A stretch of 64,000 nt of DNA, taken from Nitrospira sp. KM1. Lineage in GTDB: Bacteria > Nitrospirota > Nitrospiria > Nitrospirales > Nitrospiraceae. A program made the position numbers and the translations under genes. This document shows positions 1 to 64,000 of the stretch, piece after piece. Below the pieces are notes generated by a model, which worked only from the letters and a program-made list of their open reading frames with translations, searched no databases and was not told the origin of the DNA. The DNA is taken from NCBI RefSeq assembly GCF_011405515.1, contig NZ_AP022671.1, positions 4,030,001 to 4,094,000 on the forward strand, written 5' to 3'. The stretch's first letter is position 1, and every line of letters starts with the position of its first letter.

Positions 1-1
1 C

Positions 2-2989
<2,988 letters not shown>

Positions 2990-3016
2990 AATTACGTGAG
3001 ATGGATCTTCCAGGTA

Positions 3017-3045
3017 TTGACACTGAAAGAGACTGTCATTATAAT
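3017..3045 (+). promoter_or_regulatory. Consensus sigma-70 promoter of the str/S10 run
   Basis: TTGACA at 3017-3022 and TATAAT at 3040-3045 are separated by exactly 17 bases. Both hexamers match the consensus fully. It lies between the rpoC stop and rpsL, leaving an untranslated leader of about 60 bases. It very likely drives the long ribosomal protein run that follows. Confidence 0.9.
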
Positions 3046-3112
3046 CCACCGGCTTTGCCCTGGAAGGGGCGAAGAAGAGTCTGAAACGTTCTGAAATTGA
3101 GAGCAATGCAAC

Positions 3113-3484
3113 ATGCCGACGATTAATCAGTTAGTCAGAAAGGGCCGCCAGTTGGCCCACGCCAAGACGAAAAGTCCTGCGCTGAAATCGTGTCCGCAAA
3201 AACGCGGCGTCTGCCTTCGCGTCTATACCCAGACGCCGAAGAAGCCGAATTCCGCGTTGCGTAAAGTTGCCCGTGTTCGGTTAACTAACGGAATGGAAGT
3301 GACCACATACATTCCCGGTGTTGGGCACAATCTGCAGGAGCACTCGATTGTCCTCGTTCGGGGCGGTCGCGTGAAAGACTTGCCGGGTGTTCGTTATCAC
3401 ATCGTTCGCGGGGCTCTTGATGCGGTCGGTGTATCGGATAGAAAGCAGGGACGTTCGAAGTACGGAGCGAAGCGTCCAAAGTAA
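3113..3484 (+). CDS. rpsL: Ribosomal protein S12
   Basis: The 123-residue S12 of the 30S decoding centre, first gene of the str cluster. The [14 protein letters not shown] signature and [11 protein letters not shown] loop are intact. Lys43 and Lys88, the classical streptomycin-resistance positions, are both lysine, so the gene has the drug-sensitive form. Length is typical. Confidence 0.98.
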
Positions 3485-3522
3485 TCATTCATGCGCAGCT
3501 AATGGAATAAGAGTACACGACA

Positions 3523-3993
3523 ATGCCGCGAAGTAGATTTTTAGGTCAACGTGAGCCACTTCCCGATGTCCGCTATCGAGACAAGCTTGTTGGGAAATTT
3601 TTGAACATTTTGATGGAGCGTGGCAAGAAGAGCACGGCCGAGCGTATTTGTTATGGCGCGTTCGACGTGATCCAGGAAAAGACGGGTGGGGATCCGCTCA
3701 AGGTATTCCGTTCAGCGATCGACAATGTCAAGCCGGTCGTTGAGGTGAAGTCCAGACGTGTCGGCGGCGCGTCTTATCAAGTGCCGGTCGAAATCCGTCC
3801 GGCTCGCCGGATGTCGCTCGCACTTCGTTGGTTGTCAGAATTCTCGCGGACGCGCGGCGGAAAGAGCATGCGGGAAAAACTCGCGGCTGAATTGCTGGAC
3901 GCGTCGAATAACACAGGGGCGTCGGTCAAGAAGCGGGAAGACGTGCATCGGATGGCGGAAGCGAACAAGGCTTTCGCGCACTATCGCTGGTAA
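3523..3993 (+). CDS. rpsG: Ribosomal protein S7
   Basis: A 156-residue S7, the primary binder of the 16S rRNA 3' major domain. It starts 38 bases after rpsL. The N-terminal [14 protein letters not shown] and the [17 protein letters not shown] segment are family hallmarks. In E. coli S7 is the translational repressor of the str operon. A strongly folded 103-base spacer follows it here. Confidence 0.98.
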
Positions 3994-4000
3994 CGTCGTT

Positions 4001-4082
4001 CGTGCTGCAGTTGGGCCGTGCTGCGATCCGCAGACGCGGAGTGCCCCTGATCGCGGCAATTGTCGGCTCAGTCTGCAGCACG
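4001..4082 (+). promoter_or_regulatory. Folded rpsG-fusA intercistronic RNA
   Basis: CGTGCTGCAG at 4001-4010 is perfectly complementary to CTGCAGCACG at 4073-4082. The enclosed 62 bases include a second hairpin, CTGCG-ATC-CGCAG, at 4021-4033. The closing stem is followed by a short T-rich stretch just before the fusA start. It could be a processing site, a weak attenuator or a site for ribosomal protein feedback. No function can be assigned from sequence alone. Confidence 0.5.
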
Positions 4083-4096
4083 TGTATTTTTAGGGG

Positions 4097-6184
4097 ATGA
4101 ATGTGGCTAGGCAAGCTCCGTTAGAACGCACGCGAAACATTGGCATCATGGCCCATATTGATGCCGGGAAAACTACCACGACCGAGCGCATCCTCTACTA
4201 TACGGGGATGACGCATAAGATGGGTGAGGTGCACGAAGGCGCCGCCACGATGGACTGGATGGAGCAAGAGCGCGAGCGCGGCATCACCATTACGGCAGCT
4301 GCCACCACCTGCTTTTGGAAGGACCATCGCATCAATATCATTGATACGCCGGGTCACGTGGACTTTACGATTGAGGTCGAGCGGTCGTTGCGCGTCCTGG
4401 ACGGCGCGGTCGCGGTCTTTGACTCCGTGCAAGGAGTCGAGCCGCAGTCGGAAACTGTCTGGAGGCAGGCGGACAAATACCAGGTTCCCCGCATTGCGTT
4501 CATGAACAAAATGGACCGCATCGGTGCCGATTTTTATTTCAGTGTTCAGACCATTATCGATCGGCTGGGAGCGAACCCCATTCCTATTCAGATTCCCATC
4601 GGAAAAGAGTCGGAGTACAGGGGATCAATCGATCTCATCACGATGAAGGCGTATGTCTATGACGATGAGACTCTGGGTGCCAAGTACAAGGTCGAGGAGA
4701 TCCCTGCCGATTTGCTGGATAAGGCCAAGGAGTATCGCGAGAAGATGCTTGAGGCCGTTGCCGAATTCGATGACCATGTCATGGAGAAATATCTCAACGG
4801 CCAGCCGCTGACTGAAGAAGAGGTGCGCCGTGTCGTGCGCGCCGGAGCGATTGCCATGAAGGTCACTCCGGTGCTTTGCGGATCCGCCTTCAAGAATAAG
4901 GGTGTCCAGCAGTTGTTGGACGGAGTTGTGGATTTTCTGCCCTCTCCATTGGACATTCCGCCTGTGAAGGGGATCGATTCCAATACCGGCAAGGAAGTTG
5001 AGCGCAAGCCCGCTGACAATGAGCCGTTTGCCGCGCTCGCGTTCAAGATTATGTCAGACCCGTTCGCCGGCCAGTTGACCTATTTCCGAGTGTATTCCGG
5101 TACGCTCAAGACCGGCACGCCTGTCCTCAATGTCACCAAGGGGACCAAGGATCGCATCGGTCGTCTTCTGAAGATGCATGCCAACAAACGGGAAGAAATC
5201 GATGCCGTGTATGCAGGAGACATTGTTGCCGCTGTCGGTCTCAAGGGCGCCACGACCGGCGACACGCTTGCCGATGAAAAGCAGCCGGTACTGCTCGAGG
5301 TGATGAAGTTTCCGGAGCCAGTTATCGCGATGGCTATCGAACCCAAAACCAAGCAGGACCAGGAAAAGATGGGGTTTGCCTTGCAGAAACTCGCTCAGGA
5401 AGACCCGTCGTTCCGCGTGCGTACCGACGAGGAGACTGCCCAAACCATCATTGCCGGTATGGGTGAACTGCATCTGGAAATCATCGTTGATCGGTTGTTG
5501 CGGGAATTCAAAGTTGAAGCCAACGTCGGGAAGCCTGAAGTCGCGTTTCGTGAAACAATCAGGCGGAAAGCCGAATCTGAATCAAAGTACATCAAGCAGA
5601 CCGGGGGGCGCGGGCAATACGGCCATGTCGTGCTTACCGTCGAGCCGTCCGAACCTGGAAAGGGTCTGGAATTTGTCAACAAGGTGGTTGGTGGTGCGAT
5701 TCCGAAGGAATACATCCCGGCGATCGAAAAAGGTGTCAAGGAACGTATGGAGAATGGCGTCATTGCCGGATATCCGCTTCGCGATATCAAGGTGACGGTG
5801 ATCGATGGGTCGTATCATGAAGTGGACTCCAATGAAATGGCGTTCAAGATCGCCGGTTCCATGGGATTTTCTGACGCGTGCAAAAAGGCCGATGCGGTGC
5901 TGCTCGAGCCCATCATGAAGGTGGAAGTGCTGGTTCCACAGGAGTTCATGGGCGACGTGATTGGAAATTTGAACGGACGCCGCGGCAAGGTGCAAGGTAT
6001 GAAGGTGCGTGCCGGAGCTCAGGCGATAGAGGCCTCCGTGCCGTTGATGGAAATGTTCGGATATGCCACGGATCTTCGTTCGAGAACGCAGGGCCGCGCG
6101 ACCTACAGTATGGAGTTCGACCGCTACGATCAAGTACCGCGCCAGATCTCGGAAGCGATCATGGCAAAGTACCGCGGCGAATAA
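4097..6184 (+). CDS. fusA: Elongation factor G
   Basis: A 695-residue translocase GTPase of the ribosome. GTP-binding motifs are [12 protein letters not shown] (G1), RGITI (switch I, G2), DTPGH (G3) and NKMD (G4). Domains III-V follow at full length. The start 12 bases after the folded spacer has GGGG as the only Shine-Dalgarno-like element. The conventional RGITI switch I here contrasts with the altered one in the EF-Tu encoded next. Confidence 0.98.
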
Positions 6185-6222
6185 TTGATTATTGCAGTGT
6201 AAGTCGTAGGGAGGAATTCGGC

Positions 6223-7428
<1,206 letters not shown>

Positions 7429-7491
7429 CGAAGCAGGCAATAGCGGGGCAGTGCGCGGTATTGATCGATGCAGTGATGCGAGGAGAAGAGC

Positions 7492-7803
7492 GTGAAGGTT
7501 GATCAAAGAATCAGAATCAGATTGCGCGGGTTTGATTATCGCGTTTTGGATCAGTCGGTCGCGGAAATCGTCGAGACTGTTCGCCGAAGCGGTGCGAAGA
7601 TCGTCGGTCCCATACCCTTGCCGACGCGCATCGAGAAATTTACCGTTCAACGTGCCACGCACGCTGATAAAAAGGCTCGCGAACAATTTGAAATTCGAAC
7701 GCACAAGCGGCTGATGGATATTATGGAGCCCACGCCTGAGACGATGGATTCGCTGATGAAGCTGAATCTGGCTGCGGGTGTCGACGTCGAAATCAAGCTG
7801 TGA
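7492..7803 (+). CDS. rpsJ: Ribosomal protein S10
   Basis: A 103-residue S10, first gene of the S10 cluster and also the NusA/NusG antitermination partner NusE. GTG start at 7492, 8 bases after [23 protein letters not shown] and the [14 protein letters not shown] loop are characteristic. No promoter is evident in the 63 bases after tuf, suggesting read-through from the str genes. Confidence 0.98.
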
Positions 7804-7830
7804 TCTGAGGTCAGTAAGGAATTTGCCGCT

Positions 7831-8451
7831 ATGACGAACGGGTTGCTCGGTAAAAAGTTGGGAATGACGCAGGTGTTTGACGAGAGTCAATTTGTACCCG
7901 TGACCGTCATTGAAGCAGGACCCTGTCGTGTCGTGATGGTCAAGACCAAGGAAAGCGACGGCTATGAAGCCGTCCAGTTGGCGTACGAAGAGACCAAGGA
8001 CCGGAAGCTTTCCGGGGCGCAACTGGGTCATTTGAAGAAGCATCAGGCTCCGGCCATGCGCACGTTGAAAGAATTCAAGAAGACCGGTGATGTCGCTGTC
8101 GGCCAAGTGATTAAAGCCGATTTGTTCAAGAAGGGTGATTGGGTCGATGTCATCGGCGTGTCGAAGGGCAAGGGCTTTCAGGGCGTCGTGCGTCGGCATC
8201 ATTATTCGGGCGGTCCGGAATCGCATGGCTCCATGTTTCATCGCGCGCCGGGTTCCATCGGAGCCAGCTCTTTTCCTTCTCGTGTCTGGAAAGGAAAGAC
8301 GTTGCCGGGGCACATGGGTGCGGAGCGTGTGACCACTCAGCGACTGAAGGTCATCGATTCGCGCCCCGAGGAGAATCTCCTGTTGGTCCGTGGCGCCGTT
8401 CCTGGTGCGGCTAACGGTCTGGTGATCGTCAGAAAGTCTAAGAAGGGATAG
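7831..8451 (+). CDS. rplC: Ribosomal protein L3
   Basis: A 206-residue L3 that helps nucleate 50S assembly and reaches into the peptidyl transferase centre. It starts with [13 protein letters not shown] and contains the typical central loop [20 protein letters not shown]. It begins 27 bases after rpsJ and ends 3 bases before rplD. Confidence 0.98.
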
Positions 8452-8454
8452 GGC

Positions 8455-9078
8455 ATGCCGACGGTTGATGTCATAGATTTGAACAGACGAAAAGTGGGGT
8501 CCGCGGAGCTTCCTCCGGAGGTGTTCGGTTGTAAGCCCCACCGAACGCTTGTGCATGAAGCCGTGGTCATGCAGCAGGCTTGTGAGCGGCAAGGAACGGC
8601 TTCTACTCTCCGTCGAGGTGAAGTGAGCGGGTCCGGGAAGAAGCCCTGGAAGCAAAAGCACACAGGACGTGCCAGGGCCGGTTCATTGCGCTCGCCTGTA
8701 TGGCGTCACGGTGGGTCGGTCTTTGGGCCGAAGCCGAGAAGCTACGCATTCAACATGCCGAAGAAGAAGTACCGAGCCGCTCTGCAAAGCGCCCTATCGG
8801 CAAAGCTGGCGGATGGACATGTGATCGTCGTCTCGAATTTCACGCTCGAATCAAGCAAGACCAAAGTGCTGGCGAAAACATTGAAGCAGTTTGGAGAAGG
8901 GTCTCACATCCTGATCATCGCTGGAGAGGGACATACCGGATTGACTCAGGCAGCCAAGAATCTTGCCGGAGTCGGAGTCGTCGCGCCGGACCGTCTTAAC
9001 GTCTATGATATCGTGCGCGCGGGAACGATCATGATTCCGGAGCGTGATGTGGCGCGTTTGAAGGAGGTCTGGGCATGA
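8455..9078 (+). CDS. rplD: Ribosomal protein L4
   Basis: A 207-residue L4, whose long loop lines the peptide exit tunnel. The loop motif GTGRAR-type sequence appears as HTGRARAGSLRSPVWRHGG. In E. coli L4 also represses the S10 operon. The ATGA overlap with rplW (4 bases) points to translational coupling. Confidence 0.97.
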   Translation: MPTVDVIDLNRRKVGSAELPPEVFGCKPHRTLVHEAVVMQQACERQGTASTLRRGEVSGSGKKPWKQKHTGRARAGSLRSPVWRHGGSVFGPKPRSYAFNMPKKKYRAALQSALSAKLADGHVIVVSNFTLESSKTKVLAKTLKQFGEGSHILIIAGEGHTGLTQAAKNLAGVGVVAPDRLNVYDIVRAGTIMIPERDVARLKEVWA

Positions 9079-9368
9079 AAACAGATCTTCACAATGTGCT
9101 CATTCAGCCGTTGTTGACGGAAAAGATCACCGCATTGCGCGAGAGCAGCAATACGGTCGGGTTTCTTGTGCATGCTTCTGCCAATCGCGTGCAGATCAAG
9201 CAGGCCGTCGAAACGTTGTTGAAAGTGAAAGTCGAGCGGGTCAATGTCCTGAACGTTCAGGGGAAGATTAAGCGTCTTGGACGTTTTTCTGGAAAGCGTT
9301 CGGATTGGAAGAAGGCGTTCGTGAAGCTCAAGCAGGGTGAAAAGCTTGAGCTGTATGAAGGTGCATAG
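9075..9368 (+). CDS. rplW: Ribosomal protein L23
   Basis: A 97-residue L23, which sits at the tunnel exit and docks trigger factor and SRP. VLIQPLLTEKIT and the NRVQIKQAVETLLKVKVERV segment fit the family. The start overlaps the rplD stop by 4 bases. Confidence 0.97.
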   Translation: MKTDLHNVLIQPLLTEKITALRESSNTVGFLVHASANRVQIKQAVETLLKVKVERVNVLNVQGKIKRLGRFSGKRSDWKKAFVKLKQGEKLELYEGA

Positions 9369-9414
9369 AGGAGATGTCGTTCCGGTTACGACCGGTGCGG
9401 GATGAAAGAAGCAC

Positions 9415-10239
9415 ATGGCCCTGAAAGCATATAAGCCGACTACATCTGGACGTCGCGGAATGACTATCGTGACGACCAAGGAGTTGACGAAGAAAAGACC
9501 TGAAAAGTCCCTCACGTCCTTCCACCTCCGTACGGGCGGACGTAACAATGACGGTCGGACTACCGTAAGATTTCGTGGCGCTGGTCACCGACGCCTGTAT
9601 CGGAAAATTGATTTCCGTCGAGACAAGGTCGGCATTCCGGCCAAAGTGGTGGCTTTGGAGTATGATCCTAACCGCTCTGCACGGATCGCACTTCTCAGCT
9701 ATCAGGACGGTGAGCATCGCTATATTCTCGCTCCTGTAGGGCTGCAAGTGGGAGATGTCTTGCAGTCGGGAGAAGATTCAGAAGTGCGAGCAGGCAATGC
9801 ATTGCCACTTTCGAAGATGCCGCTTGGCACCACGATACATAATATTGAGTTGAAGCCGGGAAAAGGCGGGCAACTGATTCGCAGCGCCGGAGGGTTTGCC
9901 CAGGTGATGGGTCGTGACGGGAATTATGTTCAAGTCCGGCTGAAGTCCGGCGAAATGCGTCGGATTCTTGGGACATGCATGGCGACGGTCGGGCAGGTTG
10001 GCAATGTCGATCACGAAAATATCAACGTTGGAAAGGCCGGAAGAACCCGATGGCTGGGTCGTCGGCCTCACGTGCGCGGTGTCGTCATGAACCCGGTCGA
10101 TCATCCGCACGGTGGAGGAGAGGGGAAGTCTGGGCAGGGCAATCCCCATCCGGTGTCTCCATGGGGACTGCCGACGAAGGGTTATAAGACGCGTAAAAAC
10201 AAATCCACCAACAAGTTCATTATCGCCAGACGGAAGTAG
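9415..10239 (+). CDS. rplB: Ribosomal protein L2
   Basis: A 274-residue L2 close to the peptidyl transferase centre. The C-terminal [16 protein letters not shown] stretch with its conserved histidines is intact, as is the RNA-binding middle ([17 protein letters not shown]). It follows rplW after 46 bases. Confidence 0.98.
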
Positions 10240-10250
10240 GAGATCCAGCG

Positions 10251-10538
10251 ATGCCGAGGTCGGTAAGCAAAGGGCCGTTCATTGACGATCATCTGCTGAA
10301 GAAGGTCGCGCAGATGAATCAAACGAAGGATCGTAAAATAATTAAGACGTGGTCACGCCGATCCACGGTGGTGCCCGATATGATCGGTCATACATTCGCC
10401 GTTCATAATGGCAAGAAGTTCATCCCCGTGTTCGTCACGGAAAACATGGTCGGTCACAAGCTCGGCGAATTTGCTCCGACTCGGTTTTTCAAAGGGCACG
10501 GACAGGCGAAAACTGAAAAGGCAGTCGCGCTCAAGTAA
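10251..10538 (+). CDS. rpsS: Ribosomal protein S19
   Basis: A 95-residue S19 of the 30S head. [18 protein letters not shown] and the [20 protein letters not shown] core are hallmarks. It starts 11 bases after rplB with GGAGA as ribosome binding site. Confidence 0.98.
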
Positions 10539-10550
10539 GGGAAACCGCAT

Positions 10551-10904
10551 ATGGCAGAAGCACAAGCAATACTTCGATTCGTTCGCGTGGCTCCTCGCAA
10601 GGCCCGTCCGGTCGTGGACATGATACGAGGACAACAAGTTCCCATGGCCTTGGCGATGCTCAAGCATCTTCCTCGTCATGCGGCGCGGGTCATCGAAAAG
10701 GTGCTTCGCTCAGCCGTCGCCAATGCTGAACAGAAGGAGTTGGGCGACAGCGAATCCATGCGGGTGTCCAAAGCGTTCGTAAACTGTGGGCCAATCTATA
10801 AGCGCTTCCGCGCGAGATCGATGGGACGTGCGAATTCGATCCAAAAGCGCACCAGTCATATTACCGTCGTCGTCGAATCGGCTGACGTCGGCAGGAAACA
10901 CTAA
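10551..10904 (+). CDS. rplV: Ribosomal protein L22
   Basis: A 117-residue L22 whose beta-hairpin lines the exit tunnel. VRVAPRKARPVVDMIRG and the hairpin region RFRARSMGRANSIQKRTSH are typical. It starts 12 bases after rpsS. Confidence 0.97.
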   Translation: MAEAQAILRFVRVAPRKARPVVDMIRGQQVPMALAMLKHLPRHAARVIEKVLRSAVANAEQKELGDSESMRVSKAFVNCGPIYKRFRARSMGRANSIQKRTSHITVVVESADVGRKH

Positions 10905-10962
10905 GTCAAGGCGTGTGAGCGGACCGGAAATCTTTCCGCCGCAGAACTGAGGCACAGATCGT

Positions 10963-11634
10963 ATGGGTCAAAAAACACATCCAATCGGATATCGGCTCGG
11001 ATACAACTACACGTGGAGTTCCAGGTGGTATGCCGGAAAAGATTACGCCAAGTTGCTTCATCAGGACATCAAGATCCGAAAGGTCGTGAAACAGAAATTG
11101 TTTCACGCCGGCGTGGCGAAGGTGGAGATCGAGCGTTCCGGAGACCAAACCCGGGTGATCATTCATACGGCCCGTCCGGGAATCATTATCGGCCGCAAGG
11201 GGGCCGAGGTCGACAAGTTGAAGGCCGAATTGGAAAAGCAGTACGGCGGTCAAGTGTACATTACGGTCAAGGAAATCAAAAAGCCGGAATTGGATGCCCA
11301 ACTTGTCAGCGAGAATGTAGCCACTCAATTGGAGAAGCGCGTGGCCTTTCGCCGCGCAATGAAACGAAGCGTGCAATCGGCGCTGCGGCTTGGAGCTCAA
11401 GGCATCAAGATCATGATTGCGGGGCGACTCGGTGGAGCGGAAATCGCCAGAACTGAATGGTATCGCGAAGGTCGGGTGCCCTTGCACACGCTGCGTGCCG
11501 AGGTGGATTACGGGTTTGCGGAGGCCCATACGACCATGGGTCAGATCGGCGTCAAGACCTGGATCTATAAGGGGGAAATTCTCCCTGCTCAACCCTTGAA
11601 GCCGGAGTCTGCGCTAGAGCGACGGTTAGGCTAA
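10963..11634 (+). CDS. rpsC: Ribosomal protein S3
   Basis: A 223-residue S3 at the mRNA entry channel, beginning [12 protein letters not shown]. The KH domain GxxG loop is seen as [13 protein letters not shown]. It follows rplV after 58 bases and ends shortly before rplP. Confidence 0.98.
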
Positions 11635-11648
11635 GTCATGAGGCAATC

Positions 11649-12062
11649 GTGTTAGCACCGAAAAAAGTCAAGTTCAGAAAAATGATGAAGGGTCGAATGC
11701 GAGGGAAGGCCTATCGTGGCGGCCAGGTCACCCTCGGCGAATTCGGATTGAAGGCTCTTGAGCCTGGCTGGGTGACCAGTCGGCAAATCGAGGCTGCTCG
11801 GATCGCCATTACCCGCTATGTGAAGCGGGGCGGTCAGGTATGGACAAGAATTTTCCCCGACAAGCCGATTACCAAAAAGCCGGCAGAAACTCGAATGGGT
11901 AAAGGGAAAGGCAATCCTGAATATTGGGTGGCTGTCGTGAAGCCTGGGCGAATCCTCTATGAGATGGGCGGCGTCACTTCGGATATTGCGAATGAAGCAT
12001 TTCGTCTCGCTTCTCACAAGCTTCCCATTGCGACGAAATGCGTTGCCCGAGGAGAGTTTTAG
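11649..12062 (+). CDS. rplP: Ribosomal protein L16
   Basis: A 137-residue L16 near the A-site tRNA. It uses a GTG start (11649) giving [12 protein letters not shown]. The [20 protein letters not shown] segment is diagnostic. The arginine hydroxylated in E. coli L16 falls in this segment, but no hydroxylase gene is in the window. Confidence 0.97.
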
Positions 12063-12097
12063 GTCGATCGTTCACCGGAGAGAAGGCGGTACGGCTC

Positions 12098-12307
12098 ATG
12101 GATTTGAAAGAACTCAAGCAATTGACTGCTCCAGAGTTGTTGGAGAAAGAAAAACAACTGACCCAGGAGTTGTTTAATCTTCGGTTCCAATTGGGAACCG
12201 GGCGATTGGAAAATCCGATGCAAATCAGAAAAACCAAGCGAACGATTGCGCAGGTCAAGACCATCATGCGCCAATCGGAACTGCAGGGCCGCAAGACGGC
12301 CGAATAA
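12098..12307 (+). CDS. rpmC: Ribosomal protein L29
   Basis: A 69-residue L29. The start at 12098 (MDLKELKQL) is preferred over an in-frame upstream ATG at 12038, which would overlap rplP and add 20 unrelated residues. The helical-hairpin sequence EKEKQLTQELFNLRFQ is typical. Confidence 0.96.
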   Translation: MDLKELKQLTAPELLEKEKQLTQELFNLRFQLGTGRLENPMQIRKTKRTIAQVKTIMRQSELQGRKTAE

Positions 12308-12324
12308 GGCGAAAGGGTTGATGT

Positions 12325-12591
12325 ATGGCAGAGGCTGAGGTTAAGCGACGGGAATGGGTCGGGCGTGTCATCAGCAATAAGATGAACAAGACAGTTGTGG
12401 TGGCCGTTGAACGTTCCGTCGTGCACCCTATCTACCGCAAGGTGCTGCGGCGAATGACCAAGCTGAAGGCGCACGATGAACAGAATTCGTGCAATGTCGG
12501 CGATCGAGTTCGAATGATTGAAACGAGGCCGATCAGCAAGGACAAGCATTTTCGCGTCGTGGAAGTATTGGAAAAAGGGCGAGCCGACTAG
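12325..12591 (+). CDS. rpsQ: Ribosomal protein S17
   Basis: An 88-residue S17, a primary 16S rRNA binder. REWVGRVISNKMNKTVVVAVER and the C-terminal VRMIETRPISKDKHFRV match the OB-fold family. It starts 17 bases after rpmC. Confidence 0.97.
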   Translation: MAEAEVKRREWVGRVISNKMNKTVVVAVERSVVHPIYRKVLRRMTKLKAHDEQNSCNVGDRVRMIETRPISKDKHFRVVEVLEKGRAD

Positions 12592-12625
12592 AGTTTTCGG
12601 AGTCGGGTAAGGAACGAAAGAGATC

Positions 12626-12994
12626 ATGATTCAGAACTACACTTACATGGACGTGGCCGACAACTCAGGAGCGAAGCAGGCCATGTGTTTCCACGTGCTG
12701 GGAGGATCAAAGCGACGGTATGCCTCGCTCGGGGACGTGATTGTCGTGGCCGTCAAGGAGGCTATTCCGCAGGCCACGGTCAAGAAGGGTGATGTGAGCC
12801 GGGCTGTCATCGTTCGGACCACGAAGGAGGTCCGCCGGGAAGACGGTTCCTACATCAAGTTCGATCGCAACGCATGCGTGCTCATCAACAAGGACGGCGA
12901 ACCGGTCGGGACGCGCATCTTCGGCCCGGTCGCGCGTGAATTGCGTTGGAAGAAGTTCATGAAAATTATTTCGTTGGCTCCGGAAGTTCTCTAG
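12626..12994 (+). CDS. rplN: Ribosomal protein L14
   Basis: A 122-residue L14 at the subunit interface, first gene of the spc cluster. [20 protein letters not shown] and the central [13 protein letters not shown] strand are clear. No new promoter is visible in the 34 bases before it, so the S10 and spc groups look continuous. Confidence 0.98.
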
Positions 12995-13017
12995 CCGGAA
13001 TAGGTTCAGGAGTAATC

Positions 13018-13347
13018 GTGGAATCGCTTCAGAAAAGCCGAATTCGTAAGGGAGATACCGTGGTTGTGATCGCGGGTCGCGATCGCGGCAAATCCGGGAA
13101 AGTGCTTTCGGTCGACCGGTCTGCCGGAAAGGTCATCGTCGAGAAGTTGAACATGATCAAACGGCATACCAAGCCGAATCAGAAGGTGAAGCAGGGTGGA
13201 ATTCTGGAGCGCGAGGCACCGCTCGCGATCTCCAATGTCATGTATTTGTGTCCGGTGACGCAAAAGCCGACCCGTCTCGGAATGCGGACGCAGAGTGACG
13301 GCCGTCGGGTGCGATTCAGCAAGAAATCCAAGGAACTCGTTGAGTAG
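13018..13347 (+). CDS. rplX: Ribosomal protein L24
   Basis: A 109-residue L24, one of two assembly initiators of the 50S. The GTG at 13018 follows AGGAGT and gives [18 protein letters not shown]; an earlier in-frame ATG at 12946 lies inside rplN and is rejected. The KOW motif [19 protein letters not shown] is intact. Confidence 0.95.
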
Positions 13348-13363
13348 GAGTGAGGACGGTTCG

Positions 13364-14026
13364 ATGGCGGAAGTAAAAGATTCAAAAAAGACAGCGAAGG
13401 GCGCGAAGCCGGCAGGGCGGTCATCAAGAAAAGAGAGCGGCTCGACCCCTCAAGCCCTGGATGACGGCAGTGAAGAGTCGAAGTTTAAGCCCAGGTTACG
13501 TGACATGTACCGGGATCAGGTCGTTCCCGCTCTGATGAAAGAGTTTTCATACAAGAATGTGATGCAGGTGCCGAAGCTTGAGCGCATCGTGCTCAACGTC
13601 GGGATGAGCGAAGCCACGCAGAACGTGAAGCTGCTTGAGAGCGCTGCAGGGGAATTGGCGACGATTACCGGTCAGAAGCCGATTATCACGAAGGCCAAGA
13701 AAGCGATCGCAGGATTCAAATTGCGTCAGGGCATGCCGATCGGCACGAAGGTGACGCTGCGGAACCGTCGAATGTACGAATTTTTCGATCGTTTGGTCAC
13801 GCTGGCTCTTCCTCGCATTCGGGATTTTCGCGGAGTGTCTCCCAAGGCTTTCGATGGCCGTGGAAACTATACGTTGGGACTGAAAGAGCAGCTGATCTTT
13901 CCTGAAATCAAGTATGACGAAGTCGCCTCGATCCACGGCATGGACATTACGATCGTGACGACCGCTCGCACCAACGATGAAGGCAAGGCATTGCTCCGAC
14001 AATTGGGGATGCCGTTTAGAACGTAA
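13364..14026 (+). CDS. rplE: Ribosomal protein L5 with N-terminal extension
   Basis: A 220-residue L5, the 5S rRNA binder. The ATG at 13364 follows GGAGTGAGGACGGTTCG. The conserved domain starts near residue 42 ([17 protein letters not shown]), so about 40 residues rich in Lys, Ser, Gly and acidic residues precede it. Most bacterial L5 proteins are about 180 residues. No internal start with a good ribosome binding site is obvious before the domain, so the extension looks genuine. Confidence 0.95.
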
Positions 14027-14037
14027 CGGAGGAACGC

Positions 14038-14223
14038 GTGTCCAGACTAGCCCTGAGAAACAAGTGCGCTGAAAAACCGAAGTTCACGACGAGGGCGTAT
14101 CACCGGTGCGGGATCTGCGGCCGGGTTCATGGATTCCTGCGGCGATTCAAAATGTGCAGGATCTGCTTTCGGTTGCTGAGCCTCAAGGGAGAGATTCCCG
14201 GGGTGCGGAAGGCGAGTTGGTAA
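14038..14223 (+). CDS. rpsZ: Ribosomal protein S14, zinc-binding type
   Basis: A 61-residue short S14 with two CxxC pairs ([20 protein letters not shown]) that bind one zinc. GTG start at 14038 follows GGAGGAACGC closely. The longer zinc-free paralogue is absent from this locus. Confidence 0.97.
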
Positions 14224-14272
14224 CGTCGGCGTACGTCGTTGTCCATTGATTAGCGGGTGAAGGGATTTCTAC

Positions 14273-14668
14273 ATGGTGACAGATCCGATCAGTGATTTGT
14301 TGGTGAGATTGCGAAATGGGTTTCGTCGGCAGCACGAAGTGGTGACGGTCCCAGCTTCGAAGCTCAAGCGGGAAGTTTTACGCGTCCTGCAAGCCGAAGG
14401 GTACATCCACGGCGTCGAAACCGCGGACGAAGACGGCCATCCGGTGTTGAAAGTGCAGTTGCGGTATGTGGGTGAAGGGCAACCCATGATCACCGGGATG
14501 GAACGGATCAGCAAGCCAGGTCGGCGCGTCTATGTCGGTATCAAGGACATTCCCCGTGTGCGCAATGGCATTGGAATGGCCATTCTGTCCACGTCCAAGG
14601 GGCTCATGACCGATCAGGCTTCGCGCAAGGCCGGCTTGGGTGGTGAAGTTCTGTGTTCAATCTGGTAA
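14273..14668 (+). CDS. rpsH: Ribosomal protein S8
   Basis: A 131-residue S8, which binds 16S helix 21 and in E. coli represses the spc operon. TDPISDLLVRLRNG at the N-terminus and the C-terminal GILSTSKG-type motif (AILSTSKGLMTDQASR) are present. Confidence 0.97.
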   Translation: MVTDPISDLLVRLRNGFRRQHEVVTVPASKLKREVLRVLQAEGYIHGVETADEDGHPVLKVQLRYVGEGQPMITGMERISKPGRRVYVGIKDIPRVRNGIGMAILSTSKGLMTDQASRKAGLGGEVLCSIW

Positions 14669-14708
14669 CGCGAAGGAATGCCCAACTTGTGAGAAGGATG
14701 ACGTATCG

Positions 14709-15245
14709 ATGTCACGTATAGGAAAAAAGCCGGTCCCGGTTCCCAGTGGAGTGGATGTCACGGTGAAGGGCTCTGTCGTATCGGTGAAAGGGCCGTTGGG
14801 AAAGCTCGACTGGAAGTTGGCGCAAGGCATTGGCGTCTCCGTTGACAAAGGACAGGTCATCGTGACGCGAGCCAACGAAGACCGGAAAGTCCGGGCGCTG
14901 CATGGGCTGGTCAGAGCGGAACTCAACAATATGGTCCATGGTGTGACAAAGGGCTACGAGCGAAATCTTGAGATTACTGGTGTGGGATACAAGGCTGCCC
15001 TTCAGGGCAAAACGATGAATTTCAACGTTGGCTTCATCAATCCTGTCGTATTTCCCATTCCGACCGGGATCGATGTGAAGATCGACAAGCAGACGCTGAT
15101 CAATGTCAAGGGCATCGATAAACGTCTGGTTGGCCAGGTGGCGGCGAATCTGCGGGCGATCAAGCCGCCGGACGTGTACAAGCAGAAGGGTGTCAGGTAT
15201 GCCGGAGAGGTCCTGCGCAAGAAGGAAGGCAAGACCGGGAAGTAG
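14709..15245 (+). CDS. rplF: Ribosomal protein L6
   Basis: A 178-residue L6 near the GTPase-associated centre. The start at 14709 (MSRIGKKPVPVPSGV) is preferred over an upstream ATG at 14640 that lies inside rpsH. The C-terminal motif KPPDVYKQKGVRYAGE is diagnostic. Confidence 0.97.
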   Translation: MSRIGKKPVPVPSGVDVTVKGSVVSVKGPLGKLDWKLAQGIGVSVDKGQVIVTRANEDRKVRALHGLVRAELNNMVHGVTKGYERNLEITGVGYKAALQGKTMNFNVGFINPVVFPIPTGIDVKIDKQTLINVKGIDKRLVGQVAANLRAIKPPDVYKQKGVRYAGEVLRKKEGKTGK

Positions 15246-15251
15246 GAATCC

Positions 15252-15617
15252 ATGAATAGTGCAGACAAAGCCAGTCATTTAGAAAGAAGAAAACAGCGTG
15301 TGCGGCAACGGGTGTTCGGTACGGATGAAAGACCTCGATTGAATGTCTTTCGGAGCAGAGGGCATATCTACGCACAGATCATCAACGACCTTAAGGGGAC
15401 GACGCTGGTTGCGGCTTCTTCCCTCGATAAATCGTTGCGGTCTGCACTGAAGTCTACGAGTAGCATTGCGGCTGCCAAAGCGGTGGGAACGCTGCTGGCT
15501 GAACGGGCCAAAGGCGCCAAGGTTCAGACGGTTGTGTTCGATCGGGGAGGACGCCTCTATCACGGGCGAGTCAAAGCCCTGGCCGATGCCTCGCGAGAGG
15601 GCGGTCTGAAGTTCTAA
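15252..15617 (+). CDS. rplR: Ribosomal protein L18
   Basis: A 121-residue L18 of the 5S rRNA particle. [17 protein letters not shown]-like sequence ([19 protein letters not shown]) and C-terminal [17 protein letters not shown] are hallmarks. It starts 6 bases after rplF. Confidence 0.97.
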
Positions 15618-15676
15618 GCAGGGCGAGTCGCGTTTCGTTCTGCGTGGTCCAGAAGCATTGAGAAAAGAGGTACGGC

Positions 15677-16186
15677 GTGCGAGTCAATCCAGACGAACTC
15701 AGCTTAAAGGACAAGGTCGTCTTCATCAACCGCGTTGCAAAGGTGGTGAAGGGCGGTAAACGATTCAACTTCTGCGCACTCGTCGTCGTCGGCGACGGGC
15801 AGGGGTGGGTCGGCATCGGCAAAGGCAAGGCGGCGGAAGTCCCTGTTGCGATTTCTAAGGCCGTACAGCAGGCGAAGAAGAACCTGGTGCATGTCCCACT
15901 CAAGTCCGGGACGATTCCCCATGAAGTGCACGGGTTGTTCGGGGGTGAGCATGTGTTGCTCAAGCCTGCGGTCGAGGGTACGGGCATCATCGCGGGTGGA
16001 GCGGTGAGAGCTGTCGTGGAACTGGTCGGGGCGCACAATGTGATTTCCAAAACGCTGGGCCGGGGAAATCCATTTAATACGGTACGCGCGACACTCGATG
16101 GTTTGGTGCAGTTGAGAAATCCAGAAGAAGTCCTGCATCTCAGGCGCGGTCTGTCGGAAGGCCGGCAGGCGGGGATGGGAGCATAA
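15677..16186 (+). CDS. rpsE: Ribosomal protein S5
   Basis: A 169-residue S5 involved in decoding fidelity. GTG start at 15677. [20 protein letters not shown] and [17 protein letters not shown] are family motifs. The stop overlaps the rpmD start by one base (TAATG). Confidence 0.97.
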
Positions 16187-16389
16187 TGTCGAAGACCAAG
16201 TCGGGAGCATCTCAGGGCCTTCGTATCACGCTGAAGCGCAGCCCTATCGGCACGCCGGAGCGACACCGTCTCGTCTTGCGAGGGTTGGGTCTTCGCAAAA
16301 TCCGTCAATCAGTGCTTCGACCTGATACACCGCAAGTGCGCGGTCTGATTCATCGGGTCGGTTATTTATTGGAAGTACAGCCATCATGA
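16186..16389 (+). CDS. rpmD: Ribosomal protein L30
   Basis: A 67-residue L30: a ferredoxin-like small protein with LKRSPIGTPERHRLVLRGLG and VRGLIHRVGYLLEV. Both ends overlap neighbours (rpsE by 1 base, rplO by 4), implying coupled translation. Confidence 0.95.
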   Translation: MSKTKSGASQGLRITLKRSPIGTPERHRLVLRGLGLRKIRQSVLRPDTPQVRGLIHRVGYLLEVQPS

Positions 16390-16835
16390 ACCTTCATGAG
16401 CTTGCTCCCGCCAAGGGAGCCAAAAAAAAACGAAAGCGAATCGGCCGCGGTCCGGGGTCTGGACATGGCAAAACGGCGACGAAGGGTCACAAGGGTATTC
16501 TCGCGAGATCCGGCGGAGGTAAAGGAGCAGGATTTGAAGGCGGCCAAATGCCTCTGGTTCGGCGAGTCCCCAAGTATGGATTCAAAAACCCGTTCAGGAA
16601 AGAGTATGCCATTGTCAACGTCAAGAGTTTGGTCGATCTGACGGTGTCGGGAACCATCACTCCCCAGGCTCTGGTCGATGCCGGACTCGTCAAGCGAGTC
16701 ACGTTGCCTATCAAGATCCTGGGCAACGGAGAACTGAAGAAGGCCATCGTCATCCAAGCACATAAGTTCAGCAAGTCGGCGGAAAGCAAGATCCAAGCAG
16801 CGGGAGGGAGAGTCGAGGTCATTCCCGGTGTTTGA
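16386..16835 (+). CDS. rplO: Ribosomal protein L15
   Basis: A 149-residue L15. The glycine-rich basic N-terminal part (GRGPGSGHGKTATKGHKG) and RRVPKYGFKNPF are characteristic. It overlaps rpmD at its start and secY by 8 bases at its end. Confidence 0.97.
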   Translation: MNLHELAPAKGAKKKRKRIGRGPGSGHGKTATKGHKGILARSGGGKGAGFEGGQMPLVRRVPKYGFKNPFRKEYAIVNVKSLVDLTVSGTITPQALVDAGLVKRVTLPIKILGNGELKKAIVIQAHKFSKSAESKIQAAGGRVEVIPGV

Positions 16836-18147
16836 GAGGCTCCTCACCAGTTTTCAGAATATCATCAAGATTCCCGAGCTTCGCACGCGCATCCTCTTTA
16901 CGCTTGGGATGCTCGTGGTGTACCGGATCGGCGCTCATATCCCGACACCCGGGGTCAATGGTGAGGCCCTTGCCGAGTTTCTTCAGAAGCAGGGCGGGGC
17001 GCTGCTCGGATTCCTCGATATTTTTTCCGGCGGATCGCTGTCCCGGTTGACGATCTTCGCGCTGGGCATCATGCCCTATATCAGCGCGTCGATCATTCTC
17101 CAGTTGTTGACGGTCGTCGTCCCGCACCTCTCCAAGCTCGCTAAGGAGGGCGAGCGAGGCCGGAAGAAAATCATCCAGTATACGAGGTTCGGAACCATTG
17201 GGATCGCCCTGATCCAAGGGTTTGGCATTGCGGTCGGTCTTGAACAGATGAATCAGGGCGCGTTCGTTCTGAATGCCGGCTGGGGATTCCGGTTCATGAC
17301 GGTCATCACGCTGACCGCTGGGACGGGATTTCTGATGTGGCTCGGAGAGCAAATCACCGAACGGGGTATCGGGAACGGTATTTCGCTGATCATATTTGCC
17401 GGTATCGTCGCCCGTCTGCCGTCTGCGGTGGCGCAGACGTACAACCTGTACGAGATCGGACAGTTGAATGCATTTTTGCTGATCGGCTTGGCTGTGTTGA
17501 TGGTCGCGGTCGTCGCGGCGATTGTGTTTCTCGAGAGCGGTCGACGGAAAGTCCCGGTTCAGTATGCCAAACGCGTCATCGGCCGACGGGTTTACGGAGG
17601 ACAAAGCACCCATATTCCGTTGAAGATCAATACGGCAGGAGTCATTCCCCCGATTTTTGCCTCATCGATCATCGCATTTCCTGCGACGATCGCCGGATTC
17701 TTCGAGACGCCTTGGGTCAAGGCGATCGGTGCGCAATTGGCTCCCGGATCGCTTCTATATACACTGATGTACGTCGGGCTGATTTTGTTTTTCTGTTTTT
17801 TCTATACAGCGGTCGTGCTGAATCCAGTCGATATGGCCGACAACATGAAAAAGTACGGCGGGTTCATTCCCGGCATCCGCCCGGGTCAGCGGACCTCCGA
17901 TTATATTTACAAAGTCCTGACCCATATCACGTTCGCCGGGGCGATTTATCTGGCGGTGGTATGCGTGATTCCCGAATTGTTGATCTACAAATTGAACGTC
18001 CCGTTTTATTTCGGGGGCACGTCCTTGTTGATCGTCATCGGGGTAGGATTGGATACGGCACAGCAGATCGAGTCTCATATGCTCATGAGAAACTATGAGG
18101 GATTCTTGGGCAAGGGAATGGGGCCTCTGCGTGGCCGGAGCGGGTGA
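16828..18147 (+). CDS. secY: Preprotein translocase subunit SecY
   Basis: A 439-residue channel-forming subunit of the Sec translocon in the inner membrane, with about ten hydrophobic segments. The GTG start at 16828 lies inside the rplO end. GIGNGISLIIFAGIVARLP and the cytoplasmic loop ending GIRPGQRTSDYI (SRP/SecA contact region) are typical. Confidence 0.97.
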   Translation: MFERLLTSFQNIIKIPELRTRILFTLGMLVVYRIGAHIPTPGVNGEALAEFLQKQGGALLGFLDIFSGGSLSRLTIFALGIMPYISASIILQLLTVVVPHLSKLAKEGERGRKKIIQYTRFGTIGIALIQGFGIAVGLEQMNQGAFVLNAGWGFRFMTVITLTAGTGFLMWLGEQITERGIGNGISLIIFAGIVARLPSAVAQTYNLYEIGQLNAFLLIGLAVLMVAVVAAIVFLESGRRKVPVQYAKRVIGRRVYGGQSTHIPLKINTAGVIPPIFASSIIAFPATIAGFFETPWVKAIGAQLAPGSLLYTLMYVGLILFFCFFYTAVVLNPVDMADNMKKYGGFIPGIRPGQRTSDYIYKVLTHITFAGAIYLAVVCVIPELLIYKLNVPFYFGGTSLLIVIGVGLDTAQQIESHMLMRNYEGFLGKGMGPLRGRSG

Positions 18148-18153
18148 GCCACG

Positions 18154-18810
18154 ATGCGTGTCGTGTTTCTTGGAGCTCCCGGCGTCGGCAAAGGCACGCA
18201 AGCGGATCGTATCGCCGCGCAGTTTAAGGTCCTCAAGATTTCGACGGGCGACTTGCTTCGTGAAGCCGTGCGCAATCAGACGGCGTTAGGTATCGAAGCA
18301 AAGAATTTCATGGATCAGGGCAAGCTCGTTCCTGATTCCGTAGTGATCGGTCTTGTTCGAAACAAACTTGCCGACCCGAGTTCCGCCAAAGGGTTCGTGT
18401 TGGATGGCTTTCCCAGGACCGTTCTCCAGGCCGAAGAATTAGGCAAGGCGTTAAAAGCCGCGCAAGCGCCCTTGGATCGCGTGGTGAATTTCGAGGTTTC
18501 ACGAGAGGATATTATCAAGCGATTGAGTGGGCGTCGCAGTTGTCCAAAGTGCCAGGCGACCTTCCATGTCGAGTTCGCACCTTCGAAAACTGGTCATACA
18601 TGCGATCGATGCGGAGAAGTGTTGGTTCAGCGGAATGACGACAAGCCGGAGGCGATTGAGACGAGACTGAAAGTCTATGAAGAGCAGACCGCCCCGTTGA
18701 TAAAATATTATGGGAATCAGCGACTCTTGTCTCAGTTGAACGCGTCTGGTTCCGTTGATACGGTATTTGAAGCTTTGTTCGGGGTACTCGCGCCGTATAC
18801 CAAGATATGA
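18154..18810 (+). CDS. adk: Adenylate kinase, zinc-type
   Basis: A 218-residue AMP/ATP phosphotransferase. The P-loop is GAPGVGKGTQ at residues 7-16. A long LID domain carries four cysteines (CPKCQATF and CDRCGEV), so this is the zinc-stabilised form. It starts 6 bases after secY and overlaps map by 4. Confidence 0.97.
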   Translation: MRVVFLGAPGVGKGTQADRIAAQFKVLKISTGDLLREAVRNQTALGIEAKNFMDQGKLVPDSVVIGLVRNKLADPSSAKGFVLDGFPRTVLQAEELGKALKAAQAPLDRVVNFEVSREDIIKRLSGRRSCPKCQATFHVEFAPSKTGHTCDRCGEVLVQRNDDKPEAIETRLKVYEEQTAPLIKYYGNQRLLSQLNASGSVDTVFEALFGVLAPYTKI

Positions 18811-19562
18811 TCATACTCAAGACGCCAGAGGAAATTGCCCTCATGGCAAAGGCGTCGAAGGTAGTGGCCGAAGCCTTGGAGGCGGTCAAGAAGGCCGTGA
18901 AACCAGGGGTTTCGACGGATGAACTGGACCGTATCGCCGAAGATGAAATACGCTCCCGTGGAGCGCTTCCGGCGTTCAAGGGGTACCGAAACTATCCCAA
19001 GACGCTTTGCGCTTCGATCAATGAGCAGGTCGTACATGGGATTCCATCGAAGCGCGTGTTGAAAGACGGAGACATCATCGGATTGGATCTTGGTGCGATC
19101 GTCGAAGGGTTCTATGGCGATTCTGCAGTGACGGTTGCGGTCGGGCGAATTGATGACAAGACCGCCAAGCTGGTACGTGTCACGCAGGAGTCTATGGATC
19201 GAGGGATCGAGCAGGCCGTTGTGGGGAACCGACTGTCGGATATTTCCCATGCGGTTCAGAAGCATGTTGAGGCAGCTGGATATTCAGTCGTCACCGAGTT
19301 CGTCGGTCACGGCATTGGCCGGCAGCTTCATGAAGAGCCTCAGGTTCCCAATTACGGAAAACCAGGCCAAGGGCCAAGACTACAGCACGGGATGGTTCTG
19401 GCAATTGAACCAATGGTCAACATGGGAGGAGCCGCGGTTCGTGTGCTTGGCGATCGGTGGACCGCCGTGACTGCCGATGGAAGTTTGTCCGCTCATTTTG
19501 AACATACAATTGCCATTCAGCCGAGCGGGCCGGCTTGGGTGTTGAGCAGGCTGCTGCAGTAG
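18807..19562 (+). CDS. map: Methionine aminopeptidase, type I
   Basis: A 251-residue enzyme that trims the initiator methionine from new proteins. Metal ligands appear in LDLGAIVEGFYGDSAVT (two Asp), GHGIGRQLHEEP (His) and AIEPM plus the C-terminal FEHTIAI glutamate. It is translationally coupled to adk by an ATGA overlap. Confidence 0.97.
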   Translation: MIILKTPEEIALMAKASKVVAEALEAVKKAVKPGVSTDELDRIAEDEIRSRGALPAFKGYRNYPKTLCASINEQVVHGIPSKRVLKDGDIIGLDLGAIVEGFYGDSAVTVAVGRIDDKTAKLVRVTQESMDRGIEQAVVGNRLSDISHAVQKHVEAAGYSVVTEFVGHGIGRQLHEEPQVPNYGKPGQGPRLQHGMVLAIEPMVNMGGAAVRVLGDRWTAVTADGSLSAHFEHTIAIQPSGPAWVLSRLLQ

Positions 19563-19589
19563 AGGAAGCGGAAGGAGACGCGACGAGTC

Positions 19590-19808
19590 GTGCCTAAGGA
19601 AGATATCATTGAAATTCAAGGTACGGTAGCAGAGACGTTGCCCAATGCGATGTTTCGTGTCCGATTGGACAATGGCCATAAGATCCTTGCCCACATCTCC
19701 GGTAAGATGCGTATGCATTTCATCCGTATACTGCCTGGAGATAAAGTCACGGTGGAGATGTCCCCATATGATCTCACCAGAGGGCGCATCACGTATCGGT
19801 TCAAGTAG
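19590..19808 (+). CDS. infA: Translation initiation factor IF-1
   Basis: A 72-residue OB-fold factor that binds the ribosomal A site during initiation. GTG start at 19590 gives [19 protein letters not shown]. Its position between map and rpmJ is conserved in many bacteria. Confidence 0.97.
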
Positions 19809-19820
19809 GAGTATGAGGTT

Positions 19821-19934
19821 ATGAAGGTTAAATCGTCAGTCAAACCCATTTGCGCAAAGTGCAAGGTCGTGAGACGGCGCGGGGTCGTCCGGATCCTCTG
19901 TGCGAATCCGCGGCATAAGCAGCGACAGGGATAA
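19821..19934 (+). CDS. rpmJ: Ribosomal protein L36, zinc-binding type
   Basis: A 37-residue protein starting [20 protein letters not shown], with the C-x2-C ... C ... H zinc ligands ([12 protein letters not shown]). It starts 12 bases after infA with AGGAGT upstream. It is the zinc-containing form of L36. Confidence 0.96.
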
Positions 19935-19994
19935 TTCCCCGTGGACTGCCTCAGCTGATTAGTCACGAACGACACAAGACGAGGAGAGCTAGCT

Positions 19995-20387
19995 ATGGCA
20001 CGTATTGCCGGCGTGGATTTACCGAGAGACAAGAGGACCGATATCGGTCTCACTTACATATTCGGGATCGGTCGGGCTGCGGCACTTGCCATCCTTGACA
20101 AAGCCGGAATTGACGGGACAGTCCGCGTAAAGGATCTCAGCGAGGATCAGATCGTCAAGATTCGCGAGATCATCGACCAGAGTCATCAGGTGGAAGGCGA
20201 TCTGAGAAAAACATTCTCAATGAACATCAAGCGGCTGGTCGACATTGGCACCTATCGTGGACTTCGGCACCGCAAAGGCCTTCCTGTCCGCGGGCAGCGA
20301 TCGAAGACCAATGCACGAACCAGGAAAGGCCGCCGAGCCGGCGTCGGCAGTAAACCGAAACCAGCCAATCGTCCGGCTGGAGCGTAA
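19995..20387 (+). CDS. rpsM: Ribosomal protein S13
   Basis: A 130-residue S13 that contacts the P-site tRNA and forms intersubunit bridges. [13 protein letters not shown] and the [20 protein letters not shown] tail are diagnostic. It heads the alpha group after a 60-base gap. Confidence 0.97.
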
Positions 20388-20404
20388 CTGAGTAGGAGCG
20401 TCTC

Positions 20405-20788
20405 ATGAGCGTGAAAAAGGGAAAAAAGAAAGAGCGGCGCATTGTTCAGAGCGGCATCGCGCACGTTCAGGCTTCATTCAACAATACGATCGTGACGATC
20501 ACGGACATGAGTGGCAATACGGTCGTGTGGGCGAGTTCAGGCAATCAGGGGTTCAAGGGCTCTCGCAAGAGTACGCCGTTTGCCGCGCAGCGCGCCGGTG
20601 AGGCGGCTGCCCGTAAGGCCATGGAAAGCGGCATGCGGCAGGTGGATGTTTATGTGAACGGCCCAGGGTCTGGGCGTGAGTCAGCTATTCGATCGCTTCA
20701 GGGCGCCGGACTTCGCATCAACCTGATTCGAGACGTAACGCCAATTCCCCATAACGGATGCCGACCGCCGAAGCGGAGGCGAGTCTGA
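20405..20788 (+). CDS. rpsK: Ribosomal protein S11
   Basis: A 127-residue S11 of the 30S platform. [19 protein letters not shown] and the C-terminal [13 protein letters not shown] are conserved. It starts 17 bases after rpsM. Confidence 0.97.
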
Positions 20789-20842
20789 GGTAACATTTCG
20801 ACGCATCCGTTTGGGATGTGTCCGATAACCGGAGGTAGAGAA

Positions 20843-21469
20843 GTGGCAAAGTATCGCGGTCCTGTCTGTCGGCTGTGTCGTCGCGAGGGGGAAAAGTTAT
20901 TCCTCAAGGGCTCGCGCTGCATGACGGAAAAATGTGCCATCGAACGTCGGAGTTATCCACCTGGCCAGCACGGACAAGGCCGGCAACGGACGTCTGATTA
21001 CAGCCTGCAGCTTCGGGAGAAACAGAAATTGCGGCGCATCTACGGGCTTCAGGAGTGCCAGTTCCGAGGGGTCTTCGAGCGGGCAGAACGTCAAACTGGT
21101 GTGACCGGAGAGGCACTGCTCCGTCTTTTGGAATCACGTCTCGATAATGTCACGTACCGGCTCGGATTTGGTGCCTCGAGACGGGAAGCCAGACAACTCG
21201 TCAGCCATGGCCATGTCATGATCAACGGAAGAAAGACCAATGTTCCTGGGGCGTTGGTCAGGGCCGGCGATGTGGTGGCGGTTCGCGAACGAAGCCGTAC
21301 TCTGGTCTCGATTCAAGCCGCCTTGGAATCGGTCGAAGGCCGTGGTATCCCGGAGTGGCTTGAATTGGACAAGGTAGGATTCAAAGGCACCGTGCGGTCG
21401 TTACCGACGAAGGATCAGATCACGTTGCCGGTCAACGAGCAGATGGTCGTGGAGTTGTACTCCAGATAA
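20843..21469 (+). CDS. rpsD: Ribosomal protein S4, zinc-binding type
   Basis: A 208-residue S4 that nucleates 30S assembly. GTG start at 20843 follows GGAGGTAGAGAA and yields [17 protein letters not shown]. Cysteines at CRLC and further along (SRC, EKC) form the zinc site. The S4 RNA-binding domain includes [20 protein letters not shown]. An upstream in-frame ATG at 20816 is judged not used. Confidence 0.95.
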
Positions 21470-21543
21470 AGCACAGAAGAACGGCGTCATGCTGGTCAGA
21501 ATGCTTCGACCGGAACGATGACAGCTGAGAAGAAGGGAGACTC

Positions 21544-22545
21544 ATGATCAAATCGATGAAGGACTTCCAAATCCCCATGCGGGTTGAAGTCGATAAGGAA
21601 ACACATTCACCAACGTTCGGACGGTTTTCCACGGAAGCGTTTGAACGCGGATTCGGCACGACGGTCGGCAATGCGTTGCGTCGTGTCTTGCTCTCGTCTT
21701 TGACCGGCGCGGCGGTGACAACCGTCAAGATTGAAGGAGTCTTGCACGAGTTTTCGACGATTCCAGGTGTGACGGAAGATGTGACTTCGATCATCTTGAA
21801 TGTCAAGGGACTCCGGCTTGCCCTTCATACGGATAAACCCAAGACGATCCGACTCAAGAAGAAAGGCCCGGGGGAAGCAAAAGGAACCGACATCGTCCAT
21901 GATGCCGACGTGACGATTCTGACCCCAAACCTCCATATTGCGACGTTGGATAAAGATGCGTCGCTCGACATTGAAATGACGATCAAGCACGGACGAGGAT
22001 ACGTTCCTGCTGAACGTAACAAGGAAGAGGGTCTTCCTATCGGCGTGATCGCCATCGACTCGATTTTTTCTCCGATCAAGCGGGTGAATTTTCACGTCGA
22101 AAATGCGCGTGTCGGGCGAATGACGGACTACGACAAATTGACCCTGGAGATATGGACGGACGGGACAATTTCTCCGCGTGACGCCCTGTCGACTGCGGCG
22201 GGTATTTTGCGGGACCACGTGGACATCTTCATCAATCCCGAGGCGAGAGTCGAGGGACGTGGTGAACTGGCGGGTGACGAGGCCCAACGCGAAATCAATA
22301 AGAATTTGTTTCGGAGCGTCAACGAGTTGGAATTGTCCGTCCGGGCCGCCAACTGTCTCAAGAATGCGAACATCAAGACCATCGCAGATTTGGTGCAAAA
22401 GACTGAAGCCGAAATGTTGAAAACGAAAAACTTCGGCAAGAAGTCGTTAAACGAGATCAAAGAAATTCTAACCGAAATGGGATTAGGGTTAGGGGTGAAG
22501 CTGGATGCCTTGCCCGCAAACGGTAATCCAAAGCCCGGTGAGTAA
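21544..22545 (+). CDS. rpoA: RNA polymerase alpha subunit
   Basis: A 333-residue assembly platform of RNA polymerase. The N-terminal domain has GTTVGNALRRVLLSSL. The C-terminal domain, which binds UP elements and activators, spans about residues 255-320 with ELELSVRAANCLKNANI and MLKTKNFGKKSLNEIKEIL. A 74-base gap separates it from rpsD. Confidence 0.98.
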   Translation: MIKSMKDFQIPMRVEVDKETHSPTFGRFSTEAFERGFGTTVGNALRRVLLSSLTGAAVTTVKIEGVLHEFSTIPGVTEDVTSIILNVKGLRLALHTDKPKTIRLKKKGPGEAKGTDIVHDADVTILTPNLHIATLDKDASLDIEMTIKHGRGYVPAERNKEEGLPIGVIAIDSIFSPIKRVNFHVENARVGRMTDYDKLTLEIWTDGTISPRDALSTAAGILRDHVDIFINPEARVEGRGELAGDEAQREINKNLFRSVNELELSVRAANCLKNANIKTIADLVQKTEAEMLKTKNFGKKSLNEIKEILTEMGLGLGVKLDALPANGNPKPGE

Positions 22546-22562
22546 CGAACGGAGAGTGACCC

Positions 22563-22973
22563 GTGCGTCATAGAAAAAAAGGAAGACAGCTAGGACGTCA
22601 AACCAAACACCGGTGGGCATTGTTCCGAAGTCTCGTGACGTCACTTCTTGAACACGAACGGATTGAAACCACCGAGGCGAAAGCCAAAGAGATCAGAGGA
22701 TTTACGGATCGAATGATTACCCTGGGTAAAGACGGGTCGTTGCCTGCCCGTCGACGAGCGCTCAGTTTCTTACGCAGCAAAGACGTCGTCTCGAAATTGT
22801 TTAGTGATGTCGCGGTTCGCTTCAAGGATCGTCCAGGCGGATACACCAGGATGGTAAAGACCCGTCGCCGGATTGGTGATGCAGCTGAAATGGTTGCCAT
22901 TGAATTGGTGACTCGTCCAGATACGCCGGCTGACAAGAAACCCTCCGTTACTGCCCCATCGACAAAGTCGTAA
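22563..22973 (+). CDS. rplQ: Ribosomal protein L17
   Basis: A 136-residue L17, last gene of the ribosomal run. GTG start at 22563 gives MRHRKKGRQLGRQTKHR. The C-terminal ~20 residues are a poorly conserved tail. A terminator hairpin follows 12 bases after the stop. Confidence 0.97.
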   Translation: MRHRKKGRQLGRQTKHRWALFRSLVTSLLEHERIETTEAKAKEIRGFTDRMITLGKDGSLPARRRALSFLRSKDVVSKLFSDVAVRFKDRPGGYTRMVKTRRRIGDAAEMVAIELVTRPDTPADKKPSVTAPSTKS

Positions 22974-22985
22974 CGCCTCTCACAA

Positions 22986-23022
22986 GACACGAGGCTCTTC
23001 AAGCCTCGTGTCGGTCTTGTTT
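22986..23022 (+). terminator. Intrinsic terminator after rplQ
   Basis: An 11-bp perfect stem (22986-22996 with 23002-23012) with loop CTTCA is followed by the T-rich stretch ggtcttgttt. It closes the ribosomal protein run. The T tract is interrupted, so efficiency may be moderate. Confidence 0.75.
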
Positions 23023-23075
23023 CGCTTTCAGCGAATTTTGTTTTTTTGAATTGTGTTTGCGTGAGCACTGCTGAG

Positions 23076-23104
23076 TTTACTTGGCTCACTCTCCATGCTA
23101 CTAT
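23076..23104 (+). promoter_or_regulatory. Likely sigma-70 promoter of lptC-rapZ genes
   Basis: TTTACT (23076-23081), a 17-base spacer and TACTAT (23099-23104) match the consensus at 4 of 6 positions each. They sit 40 bases before the lptC start and after the rplQ terminator. Confidence 0.5.
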
Positions 23105-23144
23105 CGTGCCAATAGGTTTCTGCTGAGTAAGAGAAGGGCGCGAG

Positions 23145-23717
23145 GTGCTGAGACGGCTGATCCAACGCGGGCTATTGGCTCTAAGCGTCGTCCTGGCATG
23201 CTATTTGGTGTACTTGCTCATGACCAATTCCACCTCCGCCCCTCCACCAAAATCCGCTTCTCCTGGAACGATCGATAGAGCGGACGCGACTATCTCGCAT
23301 TTCACATTTACGCAAACCAAGGGCGATAAAGTTCAATGGCAGGTTGATGCCAAGGAAGCCAGGCTTTTTGAACAGGATAAGCGGGCGCTTTTGGAAACCG
23401 TAGCGGTCACCCTCTTCGGGCAGCAGGGCAAAGATTTGACGGTCGAAGGTGATGAGGGAACTTTAGAGACTGACACAAAGAACTTTAGATTGGCGAATCG
23501 TACAGAACCCCTCGTCCTCCACACCGCAAGCGGCTACATCATCTATACCAACCATTTGGTCTGGACTGACAGCACTCGACAGATCAGGACGAGCGATCCG
23601 GTCCGAATAGTCGGCAATGGTTTGGAGGTCACGGGTAAGGGACTGCTGGGACACCTTGATCGTGAAGAATTTGAAGTGCTTGAGGATGTGCATGTGGACG
23701 TGGCTCCGACATCTTAG
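23145..23717 (+). CDS. lptC: LPS export protein LptC
   Basis: A 190-residue bitopic inner-membrane protein of the LPS bridge. One N-terminal membrane helix (about residues 8-27) is followed by a beta-jellyroll with repeated short strands (ISHFTFTQTKGDKVQWQVDA). GTG start at 23145. Sequence identity within this family is low; the call rests on fold-like features and on lptA and lptB following directly. Confidence 0.85.
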   Translation: MLRRLIQRGLLALSVVLACYLVYLLMTNSTSAPPPKSASPGTIDRADATISHFTFTQTKGDKVQWQVDAKEARLFEQDKRALLETVAVTLFGQQGKDLTVEGDEGTLETDTKNFRLANRTEPLVLHTASGYIIYTNHLVWTDSTRQIRTSDPVRIVGNGLEVTGKGLLGHLDREEFEVLEDVHVDVAPTS

Positions 23718-24264
23718 CTTATTGGCAGCCACTACGTGTCTCTGGAGTTATCCAACAGCGCAGGCTGTCACCGGCCCAGCCGGTCAGGATCAGGCAATGG
23801 GTACTACAATCACGTCGAAGAAAATGACCGTAAAAAATCATGATAATCTGGCCATCTTTGAAGGATCAGTCGTTCTGACTCGAGGAACCCTGGTCGTCTA
23901 TTCTGATCGCATGGTCGTTTCATTCGGATCACAAAACGGTCCCACCACCAACCGCCCGGACACTCTGGAGGTTGCGAAGCCAGCAGTCAACAGAAAGGGC
24001 CCTGAAACTGTATCCAACCGGGCAGTAAACAAGATTGAAGCGATGGGACGAGTAAAGATTGAACGTGATAATGGTAACGCAACATGTGACAAGGCCGTAT
24101 ATTATCGGGAAGAGGATAAGATTGTTCTGACCGGCTCTCCAGTGGCTTGGGAAAAAGGCACACGGGTCAGCGGTAAACAGATCACGATGTTTCTGGCCGA
24201 AGACCGCAGCGTGGTCGAAGGCGGATCTCACGTGCGGATAGAGCCGGAAGGCGAAACAAAGTGA
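23692..24264 (+). CDS. lptA: LPS transport periplasmic protein LptA
   Basis: A 190-residue OstA-type jellyroll that carries lipopolysaccharide across the periplasm. The ATG at 23692 is chosen because GAGG lies at good spacing and it yields a signal peptide ending YPTAQA. An ATG six bases earlier is the alternative. [27 protein letters not shown]-type strands are typical. It overlaps the lptC end by 26 bases. Confidence 0.88.
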
Positions 24265-25043
24265 CGAACGTGCATCTGATGCCGGTCATGGCTTTGCGCC
24301 CAGAGGGAAGCGTTGCTCCAAAATCGATTCTGAGAGCGGATGGTCTCGTCAAAAGCTTTCGCTCCAGAAAGGTTGTGAAAGGCGTGTCGGTAGAGGTCCA
24401 CGCCGGTGAAGTCGTCGGCCTATTAGGACCGAATGGGGCGGGGAAGACGACAATTTTCGACATGATGGTTGGATTGACTCAGCCGGACGAAGGAACGATT
24501 ACCTTCGATCAGGAAACGTTGACCGATTTGCCCATGTTTAAGCGCGCGCGAAAGGGGATCGGGTACCTCCCGCAAGAGTCTTCCGTATTCCGCCGACTAT
24601 CGGTGGAGGACAATATTGTCGCAATTCTTGAAATGCTCAACTATTCTCGTGTCGAGAGGGCTGAACGCGTGGAGTTGCTGCTGAAAGAATTAGATCTGGG
24701 CCATATCCGGGCAAGCATGGCGTATGCCCTATCTGGAGGTGAACGCCGGCGGTTGGAAATTACCAGAGCATTGGCCACCAATCCCTCCTTCATGCTGCTG
24801 GACGAGCCATTTGCCGGCATCGATCCTATCGCAGTGGCAGACATTCAGCAGATCATTACCCGTCTGAAAGAGAAAGGCATTGGAATTCTGATCACTGACC
24901 ACAATGTTCAGGAGACCCTTTCGATCACTGATCGAGCGTATATCATTAACGAGGGCAAGATCTTAGAGGCCGGTGCACCAGCAGACATCGTGAAGAGTGA
25001 GACCGCCCGCGCCGTGTATTTGGGCGAACGATTTAAATTGTAG
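24261..25043 (+). CDS. lptB: LPS export ABC ATPase LptB
   Basis: A 260-residue cytoplasmic ATPase driving LPS extraction by LptFG (not in the window). Walker A is GPNGAGKTT, the signature is LSGGERRR, Walker B ends [11 protein letters not shown], and the switch histidine is in ITDHNVQET. About 24 residues precede the usual family start; a later ATG could be the true start. Starts with a GTG overlapping lptA by 4 bases. Confidence 0.95.
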
Positions 25044-25062
25044 GCATGAAGGCACGCTGACG

Positions 25063-26580
25063 ATGAAATTACGTCTTGATCTGAAGCTTAGTCAAAAGCT
25101 CATCATGACCCCGCAGTTACAGCAGGCCATCAAGCTGCTGCAACTCTCGCGATTGGAGCTTCAGCAAAGTCTTGCCCAGCATCTCATGGACAATCCCCTC
25201 CTCGATGAACTTTCGTCTGAAACTGATGACAACGAGCCTAATACCACGGACGAACAAGCGGAGGAAACTGCCGCTTCGGCGTCGACCGTAAATGAGACGG
25301 CCAGCCCGGAAGAGCCGCGAACCGAAGAACGGGAAACTCCGGACGAAGTGTCGGCGGCCGGGTGGGAAGAGTATTTCGGCAGCGATCGACGGATTGGATC
25401 TGGTGAAGGGGGAGGATCCTCGCAGGACGAGTTACCGTCCTATGAGCAAAACCTAGCAAAGGCTGCTTCTCTCGAAGATCATCTACTGTGGCAATTGTCG
25501 ATGTCGGGTCTCTCTGAGCGACAGAAAACGATTGGACGATTGCTGATCGGCAATCTTGATGATGATGGATATTTGCGCACGCCGCTGTCCGAGATTCTCG
25601 TGAATACGGAATTCACCGAAGCGGAAACCGAGTCGGTTCTTCGGGACATTCAGTCATTCGATCCGACCGGAGTGGGGGCGCGCGACCTGACCGAGTGTTT
25701 GTTGCTACAGATCGGTCATTTGGCCAAGAGCCCGATTGGTTCGTTGGGGGCCAGGCCCGGTGCATTGAAGGGCTCGATTGTGGAGGCGATTGTTCAGCAT
25801 CATCTGAAAGATCTGGAAAAGAAGCAGTATTCACGGATCGCGAAGGCACTCGATGTGAGTCTCGAAGAAGTTCTGCAAGCGACCAAAGTCATCGAGGCCC
25901 TCGAGCCGAAGCCGGGACGACCATTTTCCAGTACGCACAACTACGTTATCGTACCGGATGTGTTTGTCGTGAAGAACGAAGGGGAATGGGTCGTGCTTCT
26001 GAACGATGACGGACTGCCAAGGATGCGCATTAGCCCGTACTACAAACAGTTGATGGCTGCCGGACAAAGCGGATCGACAGAAACAAAAGCCTATTTAGAC
26101 GAACGGCTGCGGGCGGCTCAATGGGTGATCCGCAGCATCGAACAACGAAACAAGACTATTGTAAAAGTCGTGTCGAGTATCGTGAAGTTTCAGGAGCAGT
26201 TTTTCGAACGCGGGGTGCAGTGCCTAAAGCCACTGGTTTTGAAGCAGGTGGCCGAGGACATCGGGATGCATGAGTCGACGATCAGCAGAGTCACAGCCAA
26301 CAAGTACATGTATTGTCCCCAGGGTATGCTGGAGCTTAAATATTTTTTCAACGCGGGACTTCAGCGTGCGGACCAGCCCAGCGACATGCTGTCTTCAGTC
26401 ACGGTGAGAGAGATGATCAGAAAAATGGTGGCCGCCGAAGACGCGCGGCGACCGTTGAAAGATGAAGAAATCGCGGCAAAGCTTCGGGATCAACAGGTGT
26501 TGATTGCCAGGCGGACCGTGGCCAAATACCGTGCGGAAGAGAACATCCCGCCAGCCACCCAGCGTAAACGATTTTTTTAG
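25063..26580 (+). CDS. rpoN: RNA polymerase sigma-54 factor
   Basis: A 505-residue alternative sigma factor for enhancer-dependent promoters. The N-terminal glutamine-rich region I (KLIMTPQLQQAIKLLQLSRL) is complete, region II is acidic (about residues 50-120), and the RpoN box is ARRTVAKYRAE near the C-terminus. The ATG at 25063 begins the conserved sequence. Position downstream of lptB is widely conserved. Confidence 0.97.
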   Translation: MKLRLDLKLSQKLIMTPQLQQAIKLLQLSRLELQQSLAQHLMDNPLLDELSSETDDNEPNTTDEQAEETAASASTVNETASPEEPRTEERETPDEVSAAGWEEYFGSDRRIGSGEGGGSSQDELPSYEQNLAKAASLEDHLLWQLSMSGLSERQKTIGRLLIGNLDDDGYLRTPLSEILVNTEFTEAETESVLRDIQSFDPTGVGARDLTECLLLQIGHLAKSPIGSLGARPGALKGSIVEAIVQHHLKDLEKKQYSRIAKALDVSLEEVLQATKVIEALEPKPGRPFSSTHNYVIVPDVFVVKNEGEWVVLLNDDGLPRMRISPYYKQLMAAGQSGSTETKAYLDERLRAAQWVIRSIEQRNKTIVKVVSSIVKFQEQFFERGVQCLKPLVLKQVAEDIGMHESTISRVTANKYMYCPQGMLELKYFFNAGLQRADQPSDMLSSVTVREMIRKMVAAEDARRPLKDEEIAAKLRDQQVLIARRTVAKYRAEENIPPATQRKRFF

Positions 26581-26721
26581 CCGATGCATGCCAATACCAT
26601 CTACTACGGCTGCATGGTCGCGCTTCCTTATGGTTGTACAGATCCGGTGCCATGCGTGATCTGATCAGGCGGGGGCGATGACAATGGACAGCAATCCGGA
26701 TTGATTTGAAGGAGTGAAGGT

Positions 26722-27228
26722 ATGAAGATCACGGGTCGACATTTGGCTGTGACGGAGGCACTGACTGAACGGGTGCGCGAGCGGTGCAGTCGACTGCTCA
26801 AGTACGGTATATCGTTGGATCGTATGGAAGTTATTTTGAGCGTCAACAAACTGCAACATATCGCCGAGGCCGTATGCTCGGTCGGGAGAAAGCGATTTCA
26901 AGCAAAAACGTCAACGTTAGAAATGTATGTGACCATTGACCAACTCGTGGATCGTTTAGAAACCCAAATCCGTAAAGAAAAGGATAAGCAGACGAAACAC
27001 AAGGGGCGGAAACGTCAAAAAAGCGTCCGAGGCGCAGTCCCATTGGATGGGCTTCAGGAACCCGTGCATGTTATGAAACCTAAGATTGCAGTTCTTTCGA
27101 CCGAGGCCGCAAGAAAACGGCTCGATGAGCGGCCAGGGGCATTGGTTGTATTCACGTCCGTTGAATCTGGCAAACTGCAAATTCTCCAGCGAGGGGACAA
27201 TGGGCAGGTCGTCCTCATTGATCCGTAA
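26722..27228 (+). CDS. hpf: Ribosome hibernation promoting factor, long type
   Basis: A 168-residue protein. Residues 1-95 match the HPF/RaiA fold (MKITGRHLAVTEALTERVRERCSRL-type start), which blocks the decoding site in resting ribosomes. A basic linker (KHKGRKRQKSVRG) leads to a C-terminal domain of about 60 residues ending GQVVLIDP, as in long HPF that dimerises 70S ribosomes. AAGGAG lies before the ATG. Confidence 0.9.
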   Translation: MKITGRHLAVTEALTERVRERCSRLLKYGISLDRMEVILSVNKLQHIAEAVCSVGRKRFQAKTSTLEMYVTIDQLVDRLETQIRKEKDKQTKHKGRKRQKSVRGAVPLDGLQEPVHVMKPKIAVLSTEAARKRLDERPGALVVFTSVESGKLQILQRGDNGQVVLIDP

Positions 27229-27239
27229 GGGATTGGACG

Positions 27240-28106
27240 ATGGCAGGCTTGAGGTTGGTCGTCATTAGCGGACTGTCCGGATCTGGCAAGTCCCACGCTC
27301 TCAAATGTTTCGAAGACGTCGGCTACTTTTGCATCGACAACCTTCCTCCGGCACTCCTACCAACATTTGTCGATCTCTGTCACCAGCAAGGCGGTGAGAT
27401 AAAAAATGTGGCTCTTGGCATTGATGTACGAGAACGCATATTTTTCTCTGATCTCGTCGGAGTGCTCGAACGGGTAAAAGTCTTGGGACATGCCGTGGAA
27501 CTTCTGTTCCTCGAAGCCAGGGAAGAGGTACTGGTTCGCCGGTTTTCGGAATCCCGAAGGCCGCATCCTCTTTTACCCGACCTTCCCGTACTTGAGGGTG
27601 TTCGGGTTGAAAAAGAACGATTGGCTGATCTGCGACGCCACGCGGATCGTATCGTTGACACTTCGGATCTCAACGTGCACGAGTTGCGCGACTTACTTGC
27701 GAGACAGTTTAGTCAGGAAGAATCGCCGCGTCGGCTGACGATCTCCATAGTGACCTTCGGCTACAAATTCGGCGTGCCGTATGACATCGATTTATTGTTC
27801 GACGTGCGATTCTTGAAGAATCCGTTCTTCGTGCCTGAATTGAAACCACTGACGGGAGAAGACCCGCGAGTCAGCGCCTTTGTGCTCTCAGAGCCAGACG
27901 CCATTGCATTTATTGGACATCTTGAGCAGTTGTTCAAGTTCTTGATCCCACTGTTCGAGCGCGAGCGGCGTAGCTATCTCAATGTGGCGCTTGGTTGCAC
28001 GGGAGGCCGCCATCGTTCGGTATCGATTGCAAAGCGCTTGCAGGAAAGTTTCGCCGCTGTTGGGTACCACGCGACGGTGGTTCACAGAGATCTCTACAAG
28101 CAGTAG
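27240..28106 (+). CDS. rapZ: RNase adapter protein RapZ (nucleotide-binding)
   Basis: A 288-residue P-loop protein. Walker A is GLSGSGKS, followed by the family stretch DVGYFCIDNLPP. The C-terminal domain ends with GCTGGRHRSVSIAKRL. In enterobacteria RapZ controls GlmS through small RNAs; that role cannot be assumed here. It starts 11 bases after hpf. Confidence 0.95.
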   Translation: MAGLRLVVISGLSGSGKSHALKCFEDVGYFCIDNLPPALLPTFVDLCHQQGGEIKNVALGIDVRERIFFSDLVGVLERVKVLGHAVELLFLEAREEVLVRRFSESRRPHPLLPDLPVLEGVRVEKERLADLRRHADRIVDTSDLNVHELRDLLARQFSQEESPRRLTISIVTFGYKFGVPYDIDLLFDVRFLKNPFFVPELKPLTGEDPRVSAFVLSEPDAIAFIGHLEQLFKFLIPLFERERRSYLNVALGCTGGRHRSVSIAKRLQESFAAVGYHATVVHRDLYKQ

Positions 28107-28178
28107 TATTTACTTCCATTCGTGTTCCCGCCTTTCTCCGTTTGATCTAATACCACCATTCGCCTATCAGCAGTTTCC

Positions 28179-28206
28179 TTGACAGTGCGGGCATATGAAC
28201 TATACT
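28179..28206 (+). promoter_or_regulatory. Sigma-70 promoter of pilMNOPQ
   Basis: TTGACA at 28179-28184, a 16-base spacer, and TATACT at 28201-28206 (5 of 6 consensus). The transcript would carry a leader of about 150 bases before pilM, in which no convincing terminator or riboswitch is seen. Confidence 0.75.
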
Positions 28207-28365
28207 TAGCCTGTGCATCGTCAGATGTCACTAGATGAAAAACGCGTTTTAGTAGCATAAACACTGTAAGTTTTTGCTCTAGCCTGAATGAACGGTGACG
28301 ACGAGTTGTGGAAATATGAAAAAGATTTGTACCCCGAATGAACTCATGTACAGTCTGAGGCACGT

Positions 28366-29475
28366 ATGCTGACTTCTCTGAAAGGCTTGGTAGAAACGGA
28401 CATCTTCTCCATGCTCGCGCCCAAGCGGCAATTGGTGGGGCTGGATATCGGATCCAGTGGTATCAAGCTGGTTCAATTGAAGGACAATAGGGGACGCTAT
28501 GTATTGCAGAAGTTTGGAGTGAAGCCGTTGGAACCGGAAGTCATCGTCGACGGAACGGTCATGGACGAAGGCCGGGTTGTGGCGGCGATTCGAGAATTGT
28601 TTGATGAGCTGAATGTTAAGGTCAAGCAGGTGGCGGTTTCGATTTCTGGTCATGCCGTCATTGTCAAGAAGATCAGCCTCCCACCCATGCCGGATGAGGA
28701 ACTTGAAGGCCAGGTGAGGCTTGCAGCCGAACAATATATTCCCTTCGACATCAATGAGGTCAACATCGACTTTCACGTGCTTCCTGTCCACGAAGGCGAG
28801 GTGGATGCTCAGAATGAAATGTCTGTCATCCTTGTGGCTGCGAAGAAAGACAAGATCAACGAATTGACTGAACTGGTCAAGGGGGCCGGGTTGCTGCCCA
28901 TGGTCATGGATGTCGATGCATTTGCCATTGAGAATATGCACGGCATCAATTATCCGGTGTCTCAAGAGGATACGACGGCTCTGGTGAACATCGGTGCCAG
29001 TGTGATGAATATCAATATCGTACGCGGCGGTGTTTCCGTTTTCACCCGCGATATTCCCATTGGAGGCAACCGCTACACGGAAGCGATTCAGCGTGAGATG
29101 GGTTTGTCGTACGAGGAAGCCGAGGAAACCAAGAAGGGTGGACACTCTGCAGGAGGCAGTCAAGCCGCCGTTGCGACGGTCATTGATAGCGTCAATGCGG
29201 AGGTGGCCTCAGAAATAGCTCGTACGGTGGACTACTTCAAGTCGACTATGTCGGATGCCGATGTGCAACACGTTCTTTTGTGTGGCGGGGGATCCCAGGT
29301 GGCCGGATTGGAACAGCAACTGAGAGACCGTATGCAGGCCATCGTGGAAACAGCCAATCCGTTTGCAGAGATCGACACGACGGCAAGTGATCTGGACCAA
29401 GCCGCTCTCGACCAACTCGCTCCACTTGCAGCCGTGGGGGTGGGGTTAGCCCTCAGATCGGTAGGAGATCGATGA
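28366..29475 (+). CDS. pilM: Type IV pilus assembly protein PilM
   Basis: A 369-residue actin-like ATPase that sits on the cytoplasmic face and binds PilN. LVGLDIGSSGIKLVQLK is the phosphate-1 region and LLCGGGSQVAGLEQQL the C-terminal nucleotide-binding loop. An internal ATG (MLAPKRQ, residue 17) is an alternative start. It overlaps pilN by 4 bases. Confidence 0.95.
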   Translation: MLTSLKGLVETDIFSMLAPKRQLVGLDIGSSGIKLVQLKDNRGRYVLQKFGVKPLEPEVIVDGTVMDEGRVVAAIRELFDELNVKVKQVAVSISGHAVIVKKISLPPMPDEELEGQVRLAAEQYIPFDINEVNIDFHVLPVHEGEVDAQNEMSVILVAAKKDKINELTELVKGAGLLPMVMDVDAFAIENMHGINYPVSQEDTTALVNIGASVMNINIVRGGVSVFTRDIPIGGNRYTEAIQREMGLSYEEAEETKKGGHSAGGSQAAVATVIDSVNAEVASEIARTVDYFKSTMSDADVQHVLLCGGGSQVAGLEQQLRDRMQAIVETANPFAEIDTTASDLDQAALDQLAPLAAVGVGLALRSVGDR

Positions 29476-30023
29476 TCCGAATCAATCTATTGCCCGGTCC
29501 TAAAGGGCGTCAGGCGAAACCGCAGTATGACGTGAGAGCTCAGGCACTCCTCGGGGTTGGTCTCGTCGTCGTCACGCTCGCGGGATGCTGGTGGTACTCG
29601 GCAACGCTCGATGAAGAGTTGGAAGCTCGCCAGACCGAAAAAAGCGAAAAGACTAAACAAGTTGCTTCGCTGAACGAACAGGTTAAACAGGTTGCCGATT
29701 TTGAACAGCGTAAGAGGCATCTAGAAGACAAGAATCGCATCATCGATCAGTTGGAGAAGTCTCGCATCGGACCGGTAAAAGTGCTGGATCATGTTAGTCA
29801 GAGCCTCGACCCCTTGAAAATATGGCTGGTCAAAATCGGAGTGACCGGGCAGATGATCGATCTTGAGGGTCGCGCTCTTTCCAACGATGATGTGGTCGAA
29901 TTCGTCAACAATCTTCGTCGCACAGACTACTTCACGAACATCGATCTACAGGAGAGCCGATCAGCTGTCGAAGCCCAGGTCAGCGTCTATCAATTCAAGA
30001 TGGGCTTTCGTCTAAAGGGATAA
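29472..30023 (+). CDS. pilN: Type IV pilus protein PilN
   Basis: A 183-residue inner-membrane protein. The short cytoplasmic tail IRINLLPGPKGR, which binds PilM, is followed by one membrane helix (about residues 26-44), a coiled coil rich in E/K/Q and a periplasmic ferredoxin-like domain. Confidence 0.93.
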   Translation: MIRINLLPGPKGRQAKPQYDVRAQALLGVGLVVVTLAGCWWYSATLDEELEARQTEKSEKTKQVASLNEQVKQVADFEQRKRHLEDKNRIIDQLEKSRIGPVKVLDHVSQSLDPLKIWLVKIGVTGQMIDLEGRALSNDDVVEFVNNLRRTDYFTNIDLQESRSAVEAQVSVYQFKMGFRLKG

Positions 30024-30025
30024 AC

Positions 30026-30649
30026 ATGACGTTACCCTCTCTCAATCTCGAAGTGTTGCGTACGATCCCCGTCGCTCAGAAGGTCGGGCTGTTGACATTG
30101 GTTCTGGCCGGCATTGTGGTGGGATTTTACTATTACATTGTGGAACCCAAGACCACGGAGATTACGGGCCTTCAGACCGACATTACGAAACTCGACGGCG
30201 ATATTCAGACTCTGACAATCAAGGTCAAGCACCTGGATGAATTGATCGCTGCGAACAAACAGTTGGAAATCGAACTTGCAAAAAAGAAGGAGCGCTTGCC
30301 GCCGGAAGAAGAGGCGGTGATGTTGTTGAAACAGATTTCAGATCTTGCGATTCGGCTGGGTTTGGACATCAAGCTGTGGAAGCCGGCTGGAAAATCGGAA
30401 GATCCTTCTAAGCTGTTCGTCAAGATGCCGGTCAATGTCGAGGTTTCGGGTGGGTACCACACGGCGGCATTGTTTTTCGATCGCGTCAATAGTTTGCCCA
30501 GAATCATCACGGTATCGGGACTGAAGATGGGGAGCCCAAAGGTCGAAAAAGGCCGGGTCGTGACACAGACCATATTCGATTTGGTCGCGTATGCGGCGCC
30601 GCAAGAGTTGAAGGTCGCATCGGCAACCACGTTGCCTGCCGCTAAGTAG
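30026..30649 (+). CDS. pilO: Type IV pilus protein PilO
   Basis: A 207-residue partner of PilN. One membrane helix (about residues 19-38), a coiled coil (about 45-95) and a periplasmic domain with the family pattern GGYHTAALFFDRVNSLPRI. It begins 2 bases after pilN. Confidence 0.93.
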   Translation: MTLPSLNLEVLRTIPVAQKVGLLTLVLAGIVVGFYYYIVEPKTTEITGLQTDITKLDGDIQTLTIKVKHLDELIAANKQLEIELAKKKERLPPEEEAVMLLKQISDLAIRLGLDIKLWKPAGKSEDPSKLFVKMPVNVEVSGGYHTAALFFDRVNSLPRIITVSGLKMGSPKVEKGRVVTQTIFDLVAYAAPQELKVASATTLPAAK

Positions 30650-30676
30650 AAGTTGAATAACCGAGTGGAGATATCC

Positions 30677-31309
30677 ATGTGGGGCGGAACCAACGATGTG
30701 CGAAGAGACCTGGTCACCCTCGCCTGTAGGACCGTTCTGATCCTATCCGTCGTCGGCCTGATGATGCTCCCAGCTGGGGAGGAAGTCTATGCCAGTTCAC
30801 TGGCCTCTCACTTGAGGCAGGTTGCCCCAATGCATCAGGATTCCTTGAAGGTCCCTTCGCCAAACGATCCCTCTAAGCCCGCGACGCTGGTGGCCTCATC
30901 TCCAGTTGATGCCAACTCCGCGATGATGGATGCTGTTCCGCCATCCTTCGTGAGTTCCGTCAATGGGTACGATCCATCAGGACGCCGTGATCCGTTTGCT
31001 CCGATCCTCCAACAATTGTCTCCAGGACAAGTGGATCTGACTCTTCCTCCCTTACAGCGGGTAGGGTTGACCGATATGAATCTGATCGCTGTCGTATGGG
31101 GAGCGTATGGGTATACGGCTATGGTCCAGACTCCTGACGGAAATGGTTATTCAGTTAGAAAAGGGACGCGAATGGGTCCCAACAACGGAGTCGTCAGTGC
31201 GATAACGGAAAAGGGGATCATCGTCCAAGAGCGATTTACGGACGTGTACGGAAGAAAGCAGGAACGAGAGTATGTCAAGCTTCTCCATCCGAAAGAGGGT
31301 TCAGAATGA
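30677..31309 (+). CDS. pilP: Type IV pilus protein PilP
   Basis: A 210-residue periplasmic linker between PilNO and the secretin. The conserved domain begins GRRDPFAPIL and continues into GAYGYTAMVQTPDGNGYSVRKG. The ATG at 30677 has GGAG upstream; a TTG at 30653 and GTG at 30665 are weaker options. The N-terminus is hydrophobic but I see no clear lipobox, although PilP is often a lipoprotein. It overlaps pilQ by 4 bases. Confidence 0.9.
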   Translation: MWGGTNDVRRDLVTLACRTVLILSVVGLMMLPAGEEVYASSLASHLRQVAPMHQDSLKVPSPNDPSKPATLVASSPVDANSAMMDAVPPSFVSSVNGYDPSGRRDPFAPILQQLSPGQVDLTLPPLQRVGLTDMNLIAVVWGAYGYTAMVQTPDGNGYSVRKGTRMGPNNGVVSAITEKGIIVQERFTDVYGRKQEREYVKLLHPKEGSE

Positions 31310-33270
31310 TACCTAAAGCCATGCAAACGACGACGTTGGTCAGGGTTGTCTCCGCGATCGGAGTATTCGGCATGCCTCTGACGATACCTATGATTGGGGG
31401 AACCGCCGAAATTCCCGACTACGGCCAGACCTTGTCGGATATCTCTGTCCCGTCCGTCTCGGCGGACATGGCGATGGAAGACTTGGCTCATACTGTGACC
31501 GACGTCGACATCCGGCGTGGTGATGATGACGTCAAAGTCGTGATTTCGGGAGATGGTCGGTTGAGGCACGAGGTCAACCTCTTAGGGGAGAAACGACTGG
31601 TCGTTGATATTCCTGGCGTGTCTGCGGCGGTCAGGAAACCTGTCTACTCGGTTGATCATCAGCTTCTCAAGAAGGTTCGGCTGGGGTATCACGCCGACAA
31701 GGTACGGGTTGTGTTCGATCTGGGGAGCAAATCGACTTTTTCCGTTGAACCGCAGGACACCACGATTGCTGTGACGCTAAAAAAGGAAGAAGTTCCTCAG
31801 GTCACGGCATCGGGGGAGTCTCACGTTCAAAAAATAGCTCTTGCCAGCGAGGGCGAGGACCGAGCACAGGGATTTCCCGGCAGTATTCGTTCCCTGCAGA
31901 AACCATCACGATCCATCCGTCGGATTCCCGCGTCCTTCCAAATCCGGCCGGTTCAAATGATGACCGACCCGACTGTGTCAGAAAACAATTCTCAAAAGGA
32001 CGATCTTGTTCTTGGAGAGACCCGATATGTGGGTCGGAGAATCTCCCTCGACTTCCAGCAGGCGGATATCAGCAATGTGCTCCGTCTGATCGCAGAGGTC
32101 AGCGGCTTCAATATCGTGGTTGGCGAAGGGGTGAAAAGCAAGGTTACGATGAAGCTGGTCAGTGTGCCGTGGGATCAGGCACTCGACATGATCTTGAAGA
32201 TGAACGGTCTCGGAAAAATCAGACAAGGCAACATTCTATGGATCGACTCACTGTCGAACATAGCTAAGCAGGAAGACGAGGAAGCCCGCGCCAAGGATGC
32301 AAAGACGAAAGCGGAGGCCCTGGTCGACCGCGTATTTTACGTCAGGAATCTTCAGGCGCAGGAATTGATGACGTCTCTGCGACAGAATTTGAGTCCTCGA
32401 GGAGTCATGCAGGTCAGTGTCGGCACGAATGCATTGATCGTCAGAGATACCGAAAGCAAGATGATCGTGCTCAAGCAATTGATCGACGGATTGGATCTGG
32501 CGGTGCCTCAGGTACAGATCGAGGCGAGAATCGTTCAGGCCGACACCACGTATTCCCGGTCGCTCGGTGTGCAGTGGGGTGTGCAGAATGTGAATACGCT
32601 TGGACCGTCATTCGGTGTCGCCAATTTCAAATCAGGAACAACGGGAACATTCGGCAATCAGACGTCAGACTTCCTCGTGAATCTGCCTGCCACGGTGGGG
32701 GGGCTGGTCAGCACGCCGGGAGCCGGATTCACATTTGGAAAGGCTGACGGTGCGATGCTCGATGTCAGGCTTTCCGCGGGTGAATTGCTTGGCTTGAGCA
32801 AAGTCATCGCCGCGCCTAAAGTCACGACCCTCGACAAACGAGAGGCCAAGATTTCACAAGGTGAGTCGATTCCTTTTCAGACTACGTCACTTCAAGGAAC
32901 ACAGACGACCTTCGTCGATGCGAATTTAGAATTGAACGTCACACCTCAAATTACATCACGCGATCCCAAAGAGGTTGGGAAACAAATTCTTATGAGAGTG
33001 CGAGCGACGCGTAATGCGGTTGGCGCGCGGAGCAACCCCGCCGGCCCTAGCATCGACCGTCGCGAGGCGAATACACAGGTCATCATCCGAGACGGTGAGA
33101 CCATGGTGATCGGAGGGGTGTTCATCGATACTCAGAATAACAACGTGGCGGGAGTTCCCTATCTGTCCCGTATTCCGGTCTTAGGCTGGCTGTTCAAAAA
33201 CAAGACTGAATCCGTGTCCAAACAAGAGTTGCTGATTTTCATGACACCGACGATCGTGAAGGTCTCGTAG
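31306..33270 (+). CDS. pilQ: Type IV pilus secretin PilQ
   Basis: A 654-residue outer-membrane channel for the pilus. An AMIN domain (about residues 65-160) is followed by a low-complexity linker, an STN/N1 domain (ISLDFQQADISNVLRLIAEV, about 245-320) and the secretin domain ending GVPYLSRIPVLGWLFKNK. The ATG overlaps pilP. Only one AMIN repeat is evident, fewer than in some proteobacterial PilQ. Confidence 0.95.
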   Translation: MIPKAMQTTTLVRVVSAIGVFGMPLTIPMIGGTAEIPDYGQTLSDISVPSVSADMAMEDLAHTVTDVDIRRGDDDVKVVISGDGRLRHEVNLLGEKRLVVDIPGVSAAVRKPVYSVDHQLLKKVRLGYHADKVRVVFDLGSKSTFSVEPQDTTIAVTLKKEEVPQVTASGESHVQKIALASEGEDRAQGFPGSIRSLQKPSRSIRRIPASFQIRPVQMMTDPTVSENNSQKDDLVLGETRYVGRRISLDFQQADISNVLRLIAEVSGFNIVVGEGVKSKVTMKLVSVPWDQALDMILKMNGLGKIRQGNILWIDSLSNIAKQEDEEARAKDAKTKAEALVDRVFYVRNLQAQELMTSLRQNLSPRGVMQVSVGTNALIVRDTESKMIVLKQLIDGLDLAVPQVQIEARIVQADTTYSRSLGVQWGVQNVNTLGPSFGVANFKSGTTGTFGNQTSDFLVNLPATVGGLVSTPGAGFTFGKADGAMLDVRLSAGELLGLSKVIAAPKVTTLDKREAKISQGESIPFQTTSLQGTQTTFVDANLELNVTPQITSRDPKEVGKQILMRVRATRNAVGARSNPAGPSIDRREANTQVIIRDGETMVIGGVFIDTQNNNVAGVPYLSRIPVLGWLFKNKTESVSKQELLIFMTPTIVKVS

Positions 33271-33445
33271 CCAGCTAAGGGATCTTCACGGTAACGGTGA
33301 ATCATACATCCCGCCGTCTTTGAGTTCCCGTCAGAGTGTGGTAGTATCTCGTCGAATTTCTTGATTTTTCACCCTCTCATCCAGTTGACGTCACGCAGGC
33401 GACGCTCCCCTCTATCCTTCTCCTTGGACAGGGAAAGACGCCTAT

Positions 33446-34633
33446 GTGTTTGAGGTGACTTGGGTCCGTATGGTTGGTTCGAGCGAGCAGACGGTTTCAG
33501 TGCGTTTAGGAGAGAGAAGCTACGAGGTCACGCTCCAGCAGGGCCTTCTCGCCACGGTCGGTACAAGAATTCGTCAACTCACCAATGCCCGCAAGGTCGG
33601 AATCATCACCGACCGTCATGTCGCCCGTCACTATCTCAAAGGCGTCCTCCGCAGCCTGAGGGCTGCCGACTTTCACGCTACAGCTATCGTGCTGCCGCCG
33701 GGGGAACCATCCAAATCCATGCCGACGGTGGAACGCATCCTCGATCACTTGGCCAAACAACGATTTGAACGAGGGTCTTTTCTCGTCGCCCTCGGAGGGG
33801 GCGTCGTCGGAGACCTAACCGGATTCGCCGCCGCCATATATCAGCGGGGCATTCCGTTCGTTCAGGTCCCTACCACTCTGGTGGCGCAAGTCGACTCCAG
33901 CGTCGGTGGCAAAACCGGTATCGACCATCGGCTAGGCAAGAATCTCATTGGCGCGTTTCATCAACCTCGCGCCGTACTGGTCGATCCACAAACATTGGAG
34001 ACGCTCCCGCGCCGTGAGTGGATTGCCGGTTTGGCTGAGGTGATTAAATATGGCGTCATCGCCGATCAGGCATTTTTTGAATTTCTGGAACGTTCGATGG
34101 CGGATCTCGCGGCGCTTCGCAGCGCTGACATCATCAGGGTGATTGGCCGATCCTGTGAAATCAAAGCGCAGATCGTATCGGAAGATGAACGCGAATCCGA
34201 CCGACGCCGCATTTTAAACTACGGACATACGATCGGGCATGCGCTCGAAGTGCTTGGAGGATACAGAAGTTTGATTCATGGCGAGGCGGTAGGAATCGGG
34301 ATGGTGCAAGAGGCCAATCTGTCCGCCCACGTGGGACTATGTTCATCGAACGTGCCCGAAAGAATTCGATCAATAGTTCTCTCCGCCGGTCTATCGGATG
34401 TCATGCCTCGAAGGACGTTTCGGTCCCTGTGGTCCGCGATGCAGCATGATAAAAAGGCCATTGGTGGGCAGGTCATTGGAGTGTGGCCAGTTCAGATTGG
34501 GAGCGTCGTCATCCAGAAAATCGGAAGAGAGACCTGTGCCGAATGGTTCCGAGGCCTGCATGTCCGCAGAAGCGACCAAGGTGCAACGCATCAATCCAAA
34601 GTCGTCCGGAAGACGCGCATAGCGCGCAGGTGA
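33446..34633 (+). CDS. aroB: 3-dehydroquinate synthase
   Basis: A 395-residue NAD-dependent enzyme converting DAHP to 3-dehydroquinate in the shikimate pathway. GGGVVGDLTGFAAAIYQRG and PTTLVAQVDSSVGGKTGID are family signatures; NYGHTIGHALE holds metal-binding histidines. GTG at 33446 is the longest start; ATG at 33470 is a plausible alternative. The C-terminal 25-30 basic residues extend past the usual end. Confidence 0.93.
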   Translation: MFEVTWVRMVGSSEQTVSVRLGERSYEVTLQQGLLATVGTRIRQLTNARKVGIITDRHVARHYLKGVLRSLRAADFHATAIVLPPGEPSKSMPTVERILDHLAKQRFERGSFLVALGGGVVGDLTGFAAAIYQRGIPFVQVPTTLVAQVDSSVGGKTGIDHRLGKNLIGAFHQPRAVLVDPQTLETLPRREWIAGLAEVIKYGVIADQAFFEFLERSMADLAALRSADIIRVIGRSCEIKAQIVSEDERESDRRRILNYGHTIGHALEVLGGYRSLIHGEAVGIGMVQEANLSAHVGLCSSNVPERIRSIVLSAGLSDVMPRRTFRSLWSAMQHDKKAIGGQVIGVWPVQIGSVVIQKIGRETCAEWFRGLHVRRSDQGATHQSKVVRKTRIARR

Positions 34634-34645
34634 TCATAAGGTCGT

Positions 34646-35911
34646 ATGACATCCAAGCGTACACCGTCAGTGTCACAGCTCGAACAGGCGCTTCAAGAAA
34701 AAAGCCGAGAGGTCGATGTCCTCCATCGTATTACCGATTCCATCAGCAACACGCTTGACCTTGAATCAATCCTTAAGCACATCGTTGAAATCGTCGTTGA
34801 GGTGACGCGGGCCGATGCGTGTCTGCTGTATCTGCTCTCCGACGGGGGCGATGAACTGATTCTTCGCGCCTCGAAAAATCCACATCCCCGACTCATTGGT
34901 CGCATTACCATCGGCATGGGTGAGGGGATTACCGGTTGGGTGGCTCGGGAGCGAACGCGCGTCGTCATTCCCAGTAATGCAAGCGATGATCCCCGGTTCA
35001 AATTCTTCCATAATCTTCCGGAGGATCGGCATCAGGCCTTTGTTTCCGTTCCGATCATGGCGAAGAAGGAAGTGACGGGGGTCATCAACGTTCAGCACAA
35101 GCGGCCGAAACGGTATCGGATGGATGAACTCGCGCTGCTTTCCACGATCGCCAATCAAGTTGGGGGTGCTATCGAAAATGCTCGTCTGTACGATCAGATG
35201 AGACGCAAGGCTCTCCAGGTTGAAACCTTGTCGCAAGTTTCGGAGACTGTTGCATCCAGCCGTCTTCTCGAGGACGTCATGCAATTGCTGGTCACGATGA
35301 CCGCGCAGATGATGAATTCAAAAATCTGCTCCATCATGCTGCTCGACCCGGCGACGGGAGATCTCAGAATCGAGGCTACGCAGAGCCTCAGCGAGCAGTA
35401 TCGGCGGAAGCCCAGCTTGAAGATGGGCCAAAGCGTGAGCGGCCGGGCGGTTCAAGAGCGCCGACCGATTATCGTCCTCGATGTCACGAAAGAGCGGGAC
35501 TATATGTATCCGGACATCGCCAGACGGGAAGGGTTGTCCTCGCTGCTTTCCGTGCCGATGATGGTCCGTGAGAAGGCGGTCGGGGTGATTAATAGCTATA
35601 CCTCCGTCCCGCATGTGTTCACGAACGAAGAGGTCAAGCTGCTTCAAGCTGTGGCGAACCAAGCGGCGATCGCTATTGAGCATGCGACGCTCTTGGAAAA
35701 ATCGTTCGAAATGCAGGAGGCGCTTGCCGTTCGCAAATTGCTGGAACGCGCCAAAGGCTATCTGATGCGGTCGAAAAAACTTACCGAAGAAGAAGCGTTC
35801 AAGCTCATTCAGCGTCAGAGCATGGATCTGCGTAAATCGATGCGTGAAATTGCCGAGGCAGTCCTCTTGGCGGGAGAACTCGAAGAACGCGCGGATAAAC
35901 GGCGAGGTTAG
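34646..35911 (+). CDS. GAF-GAF-ANTAR antiterminator
   Basis: A 421-residue sensor/RNA-binding protein, 12 bases after aroB. A short coiled coil (residues 9-30) leads to two GAF domains (about 30-190 and 195-355; GITGWVARERTRVV and SVSGRAVQERRPIIV are equivalent segments). The last 60 residues are an ANTAR domain: VRKLLERAKGYLMRSKKL, TEEEAFKLIQRQSMDLRK and REIAEAVLLAG carry the conserved Arg, Ala-Lys, Glu-Ala-Phe and Ala positions. ANTAR proteins bind paired hexaloop hairpins in nascent RNA and stop terminator formation. Four such target modules lie in this window (38.0, 54.0, 62.0 and 62.2 kb). The GAF ligand cannot be told from sequence. Confidence 0.93.
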   Translation: MTSKRTPSVSQLEQALQEKSREVDVLHRITDSISNTLDLESILKHIVEIVVEVTRADACLLYLLSDGGDELILRASKNPHPRLIGRITIGMGEGITGWVARERTRVVIPSNASDDPRFKFFHNLPEDRHQAFVSVPIMAKKEVTGVINVQHKRPKRYRMDELALLSTIANQVGGAIENARLYDQMRRKALQVETLSQVSETVASSRLLEDVMQLLVTMTAQMMNSKICSIMLLDPATGDLRIEATQSLSEQYRRKPSLKMGQSVSGRAVQERRPIIVLDVTKERDYMYPDIARREGLSSLLSVPMMVREKAVGVINSYTSVPHVFTNEEVKLLQAVANQAAIAIEHATLLEKSFEMQEALAVRKLLERAKGYLMRSKKLTEEEAFKLIQRQSMDLRKSMREIAEAVLLAGELEERADKRRG

Positions 35912-35918
35912 GTGTCGA

Positions 35919-36806
35919 TCATCGGTCAGGGGATTTCGGAGTTGCCGGGATCCTCGGTTGGGTTGCATTCCGCTGAGCGGCCTGTTCAGCGAGTTGCTTC
36001 TTGATTTCCTCAAGTTCTTTCCGGAGTGCCTCTAATTCAGGATCTTTTTGCCCCCGTTCTCCTTTTGCGGCCGATGGGTCTGTGGCTGTCGTGGCAGGGC
36101 TCTTTGTCGGTGCGACAGTCGAGGGCGTCGAATTTAAAGCAGCTGGTCCAAGATCATGCGGAAGGCGGGCGAGCAATTCATAGTCAATAACCAGTGTTGA
36201 GTTGGTCGATCGGGAGTCGCGGTACGTATCAGCTCGCTTGGCCGATTCCGGGAAAAATAGAACCTGATCATTCACCGCTCCCTTGCCGTCGCGGACATTC
36301 GGATTGCCCATGCCGCCATTGCCGGGCTGTAAGGAACCGCCTTTATACTGCGTGAGTGTGAGATAAAGGGAGCGCCCATAGGCATAGAGAAATCCGGTCG
36401 TTTGTTCAATGGGCGATTGATGGAGAGCGCCGGTCTGTTTAATCGCGAAACTGATCTGCTGGTTTGGAGCAGCCTGGCTCAATCCGTCCGTAACCGAGGG
36501 AGTCAGAAAGGCGATGTCTTCCTCTGAAAACGCCCGCACGATGCCTGGCTCGCGTACACCGGCGCTACTCGGCACGTCCGTATCGACTCGCATGAATACA
36601 CCTCGAAACACTGACGCCATAGTATCAATTGGCAACTTGATCGGGTGTGCAGCCTGAAACGAAGGATCAGCTGTGCGCTCCAAGGAGAGTCTTCCCCGAT
36701 CAGATTGATAGAGGACAACGATCGGTTGAGCGGAAGTAACACAGGCAGAAATGCCGGCCAAGAGCGCAGTCAATATTATGAAGATGGGAATATTTCGGTG
36801 ACGCAT
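35919..36806 (-). CDS. Lipoprotein of unknown function, paralogue 1
   Basis: A 295-residue predicted lipoprotein: hydrophobic signal ending in lipobox ISAC (Cys22). The middle has AFSEEDIAFLTPSVTDGLSQ and GRSLYLTLTQY, the C-terminal third a Pro/Thr/Ala-rich linker then a short coiled coil (ELEALRKELEEIKKQLAEQ) and a basic tail. It shares length, motifs and order with the gene at 36978-37865, so the pair is a tandem duplication. I recognise no known family. It faces the ANTAR gene with only 7 bases between stops. Confidence 0.8.
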   Translation of the reverse strand: MRHRNIPIFIILTALLAGISACVTSAQPIVVLYQSDRGRLSLERTADPSFQAAHPIKLPIDTMASVFRGVFMRVDTDVPSSAGVREPGIVRAFSEEDIAFLTPSVTDGLSQAAPNQQISFAIKQTGALHQSPIEQTTGFLYAYGRSLYLTLTQYKGGSLQPGNGGMGNPNVRDGKGAVNDQVLFFPESAKRADTYRDSRSTNSTLVIDYELLARLPHDLGPAALNSTPSTVAPTKSPATTATDPSAAKGERGQKDPELEALRKELEEIKKQLAEQAAQRNATQPRIPATPKSPDR

Positions 36807-36977
36807 TCAGCCCACCTCGCCTGGACTCTTTCGCAAGTCTAGCACGGCAGGAGCATGTGCGGCATGTGCAACAAACTGCGCGAGAAATGAGACACATCAT
36901 GGAACTATCTTATAACCCCATCATTGAGGTTACGATCGGCGGAGAACGAAGCGACTCACAACAGCTGCGAGAACGGG

Positions 36978-37865
36978 CTACGGCGATTTCGAGGGCTTCC
37001 CCAAATCGCGCCGGATGTCCTCCACCTCTTTCTTGAGAGTATCGATTTCCACGTCTTTTCTCTTCATCTCCTCCCGGATCTGTTGTAAGTCTTGATCCTT
37101 CGCTCTTGATCCTTCGGTGGGGCTGACAGCGCGCTCCGTCGTGGGTGCAAGCGCCTTACTCCCGGCAGGCAATGCGGCTAGTCGTGCAAAGTCGATTGCA
37201 AAGAAAGCTTCCGGAGAACTGCCCGCAAGCAGGGAAGGTTTCTTTCCATTTTCGACCAATGCTTCCTTGGGCTCGAAGCGTAACTCGAGGTCGGTCTGCC
37301 CTGAAGGATCAGGTAATCGCCGGTTTGCCATGTTGATGGCATCTCCTTGCTCCGCTCGTGTTCGATATTCGCTCACGGTGAGGTAAAGCGAGCGTTCATG
37401 TACCAGAAGATGTCCCGTGGTGGTTTCGAGCAGAGTCGAATTGGCCAGGGGAGGCTCTGAGGATCCGATCCCCGCTCCACTCTGGCGCGAATAGGAAAGA
37501 TCAGAAGGGTAGCGACGTATCTGGAAACCCACCTGCTGATCGGCTGCAGCCTGACGAAGCGCGGCGGACAGGAAGGGGGCTAAGAAGGTGATATCTTCCT
37601 CTGAGAATGCCTGGTCTGACGGGTGTGTCTTAGAGAAGACAGTCTGAAGCGCAGTGCTCGCGGCCGTCACCTTGACGCCACGGAGTGTACGCGCGATCAC
37701 CGCTTCATCAAGGATAATCGGATGAGCTGCCTTGAACGATCGATCGGGAATCCGCTCGAGGTAGATTGACCCCTTTGGGGCCTCGTGCAGCATGGTATCC
37801 ACCTCGGGGGTACTTGCGCATCCGCCTGTGAGGAGGATACAGACGAGTAAAAATCGGCCTATCAT
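36978..37865 (-). CDS. Lipoprotein of unknown function, paralogue 2
   Basis: A 295-residue predicted lipoprotein. The start at 37865 is chosen because it gives a signal peptide with a clear lipobox LTGGC; the frame is open 45 codons further upstream without such features. Shared with paralogue 1: YLERIPDRSFKAAHPI, QAFSEEDITFLAPFLSAALR, ERSLYLTVSEY and a C-terminal coiled coil (EEMKRKDVEIDTLKKEVEDI). Function unknown. It is divergent from the porin-urt operon. Confidence 0.8.
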   Translation of the reverse strand: MIGRFLLVCILLTGGCASTPEVDTMLHEAPKGSIYLERIPDRSFKAAHPIILDEAVIARTLRGVKVTAASTALQTVFSKTHPSDQAFSEEDITFLAPFLSAALRQAAADQQVGFQIRRYPSDLSYSRQSGAGIGSSEPPLANSTLLETTTGHLLVHERSLYLTVSEYRTRAEQGDAINMANRRLPDPSGQTDLELRFEPKEALVENGKKPSLLAGSSPEAFFAIDFARLAALPAGSKALAPTTERAVSPTEGSRAKDQDLQQIREEMKRKDVEIDTLKKEVEDIRRDLGKPSKSP

Positions 37866-37982
37866 CGCACGTCGATCTTCAGCAAAAGCGTTCCAGTGTA
37901 TGGTAGCGGGGGTAAGTTTAGCATAGGAACCGGAGTGCTGTACTGCAGGCCCTGAATAGGCTGCAGTTTTTGGAATACTGTC

Positions 37983-38012
37983 TTGACAAGCGGTAGGCAA
38001 AGGTCCTATAAG
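37983..38012 (+). promoter_or_regulatory. Sigma-70 promoter of porin-urt leader
   Basis: TTGACA (37983-37988, full consensus), an 18-base spacer and TATAAG (38007-38012, 5 of 6). The predicted start of transcription near 38019 places the whole hexaloop/terminator module at 38023-38134 inside the transcript. Confidence 0.8.
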
Positions 38013-38022
38013 CGTGGCGCAT

Positions 38023-38098
38023 CGTGCCGTACAGTGAGAGGGACAATGAAGTCCTGATCAAAGGCACGGGTTACTGCGAGAGGACAATGGCGTCCTTT
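38023..38098 (+). promoter_or_regulatory. ANTAR-type dual hexaloop motif, porin-urt leader
   Basis: Hairpin P1: GGGAC (38040-38044), six-base loop AATGAA, GTCCT (38051-38055). It is enclosed by an outer stem CGTGCC/GGCACG (38023-38028 with 38063-38068). Hairpin P2: a 7-bp stem 38079-38085 with 38092-38098 closing loop AATGGC (38086-38091). Both loops have A at position 1 and G at position 4, the bases ANTAR proteins read. The loop and 3' arm of P2 are also the 5' arm of the terminator that follows, so P2 and terminator cannot form together. Confidence 0.85.
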
Positions 38099-38134
38099 TG
38101 GTCCACTTGGCGGGCCGGAAGGGCGTTTTTTTTT
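38089..38134 (+). terminator. Leader terminator before porin-urt
   Basis: A 16-bp stem with several G-U pairs (38089-38104 with 38112-38127), a 7-base loop and nine T (38126-38134). It lies 67 bases before the first gene, so it is an attenuator and not an end-of-operon terminator. Confidence 0.88.
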
Positions 38135-38201
38135 GACTCCAGCCGCTCCTTCCGGATGACATGAGTGATGAACCTGTTGTCGATCATGAGGAGGACTAGG
38201 A

Positions 38202-39620
38202 ATGAGAAGCAGTGTGAGAATTCCAGGCTGGGCCATCACCGTGATCTTGCTCGGTACGGTGTTTGCGATGGAAGCTCCGGTTGTTGCTCAAGTGCAGGAA
38301 AAAGCCGCGGGTGAAGAGGCGGGCGGGGGGAGAGAGACGAGGAAATTGGAGGATGTGGAGCCGGCCGTCAATATCTGTGCAGGCTGTATCGCGCCACTCT
38401 TTACCAAAGGGAGTAAGGGAACGCTCACGCCGTATGGACGCATCGAACTCGATGGCATCTACAGTACAAGAAATACCAACCCGTTAGATCCACAGCAGTT
38501 CAATGGTTATGGCACGGCGGCCGGGCGGCAGGGCAATAGCAGTTCCACCCTCAATCCCCGCTACAGCGTGTTTGGCCTTCGAGCCGATAGAACGGACGGC
38601 GTCAGTACACTCGCTGGCGTCGTCGAGATGGACTTCTACGGGCAGTCTGACAGCGGCAACAACCTGTTGCCCCGTCTGCGTCTCGCGTACCTGAAATACT
38701 CGCCGAACAACAACAAGACCATTTTCACGGTGGGGCAGGACTGGAATCCCATTATGGGACTGTTGAGCGATAACATCGACTTTTCGATCATGGGCTACAC
38801 CGGAAATCTCTGGCAACGTATTCCGCAGATCACGGTGCGGCAAAAATTTTCGGACAATTTTGAAGGACTCGTCACGGTGATGCGGTTCGAGCGTGGACTC
38901 TCCAACTGCTGCGGCAATACCCAAGTGCGGACGACAACCGACACCGGCGGCAATGGAGGCGGGCCTGGAAGCACATCGGCCTTTAACGATCCAGTTCAGA
39001 TGCCATATTTCGGAACGAGGTTCGCGTTCAATGGCACCGGCAAGATGGCGGGGACGATGCTCGCGGTGAATGGAGCCTATCGATGGTATCGGTCGGCACC
39101 GACCCCTACCGGCGTTCTGGCCACTCCCGGCAAGGACATCAGCTCCTATCTCGTGGGTCTTGAAGCTGTTCATCAATTGGCCAAACAGCTAAGATTGACG
39201 TGGGAATTGGCCTATGGACAAGCGCTGGGGAATGAATGGTTCAGGTGGAACCAGGATTTGAACTGGTCGACCGGCAACCCTGTCCGCGCGTTAACCTCTT
39301 GGTTCCAATTGAGCTATGCCTACTCTCGCGATTATACGTTTCTGTTCGGGTACGGCATTGATAATCCCCTCGACAGCGATCTCAAGGGCAGCATCAATGC
39401 CTACGGGACAACGCCTGGGTCAACTGGATATAACTCGAGCATCCAGTATCTGTCCAACCAACGGACGTATCTCACGGCGATCCACCCGATATGGTCGGAT
39501 TTCGTGATGGGATTTGAGTGGCAGCATTTCTGGACGAACTGGGCGCAGCCGACGACCTATTCGGCAAAGGCGTCCAATCAGGCGGACATGTTTACGTTGT
39601 CAGCCTGGTACAACTTCTAA
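38202..39620 (+). CDS. Outer-membrane porin of the urea uptake operon
   Basis: A 472-residue protein with an N-terminal signal (hydrophobic residues about 9-28, ending VVAQ). The rest is rich in alternating strands and aromatic girdle residues, ending LSAWYNF with the C-terminal Phe typical of beta-barrels. A Cys pair (NICAGC, about residue 65) is unusual in a porin. Its place ahead of urtA suggests passage of urea or short amides. The exact porin family is not certain. AGGAGG precedes the ATG. Confidence 0.8.
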   Translation: MRSSVRIPGWAITVILLGTVFAMEAPVVAQVQEKAAGEEAGGGRETRKLEDVEPAVNICAGCIAPLFTKGSKGTLTPYGRIELDGIYSTRNTNPLDPQQFNGYGTAAGRQGNSSSTLNPRYSVFGLRADRTDGVSTLAGVVEMDFYGQSDSGNNLLPRLRLAYLKYSPNNNKTIFTVGQDWNPIMGLLSDNIDFSIMGYTGNLWQRIPQITVRQKFSDNFEGLVTVMRFERGLSNCCGNTQVRTTTDTGGNGGGPGSTSAFNDPVQMPYFGTRFAFNGTGKMAGTMLAVNGAYRWYRSAPTPTGVLATPGKDISSYLVGLEAVHQLAKQLRLTWELAYGQALGNEWFRWNQDLNWSTGNPVRALTSWFQLSYAYSRDYTFLFGYGIDNPLDSDLKGSINAYGTTPGSTGYNSSIQYLSNQRTYLTAIHPIWSDFVMGFEWQHFWTNWAQPTTYSAKASNQADMFTLSAWYNF

Positions 39621-39695
39621 CCATAGAACGGATCAGGCGGTTCGTTGTTTAGCACAGGCGGATGGCGGACGGCCGATCACTGATAGGAGTCAAAC

Positions 39696-41054
39696 ATGAG
39701 CGCTGAACTCAACGACGGGCAACATCACCTGACGGCAGGGCCTGAGGAAGGACAGTCCCGGCGGGACTTTCTGGTACAAGGTTCAAAGACCGCAGCCAGT
39801 ATAGGCATCGCCGCGCTGCTGGGGAACCTAGGCCATTGGGCTCTGTCCTATGCCGCGGACAAGGAGCCGGTAAAAATTGGTGTCCTCCACTCACTCAGCG
39901 GCACCATGGCGATCAGCGAAGTCTCTTTGCGCGACACAGTGCTGATGGCGGTGGAAGAGATCAATGCCAAAGGCGGCGTGATGGGTAGGCAGATCAAACC
40001 GGTGGTGGTCGATCCCGCCTCCAACTGGGATCTGTTCGCGGAAAAAGCCAAACAGTTGCTCTTGCAAGACAAGGTAGCCGTGGTTTTCGGTTGCTGGACT
40101 TCGGTCAGCCGCAAGTCCGTGCTGCCGGTGTTTGAGAAGAACAACGGCTTGCTGTTCTATCCGGTGCAGTACGAAGGCGAAGAATGTTCGCGCAATGTTT
40201 TCTATACCGGCGCGGCCGTCAATCAGCAGGCCGTGCCTGCCGTAGAATATCTGATGAGCAAGGAGGGCGGAGGATACAAGAAGTTCTACTTGCTCGGTAC
40301 GGATTACGTGTATCCGCGTACGACGAATAAAATTCTTCGCGCCATGTTGCTCGCCAAGAAAGTGCCCGAGGCGAATATCATGGAGGAATACACGCCGTTT
40401 CATCACCAGGACTATCAGACGATTGTGGGCAAGATTAAGAAATTTGCCGCTGGAGGCGGGGCGGCGGTGATCAGCACGATCAACGGCGACAGCAATGTGC
40501 CGTTTTACAAAGAATTTGCCAATCAGGGATTGCGGGCGGAAGATGCTCCGATTATGGCCTTCAGCGTGGCGGAGGATGAGTTGCGCGGCATGGATACCAC
40601 GACACTTGTCGGTCATCTGGCCGCCTGGAACTATTATCAAAGCGTTGACACACCTCAGAACAAGAAGTTCGTCGCGGACTTCAAGGCGTATTGCAAGAAG
40701 AACAATTTGCCGGACGGCGAAAAACGCGTGACGGACGATCCGATCGAGGCCGCGTATTTCGGCGTCCACGTATGGAAGCAGGCTGTCGAAAAGGCTGGGG
40801 CGCTCGAAGTCGATGCGGTTCGTAAGGCGGTGTATGGCCAGAAGTTTCTCGCACCGGGTGGAGAAATCATGATGGATACCGGCAACCATCATACGCATAA
40901 GCCGGTGCTCATCGGAGAAATTCTCAAGGACGGCCAGTTCAAGGTGGTGTCGCGTTCCAAAGGACTGGTGAAGCCTGAGCCATGGAGTGAGTACACCAAC
41001 CCGGAGAAAGGCTGCGATTGGACCAGCCACCAGGGGACGTACCAGAAGCCGTAG
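39696..41054 (+). CDS. urtA: Urea ABC transporter substrate-binding protein
   Basis: A 452-residue periplasmic receptor for urea. The N-terminus has a Tat-type signal (SRRDFLVQGSKTAASIGIAALLG). The mature part follows the UrtA pattern: IGVLHSLSGTMAISEVSL, GGVMGRQIKPVVVDPASNW and FGCWTSVSRKSVLPVFE. It is the second gene of the attenuated operon, 75 bases after the porin. Confidence 0.95.
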   Translation: MSAELNDGQHHLTAGPEEGQSRRDFLVQGSKTAASIGIAALLGNLGHWALSYAADKEPVKIGVLHSLSGTMAISEVSLRDTVLMAVEEINAKGGVMGRQIKPVVVDPASNWDLFAEKAKQLLLQDKVAVVFGCWTSVSRKSVLPVFEKNNGLLFYPVQYEGEECSRNVFYTGAAVNQQAVPAVEYLMSKEGGGYKKFYLLGTDYVYPRTTNKILRAMLLAKKVPEANIMEEYTPFHHQDYQTIVGKIKKFAAGGGAAVISTINGDSNVPFYKEFANQGLRAEDAPIMAFSVAEDELRGMDTTTLVGHLAAWNYYQSVDTPQNKKFVADFKAYCKKNNLPDGEKRVTDDPIEAAYFGVHVWKQAVEKAGALEVDAVRKAVYGQKFLAPGGEIMMDTGNHHTHKPVLIGEILKDGQFKVVSRSKGLVKPEPWSEYTNPEKGCDWTSHQGTYQKP

Positions 41055-41165
41055 TCGCTGCGAGTGACGCGTGCGGGACTTCGTCAGTTGAAAGATCGTA
41101 GAGAGAGACGAGCGGGTGACGAGGCAAATGGCCGACGTCACCCGTTGTCGTGTTCGGGAGGATTC

Positions 41166-42713
41166 GTGAAAAGCATGAGACAGGCAGCCATGGTATGGGC
41201 TGTGATTCTGTGCCTTGCGCAGGCAGGGACTTCAGCGCTGGCGGCGGACTCTTCGGCTCAGCCGGTGATCATGCCGCTCGAACAGGCACTTACCCAGATA
41301 ACCAGTGAAGACGACACGGTGCGCGACACGGCGCTTGCCGCGGTCATCCAACAGGGAGATGCGACACTGCTTCCGCGTCTCGATGAGATCCGCGCTGGTG
41401 CGGAGCGCCCCATTCGTCTGGCGATCAAGCCGGTGATGGATCTCATTCGAAACCGGAGCAATCTCGACGATCCTGCCTCCCATGTTCGTCGTTCCGCTGC
41501 CACGGATTTGGGCACGTCCGGCCGGGTCGTCGCGATTCCATGGCTGGAAGCCGCGGCTGCGAAGGAAGACAAAAAATGGGTGCGCTATACGATGCAGGAA
41601 GCCGCAGCGCTGCTCAAGTTATCGTTGAATGACCAGGCCTCCAAGCTCGAGGCGATCGATACGTTGGGAGCCTTGTCGAGTCAGAACGGCGTGCCGGCGC
41701 TTCAAGAAATGATGACGGCCGGTCGAGCCTCCAACTCCACAGACGCACAAAAGGAATTGGCCAAACGGTCGTCCGCCGCAATCGAGCGGATCGAAACGTG
41801 GGGGGCCTGGTCGAACGCCATTGAAACCATCTTCCGAGGGATCAGCCTCAGTTCTATCCTCCTGATTATGTCGGTGGGGCTGGCCATCGTGTTCGGTCTG
41901 ATGGGCGTCATCAATATGGCGCACGGAGAGTTGATGATGGTCGGCGCCTATGCGACCTTCCTCACCCAGGAACTCTTCAAGTCATTGCTGCCGCCGGCGA
42001 TGTTCGATTATTATTTCGCTTTTGCCCTGCCCGTGGCGTTTGTGTTGGCGGCCTTGAGCGGATTGATTCTGGAGGCCACGGTCATACGGTTTCTGTACGG
42101 GCGTCCGCTCGAAACCATGCTGGCGACGTGGGGAGTGAGCCTGGTGCTCATGCAGGCGGCGCGCGTATATTTCGGCGATCTCACGGCCGTGGTCGCACCC
42201 GGCTGGTTGAGCGGAGGGCAGCAGGTGATGGTTGGAGTCTTTTTCCCCAACAACCGTTTGTTCATCATCGCATTATCCATCATCTGTGTGCTGGGCATCT
42301 ATGGACTGCTGTTCCGTTCCAACCTCGGACTTCGCGTTCGAGCGGTGACGCAGAATCGGAATATGAGCGCGTGTCTCGGTATTCCCACGAGAAAAGTCGA
42401 TGCCTATACCTTTGCGTTCGGTTCGGGGCTGGCCGGCATCGCCGGCTGGGCCTTGACCTTGATTGGGAACGTCGAGCCGGGTCTTGGTCAAAACTATATC
42501 GTGGATTCGTTCATGGTGGTGGTGACGGGCGGTGTTGGCAAGCTGGCCGGCACGATCGTCGCGGCCCTGGGAATCGGCGGGTTGAACAAGGTGCTCGAGC
42601 CGAGTTTGGGAGCGGTTTACGGAAAGGTCTGCATCCTCGTCCTTGTAATTTTATTTTTACAATGGCGGCCGTCCGGTTTGTTTGCCATCAAGGGGCGCCA
42701 TGCCGATTCGTAA
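41166..42713 (+). CDS. urtB: Urea ABC transporter permease UrtB
   Basis: A 515-residue permease. Residues 1-30 form a signal-like segment, about 45-230 a soluble region with HEAT-like repeats typical of UrtB, and the rest a LivH-type membrane domain (GLMGVINMAHGELMMVGAY). The GTG at 41166 has GGGAGG upstream; the frame is open to 41064 and an ATG at 41175 is the alternative. Confidence 0.94.
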   Translation: MKSMRQAAMVWAVILCLAQAGTSALAADSSAQPVIMPLEQALTQITSEDDTVRDTALAAVIQQGDATLLPRLDEIRAGAERPIRLAIKPVMDLIRNRSNLDDPASHVRRSAATDLGTSGRVVAIPWLEAAAAKEDKKWVRYTMQEAAALLKLSLNDQASKLEAIDTLGALSSQNGVPALQEMMTAGRASNSTDAQKELAKRSSAAIERIETWGAWSNAIETIFRGISLSSILLIMSVGLAIVFGLMGVINMAHGELMMVGAYATFLTQELFKSLLPPAMFDYYFAFALPVAFVLAALSGLILEATVIRFLYGRPLETMLATWGVSLVLMQAARVYFGDLTAVVAPGWLSGGQQVMVGVFFPNNRLFIIALSIICVLGIYGLLFRSNLGLRVRAVTQNRNMSACLGIPTRKVDAYTFAFGSGLAGIAGWALTLIGNVEPGLGQNYIVDSFMVVVTGGVGKLAGTIVAALGIGGLNKVLEPSLGAVYGKVCILVLVILFLQWRPSGLFAIKGRHADS

Positions 42714-42727
42714 TTGCCGGATGAACC

Positions 42728-43864
42728 ATGTCCGAGTCTCCTGATCTCCAGCCCCGCCAGGCCCGTGAAGTCGGCCTCTCCTTCTGGGCTGCGGGGTTTG
42801 TGTTGCTGATCCTCATGCCGTTGCTCAACGTCCTGCCGCCGGAGGAGTCCTGGCTGCATCTGTCCGATTTTTCGCTCAACCGGTTCGGCAAATTTCTGGC
42901 TTTTGCCATTCTCGCATTGGGTCTGGACCTCATTTGGGGCTACACCGGCATCCTGAGTCTGGGGCAGGGAGTGTTTTTCGGGCTGGGGGCCTACTGCATG
43001 GGCATGCACCTCATGCTGGCGATCGGCAAGGAGAGCGTGTACGGAAGCGACCTTCCTGATTTCATGGTGTGGAATCAGGTCAAGGAACTCCCCATATTCT
43101 GGAAACCGTTCTACAGCTTTCCTGTCGCCGTCGTCGGGGCCATCCTTGTCCCGACCCTCTTCGCGCTCGTATTTGGATTCCTCGCCTTCCGCAGCCGAAT
43201 CAAGGGTGTCTATTTTGCCATCATCACCCAGGCTCTCGCCCTCGTCGCATGGCTCGTGTTCAACCGTAATGAGACGAATCTGGGCGGCACCAACGGCCTG
43301 ACCGATTTCAAACAGCTTCTGGGTTTCAGGCTGTCGGAGCCGGGCACGCAGCGGGCGCTCTATGTGCTGACGGTGCTGTGTCTTGGTGGAGCCTACCTGC
43401 TCTGCCGGTGGATCATTCGGTCCCGGGCAGGACGAGTGCTGGTTGCCGTGCGCGACAGCGAGGCGCGTGTCGTGTTTTCCGGCTACACACCGGCGAACTA
43501 TAAATTATTCGTGTTCATCGTGGCTGCCGCGCTCGCAGGTCTTGCGGGGATGCTTTACGTGCCGCAAGTCGGCATCATTACTCCGGCGCAGATCGGCGTA
43601 CTGCCGTCATTGGAAATGGTCATCTGGGTGGCCGTTGGAGGAAGAGGCACGTTGGCCGGAGCCGTATTGGGAGCCGTCAGCGTGAATCTCGGACGCAGCG
43701 TCCTGACCAATTATTTTCCCGAGTTGTGGCCCTTCATGCTCGGAGGACTCTTTGTGGTAGTCGTTCTGCTGTTTCCCGACGGCCTCATCGGGATCGGACG
43801 TAGGTTGAGGGAACATACGGTTTCCAGAAAAGTTCCCGTCGTGATCGAGGCTGAACGCTCATGA
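42728..43864 (+). CDS. urtC: Urea ABC transporter permease UrtC
   Basis: A 378-residue LivM-type inner-membrane permease, with LGLDLIWGYTGILSLGQGVFFGLGAY and the cytoplasmic coupling loop AVRDSEARVVFSGY. It follows urtB after 14 bases and overlaps urtD by 4. Confidence 0.95.
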   Translation: MSESPDLQPRQAREVGLSFWAAGFVLLILMPLLNVLPPEESWLHLSDFSLNRFGKFLAFAILALGLDLIWGYTGILSLGQGVFFGLGAYCMGMHLMLAIGKESVYGSDLPDFMVWNQVKELPIFWKPFYSFPVAVVGAILVPTLFALVFGFLAFRSRIKGVYFAIITQALALVAWLVFNRNETNLGGTNGLTDFKQLLGFRLSEPGTQRALYVLTVLCLGGAYLLCRWIIRSRAGRVLVAVRDSEARVVFSGYTPANYKLFVFIVAAALAGLAGMLYVPQVGIITPAQIGVLPSLEMVIWVAVGGRGTLAGAVLGAVSVNLGRSVLTNYFPELWPFMLGGLFVVVVLLFPDGLIGIGRRLREHTVSRKVPVVIEAERS

Positions 43865-44625
43865 GCGAACGCGGGTCGATCATCTACCTGGAAGGCGTCA
43901 TTGTCGATTACGACGGGTTCAAGGCGCTGAACAATCTTAATTTCATCGTCAATTACAACGAGCTGCGCGTCGTCATCGGTCCGAATGGCGCCGGCAAAAC
44001 GACGTTGCTCGATGTGATCTGCGGGAAGACCAAGCCCGCTGCGGGGCGCGTGATCTTCGGCAAGGATGTCGAGTTGATCGGCCGGCGCGAGGACGAGATC
44101 GTCAAGCTGGGTATCGGGAGAAAATTCCAGGCTCCGTCGATTTATGGCAATTTGACCGTATGGGAAAATCTCGATCTGTCGTTAAAACGTCCGAGCAAGG
44201 GCGTTTTCCCGACGTTGATCGGAAAATCGACGCCGGAAGAACGTGAACGGATCGCCGCCGCGTTGGACACCATCGGACTACAGCTGCATGCCCACACGAG
44301 AGCGGGTTCGCTGTCTCACGGACAGAAACAATGGCTCGAAATCGGTATGGTCATCCTGCAGGATCCGCAGTTGCTGCTGGTTGATGAGCCGGTCGCCGGC
44401 ATGACCGACAAAGAAACAGAACAGACGGGTGTCCTCCTGCAGTCGTTGGCCAAACAGCATGCCATCGTCGTGATCGAACACGATATGGAATTCGTGCGCC
44501 AGATCGCCAGAACCGTCACCGTGTTGCACGAAGGCACCGTCATCTGCGAAGGCACGGTGGAGAAAGTCCAAGCTGACGATCGGGTTCGCGAAATTTATCT
44601 GGGACGGCAGAAAGTGGCCCACTAA
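43861..44625 (+). CDS. urtD: Urea ABC transporter ATPase UrtD
   Basis: A 254-residue ATPase. Walker A is GPNGAGKTT; the signature reads LSHGQKQWLEIG, the form usual in UrtD/LivG; Walker B is LLLVDEPVAG; the switch histidine is in VIEHDMEF. The stop overlaps the urtE start by one base (TAATG). Confidence 0.95.
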   Translation: MSERGSIIYLEGVIVDYDGFKALNNLNFIVNYNELRVVIGPNGAGKTTLLDVICGKTKPAAGRVIFGKDVELIGRREDEIVKLGIGRKFQAPSIYGNLTVWENLDLSLKRPSKGVFPTLIGKSTPEERERIAAALDTIGLQLHAHTRAGSLSHGQKQWLEIGMVILQDPQLLLVDEPVAGMTDKETEQTGVLLQSLAKQHAIVVIEHDMEFVRQIARTVTVLHEGTVICEGTVEKVQADDRVREIYLGRQKVAH

Positions 44626-45365
44626 TGCCCTCTGAATCGAACGGTCGGAATGTCATATTGGACTTGAGACGGGTCAATGCCTTCTACGGAGAAAGCCACA
44701 TTCTGCGGAACGTCTCGTTCACGGTCGAAGCCGGTGAAGTGGCGTGCCTCATGGGCCGCAATGGGGTAGGGAAGACCACGACGCTCAAAGTCATCACCGG
44801 CCTGCTGGCTGTCCGCTCCGGAGAATTATTCTTCAATGGAACGGACGTGACGAAGCTGACGCCGGACCGTAGGGCGCGTCTTGGCCTCGCCTACGTTCCT
44901 CAGGGGCGGGAAATCATTCCACATCTCACTGTACGGGAAAATCTGAAGTTGGGGTTTTGGGCCAGATCGGATTCTCCAGCCGGCGATGTGGAGAAGGCGG
45001 CGTTTGAGGAAGTCTATCGGCTATTTCCAAAACTGACGCAGATTCTCGACCGTCCGGGTGGGGTGTTGAGCGGCGGTGAACAGCAGCAACTGGCGATTGG
45101 ACGGGCGATCCTGTCTAACCCGAAGATGCTGCTGCTGGATGAGCCGACTGAAGGCATTCAGCCTTCCATCGTCGATCAGATCGAGGACGTGATCATAGGG
45201 TTCAAACATTCACGGCGGTTCGCGATTCTACTGGTCGAACAGGGCCTCCATTTCGCTGCCCGGCTGGCTGAAAAATATGTCGTCATGGCGAAGGGGGCCG
45301 TCGTGGCGGCCGGGAAAAGTCATGAGCTGAATGCTGAGATGGTCAGGCAGCACCTAACGGTTTAG
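44625..45365 (+). CDS. urtE: Urea ABC transporter ATPase UrtE
   Basis: A 246-residue LivF-type ATPase. Walker A GRNGVGKTT, signature LSGGEQQQLAIGRA, Walker B LLLDEPTEGIQP. It is the last urt gene; the order porin-urtABCDE is collinear and closely spaced. Confidence 0.95.
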   Translation: MPSESNGRNVILDLRRVNAFYGESHILRNVSFTVEAGEVACLMGRNGVGKTTTLKVITGLLAVRSGELFFNGTDVTKLTPDRRARLGLAYVPQGREIIPHLTVRENLKLGFWARSDSPAGDVEKAAFEEVYRLFPKLTQILDRPGGVLSGGEQQQLAIGRAILSNPKMLLLDEPTEGIQPSIVDQIEDVIIGFKHSRRFAILLVEQGLHFAARLAEKYVVMAKGAVVAAGKSHELNAEMVRQHLTV

Positions 45366-45478
45366 CGTACAGTATTGTTCATGCTTTGCGAGTGTTGATG
45401 ACGAATCGCTGACCACCATCGGTTGATATCCTCCGGTGCCCCCGCTACTATTCCCCACCTAGGTTCAAGGTTCCACAC

Positions 45479-45850
45479 ATGAATAGAACAGCTCTCACAA
45501 TATGCTCCGTTATGCTTATGGCTCTCCTTCCGGCCTGCGCGACCTCGCGGTACACGTCGCTGGATCACGTCGATAAGGACGATGTCGAGCAGCTGAAGGA
45601 AAACGTTTTCCGTGTCGAGTATCGCGTCAGTTCCTTTACCCCACAGGAGCAACTTGATAAATACCTGCTACGCCGCTGTGCAGACCTGACCATTCGTGAA
45701 GGATATGATTACTTCCATCTGAGCCAACGGTTCGACGTCCTGATGATGTCCCGCCGGACTTCGATCACCGTGACCATGTTCAAGGGTGAGAAGCCCTCCG
45801 GTGTGTCGGATATGTACGATGCCAAGACAGTGGTGAACGAGCCGATGTGA
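45479..45850 (+). CDS. Small lipoprotein, CC0125-like
   Basis: A 123-residue predicted lipoprotein with lipobox LLPAC (Cys20). EYRVSSFTPQEQLDKYLLRRCADLTIREGYDYF resembles a small family of uncharacterised lipoproteins in which an R-x-A-E/D-L-T motif is followed by G-Y-D-x-F. Role unknown. It overlaps the next porin by 4 bases, so the two are probably made together. Confidence 0.75.
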   Translation: MNRTALTICSVMLMALLPACATSRYTSLDHVDKDDVEQLKENVFRVEYRVSSFTPQEQLDKYLLRRCADLTIREGYDYFHLSQRFDVLMMSRRTSITVTMFKGEKPSGVSDMYDAKTVVNEPM

Positions 45851-47154
45851 AGGTGACGGACCGCCAACCTCGTCGAGGAGCTGCCTTTGCAGCCGGCCTG
45901 CTCCGCTTCATCCTGTCCCTATTCTGTATTTCTCTCTTCTCCAGTCAAACGTACGCCCAGTCCGAAGATCCTGACGGCGGCATCGGATATCTCGAGCACG
46001 TGGCGCTGCGACTCAAGGCAGCCGAACGGGCCGTTGGGAAGCGCATCCTGTCCGAGAAGCTGAATATCCGTCTTTACGGGTACCTCGAAGGTTCGTACAC
46101 TCAGAATTTCAACAACCCGTCCAATCGAATCAATCAACTCCGGATTTTCGACGTCAATTCCAATGAGGTGCGGCCGAATCTCGCACAGGTTGTGCTGGAA
46201 CGGGAATCTCAATCCACTAGTGGCAACTGGGCGGACCGGTTGGGGTTTAAATTGAAGTTCAATGCGGGGCGTGATTCCGATTTCATTGGAGGCACCAACC
46301 TGAGTGATTGGTCGGACTTTCAAGAGTTCTATGTTCAGTATCTCGCGCCGGTGGGCAAGGGCCTCGACATCAAGCTGGGCCAATTCAACAGCGTGGTCGG
46401 CTATGAAGTGGTGGAAAGTCCGCGCAACGCCAACTATTCCCGTTCGTGGCTCTTCGGAATTGGACAGCCGTTCACGACCCGCGGTGGCCGCCTGTCCTAT
46501 CGATTTGACGACCAGGTGTCATTGACAGTGGGACTTATCGGCTACATCAATTCAGCACGCGCCGATTCCCGGCACGATTATCTGGTCGAGTCCGCACTGA
46601 CGCTCGCGCCATCCAAGAACACGTCGGTTACACTGTACGCGCTGGCCGGACCGAGATCGGGTCCCACCGGTACATCTGGCGGCACGCTGTTTCTCGGTGG
46701 AGGCTATGTCAGCGTGCGTGTCACCGACCAGGCATCGGTTGTCGTCGAATCGTACTATGCGAATCAGTCAGGAAGCAGCACGATCAGTGCATCGGGAAAT
46801 GCGCGATGGAACGGTGTCGCCGGATATGTGATGTATGATCTAAACCGGCGATGGGGTTTCCGGTTTCGCAGCGAACTGTTCGAGGATGCCGGAGGCTATG
46901 TCTCGTGCGGCGGTACGACCGACTATCAGCCCAGGGCGAACGTCTGTTTTGGGGCCTCGTCGACGGGAAGTGCTCCGGCGGTCGCACAGACGGTGTGGGA
47001 AGTGACCTCGACGTTGCAATACAAACCATTCGATTCGCTCATCACCAGACTCGAATATCGCTACGACAAATCCAGTCAGCACGTCTTTCAAGTCGGCGGG
47101 CGGGCGACGACCTATCAGCCCACGCTGTCTCTCGACGTCATCTATCTTTTCTGA
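45847..47154 (+). CDS. Beta-barrel outer-membrane porin, BBP2-like
   Basis: A 435-residue protein with a signal peptide ending TYAQ. It shows the pattern of the OmpL-like putative porin family: YGYLEGSYTQNFNNPSNRINQLR, then FYVQYLAPVGKGLDIKLGQF and GYEVVESPRNANYSRSWLFG. It ends SLDVIYLF with a terminal Phe. Start GTG 45847 overlaps the lipoprotein stop. Lying between urea uptake and urease, it may serve urea entry, but that is inference. Confidence 0.85.
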   Translation: MKVTDRQPRRGAAFAAGLLRFILSLFCISLFSSQTYAQSEDPDGGIGYLEHVALRLKAAERAVGKRILSEKLNIRLYGYLEGSYTQNFNNPSNRINQLRIFDVNSNEVRPNLAQVVLERESQSTSGNWADRLGFKLKFNAGRDSDFIGGTNLSDWSDFQEFYVQYLAPVGKGLDIKLGQFNSVVGYEVVESPRNANYSRSWLFGIGQPFTTRGGRLSYRFDDQVSLTVGLIGYINSARADSRHDYLVESALTLAPSKNTSVTLYALAGPRSGPTGTSGGTLFLGGGYVSVRVTDQASVVVESYYANQSGSSTISASGNARWNGVAGYVMYDLNRRWGFRFRSELFEDAGGYVSCGGTTDYQPRANVCFGASSTGSAPAVAQTVWEVTSTLQYKPFDSLITRLEYRYDKSSQHVFQVGGRATTYQPTLSLDVIYLF

Positions 47155-47261
47155 AATCATGCAAGGGCGGAGTGAAGAGGGAGCATCGACTCGACGGCCT
47201 TGCGCGGGGTGGCACGTCTCTCCTGTGCGCAGAGGAATCCAACGCAGGTGCAGGCCGCTTG

Positions 47262-48305
47262 CTAGGAAGATTTGCCGAAGCGCCGTAGGTTGTCCTCAGG
47301 TGTGGTGGCATCGGCGGGTGCGACGGGAATCAGGCTTGAAAATCCGTCCTTTGCCAGCAGCATCAGCCAGGTGACAAACACGAAGGCCGATGTCAGCACC
47401 GGCATACCGGCCGGTTCCAGGAAAATGCCCAACGAAGCCCAGACGCGTGCCGTCACCAGAGCTCCGATGAATGCATAGAGGAATGCAGGCAGGTTGAATA
47501 CGAGAAACATGCCTCCCAAGGCCATCGCGGTTAGCGCCGCATTGTAGCCGAACAGGCCATCCCTGATGGCCTCATCGTGGGCTCCGTAAAGGACGGCGAC
47601 GCCGACAGCGAGTGTTGAGCCCATCAAGGCCATCAGCGCCCCGATGCGAGTGTTGACGGCGATGCCGGTCAGAATGACGATGCCGGTTACCCAGTTGTCC
47701 TGAAAAAATATTTCCGCGATCCCCATCGTGATGCCGTGGAACCAGGTGATCCAGGTATAGTCGGGCCTTGGACCGCTGAAGTCGGCCGGTGAAGTCGGTT
47801 TGAGCGCGTTGGAGACATCGATGGTCGTGAATTGGAGGAGCGCGCCGAGGAAAAACCACGTTGCCAGGACGAAGGGCATCGTCAGACCTGGAACCCTGTG
47901 CGGACCTAACAAGGCGCCGAACGCCGGTAGGATGATCGTCGTGAAGACGGCGCAGAGCATGATGTAGAAAATGAGATAGGCGTTTGGGACGTTGCCGGTC
48001 GTAAAATTCGGACTCGTGTAGGCGACGAAGGCGATTCCGATCAACGCACCGTTGAATCCGAAGAGGCCGTCTTTGATCATGCCCTTATCGGCTTTGAACA
48101 GGATCGCGGTCAGCGTGCTGACAATCGTGGCGAACAGACAGATTGTTCCGTAGATCCAGGAGTTGTAGAAGATGCCGGCAAGGATGATGGCGCCGGAGCG
48201 AGGATTATTCTGGAACACAACCTGGCCGATCCCGCGAAGGATCCAATCGACGAACCCGAAGACGGGATGATCCCGCCACCGGTCTTGAAAGGGGACGGTC
48301 GGCAC
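47262..48305 (-). CDS. UT-family urea channel
   Basis: A 347-residue integral membrane protein built of two homologous halves, each with a FQ(N/D)N loop: GQVVFQNNPRSGAIILAG near residue 28 and AEIFFQDNWVTGIVILTG near residue 196, plus KDGLFGFNGALIGIAF and RDGLFGYNAALTAMAL. This is the inverted/duplicated layout of UT-type urea transporters. GTG start at 48305, divergent from ureA. It gives a passive, energy-free second route for urea beside UrtABCDE. Confidence 0.93.
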   Translation of the reverse strand: MPTVPFQDRWRDHPVFGFVDWILRGIGQVVFQNNPRSGAIILAGIFYNSWIYGTICLFATIVSTLTAILFKADKGMIKDGLFGFNGALIGIAFVAYTSPNFTTGNVPNAYLIFYIMLCAVFTTIILPAFGALLGPHRVPGLTMPFVLATWFFLGALLQFTTIDVSNALKPTSPADFSGPRPDYTWITWFHGITMGIAEIFFQDNWVTGIVILTGIAVNTRIGALMALMGSTLAVGVAVLYGAHDEAIRDGLFGYNAALTAMALGGMFLVFNLPAFLYAFIGALVTARVWASLGIFLEPAGMPVLTSAFVFVTWLMLLAKDGFSSLIPVAPADATTPEDNLRRFGKSS

Positions 48306-48335
48306 AGGCGGCCTCCACGCGTTCGATGACGCGCC

Positions 48336-48364
48336 TTGACACGGTCGGCATCGTAGACTACGAT
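48336..48364 (+). promoter_or_regulatory. Promoter with dyad before ureABC
   Basis: TTGACA (48336-48341), 17-base spacer, TACGAT (48359-48364). The -10 is overlapped by the perfect dyad ATCGTAG-A-CTACGAT (48350-48364), which could be a repressor operator. It lies between the divergent urea channel and ureA genes. No hexaloop motif is seen in this leader. Confidence 0.6.
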
Positions 48365-48479
48365 CCCTTCCCCACGCAATAAGAATGTTCTAGGAACCAC
48401 GTAATGGTCTTCCTTCCGTCCCGCACCTTGCTCGTGTTTGGGTTGGTCCAACCACCACGATCCAGTTAGAGGAGCCGCC

Positions 48480-48782
48480 ATGCATCTGACTCCACGAGAA
48501 CAGGAAAAACTCATGATTTACCTGGCTGCACAGCTGGCGAAGGAGCGGAAGGCTCGAGGCCTCAAATTGAATCATCCCGAAGCCGTTGCATACCTCACGT
48601 CCGCGGTGCTGGAAGGCATCCGGGACGGTCGGTCGGTGTCGGAATTGATGACCTATGGTGCCAATCTCCTGACAAGAAAAGATGTCATGCCAGGCGTTCC
48701 GGAAATGATTCATGAATTCCAGGTCGAAGGGACGTTCCCCGACGGAACCAAGCTCGTCACCATCCATAATCCCATCCGTTGA
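48480..48782 (+). CDS. ureA: Urease gamma subunit
   Basis: A 100-residue structural subunit of urease. [20 protein letters not shown] and GRSVSELM-x-YG ... [20 protein letters not shown] are diagnostic. ATG at 48480 has GAGGAG upstream; an in-frame GTG at 48438 is not needed. Confidence 0.97.
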
Positions 48783-48831
48783 GTCAGGTTTGGTCGGCTC
48801 AATCACTGCGATGCCGGGAAGGAGTGCGCAT

Positions 48832-49332
48832 ATGGCAAACATGAAAAAAAGAGCCGGTGCAAAAGTCACAAGACGGCCGGTGAAAAAGAGCGTGAAGAAA
48901 TCCACCGGGAAGTCGTTGACGGCTTCCATACGGGCAGAACTGTCCAAGCCGGTTATTCCAGGTGAGATTCTCTTCGGAAGCGGCGACATCGAAGCGCTGC
49001 AAGGACGGACGACAAAAGAGATGACGATCTCGAATACTGCCGACCGCCCGATTCAGGTCGGATCGCACTGCCATTTTTTCGAAGTCAATCGTGCGCTGAA
49101 ATTCGATCGCGAGCAGGCATTTGGATTTCGGCTTCAAATCCCCGCAGGAACCGCCGTTCGGTTCGAACCCGGCGAGGAGAAACGGGTCACGCTCGTGAAT
49201 GTGGCAGGGAAGCGGATGGGGCACGGCATCAACGGATTGACCAACGGCTCGCTGGACGATCCACAGGTCAAGACGAAGGCTTTGGCCCGGGCAGGGGAGC
49301 AAGGGTTCTCGGGACAAGGAGGCGCACGGTGA
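48832..49332 (+). CDS. ureB: Urease beta subunit, N-terminally extended
   Basis: A 166-residue beta subunit. The family domain starts near residue 41 ([18 protein letters not shown]) and includes [16 protein letters not shown] and [15 protein letters not shown]. The first 40 residues are an added Lys/Arg-rich stretch; typical single-domain UreB has about 100-125 residues. ATG at 48832 follows GGAAGGAG. It overlaps ureC by 4 bases. Confidence 0.95.
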
Positions 49333-51056
49333 AGATCCCACGCAAGCAATATTCGGATCTGTTCGGGCCGACCGTCGGCGACCGCGTGCGTTTGGCGGAT
49401 ACGGATCTGCTGATCGAGATCGAAAAGGATTTCACATCCTACGGGGATGAGGCGGTGTTTGGAGGTGGGAAGGTATTGCGCGACGGCATGGGCCAATCCT
49501 CTGGAGCCACCAATGCCGGCGGTGCGCTCGACACGGTGATTACGAATGCGCTCATCCTCGACTACTGGGGGATTGTGAAGGCCGATATCGGTATTAAGAA
49601 CGGACGCATCGTCGGCATCGGGAAGGCCGGCAATCCCGACACGATGCCGAACGTGACGGCTGGAATGGAGTGCGGAGCCGGGACTGAGGCTATTTCCGCG
49701 GAAGGGTGCATCGTCACGGCGGGAGCGCTCGAAACGCATGTGCACTTCATTTGTCCGCAACAGTGCTGGGAAGCGTTGTCTGCCGGCATCACGACCATGA
49801 TCGGCGGGGGCACTGGCCCGGCCACCGGGACGAACGCGGTGACCTCGACGCCTGGTCCATGGAACATCGCCAGGATGCTGGAAGCAGCGGAAGGCATTCC
49901 TATGAACCTGGGTTTTACCGGCAAGGGAAACTGCTCGATGCCCGATGCGTTGAACGAACAGATCGAGGCCGGAGCCCTTGGATTGAAAGTGCACGAGGAC
50001 TGGGGCTCGACGCCTGCCGCCATCGACTGCGCGCTGTCGGTCGCCGATCGTTATGACGTGCAGGTGGCGCTGCATACCGACACCCTGAACGAGGCCGGTT
50101 TTGTCGAAGATACGATCAAGGCTTTCAAGGGTCGGACGATCCATACCTATCACACGGAAGGGGCGGGTGGAGGGCATGCGCCCGACATTCTCAAGGTCTG
50201 CGGAGAGCCCAACTGTCTTCCGTCTTCGACGAACCCGACGATGCCGTTCACGGTCAACACGCTGGATGAACATCTGGACATGATGATCGTCTGTCACCAC
50301 TTGAACAAAAAGGTTCCCGAAGACGTTGCGTTCGCGGAATCGCGGATCAGACGCGAGACGATCGCCGCGGAAGACGTGCTGCACGACATGGGGGCGATCA
50401 GCATGATGTCCTCGGACACACAGGCCATGGGACGGATCGGAGAATTGATCATTCGCACCTGGCAGACTGCGCACAAGATGAAACTGCAGCGCGGCCACTT
50501 GACCGAACGCGGTATTCAGCCCGGGAAGGCGCAACACGACAATTTCCGGGCAAAGCGCTATGTCGCCAAATACACGATCAATCCGGCACTCGCCCATGGC
50601 GTGGCCCATGAAGTTGGATCGGTGGAAGTGGGAAAAGTCGCCGATGTGGTGGTCTGGAAGCCGGCGTTTTTCGGGATCAAGCCCGAGATGGTTTTGAAAA
50701 GCGGCTTCATCGCGCAGGCTCAGATGGGCGATCCGAATGCGTCGATCCCGACGCCGGAACCTATCATTAGCCGGCCGATGTTCGGAGCCTATGGACGCGC
50801 ATTGGCGAGTACGAGCATCACGTTCGTTTCGCAAGTGTCGCTCGATCTGGAGGTGCCGGAGAAATTGGGCCTGCAGCGGCGCATGGTGGCGGTCAAGAAC
50901 TGCCGGACGGTCAAGAAGCGCGACCTCAAGCTCAACGATGCTCTTCCTCACATCGAGGTCGATCCGGAAACGTACGTGGTTACGGCGGACGGCGAGCGGA
51001 TCACCTGTGAGCCGGCTGTTGTTCTGCCGATGGCGCAGCGGTACTTCCTCTTTTGA
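49329..51056 (+). CDS. ureC: Urease alpha (catalytic) subunit
   Basis: A 575-residue nickel hydrolase that splits urea into ammonia and carbamate. Nickel ligands are in ETHVHF (His137, His139), the carbamylated lysine is Lys220 in GLKVHEDWG, the flap histidine is in [10 protein letters not shown], and the last ligand Asp is in [13 protein letters not shown] start overlapping ureB. All catalytic residues are present, so the enzyme should be active. Confidence 0.98.
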
Positions 51057-51226
51057 GAGGCTGATGAAAACGTCCCCAAAGTCGTCTCGGGTGCTCGCAC
51101 GTAGGTTGTTCAGGGATGTCTCAAGGGTCATTGCGCTGTGTTCTCGCTTAATACCATTCTAAAGTTAGTAGCCGTGTGAGCGTTAGACGCAGTTTAGTAG
51201 GGGCAGCGAGAAGGTGAAATGGATTT

Positions 51227-51631
51227 TTGGGAAGAGATAGACAGTTTCCAGTCCTTCCACAAGCCGCAATTCAAAAGAATATTCATGGAAATCCATGGAA
51301 GGCAGATCTTGATTTTGTGGCTTTAGATTTTCTTGAAAAGAAAGTCTATTTAATAGAGGTTAAGAGTTCATCCAGCTATCTCAAGGCATCGAAGGTTCTT
51401 GAAAGACTTACTAAAGCGAATTGTGACAACATCGAGTCTTATGTTAATGGAACAATTCTGAAAAATGAACTTGCATCATTCACCAATGCGTGGTGGTTTT
51501 TTGTGAGAGATAGACATATTGATAGGATGAAGAAAGAATCGCTGCATACGGAATACATAAAATCTGGCGGTTGCTGTGACATTACGGCACTTCAAAATGT
51601 GCACGATCAGATCAAAGAAAGGCTCAGTTAA
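51227..51631 (+). CDS. AT-rich inserted gene, nuclease-like motif
   Basis: A 134-residue reading frame between ureC and ureF, visibly richer in A and T than all its neighbours. DLDFVALDFLEKKVYLIEVKSSSS has the D-x(n)-E-x-K spacing of PD-(D/E)XK nuclease folds; no other family is recognised. The only in-frame start is a TTG without a ribosome binding site. A second frame opens at ATG 51220 behind AAGGTGAA and runs 36 codons to near 51330; joining the two frames near 51290 would give a better N-terminus, so the gene may be frameshifted. Its stop overlaps the ureF start (TAATG). Confidence 0.55.
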   Translation: MGRDRQFPVLPQAAIQKNIHGNPWKADLDFVALDFLEKKVYLIEVKSSSSYLKASKVLERLTKANCDNIESYVNGTILKNELASFTNAWWFFVRDRHIDRMKKESLHTEYIKSGGCCDITALQNVHDQIKERLS

Positions 51632-52317
51632 TGGATACGCTCGCGTTACTCGAAGGCCTTCGATTCCTCGACAGTTTTTTTCCGTCCGGAGGCTATGCGT
51701 TTTCGTCGGGATTGGAAGCCGCCGTGCAAGCCGGCGCGTTGACGAACGGCGAAGGGCTATCTCGCTACGTCGAAGATTTGTTACGAGGCGGTCTGGGCAA
51801 GCGAGAAGCCGTTGCCGTACGTGAAGCCCATGACGCGTTGGTGTCGAACGATCTTGCACGTGCGCTGACAATTGACCGAGATCTTGATGCGATGAAGATC
51901 GGCCGTGATTCTAGACTGGCCAGTCGTCAAATGGGGCGGCAGGTGATACGGATCTCCGCGGAGCACATGCCGGTCTGCAAACTCCTGAGACAGTTCCAAG
52001 CGAAGGTCGAAACGGGACATGCATTTGGTCACCACGCTGTCGCAATGGGGCTGACACTGGCTGCATGCGAATGGCCGCGCCGCGAGACTGTCGCAGGGTA
52101 TCTCTATCACAATGCTGTCGGGTTGGTCTCTGCGGCCATGAAGTTGCTGCCGGTCGGACAACGCGAGGCTCAGAATCTGCTGCACAGATGGACCGCCGTT
52201 ATCGATAAGCTGAGCGAAGAGGTGCTCTTGTCAGGCCATATGTCTTTCTGGTCTCCTGTTCAGGACATTTACGCCATGAGACATCACAGGTTGGAGTCCA
52301 GGCTTTTCCGTTCATAA
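51631..52317 (+). CDS. ureF: Urease accessory protein UreF
   Basis: A 228-residue helical accessory protein of the UreDFG activation complex. [20 protein letters not shown] is the family start, and [21 protein letters not shown] lies in the conserved C-terminal part. ATG overlaps the stop of the inserted gene, so translation of ureF may depend on it. Confidence 0.95.
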
Positions 52318-52333
52318 GCCAAGAGGGGGAAAT

Positions 52334-53005
52334 ATGCATCGAGGAGATGAACATTTTGTGGGGAGCGGACGAGCGACGCGGGCACGGCACCAACACATAC
52401 CCGTCATTGGAATCGGCGGTCCTGTCGGCTCGGGGAAGACCGCGCTTGTCGAAGCGCTCTGCCGGAAGCTGCGCGATCGATATAGTCTAGCCGTAGTGAC
52501 GAACGATATTTTCACGAAAGAGGACGCCGAATTTCTCACGAAAAAAGGGGCGTTGCCGCAAGACCGCATTCTCGGCGTCGAGACAGGCGGGTGCCCCCAT
52601 ACTGCCATCCGTGAAGATGCCTCGCACAATCAGGAGGCTCTCGACGATCTGCTGAAACGCCATCCGGACGTGGAACTGATGTTCGTCGAGAGCGGCGGCG
52701 ACAACTTGGCGGCGACGTTCAGCCCTGAACTGGTCGACAAGGTCATCTATGTCATCGATGTCGCGGCAGGCGACAAGATTCCGCGTAAAGGCGGACCTGG
52801 GATCACGCGATCGGATCTGCTGGTGATCAACAAGATAGACTTGGCGCCGCAAGTTCGAGCCGATCTAGGGGTGATGGATCGTGATAGTCGACGCATGCGT
52901 AGCGGTCTACCGTTTATGTTCACCAACCTCTTGAGCGGAGAAGGGCTCGATCAGGTTGTCGGATGGGTCGAGGAGTGGATCCATCAGCCTGCCCCGCAAG
53001 CATGA
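52334..53005 (+). CDS. ureG: Urease accessory GTPase UreG
   Basis: A 223-residue SIMIBI-class GTPase that delivers nickel to urease. P-loop [13 protein letters not shown], then [13 protein letters not shown], the metal motif [11 protein letters not shown] (Cys-Pro-His) and NKIDLAP. The N-terminus has four scattered histidines (H2, H7, H19, H21), a possible partial substitute for missing UreE. Confidence 0.96.
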
Positions 53006-53012
53006 CCGGACA

Positions 53013-53888
53013 GTGAGCTCGCGAAGGAGACGTCCACGGCCGTCGCTTCAGCGAGATCCGACTCACCACATCGGACGCGCCGGGACGCTCGCCATTCAAT
53101 ATGTCCACGACGGTTCGCGCACCGTCTTCGGCCGGACGAAATCTCAAACGCCGTGGCATCTCTTTCCTCCCATCTATCTGGATGAATCCGGGGCGGCCTA
53201 CACGCTCTTGTTGAACCCATCAGGGGGGCTCGTCGGTGGAGACCATCTGCGCCTCGACATCCGTCTTGAGACTGGCACGCATGTGCTGGTGTCCACGCCG
53301 GCCGCGAATCGTGTCTATCGGTCTCTTTCCGAGGAGTCATTTCAAGAAATCACACTGAGCCTGGCTCCTCGGGCAATCCTTGAATGGTTTCCTGAACAGA
53401 CCATTCCGTTCGCGGAGTCACGGTTTCGCCAATCGATCGAGGTGACACTCGCTCGTGGAGCGACGGTGCTATTGTGGGATGCGGTGGCCTCCGGCCGTAT
53501 CGCGCGGGGCGAGCGGTGGGCATTCACGAGTCTGTGTAACGACATCCGGGTCGTGATGCCGACCGGCGCCACAATTCGTGAACGATACGACATCAATCCC
53601 GGCTCGGTCGGCCTGGCAGGCGACTGGGACTATGTGGCATCGCTGTTCATTGTGGGAGATGGCGCCGACAGTGCGACCCGTGACCGCCTCGAATCGGAAC
53701 TCGCGATGCAGTTGGATGGGCACAAGGGAGCCCTGCTGGGTGGAGTGTCACGGCCGGAGGGGCCGGCAGTGGCGGTCAAACTTGTAGCCCGATCCGCGCA
53801 TGTCCTGACCGAAGTTTCCGACAGGCTTCGGCATACGGTTCGACGCGTGCTGTGGGGGCTTCCCGCTGTGACGCTACGGAAGTATTGA
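53013..53888 (+). CDS. ureD: Urease accessory protein UreD
   Basis: A 291-residue scaffold (also named UreH) that binds apo-urease. LLNPSGGLVGGDHLRLDIRLE and EWFPEQTIPFAESRF are family marks. The GTG at 53013, 7 bases after ureG, is preferred; a TTG at 52956 inside ureG would add 19 residues. It closes the urease cluster; no ureE is present. Confidence 0.94.
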   Translation: MSSRRRRPRPSLQRDPTHHIGRAGTLAIQYVHDGSRTVFGRTKSQTPWHLFPPIYLDESGAAYTLLLNPSGGLVGGDHLRLDIRLETGTHVLVSTPAANRVYRSLSEESFQEITLSLAPRAILEWFPEQTIPFAESRFRQSIEVTLARGATVLLWDAVASGRIARGERWAFTSLCNDIRVVMPTGATIRERYDINPGSVGLAGDWDYVASLFIVGDGADSATRDRLESELAMQLDGHKGALLGGVSRPEGPAVAVKLVARSAHVLTEVSDRLRHTVRRVLWGLPAVTLRKY

Positions 53889-53912
53889 GTGGGAATCGTA
53901 ACGGGAACCTGT

Positions 53913-53942
53913 TTGACAGAATTGCAGGTCGGATGATACCGT
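53913..53942 (+). promoter_or_regulatory. Likely promoter of nadE-amtB leader
   Basis: TTGACA at 53913-53918 is full consensus. The -10 is less clear: TACCGT at 53937-53942 with an extended TGA just upstream (18-base spacer) or GATACC at 53935-53940 (16-base spacer). It lies 25 bases after ureD and just before the hexaloop module. Confidence 0.55.
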
Positions 53943-53957
53943 TGCGCCCAGTTTGCC

Positions 53958-54011
53958 GGAGACAACGGAGTCTCCCAATCGACACTTCTCCGATAATGGA
54001 CAACGACGTCC
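53958..54011 (+). promoter_or_regulatory. ANTAR-type dual hexaloop motif, nadE-amtB leader
   Basis: Hairpin P1: perfect 6-bp stem GGAGAC/GTCTCC (53958-53963 with 53970-53975) with loop AACGGA. Hairpin P2: GGAC (53998-54001), loop AACGAC (54002-54007), GTCC (54008-54011). Linker 22 bases. Both loops start AA and have G at position 4. The 5' arm of the following terminator begins inside the P2 loop and uses its 3' arm, so the folds are mutually exclusive. Confidence 0.83.
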
Positions 54012-54047
54012 TCGATCCCGCTCATAGGGATTGAGGACGTTTTTTTT
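54006..54047 (+). terminator. Leader terminator before nadE-amtB
   Basis: A 14-bp stem with one G-T pair (54006-54019 with 54027-54040), loop GCTCATA and eight T ending at 54047. It might also end the ureD transcript, but its overlap with hexaloop P2 and the TTGACA upstream favour an attenuator role. Confidence 0.9.
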
Positions 54048-54181
54048 GGGATGATGCTGAAACAGCAACCTGACTTCGTTCTCAGTCGGTTTAGCCGCTC
54101 AACGTGCGGAAGGGAGCATGCCTCGCGGCCACTCTTCCTTGCGGCCTTGCCGGTTCGTCTGTTTGAGCATCATCCAAATCA

Positions 54182-55987
54182 ATGGCGGTAAAAAGAATGA
54201 GGACATTTCGGATCGCCATGGTGCAGATGAACCCGACGGTGGGTGATCTGGACGGTAATGTCCGCCGGATCACTGGTTGGATTCGGGAAGCCCGCAAGGC
54301 CAATCCCGACCTGATCGCATTTCCTGAGCTGACGATTACCGGGTATCCGCCGGAAGATCTCCTGCTCAAACCTCAATTTGTCGAGGACAATCGAAAGGCG
54401 TTGGCCGAGGTAGCGCGTGCAAGCAAGGGTTTGGTGGCCGTCATAGGCTGGGTCGGGCAGGGCGAACTCTCCGGTCGGAAGGATCGGTTGTCGCCACTTG
54501 TCCGCGGGGCCGGTCATGAGCTGTACAATGCGGCGGCGATCATCGCCGACCGCCGGGTCGTGACCAGCTATGGGAAGTGGTACCTGCCGAACTATGGTGT
54601 GTTCGATGAGAGCCGGTATTTTTATCCCGGGGATCGCGTTCCGTTGATCACGGTAAACGGCACGCCGATCGGCGTCAATATCTGTGAAGACATTTGGCTT
54701 CCCGAAGGTCCGGCGCGTTCACAGGCTGCGGCGGGGGCCGAAGTCATCGTCAACATCAACGCCTCGCCGTTTCACATGGGCAAGAGCCGTTCACGCGAGC
54801 AGATGTTGGCGACCCGCGCGCGGGACAATCGCGTCATCGTCGCCTATACGAATACGGTCGGCGGGCAGGACGAATTGGTGTTCGACGGGCACAGCGTCAT
54901 CGTCGACCATACGGGCGAACTCATCGGACGCGCCAAGGGTTTCGAAGAGGATCTTCTGGTCGCGGATCTGGATGTGGAGTCTGTCAAACGAGCCCGCATC
55001 GTCCAAGGACGCAAACCCTCCGCGCACCCATCCTCCGGAGCGGCGATTGACCGCTGGACGGTGAGCGTTCGAACCGGTGTGAGGAAAACCCGTCTGGGTG
55101 CGCCGATTGAACCATTGACCCATCCTCTCGATGAAGTCTATGGTGCCCTGACGCTGGGGGTGCGCGACTATGTGAGCAAGAACGGGTTCAGGCGGGCCGT
55201 GATCGGCTTGAGTGGCGGTGTGGATTCCGCACTGACGGCGGTGATCGCCGTCGACGCGCTGGGAGCGGAGAACGTGATGGGAGTGTTCATGCCTTCCCCA
55301 TACACCTCGAAAGAGAGCCGCGACGACACGCATGAGCTGGCTCGCCGGCTCGGCATCCAGTTAAAAACAATTTCCATCACTCCGGCCTTCAAGACCTATC
55401 TGCGTTCGTTGAAGACCTTGTTTCGCTCGACGACACCTGATTCGACGGAAGAGAATCTTCAGGCGAGGATCCGCGGGAATCTCTTAATGGCGCTCTCCAA
55501 CAAGTTCGGACACTTGGTCCTGACAACCGGCAACAAGAGCGAGATGAGCGTAGGCTATGCCACGCTCTATGGCGATATGGCCGGCGGCTTTGCCGTCATC
55601 AAAGATGTGCCGAAGACGATGGTGTATGAATTGGCGGCGCGACGCAACTGTCGCGGCACGGAGGCCGCGATACCCAAACGTATACTGGAACGGCCCCCTA
55701 CGGCAGAGTTGCGCCCGAACCAAAAAGACGAAGACAGTCTGCCGCCCTATCCGGTGCTGGACCCGATCCTGAAAGCGTACGTGGAGGACGACCGGTCCGT
55801 CGACGACATGGTCGGGATGGGTTTTCCCAAGAAATCAGTCTTACGCGTCGTGTCCCTTGTTGATCGGAGCGAGTACAAGCGCCGGCAGGCTCCGGTTGGA
55901 ATCAAGATCACGCACCGGGGATTGGGAAAAGACCGACGAATGCCGATTACAAACAGGTACCGGGGCATTGAATCGAGCGGATCATGA
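54182..55987 (+). CDS. nadE: Glutamine-dependent NAD+ synthetase
   Basis: A 601-residue two-domain enzyme that amidates deamido-NAD. Residues about 8-270 are a nitrilase-type glutaminase (Glu in FPELTITGYPPEDLL, Cys in VNICEDIWLPEG). About 310-601 is the ATP-pyrophosphatase synthetase domain with SGGVDSALT. A later ATG (54197) is possible; neither has a strong ribosome binding site. First gene after the attenuator, overlapping amtB. Confidence 0.96.
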   Translation: MAVKRMRTFRIAMVQMNPTVGDLDGNVRRITGWIREARKANPDLIAFPELTITGYPPEDLLLKPQFVEDNRKALAEVARASKGLVAVIGWVGQGELSGRKDRLSPLVRGAGHELYNAAAIIADRRVVTSYGKWYLPNYGVFDESRYFYPGDRVPLITVNGTPIGVNICEDIWLPEGPARSQAAAGAEVIVNINASPFHMGKSRSREQMLATRARDNRVIVAYTNTVGGQDELVFDGHSVIVDHTGELIGRAKGFEEDLLVADLDVESVKRARIVQGRKPSAHPSSGAAIDRWTVSVRTGVRKTRLGAPIEPLTHPLDEVYGALTLGVRDYVSKNGFRRAVIGLSGGVDSALTAVIAVDALGAENVMGVFMPSPYTSKESRDDTHELARRLGIQLKTISITPAFKTYLRSLKTLFRSTTPDSTEENLQARIRGNLLMALSNKFGHLVLTTGNKSEMSVGYATLYGDMAGGFAVIKDVPKTMVYELAARRNCRGTEAAIPKRILERPPTAELRPNQKDEDSLPPYPVLDPILKAYVEDDRSVDDMVGMGFPKKSVLRVVSLVDRSEYKRRQAPVGIKITHRGLGKDRRMPITNRYRGIESSGS

Positions 55988-55998
55988 GGAGGTTCATG

Positions 55999-57327
55999 AT
56001 GGGAGGTGCAAGCCGGTTACGGCTGTCGATGGCCGCATTGCTCATAGGGATCTGCGGCCGCGCGGCCGACCTGTGCGCTGAGGAGTTGCCTCCGGGGGCG
56101 GCGGGTGCAGTCAACAGCGGCGATACGGCCTGGATGCTCGCGGCGACGGCGTTGGTGCTCGGGATGGTCGTGCCGGGCATGGCATTTTTCTATGGCGGGC
56201 TTGTCCGAAGCAAGAACGTGATCGGCACGATGGTGCAGACGTTCGCGATCCTCTGCGTGGTGAGCGCCATCTGGGTCATCTGTGGTTACAGCCTGGCGTT
56301 TGGTCCCGATCGCGGCGGCGTGATCGGCGGTCTGGATTGGGTCGGATTATCCGGCGTGGGTGGCGCGCCCCATCCCGTCTACGCTCCGACGGTACCGCAT
56401 GAAGCCTTCATGCTGTTTCAGATGCTGTTTGCGGCATTCACTCCTGTGCTGATTGCGGGGGCCTTCGCTGAGCGGATGCGCTTTGGCCCGGCGGTGGTGT
56501 TCGCCGCTTTATGGTCGCTCTTCGTGTATGTTCCGCTGGCGCATTGGGTCTGGGGAGGTGGATGGCTCAACAAGTTGGGCGTACTGGATTTTGCCGGCGG
56601 CACGGTCGTGCATATCAGCTCCGGGCTGAGTGCGCTGGCATGCGCCATGGTTCTCGGCAAACGCCGTGGTTGGCGCACCGACTACATGGCCCCGCACAAT
56701 CTTCCGTTCGTCCTGCTGGGGACCGGTCTGCTGTGGGTCGGATGGTTTGGCTTCAATGGTGGAAGCGCGCGAGGGGCCAACGCCGTTGCGGTTGGCGCGA
56801 TGACGGTCACACACGTGACGGCCATCTCTGCCGCGCTGGCTTGGATGGTCGTGGAGTGGCAGCACCGCGGAAAACCGACGGTGCTGGGAATCGCGAGTGG
56901 CGCATTGGCGGGCCTGGCGACATCGACGGCCGGTGCCGGCTATCTTCGTCCCGGATCCGCCCTGGTCGTGGGCATTGCTGCGGGCGTGTGTTCGTATGCC
57001 GCAATTGTTTGGAAGGGTAAGATCGGCTATGATGACAGCCTCGACGTCATGGGAACCCATGGCGTGGGTGGGATTCTTGGAACTCTGGCCGTTGGGCTCT
57101 TCGCCTCGAAAGCCGTAAATCCGTCCGCCGCGGACGGGTTGTTCTTCGGCAATTCCGGTCAGTTCGTCGTGCAGTGCATCGCCGTGGCGGCGTCTGTCAT
57201 TTTTTCGTTTGTGGGCACGTACCTGATTTTGAAATTGGTCGAAGGAGCCGTCGGCCTGCGTGTCTCGCCTGAAGAAGAGGCGACTGGGTTGGATATCACG
57301 CAACATAATGAACGTGCCTATTCATGA
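55999..57327 (+). CDS. amtB: Ammonium transporter Amt
   Basis: A 442-residue ammonium channel with an N-terminal signal-like segment and 11 membrane helices. The pore histidines are in GGTVVHISSG and DVMGTHGVGG. ATG 55999 is chosen because AGGAGG (55987-55992) is 6 bases before it; ATGs at 55984 (overlapping the nadE stop) and 55996 are in frame. MAFFYGGLVRSKNV is the classic Amt signature; it is Amt/MEP-type, not Rh-type. Confidence 0.96.
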   Translation: MGGASRLRLSMAALLIGICGRAADLCAEELPPGAAGAVNSGDTAWMLAATALVLGMVVPGMAFFYGGLVRSKNVIGTMVQTFAILCVVSAIWVICGYSLAFGPDRGGVIGGLDWVGLSGVGGAPHPVYAPTVPHEAFMLFQMLFAAFTPVLIAGAFAERMRFGPAVVFAALWSLFVYVPLAHWVWGGGWLNKLGVLDFAGGTVVHISSGLSALACAMVLGKRRGWRTDYMAPHNLPFVLLGTGLLWVGWFGFNGGSARGANAVAVGAMTVTHVTAISAALAWMVVEWQHRGKPTVLGIASGALAGLATSTAGAGYLRPGSALVVGIAAGVCSYAAIVWKGKIGYDDSLDVMGTHGVGGILGTLAVGLFASKAVNPSAADGLFFGNSGQFVVQCIAVAASVIFSFVGTYLILKLVEGAVGLRVSPEEEATGLDITQHNERAYS

Positions 57328-57441
57328 GCGGGCGGTGCCGTCAATGCCTTTTCAACGTGTCGCAATGAGATCTCGTACCGCCGCCGGTTTCGGATTGCTC
57401 GTCTGGTTCAACAATGTCCCCAGCGCCATCTGACTTGCTAG

Positions 57442-57789
<348 letters not shown>

Positions 57790-57797
57790 GTAGTTCC

Positions 57798-60473
57798 ATG
57801 GAACACAATATGACATCAACAACGGCCGGTGCCGTCGCTTCGGGTGAATTTGCCATACTCTTGGAAGAGCACCGCCGGACTATTGCTGATCGGGTGCTGT
57901 CCGGAGCATCCGGGGCAGACACGCTGGCGGCGATGACGGAGTTTGTCGACAACTTGATCGTGGGGCGGTATCGAGATGCCATACGGCAGGCCGGCGGCGA
58001 ACTGTCGGCCGTGGGAATGCGAAAGTGTTGCGTCATGGCGTTGGGCGGATACGGGCGGCGGGAGCTGGCGCCTCATTCCGATATCGACTTGATGTTCCTG
58101 TTTCGTCCGGGGTCTGAGAAACAGGTCGAAGCATTGATTCGCGCGATTCTGCACCCGCTCTGGGATTGCGGTTTTCAGGTCGGACATAGCATGAGGACGG
58201 TCGCCGACAGCATGGAGTTGGCCGAAACTGATTGCACCGTGAAGACCTCGATGATGGAAGCCAGGTTTCTGGCCGGCAGTTCGGACCTGTTTCAGGACTT
58301 CCATCGGCGGTACCTCAGGCGTGTGGTTTCAAAGAATACCGACCTCTATCTCGATCAGAAATTGGAAGAACGCCGTCGTGAATATGAAAAGTTTGGCGAG
58401 ACGGTCTATCTGCTCGAACCGAACGTGAAGAAAAGCAAGGGCGGCTTGCGCGATCTGCACCTGTTGCAGTGGGCGGGGATAGCCCGATTTCAGGCTCCGA
58501 CCATCCGGGAACTGTCCGACCGCGGCATTCTCTCCCGCGCAGACTCGCTCGCGCTGACCGACGCCCGTGATTTTTTGTGGCGGGTGCGGGCGCTCCTTCA
58601 CGTCCATGCCGGGACCGCGCAGGAAATTCTGAATTTTGACGAGCAGGTCTGGCTCGCTCGGCATTTTGGGTTTCATGATCAGCCGCACCTCTTGGCCGTC
58701 GAGCAGTTCATGCAGCAGTACTATCAACATACGATGGGACTGCATGAACGCTGTTTGCGGTTCGTCGAACGGTGCCGCAGCGTCCCGTTCTGGCAGCGTG
58801 TGACGGGATTGCTGCCGGCTCCGCGAGTCGAGGAGTATTTCGTCATCCGTGGGGGTGTCCTGGGGGTGGCGGAGGAGCATCGAGTCAAGGTGCTGGACAG
58901 TCCGGCGCTGCTGGTCCGTCTGTTCGACGTGGCGAGAGCACAGCACGTACGCATTGCACCGCCGCTCCTGGAGGACATCCATCGCCATGTGGAGCAGGTG
59001 CCGGACGATGCGTACCGAACCCCTGACGTGAGCAAGACGTTCCTGAAAATCCTGGCGGGCCCGGGAACCACGGCGACGCTGGAAGCGATGCACCGCGCGC
59101 ATCTGCTGGAAAAAATTGTCCCGGCGATGGGCACGGTGCGCGGGCTGATGCAATTCAATCAGTATCATAAGTACACCGTCGATGAGCACAGCCTGCTGGC
59201 GGTCGGGCGCGCCGAAGCGTTGGGCAAGGAATCTACGGTCTTGGGCGAGGTGTACCGAAGCATCAAGCGCAAGGACATTCTGCACCTGGCGGTGCTCATG
59301 CACGACTTGGGCAAGGGCCGTGAGGAAGACCACAGCGAAGTGGGAAAACGGTTGGCCGAGGAGGTGGCAGCACGGCTAAGCCTCGATGAACAGGAAACAC
59401 GCACGCTCAGCTTTCTCGTGTACCGCCACCTGCTGATGGCGCATACCGCGTTCCGGCGGGACCCCAACGACGAAAAGGTCGTGTTGCCGTTTGCACGGGA
59501 GGTTGCCACCCCCGAAGTCCTGAAAAAGCTGCTCGCCTTGACCGCCGCCGACATTGCCGCGGTCGGGCCGGGCGTGCTGACCAAATGGAAAGAGTCGCTG
59601 CTCGTCGAGCTCTATGTCAGAACGATGCCGGAGGTTTCAGGAGACCGCGACACGGCGCAGGGTCCGGAGCGTTTGGGGCAGATTGTCGATGAGGTGACGC
59701 GCCAGCCGATGTTAGGCGGGAATCGCCTGGATCGGGCCTGGATCGAAGACCAGCTCACGCAGTTTCCGGATCGGTATGTCTACGGAACGGCTCCCGCAAG
59801 GATTGCCGCGCATATGGCGGCCGTCCAGCACCTGCACCTGGGCGACGTGCTGGTCGAATCAGATTTCAACGACGACCTGGCCATTTGCGAGTATTCCGTT
59901 ATCACCAGGAATGATTTGACCCCGGGGATTTTTTCGAAGATCGCGGGGGTCATGACGGGCAGCGGGCTGCAGATTCTTGATGCCCAGATTCTGACCAGGC
60001 GCGATGGTGTGGTGGTCGACACGTTTCAGGTCACCGATCCGGACTATCTGGGAAAGCCTCCGGAAGACCGTCGAAAGACCGTCGGTGATCGAATCGCGGC
60101 AGTGTTGAAGGGATGGGACCACGTGGATGACGTATTGCGCCGCGGCGCCAGGCTGAGGACGACCAGGCCGTTGCCGAAGGCGCGCGAAGCGACCGAGGTC
60201 CGCATCGACAATGAAACGTCGGACGGCTTCACGATCATCGATGTCTTTGCCGATGATCGTCAGGGATTGCTGTACGTCATCACCAATGCAATTTTTCAGC
60301 TCGGGCTCTCCATTCATGCCGCGCGTATTTCGACCCGTTTGGACCAGGCCGCCGACGTCTTCTATGTGGCGGACCACGCGGGCAGGAAACTTCAAGATCA
60401 CGCGCAGCTGGAGCGGGTGCGGGCAGGTGTCGAACAGGCGATCGAGCAGTTTCTCGAAGCGAAGGCGGCGTGA
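57798..60473 (+). CDS. glnD: PII uridylyltransferase/uridylyl-removing enzyme
   Basis: An 891-residue bifunctional sensor of glutamine. Nucleotidyltransferase motif GGYGRRELAPHSDIDLMF (about residue 76), HD hydrolase domain (YTVDEHSLLAV and VLMHDLGKGREEDHSE, about 455-520) and two C-terminal ACT domains (about 700 and 810-890). Starts 8 bases after glnK; with intact Tyr51 in PII the modification cycle should work. Confidence 0.96.
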   Translation: MEHNMTSTTAGAVASGEFAILLEEHRRTIADRVLSGASGADTLAAMTEFVDNLIVGRYRDAIRQAGGELSAVGMRKCCVMALGGYGRRELAPHSDIDLMFLFRPGSEKQVEALIRAILHPLWDCGFQVGHSMRTVADSMELAETDCTVKTSMMEARFLAGSSDLFQDFHRRYLRRVVSKNTDLYLDQKLEERRREYEKFGETVYLLEPNVKKSKGGLRDLHLLQWAGIARFQAPTIRELSDRGILSRADSLALTDARDFLWRVRALLHVHAGTAQEILNFDEQVWLARHFGFHDQPHLLAVEQFMQQYYQHTMGLHERCLRFVERCRSVPFWQRVTGLLPAPRVEEYFVIRGGVLGVAEEHRVKVLDSPALLVRLFDVARAQHVRIAPPLLEDIHRHVEQVPDDAYRTPDVSKTFLKILAGPGTTATLEAMHRAHLLEKIVPAMGTVRGLMQFNQYHKYTVDEHSLLAVGRAEALGKESTVLGEVYRSIKRKDILHLAVLMHDLGKGREEDHSEVGKRLAEEVAARLSLDEQETRTLSFLVYRHLLMAHTAFRRDPNDEKVVLPFAREVATPEVLKKLLALTAADIAAVGPGVLTKWKESLLVELYVRTMPEVSGDRDTAQGPERLGQIVDEVTRQPMLGGNRLDRAWIEDQLTQFPDRYVYGTAPARIAAHMAAVQHLHLGDVLVESDFNDDLAICEYSVITRNDLTPGIFSKIAGVMTGSGLQILDAQILTRRDGVVVDTFQVTDPDYLGKPPEDRRKTVGDRIAAVLKGWDHVDDVLRRGARLRTTRPLPKAREATEVRIDNETSDGFTIIDVFADDRQGLLYVITNAIFQLGLSIHAARISTRLDQAADVFYVADHAGRKLQDHAQLERVRAGVEQAIEQFLEAKAA

Positions 60474-60518
60474 GGCCGACCGGGCACTTCCGTCAGGATG
60501 TCTGAAAGGAGGAGGGGA

Positions 60519-61928
60519 ATGAACGTTCGTGAGGCGTTGGAGTTTGCGAAGAAGCAGAAGGTGCAGGCGGTGGATTTGAAGTTCGTCGATCTGATGGGGA
60601 CGTGGCAGCACTTCACGATTCCGACCAGCGAACTGACCGAAGATCTGTTCAAGGACGGCAGCGGCCTGGACGGTTCGTCGATCCGCGGGTGGAAGGCGAT
60701 CAACAACAGCGACATGCTGGTCATCCCCGATCCGGCGACGGCGTGCCTCGACCCCTTTACCGCCGTACCGACGCTCAGCCTGACCGGTAACGTGGTGGAT
60801 CCGATTTCCCGAGAAAATTACGAGCGCGATCCGCGTTTCATTGCGCAGAAAGCCGAGAAATATCTACAGAGCACCAAGATCGGCGACACCTCGTTCTGGG
60901 GTCCGGAAGCGGAATTCTTTATTTTCGATCATGCCCGCTACGATCAGACCGGCCACAGCGGGTACTACTTCATCGATTCCGATGAAGGGGTGTGGAACAT
61001 GGGCCAGGAGGGAGTCAATCTGGGCGCCAAGATTCGCCACAAAGAAGGGTATTTCCCGGTGGCGCCGACCGATACGCAGCAGGACATCCGGACCGAGATG
61101 ATTCTCGAGATGGAAAAGGTCGGCATTGCGGTGGAGAAGCACCACCATGAAGTCGCGACGGCCGGACAAGCCGAAATCGACGTTCGCTTCGATACGCTGC
61201 TCAAGATGGCCGACAAAATGATGATGTACAAGTACATCGTCAAGAACGTCGCGCGCCGTCACGGCAAGACCGTCACATTCATGCCGAAACCGATCTTCGG
61301 AGACAACGGATCCGGGATGCATACGCATCAGAGCATTTGGAAGGACGGGAAACCGTTGTTTGCCGGGAAAGACTATGCCGGTGTGTCGCAGCTGTGCCTG
61401 TATTACATCGGTGGCATTCTCAAGCACGCACCGGCGCTTGCGGCATTCACCAATCCGACAACCAACTCGTACAAGCGCTTGACGCCAGGCTTCGAGGCCC
61501 CGGTGTTGCTCGCCTACTCGAGCCGAAACCGGTCGGCGGGGATTCGGATTCCCATGTATTCGCCCAGCCCGAAAGCCAAGCGGATCGAAGTACGGTTCCC
61601 GGATCCCGGATGCAACCCGTATCTGGCCTTCTCGGCGATGTTGATGGCTGGTCTGGACGGTATCGAGAACAAGATCAATCCGGGAGAGCCGGCCGAAAAG
61701 GACCTGTACGATCTGGAGGCGAAGGAGGCGGCAAAGATCAGGACCATGCCCGGCAGCCTCGATGAGGCGCTCAACAACCTTGAAAAGGATAACAAATTCC
61801 TACTCAAGGGTGGCGTCTTCACGGAGGACGTGATTGAAGCCTGGGTGAGCTATAAGCGGACCAAGGAAGTTGACGCCATGCGGTTGCGGCCCCATCCCTA
61901 CGAGTTCTTCCTGTACTATGACTTGTAG
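60519..61928 (+). CDS. glnA: Glutamine synthetase type I
   Basis: A 469-residue ATP-dependent ligase joining ammonia to glutamate. [16 protein letters not shown], metal-site FIDSDEG-less GSI core and [19 protein letters not shown] are seen. Tyr397 in [10 protein letters not shown] is the adenylylation site, so this is the GSI-beta class controlled by GlnE (not in the window). ATG at 60519 has GGAGGGG upstream; an earlier in-frame ATG at 60498 is less likely. Confidence 0.97.
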
Positions 61929-61952
61929 GGGGGAGGAATCAAAAGGAACTGC

Positions 61953-61981
61953 TTGACGGCTGTGAATGTGCGTGGTATAGA
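61953..61981 (+). promoter_or_regulatory. Sigma-70 promoter of nrt leader
   Basis: TTGACG (61953-61958, 5 of 6), exactly 17 bases, TATAGA (61976-61981). It lies 24 bases after glnA and gives a leader of about 270 bases before nrtA, all of which is occupied by hairpin structures. Confidence 0.8.
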
Positions 61982-61990
61982 TTGACCCAG

Positions 61991-62054
61991 TCGATCGTGA
62001 ACAAAGACGTTCCGGTCGATTTCAAATACTAGGCAAACGGACAAAGGCGTCCGT
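61991..62054 (+). promoter_or_regulatory. ANTAR-type dual hexaloop motif, nrt unit 1
   Basis: Hairpin P1: GAAC (61999-62002), loop AAAGAC, GTTC (62009-62012), within an outer stem TCGATC/GGTCGA (61991-61996 with 62014-62019). Hairpin P2: ACGGAC/GTCCGT (62037-62042 with 62049-62054), loop AAAGGC (62043-62048). Both loops have A1 and G4. The P2 loop plus 3' arm form the 5' arm of terminator T1. Confidence 0.85.
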
Positions 62055-62090
62055 CATTCTGAGAATGAGTGGCGGGCGCCTTTTGATTTT
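62043..62090 (+). terminator. Leader terminator T1 before nrtA
   Basis: A 17-bp stem with three G-T pairs (62043-62059 with 62067-62083), 7-base loop TGAGAAT, followed by ttttgatttt. It overlaps P2 of unit 1. Confidence 0.88.
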
Positions 62091-62096
62091 GTCCCT

Positions 62097-62121
62097 GGGA
62101 AGTCCGGAAACCGGATTTCCC
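62097..62121 (+). promoter_or_regulatory. Spacer hairpin between the two nrt units
   Basis: GGGAAGTCCGG (62097-62107) and CCGGATTTCCC (62111-62121) pair over 11 positions with loop AAA. No T tract follows, so it is not a terminator. It may insulate unit 1 from unit 2 or give a pause. Confidence 0.6.
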
Positions 62122-62141
62122 GCAGGACGTACAACGATTCG

Positions 62142-62180
62142 ATGGGTCGGCGGAGACCCGTCTTCTGGACAAAGGCGTCC
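62142..62180 (+). promoter_or_regulatory. ANTAR-type motif, nrt unit 2 (first loop degenerate)
   Basis: First hairpin: ATGGGTC/GACCCGT (62142-62148 with 62155-62161) closes a six-base loop GGCGGA, which has G4 but lacks A1. Second hairpin: GGAC (62167-62170), loop AAAGGC, GTCC (62177-62180), identical in loop and core stem to P2 of unit 1. Linker 5 bases. The second hairpin overlaps terminator T2. Confidence 0.7.
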
Positions 62181-62209
62181 TTTTCCCGAGAGGGAAGAGG
62201 ACGCCTTTT
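62171..62209 (+). terminator. Leader terminator T2 before nrtA
   Basis: A 17-bp stem (62171-62187 with 62192-62208, one G-T pair) with loop GAGA and TTTT followed by gtgttt. It lies 47 bases before the nrtA start and overlaps the second hairpin of unit 2. Confidence 0.88.
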
Positions 62210-62256
62210 GTGTTTCAGGCCGTTCACGACGACCGCGGAGCGGAAAGGGGTGAGCC

Positions 62257-63567
62257 ATGATGGATGAGCATGCGGAAACATCGGACGGATCCACGAAGAC
62301 CCGCTCTTCGGAGGAGCATCTCGAGCGGACGCTGGATCAAGCGGTCACGGCCGCAGTGCTCGAGGCTGCCGGACCGACCAGGCGCCAACTCTTGATCGGC
62401 CTCGGAGCCGCGACACTCAGTGCACTCATCGCGGAGCTGTTTCCCCTGGACAAGCTGAAGGCGTTTGCCGCCGACCCGGCCGGCAAACCGGAAAAGACCG
62501 ATGTGACGATCGGATTTATTCCGATCACATGCGGAACGCCCATCATCATGGCAGAGCCGCTGGGCTTCTATAAGAAGCATGGATTGAACGCAGCGGTGAA
62601 ACGTGCGGCCGGATGGGCGATGATTCGCGACTGGGCGGTCAACAAGGAAGTCGATGCGGCGCACATGCTCACGCCGATGCCATTGGCAATCACGCTGGGC
62701 GCGGGATCCGTTCCCACGCCGATCTACATGCCCGCCGTCGAAAACATCAACGGCCAAGCCATTACACTGCACGTCAAACATAAACACGTTAAGACCGCCG
62801 AGGAGATGAAAGGGTTCCGGTTTTGCGTCCCGTTCGATTTTTCCATGCACAATTATCTGCTCCGATACTTTCTGGCGGAAGGAGGCGTGCATCCCGACAA
62901 GGACGTGCAGATCCGGGTCGTGCCACCGCCTGAAATGGTCGCCAATCTCAAGGCGGGAAACGTTGACGGGTATCTCGGACCCGATCCGTTCAATCAACGG
63001 GCGGTGTATGAGAACGTTGGGTTCATCTTCAAGCTCTCCAAAGAGATTTGGGACCGCCATCCCTGCTGTGCCTTTACCGTGACGAAGGAATACGCGACGA
63101 CGTATCCGAATACCTTTCTGGCGATGTGGCGCGCGATCGTGGATGCCACCCACTATGCTTCGGATCCCGCGCATCGGAAGGAGATCGCGACGGCCATTGC
63201 GCCGACCAACTACTTGAACCAGCCGGTGACGGTGTTAGAGCAGGTGCTGACAGGCACGTATGCCGACGGGCTCGGCAGCATCAAGAAAGACCCGAGCCGC
63301 ATCGATTTTGATCCCTATCCCTGGCATTCGATGGCCATTTGGATCATGACGCAAATGAAACGCTGGGGTCATCTGAAGGGGGATGTCAATTACAAGGAGG
63401 TGGCCGAGCAGGTGTATCGCGCGGCGGATTGCGACCGGATCGCCAAGCAGCTCGGATACCAGACGCATCAAGGCACGTCGATGAAGCATCTGATCATGGG
63501 CCGGGAGTTCGATCCAAATCAGGCGGAGGCGTATGTGAAAAGCTTCAAGATCAATAGCATGGCGTAG
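62257..63567 (+). CDS. nrtA: NrtA/CmpA-type ABC substrate-binding protein
   Basis: A 436-residue receptor for an oxyanion, most likely nitrate or nitrite. A Tat signal with TRRQLLIGLGAATLSALIAE (about residues 44-63) exports it. VTIGFIPITCGTPIIMAEPLGFYKKHGL, GWAMIRDWAVNKEVDAAHML and YLGPDPFNQRAVYE match NrtA/CmpA. Bicarbonate (CmpA) or cyanate cannot be excluded. The signal argues against a cytoplasmic NasS-like sensor. It is preceded by two tandem attenuators. Confidence 0.88.
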   Translation: MMDEHAETSDGSTKTRSSEEHLERTLDQAVTAAVLEAAGPTRRQLLIGLGAATLSALIAELFPLDKLKAFAADPAGKPEKTDVTIGFIPITCGTPIIMAEPLGFYKKHGLNAAVKRAAGWAMIRDWAVNKEVDAAHMLTPMPLAITLGAGSVPTPIYMPAVENINGQAITLHVKHKHVKTAEEMKGFRFCVPFDFSMHNYLLRYFLAEGGVHPDKDVQIRVVPPPEMVANLKAGNVDGYLGPDPFNQRAVYENVGFIFKLSKEIWDRHPCCAFTVTKEYATTYPNTFLAMWRAIVDATHYASDPAHRKEIATAIAPTNYLNQPVTVLEQVLTGTYADGLGSIKKDPSRIDFDPYPWHSMAIWIMTQMKRWGHLKGDVNYKEVAEQVYRAADCDRIAKQLGYQTHQGTSMKHLIMGREFDPNQAEAYVKSFKINSMA

Positions 63568-63591
63568 CACGGCTGAACGCAAGGAGGGTCA

Positions 63592-64000
63592 ATGTACGCA
63601 GATGTGGCGGTGACGACCGATGGGCCATCGACGACGACGGAACAACGCGCGCGGTCTCTTCCTGTGAAAAAGAAACAATCCGTCGCCGGACGGGCGACGG
63701 GAAATCCCTATGTCATCTCGGGATCTCTTCTCATGCTGTTCCTCGTTGCCTGGCATCTGTTCACCCTTCCGCCGACGTTCGACGCGCGGGGACTGACGGA
63801 AGAACAACTCCAGTTGATGGAATTCAACGGAGACATCATGCGCACGCCGAGCGGGGCGTTCGATTGGAATCCGGAAAAGCAGAAAGTGAGCGGGATCCCG
63901 GGCCCGCTGGCCGTGCTGGACAAGGCGAGGGTCGAACTCGGCGAAGCCTTTGTCAAGAAGGGCACCAACGATCACGGTATCGCCTATCTGGTCGGATATA
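63592..64000 (+). CDS. nrtB: NrtB-type ABC permease, N-terminal part
   Basis: Partial: 136 codons to the window end, no stop. After about 40 polar residues there is one membrane helix (NPYVISGSLLMLFLVAWHLF), a ~55-residue periplasmic stretch with IPGPLAVLDKARVELGEAF and GTNDHGIAYLVGY, as seen ahead of the permease core in nitrate-type transporters. AAGGAGGG lies before the ATG, 24 bases after nrtA. Confidence 0.8.
   Translation, partial: MYADVAVTTDGPSTTTEQRARSLPVKKKQSVAGRATGNPYVISGSLLMLFLVAWHLFTLPPTFDARGLTEEQLQLMEFNGDIMRTPSGAFDWNPEKQKVSGIPGPLAVLDKARVELGEAFVKKGTNDHGIAYLVGY

Follow-up and report, generated by a model that had tools for sequence, protein, structure and literature searches.

NasR of Klebsiella, an ANTAR protein, carries a nitrate-sensing NIT domain and answers to a specific inducer. 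The ANTAR dual-hexaloop RNA was defined in Ramesh 2012 (PMC3369931), and the part of that paper available here places urea transporters, P-II, and ammonium and nitrate transporters among the predicted ANTAR RNA targets; a high-affinity urea pump controlled by antitermination, put forward as a new target class in the preliminary description of the locus studied here, is therefore not one. As of the same paper (PMC3369931), GAF-ANTAR proteins had no characterised example. For EutV, the residues that touch RNA are named in the accessible text of Walshe 2022 (PMC8934654), and the accessible portions of the two papers (PMC3369931; PMC8934654) indicate how much linker length between the hairpins is tolerated, 14 nt being harmful and 20 additional nt abolishing the response.

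In the literature searched, whose scope left most subscription papers outside, the control of urea, ammonium and cyanate uptake in Nitrospira is little described, and none of the papers listed connects Nitrospira with ANTAR proteins or antitermination; a set of papers that do contain the words appears, judging by titles and the openings of abstracts, to use them only incidentally or with another meaning. Nitrospira rank among the major nitrite oxidisers, and complete oxidation of ammonia occurs in some of them. The stretch of DNA analysed here (64,000 nt, referred to below as the window) contains a porin-urtABCDE operon preceded by a leader whose features are collected in Table 1.

Table 1. 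Features of the urt leader and related elements, in window positions
Feature	Position	Strand	Basis and remarks
GAF-GAF-ANTAR protein, 421 aa (proposed antiterminator)	34646-35911	+	PF03861 and two GAF stretches
Promoter-like pair	TTGACA 37983-37988; TATAAG 38007-38012	+	Sequence; 18-bp spacer
Outer stem enclosing P1	38022-38028 with 38063-38069	+	Fold; 7 bp
P1 hexaloop hairpin	38040-38055	+	GGGAC-AATGAA-GTCCT; loop AATGAA
P2 hexaloop hairpin	38081-38096	+	AGGAC-AATGGC-GTCCT; loop AATGGC; overlaps terminator 5' arm
Intrinsic terminator	38089-38134	+	16 pairs, 38089-38104 with 38112-38127; 7-nt loop; T9 at 38126-38134
Post-terminator element	38144-38155	+	Constrained fold; complementary to terminator 3' arm 38115-38125
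First operon gene	38202-39620	+	Porin-like according to the preliminary description
urtA, urtB, urtC, urtD, urtE	39696-45365 (starts 39696, 41064, 42728, 43861; urtE 44625-45365)	+	NCBIfam models
Second ANTAR leader (predicted)	53959-54048	+	Before nadE-amtB-glnB-glnD-glnA
Third ANTAR leader (predicted)	61998-62090	+	Before nrtA-like gene, nrtB, nrtC/D, cynS

The urt leader and its folds

The promoter pair (promoter-like by its sequence), the two hexaloop hairpins and the 16-bp terminator with nine T that were described earlier are all present, and the leader lies wholly upstream of the porin ATG. The TATA positions show almost no variation in a 24-row alignment of leaders (A2), and both hexaloops begin with A and carry G as their fourth base. 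Bases 38089-38096 are common to P2, which can be extended to 9 bp when a longer sequence is folded, and to the terminator, so that only one of the two can form. Downstream, the products of urtA to urtE each score above their own NCBIfam cut-off; the product of the first gene has no match in Pfam or NCBIfam. Between urt and ure, a gene for a UT-family urea channel (PF03253) occupies 47262-48305 on the minus strand.

The leader is more stable than expected by chance, its 152 nt folding with z = -4.49 and none of 200 shuffles being equally stable. A descriptor of two such hairpins and a T-rich tail, drawn up only once the leaders were known, matches the window three times (38043, 53962 and 62001) and matches none of 200 dinucleotide-shuffled windows. 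An Rfam scan of the window gave neither an ANTAR nor a riboswitch match; its sole match, 5_ureB_sRNA (69.4 bits; 49481-49768, minus strand), is antisense to ureC and probably reflects conserved urease coding sequence.

The fold bears out the earlier observation that P1 is nested in an outer stem, the length of this stem being 7 bp and not the 6 bp given before. The linker between P1 and P2 measures 25 nt in sequence and 11 nt with the outer stem formed, compared with 5-12 nt in eut leaders. A 25-nt linker exceeds the tolerance of EutV and thus counts against an ANTAR attenuator, unless the stem flanking P1 shrinks it to 11 nt, as it may. In 12 of the 25 urt leaders the folding energy of the P1 flanks reaches p<=0.05 against shuffles, as it does in 3 of 24 nadE leaders and 1 of 9 amt leaders; the outer stem was accordingly rejected as a family-wide trait, the urt counts being in favour and the nadE and amt counts not. 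Having at least four enclosing pairs is uninformative as a sole criterion, since shuffles attain as many.

Once sequence to 38170 is taken into account, the antiterminated structure folds best, and it contains a third hairpin in which the post-terminator element pairs with the 3' arm of the terminator. This complementarity exceeds that of shuffles in 12 of 14 urt leaders (several of which are near-copies of one another), 0 of 9 amt, 1 of 26 nadE and 0 of 1 nrt leaders, the only positive nadE leader being the window's own (a stretch in 54040-54100, p 0.005). The test used 47 of 62 named-locus matches, omitting 15 that have no T-run or clear class, and its set included one leader (L064) that was not scorable. 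Of the cells of this hairpin, 88.4% are paired in register, yet 85 of 500 shuffles attain the observed score, so that the pairing is conserved without proof by covariation. As the element is transcribed after the T-run it cannot decide termination; it could keep the terminator from re-forming.

A GAF-GAF-ANTAR protein encoded upstream

A predicted partner of the right family is encoded about 2 kb upstream of the urt leader by the only gene for an ANTAR-domain protein in the genome. Its PF03861 match has an E value of 5.1e-19 and a score of 68.2 bits against a cut-off of 27.3, and a Pfam scan of the product detected GAF domains and ANTAR only, with no receiver domain. The ANTAR part can be aligned to solved chains of Rv1626, EutV, NasR and AmiR (chains 1s8n and 6wsh being, we take it, Rv1626 and EutV, respectively). 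As judged by eye from this alignment, in which chain numbering equals that of the EutV paper +2, the window protein keeps 6 of the 11 RNA-contact residues of EutV (R142, K143, K149, E160, M172 and R175) and has mild changes at two (K147R and Y164F); the remaining three are altered (R168Q, N173D and R177S), which counts against an ANTAR attenuator. NifA and PtsP-like models match the first GAF domain. GAF domains of the NifA and PtsP families bind 2-oxoglutarate or glutamine, and the match may serve as a lead pointing to one of these ligands.

Four leaders in one genome

A covariance model (R1) was built from 27 leaders, and an alignment (A1) comprises 24 leaders of relatives and the three of the window, near-duplicates (L019, L027, L031-L035) and one masked locus (L006) being omitted. 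In the 4.5-Mb genome R1 has four strong matches (E 6.0e-13 to 3.2e-8; next best 0.117), at genome positions 4068040 (urt), 4083959 (nadE), 4091998 (nrt) and 4096039 (amt); all of these except 4096039 were in the training set. For a second model, R2, the training set consisted of 24 nadE-type leaders of other genera from named loci, with no urt leader among them; it places the same four on top: nadE 2.3e-8, urt 5.5e-4, amt 0.0069 and nrt-cynS 0.0225, followed by 0.90. The amt leader lies 2 kb past the end of the window, ahead of two amt genes; one ANTAR gene and four leaders are found inside 28 kb. Through like leaders, the GAF-GAF-ANTAR protein probably also controls nadE-amtB-glnB-glnD-glnA, nrt-cynS and amt. 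NrtABD also goes by the name CynABD in the available text of a 2025 Nitrospirales paper (PMC12342949), and the nrt-cynS operon may therefore serve cyanate.

The nrt/cyn leader is followed by a second hexaloop-terminator unit (62138-62215), with a P2-like GGAC-AAAGGC-GTCC at 62167 and a terminator; the loop of the P1-like hairpin in this interval starts with G, not A. A search for NtrC gave nothing above the curated cut-off and many relatives below it, and a search for ammonia oxidation genes (AMO) was without a match, as was its control anywhere; neither result speaks for an absence of these genes.

Conservation and co-occurrence in relatives

A DNA search detected the leader in 7 of 7 genomes of the genus and 61 of 175 of the family. 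Thirty-two leader loci were read, including the window's own (L002) and the masked one. A P1 whose ANNGNN loop is closed by AC/GT, 36-49 nt before P2, is present in all 30 readable loci of relatives, 27 of which had matched the DNA query solely beyond P1. The leader lies upstream of a relative of the first urt-operon gene in 31 of 32 loci (the exception being L028), and the end of a GAF-ANTAR gene falls within the upstream flank in 22 of 31 loci, the window's own excluded. Across genera, A1 and G4 are retained in both hairpins. For P1 and P2 together 95.2% of cells are paired and four pairs have changed on both sides, which none of 500 shuffles attains; P1 contributes most of the covariation (15 cells altered on both sides, a count that none of 500 shuffles attains), P2 is nearly invariant, and the terminator is conserved in 24 aligned leaders. 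The alignment proposed earlier as a check thus showed P1, P2 and terminator to be conserved among relatives, and P1 to carry compensatory changes. The contrary case, a broken P2 beside an intact terminator, does not occur among the 32 loci, in all of which P2 is intact; because these loci were recruited by a match to P2 and the terminator, this is a weak point in favour.

Beyond these, 80 named loci centred on ANTAR genes, labelled Nitrospira or other Nitrospirota types except for one Nitrosospira and one Nitrospinota, yield 62 leader matches in 57 loci. The matches stand before urt (15), nadE (25) and porin2-amt (9), and 13 have no recognised gene on their strand within 3 kb. Distant loci (e.g. 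L153, L159, L160, L162, L164, L168 and L170) show the order ANTAR gene, ~100-320 nt, leader, nadE, glnD; from this order, control may have begun at nadE and been extended to urt afterwards, ANTAR-leader-nadE-glnD being perhaps the ancestral arrangement.

Ten matches (L096, L099, L102, L105, L107, L108, L110, L114 and two in L161) retain all or most of P1-P2 without a clear terminator or T-run. In L096 and L161 a gene for a Cache-PAS histidine kinase lies between leader and urtA, followed in L096 by a gene for a REC-LuxR regulator. That one clade keeps P1-P2 without a clear terminator speaks against an ANTAR attenuator, and the mechanism in that clade must differ or be decaying.

ANTAR was found in 104 and R1 leader matches in 110 of the 175 family genomes: 101 have both, 3 have ANTAR only, 9 the leader only and 62 neither, these being raw genome counts that are not phylogenetically independent. 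Both unpaired classes count against the ANTAR reading, namely the nine genomes with a leader but no ANTAR match (eight at E <= 1.1e-7; G070, described below, is among the nine) and the three with ANTAR but no leader match. The contrast between presence and absence comes from a single genus, g15 (both 14, ANTAR only 0, leader only 3, neither 62), as no genome outside it lacks both. Among 104 genomes with UrtA above cut-off the counts are 61, 2, 4 and 37, in the same order; the 37 are g15 genomes that possess urtA and lack both leader and ANTAR, and the leader therefore follows the regulator, not urt. A matching P2-terminator was absent upstream of urtA in 7 of 7 urt loci examined from these genomes (G052, G056, G068, G092, G107, G115 and G116). 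An eighth (G070; L181, ~14878, minus strand), from a genome ~99% complete and without an ANTAR match, has a leader-like P2 hexaloop hairpin before urtA, which is possibly a relic. One of the seven, G056 (L179), carries the hexaloop pattern in antisense orientation inside urtA, and several kb upstream it has a weak hairpin resembling a terminator.

Discussion

The analysis establishes the anatomy of the RNA and how far it is conserved, a lone ANTAR gene in the genome, and that gene and leader tend to be present or absent together; the transcription start, the binding, the direction of control and the signal are what we infer. RNA polymerase would start near 38019, and by default the terminator would fold and transcription stop before porin-urtABCDE. 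An active GAF-GAF-ANTAR dimer would bind the A1/G4 hexaloops, P1 first and then P2; with P2 holding the bases of the terminator's 5' arm, RNA polymerase would read on into the operon. Attenuation with antitermination, as proposed in the preliminary description, thus stays the predicted mechanism, in keeping with the mutually exclusive P2 and terminator and with the conservation of P1, P2 and terminator.

It is very probable that the urt leader is an ANTAR-controlled transcription attenuator served by the GAF-GAF-ANTAR protein, with the same protein probably acting on three more operons. One alternative treats the hexaloops as incidental: the structure would simply be an intrinsic terminator for the region upstream, or else an attenuator that works constitutively and needs no trans factor. 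The terminator is indeed strong and highly conserved and, since the adjoining upstream gene lies on the opposite strand, could guard against stray transcription; however, a promoter-like pair stands directly ahead of it, both hairpins retain A1 and G4 across genera, the leader tracks the ANTAR gene rather than urt, and leaders recur ahead of other nitrogen operons, all of which makes this reading very unlikely. Even less credence is due to a protein-free riboswitch or small-molecule leader (for e.g. urea, ammonium or glutamine): the extended stem around P1 and the mutually exclusive folds would suit one, but no Rfam riboswitch matches in the window, the conserved parts are the hexaloops and P2/terminator with no junction pocket, and an ANTAR protein co-occurs with the leader.

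Translational control could in principle supplement ANTAR attenuation at urt, the post-terminator element masking the ribosome-binding site except where it is itself bound by the released arm of the terminator. For the SD of the window's urt leader, the calculated probability of being unpaired is 0.06 when the terminator forms and 0.31 when P2 does, and several relatives have an SD region similar to the terminator arm. Against this, the sign is mixed over the 23 scorable of 25 leaders, and element-SD pairing reaches p<0.06 in just 4 of 10 leaders (p=0.515 in the window). Capture of the ribosome-binding site by the element was thus weak on testing and was not adopted, and such an added layer is unlikely. 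Returning to ANTAR attenuation, a wider proposal is offered tentatively, as possible though rather doubtful: one GAF-GAF-ANTAR protein may be the master switch of nitrogen scavenging in Nitrospira, and at urt a third, urt-specific element would capture the freed 3' arm of the terminator, latching the read-through transcript in its antiterminated state.

Urea itself is doubtful as the signal, as four nitrogen operons seem to be served by a single ANTAR protein, and a reading of the leader as urea-specific was rejected. A protein that apparently faces genes for urea, ammonium, cyanate or nitrate, P-II and glutamine synthetase makes a general nitrogen signal likelier, and the GAF domains most likely read nitrogen status. 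With one regulator and four sequence-defined targets, the control of uptake becomes directly testable, and the natural absences of leader and ANTAR in one genus offer a ready comparison.

By its layout the urt leader is of a known RNA type, the ANTAR dual-hexaloop antiterminator, with some traits of its own: the urt-specific element complementary to the 3' arm of the terminator, the P1 stem that may shorten the linker and the terminator-less clade. Like EutV-eutP of Enterococcus faecalis, as portrayed in the available text of PMC3369931 and PMC8934654, it combines two A1/G4 hexaloop hairpins, a P2 lying over an intrinsic terminator and an ANTAR protein. EutV is a phospho-relay ANTAR response regulator, whereas the Nitrospira protein lacks a receiver domain and carries two GAF domains instead; the Nitrospira leader likewise departs from eutP in its 25-nt linker and extra P1 stem, and in preceding nitrogen rather than eut operons. 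NasR-nasF of Klebsiella, named in the available part of PMC3369931, shares ANTAR antitermination ahead of a nitrogen-assimilation operon. Unlike NasR, the Nitrospira protein has a GAF-GAF sensor and several targets. The predicted ANTAR regulon of Desulfotomaculum acetoxidans, as given in the accessible text of PMC3369931, resembles the present one in having several leaders ahead of nitrogen genes; it is a prediction only and comes from another bacterial group, whereas in Nitrospira one ANTAR gene and four leaders lie together within 28 kb.

Follow-up and report, generated by a model that had tools for sequence, protein, structure and literature searches.

Two hexaloop-terminator units between glnA and nrtA

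We found that the leader between glnA and nrtA of Nitrospira is, in all likelihood, built as two ANTAR-controlled transcription attenuators in series, a reading based on the anatomy of the sequence and its comparison with relatives. The features of this leader, and others in the window (the whole stretch of DNA that we analysed, 64,000 nucleotides long), are given in Table 1. Each unit, here called a gate, has a first hexaloop hairpin (P1 or P1′), a second one (P2 or P2′) and a terminator (T1 or T2). The loops of P2 and P2′ each open a terminator stem, which makes hairpin and terminator mutually exclusive in both gates. When folding was compared with that of shuffled sequences, T1 had -28.9 kcal/mol (z -7.2) and T2 -31.1 kcal/mol (z -7.5); both were more stable than any of the shuffles, and the entire leader reached a z of -9.1.

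A first-pass annotation of this DNA had described two hexaloop-terminator units in tandem 5′ of nrtA, and coordinates, folds, conservation and covariation confirm them. The boxes of the promoter with a 17-base spacer were also found as described. The -10 box is weak, which is why a strict consensus promoter scan of the leader reported no site; of 37 related leaders, all but one (36) have a TTGAC box and, 16-18 nt from it, a TA-containing -10 box, the pair lying 53-64 nt 5′ of P2. The core GGAC-AAAGGC-GTCC is repeated as claimed, being present in both P2 and P2′. Five copies of GGACAAAGGCGTCC occur in the 4.5-Mb genome, three of them inside ANTAR-type leaders; the other two are without a terminator and apparently coding. 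Chance repeats were rejected, since the copies outside leaders look coding and lack a terminator; a chance origin is also excluded by conservation, by covariation and by presence throughout the genus. The 11-bp hairpin that had been placed between the units does fold, but it did not hold up as a part of the design: its sequence is not conserved among relatives, one of which (L008) is almost without spacer. We rejected it as a functional part on these grounds, and, judging from the sequence, it is probably not essential.

Table 1. Positions of the regulator gene, the tandem leader with its neighbouring genes, and the single leaders. Positions are those of the window unless a contig is given.
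Feature	Position	Strand	Description and basis
GAF-GAF-ANTAR protein, presumed regulator	34646..35911	+	Pfam; ANTAR PF03861 2.2e-19
Single ANTAR-type leader, porin-urtABCDE	38041..38134	+	GGAC-AATGAA-GTCC, GGAC-AATGGC-GTCC, terminator; -25 kcal/mol; R1 32.3 bits
Single ANTAR-type leader, nadE-amtB-glnK-glnD-glnA	53958..54047	+	Fold -27.5 kcal/mol; R1 47.5 bits
glnA	60498..61928	+	Pfam Gln-synt_C/N; precedes the tandem leader in relatives examined
Promoter	61953..61981	+	-35 TTGACG (61953-61958), 17-nt spacer, -10 TATAGA (61976-61981); sequence read directly
Gate 1, P1 hexaloop hairpin	61999..62012	+	GAAC-AAAGAC-GTTC (A1, G4); fold; P1 stems covary in relatives
Gate 1, P2 hexaloop hairpin	62037..62054	+	ACGGAC-AAAGGC-GTCCGT; overlaps terminator 1; R1 65.6 bits
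Gate 1, terminator T1	62043..62093	+	17-bp stem 62043-62083, then TGATTTTGTC; terminator scan, covariation
Spacer hairpin	62097..62121	+	GGGAAGTCCGG-AAA-CCGGATTTCCC; fold; 11-12 bp, triloop
Gate 2, P1′ hexaloop hairpin	62141..62162	+	GATGGGTC-GGCGGA-GACCCGTC; fold; G1 replaces A1; G4 and closing C-G retained
Gate 2, P2′ hexaloop hairpin	62167..62180	+	GGAC-AAAGGC-GTCC; overlaps terminator 2; R1 65.5 bits
Gate 2, terminator T2	62171..62218	+	17-bp stem 62171-62208, then TGTGTTTCAG; covariation
nrtA, nitrate/nitrite ABC transporter substrate-binding protein	62257..63567	+	Pfam NMT1_2 (PF13379) 1.8e-81
nrtB	from 63592		Operon order; ATPase gene and cynS next, past the window end
Single ANTAR-type leader, second amtB	G000:C1:4096040 (L029)		Just past the window

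Covariation, conservation and history of the units

Across 27 sequences, 96.5% of the cells of the terminator stem are paired and 57 have changed on both sides, a level that none of 500 shuffles attained, and pairing falls to 46-58% when the partner is slid out of register. Position 3 of the P2 loop covaries with the 3′ arm of the terminator (A-U in 15 sequences, C-G in two, G-C in one); this pair is unformed in the other nine, which mostly have AAUGGC-/AAUGAC-type loops or shorter arms. P1 stems are 94% paired with 28 double-change cells, and P1′ stems, from 17 relatives, 97.6% paired with 16, percentages that are biased because the hairpins of both sets were selected for a hexaloop by visual inspection.

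All six other genomes of the genus that we examined have retained both units; the contig of one of them (L004) begins within unit 2. R1, a covariance model of P2 and the terminator, matches 105 of the 147 genomes of the family, and the tandem pair is present in at least 55 of the 147, 52 of these having same-strand R1 matches 91-148 nt apart; each genome was counted singly in such counts, ignoring kinship. An nrtA orthologue is encoded in 38 of the 147 genomes, with a tandem leader in 20 (seven genera), a single one in seven and none in 11. Where a genome has no nrtA, glnA is still found 5′ of the pair, and 3′ of it lies a formate/nitrite-type transporter gene with cynS (L073, L089 and N. defluvii, L129) or, in L093, cynS with a nitrite-reductase-like gene. 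Among the 47 loci searched, all but one encode GlnA. We also searched an independent named collection with the 23-base core of unit 1. This core turned up in 39 stretches, all but one of which (38) belong to records of Nitrospira or Nitrospirota, and 33 of the 39 have unit 2 after it, N. moscoviensis and N. defluvii included. The order in N. moscoviensis is glnD-glnA-[two gates]-nrtABC-cynS-[one gate]-amtB. The first-pass annotation had proposed such a search of relatives and held that unit 2 being absent or randomised in close ones would speak against it; we looked for this, and unit 2 is neither.

Outside the core, unit 1s are 0.79 and unit 2s 0.70 identical across genomes, and unit 1 is as far from unit 2 within the same genome (identity 0.64) as between different genomes (0.63). 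On these identities we rejected a recent tandem duplication, the origin that had been suggested for the repeated core; the tandem arrangement, as judged by this comparison, is old. One unit has been lost in three leaders, two with a single terminator (L069 and L071) and one with unit 2 missing (L143). The sequence 3′ of the single terminator in L069 and L071 resembles that after unit 2 in relatives, and in our own reading the loss looks as if it came about by recombination of two P2 copies.

Several leaders elsewhere deserve mention. The 11 genomes without an nrtA leader (L032-L037, L039, L043, L044, L050 and L072) have nrtA following a sigma-54-dependent-activator-like gene, which suggests changed control of nrtA in them. 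The one carrier of the unit-1 core in the named collection from outside Nitrospira and Nitrospirota records (L161, 828-5875; labelled Alcaligenaceae) has an ordinary single NasR-type leader before nirB, and we read the protein encoded beside that leader as a NasR-like NIT-ANTAR. Matches of the P2-terminator model are also seen outside the family, in genomes of family f2 and of other classes of the phylum; by these matches, ANTAR leaders are likely phylum-wide. In another Nitrospiraceae genome, G032, a separate tandem ANTAR-type leader with four A1/G4 hexaloops precedes a 298-aa lipoprotein-like ORF (L162, G032:C8:346800-350200, at about 1550-1740, minus strand).

A GAF-GAF-ANTAR protein is the presumed regulator

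The genome (4,509,223 bases, one contig) encodes a single ANTAR domain in total, in a GAF-GAF-ANTAR protein whose gene lies 26 kb upstream of the tandem leader. Pfam identified two GAF domains and the ANTAR domain in this protein and no NIT domain. It aligns to the ANTAR domains of EutV, NasR, AmiR and Rv1626. Of the residues through which EutV contacts RNA (6wsh), R142, K143, K149, E160, M172 and R175 are kept, and K147 is changed to R, Y164 to F and R168 to Q; residue numbers are from the publication, and the matching of positions is ours. At the position of EutV Y164, Rv1626 has F and NasR has W. The system would work like NasR/nasF, yet its regulator is not a NasR.

An ANTAR domain is encoded in 99 of the 147 family genomes, nearly always in one copy. 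Leader and ANTAR gene are both present in 96 genomes and both missing in 39, with 12 discordant (Fisher p 2e-23, kinship ignored); three of the discordant genomes have an ANTAR gene but no R1 match, nine have a match but no ANTAR gene, and some of these genomes are incomplete. Many genomes of group g5 have neither ANTAR gene nor leaders.

There are four ANTAR-type leaders in the genome, three single and the tandem one before nrtA. From the genes that they precede, we propose a regulon for the use of urea, ammonium, nitrate/nitrite and cyanate and for glutamine synthesis. Within the ORF of the urease alpha-subunit (49329-51056), a match to the Rfam family 5_ureB_sRNA lies antisense at 49481-49768 on the minus strand; it probably reflects coding homology.

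The first loop of gate 2 rarely has A at position 1

We took as first loop the best hairpin with a 6-nt loop upstream of each P2, unconstrained in sequence. Position 1 of this loop is A in 31 of 32 gate-1 and 31 of 33 single elements, and in P1′ of gate 2 (n=33) it is G in 24, T in five and A in four. Thus, a base other than A stands there in 29/33 gate-2 loops vs 3/65 gate-1 and single elements together (Fisher p 3e-17, a value not to be taken literally as the sequences are related). The other landmarks of the first loop are retained: G4 in 30/32 gate-1, 33/33 gate-2 and 32/33 single leaders, and the closing C-G in 31/32, 33/33 and 32/33. P2 carries A1 and G4 in 34/34 elements of the gate-1 set, as does P2′ in 34/34 gate-2 elements. 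The five cases with T at position 1 are g5-type leaders, and those that we read also have a nearer GTGGCA loop. For gate 2 of N. moscoviensis, the choice of a hairpin upstream of P2′ gave no clear P1′ hexaloop. The linker between the hexaloops measures 21-30 nt in gate-1 and single leaders, and 4-10 or 23-46 nt in gate 2.

The description of the units as ANTAR-type was accurate overall, except that the first loop of unit 2, GGCGGA, is not an A1/G4 loop. Gate 1 has two hexaloops with A1 and G4 (AAAGAC and AAAGGC), as strictly defined for an ANTAR target; in gate 2, AAAGGC of P2′ conforms and GGCGGA of P1′ does not, so that gate 2 resembles ANTAR targets in anatomy without being a strict member. 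Rfam reported nothing in the leader at gathering score; RF00625 (P11, which we take to be the NalA leader) scored 27.1 bits at 62082-62205 and 17.2 bits at 61942-62080, below its gathering score of 70 bits. The closing C-G, part of the consensus obtained by NasR SELEX (PMC7496416), is present in both gates of the window, P2 overlaps the terminator, and the genome contains an ANTAR gene.

In the EutV structure, G4 stacks on Tyr164; no contact is seen for A1, whose proposed role is to block a pseudotriloop (PMC8934654). Mutating position 1 was reported to reduce binding (PMC3369931). By analogy with this role of A1 in the EutV structure and mutants, gate 2 may be weaker or need P2′ only. With a P1′ that lacks A1, or no clear P1′ as in N. 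moscoviensis, gate 2 may act via P2′ alone or respond differently.

Discussion

In the mechanism that we propose, RNA polymerase would start near 61988 and meet gate 1 (P1, P2 and T1) first and gate 2 (P1′, P2′ and T2) second. Without active ANTAR protein, P2 or P2′ would pair into the terminator and transcription would stop at ~62084-62093 or 62209-62218; that both sites terminate is what we infer from the sequence. A nitrogen-related signal would activate the GAF-GAF-ANTAR protein. The activated protein would bind the hexaloops and stabilise the small P2 or P2′ hairpin at the expense of the terminator, allowing nrtABC-cynS to be transcribed, and by analogy with the NasR, EutV and NasT systems ANTAR binding would free transcription. 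The genes from nrtA on are probably read only once both stops are overridden. Basal read-through would be the product of the two leak rates, simply by arithmetic, because both gates must be passed; leak would thus be reduced multiplicatively, and the response may also be sharpened, as the first-pass annotation proposed for two gates in series. The variant first loop of gate 2 (G1, G4) may confer a different affinity. One tentative extension is an asymmetric two-threshold switch, in which one GAF-GAF-ANTAR protein serves consecutive attenuators with differently tuned recruitment loops (A1 in the first gate and G1 in the second). The level of active regulator required by nitrogen-oxyanion or cyanate genes would then be higher than, or different from, that for the urea and ammonium genes behind a single gate.

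The departure of P1′ from A at position 1 (29/33 vs 3/65) could also mean that P1′ has decayed, A1 having been lost, and that gate 1 is the sole regulated attenuator, unit 2 being vestigial or a constitutive partial terminator. The N. moscoviensis gate 2 without clear P1′ hexaloop fits this explanation, as do the lineages that dropped one unit (L069, L071 and L143). However, G4 and the closing C-G persist in 33/33 P1′ loops, the P1′ stem covaries, and P2′ keeps A1 and G4 in 34/34 while overlapping a covarying terminator. A decayed unit would not retain such features across many genera, and we consider this explanation unlikely.

Conversely, gate 2 could be the real gate of nrtA, and gate 1 could chiefly yield a terminated RNA of ~100 nt whose two hexaloops titrate the ANTAR protein, much as hexaloop sponge RNAs do in Enterococcus and Listeria. 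RNA released at T1 would indeed hold both canonical A1/G4 hexaloops, and unit 1 is more conserved in sequence than unit 2 (0.79 vs 0.70), but unit 1 lies on the strand of nrtA behind the same promoter and has the form of an ordinary single leader, and a stable small RNA is without support; we rate this possibility as quite improbable. That the leader merely holds two ordinary intrinsic terminators, for example at the end of glnA, free of ANTAR control, would agree with the strength of both hairpins and the T-rich tails after them. It would leave unaccounted for a conserved promoter upstream of both terminators, hexaloops with G4 and closing C-G, their co-occurrence with an ANTAR gene and the same structure at the head of other nitrogen operons, and we regard it as very improbable indeed. 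We retain serial ANTAR control by both gates as the most probable reading of the leader.

Among known systems, Klebsiella oxytoca NasR-nasF and Pseudomonas NasT-NalA before nirBD share with the Nitrospira leader the A1/G4 dual hexaloop with closing C-G, the overlap of the second hairpin with an intrinsic terminator and the nitrogen-oxyanion assimilation genes downstream (PMC7496416, PMC12830290). They differ in that one unit per leader has been described, whereas the Nitrospira leader has two in series with G1 in the first loop of the second, and in their regulator, a NIT-ANTAR protein (or NasT with NasS) instead of a GAF-GAF-ANTAR protein. The Enterococcus faecalis EutV eut regulon likewise has several dual hexaloop ANTAR attenuators (four sites), with G4 contacting the ANTAR domain, and a eut linker of 14 nt or lengthened by 20 nt impaired or abolished function (PMC3369931, PMC8934654). 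Hexaloop linkers count against our reading, as those of gate 1, at about 20-30 nt, are longer than in E. faecalis eut (5-12 nt); gate 2 spans 4-46 nt. The four eut sites precede different genes. In Desulfotomaculum acetoxidans, six nitrogen-gene transcription units together carry at least 13 ANTAR attenuators, so several per unit, and the main text of the report does not state whether any are paired in series in one leader (PMC3369931). The remark of the first-pass annotation that tandem ANTAR attenuators are rarely noted is plausible but, given these numbers in D. acetoxidans, not proven. Salmonella mgtCBR also has two attenuators in one leader (PMC3641672), but there it is the translation of two leader ORFs, and not an RNA-binding protein, that exerts control.

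ANTAR leaders before nitrogen genes, including those of nitrate transporters, were already known (PMC3369931), as were tandem attenuators as a concept (PMC3641672). Nitrospira are important among nitrite oxidisers, and a search confined to the main texts of an open-access collection found no paper on ANTAR control in them and none that links ANTAR to tandem terminators. The conserved double attenuator, with its built-in loop difference, offers a natural test of why position 1 is conserved despite making no contact in EutV, and of what a second attenuator contributes beyond the first. The distribution of single gates on urea and ammonium genes and of the double gate on nitrate/nitrite and cyanate genes suggests a hierarchy of nitrogen sources.
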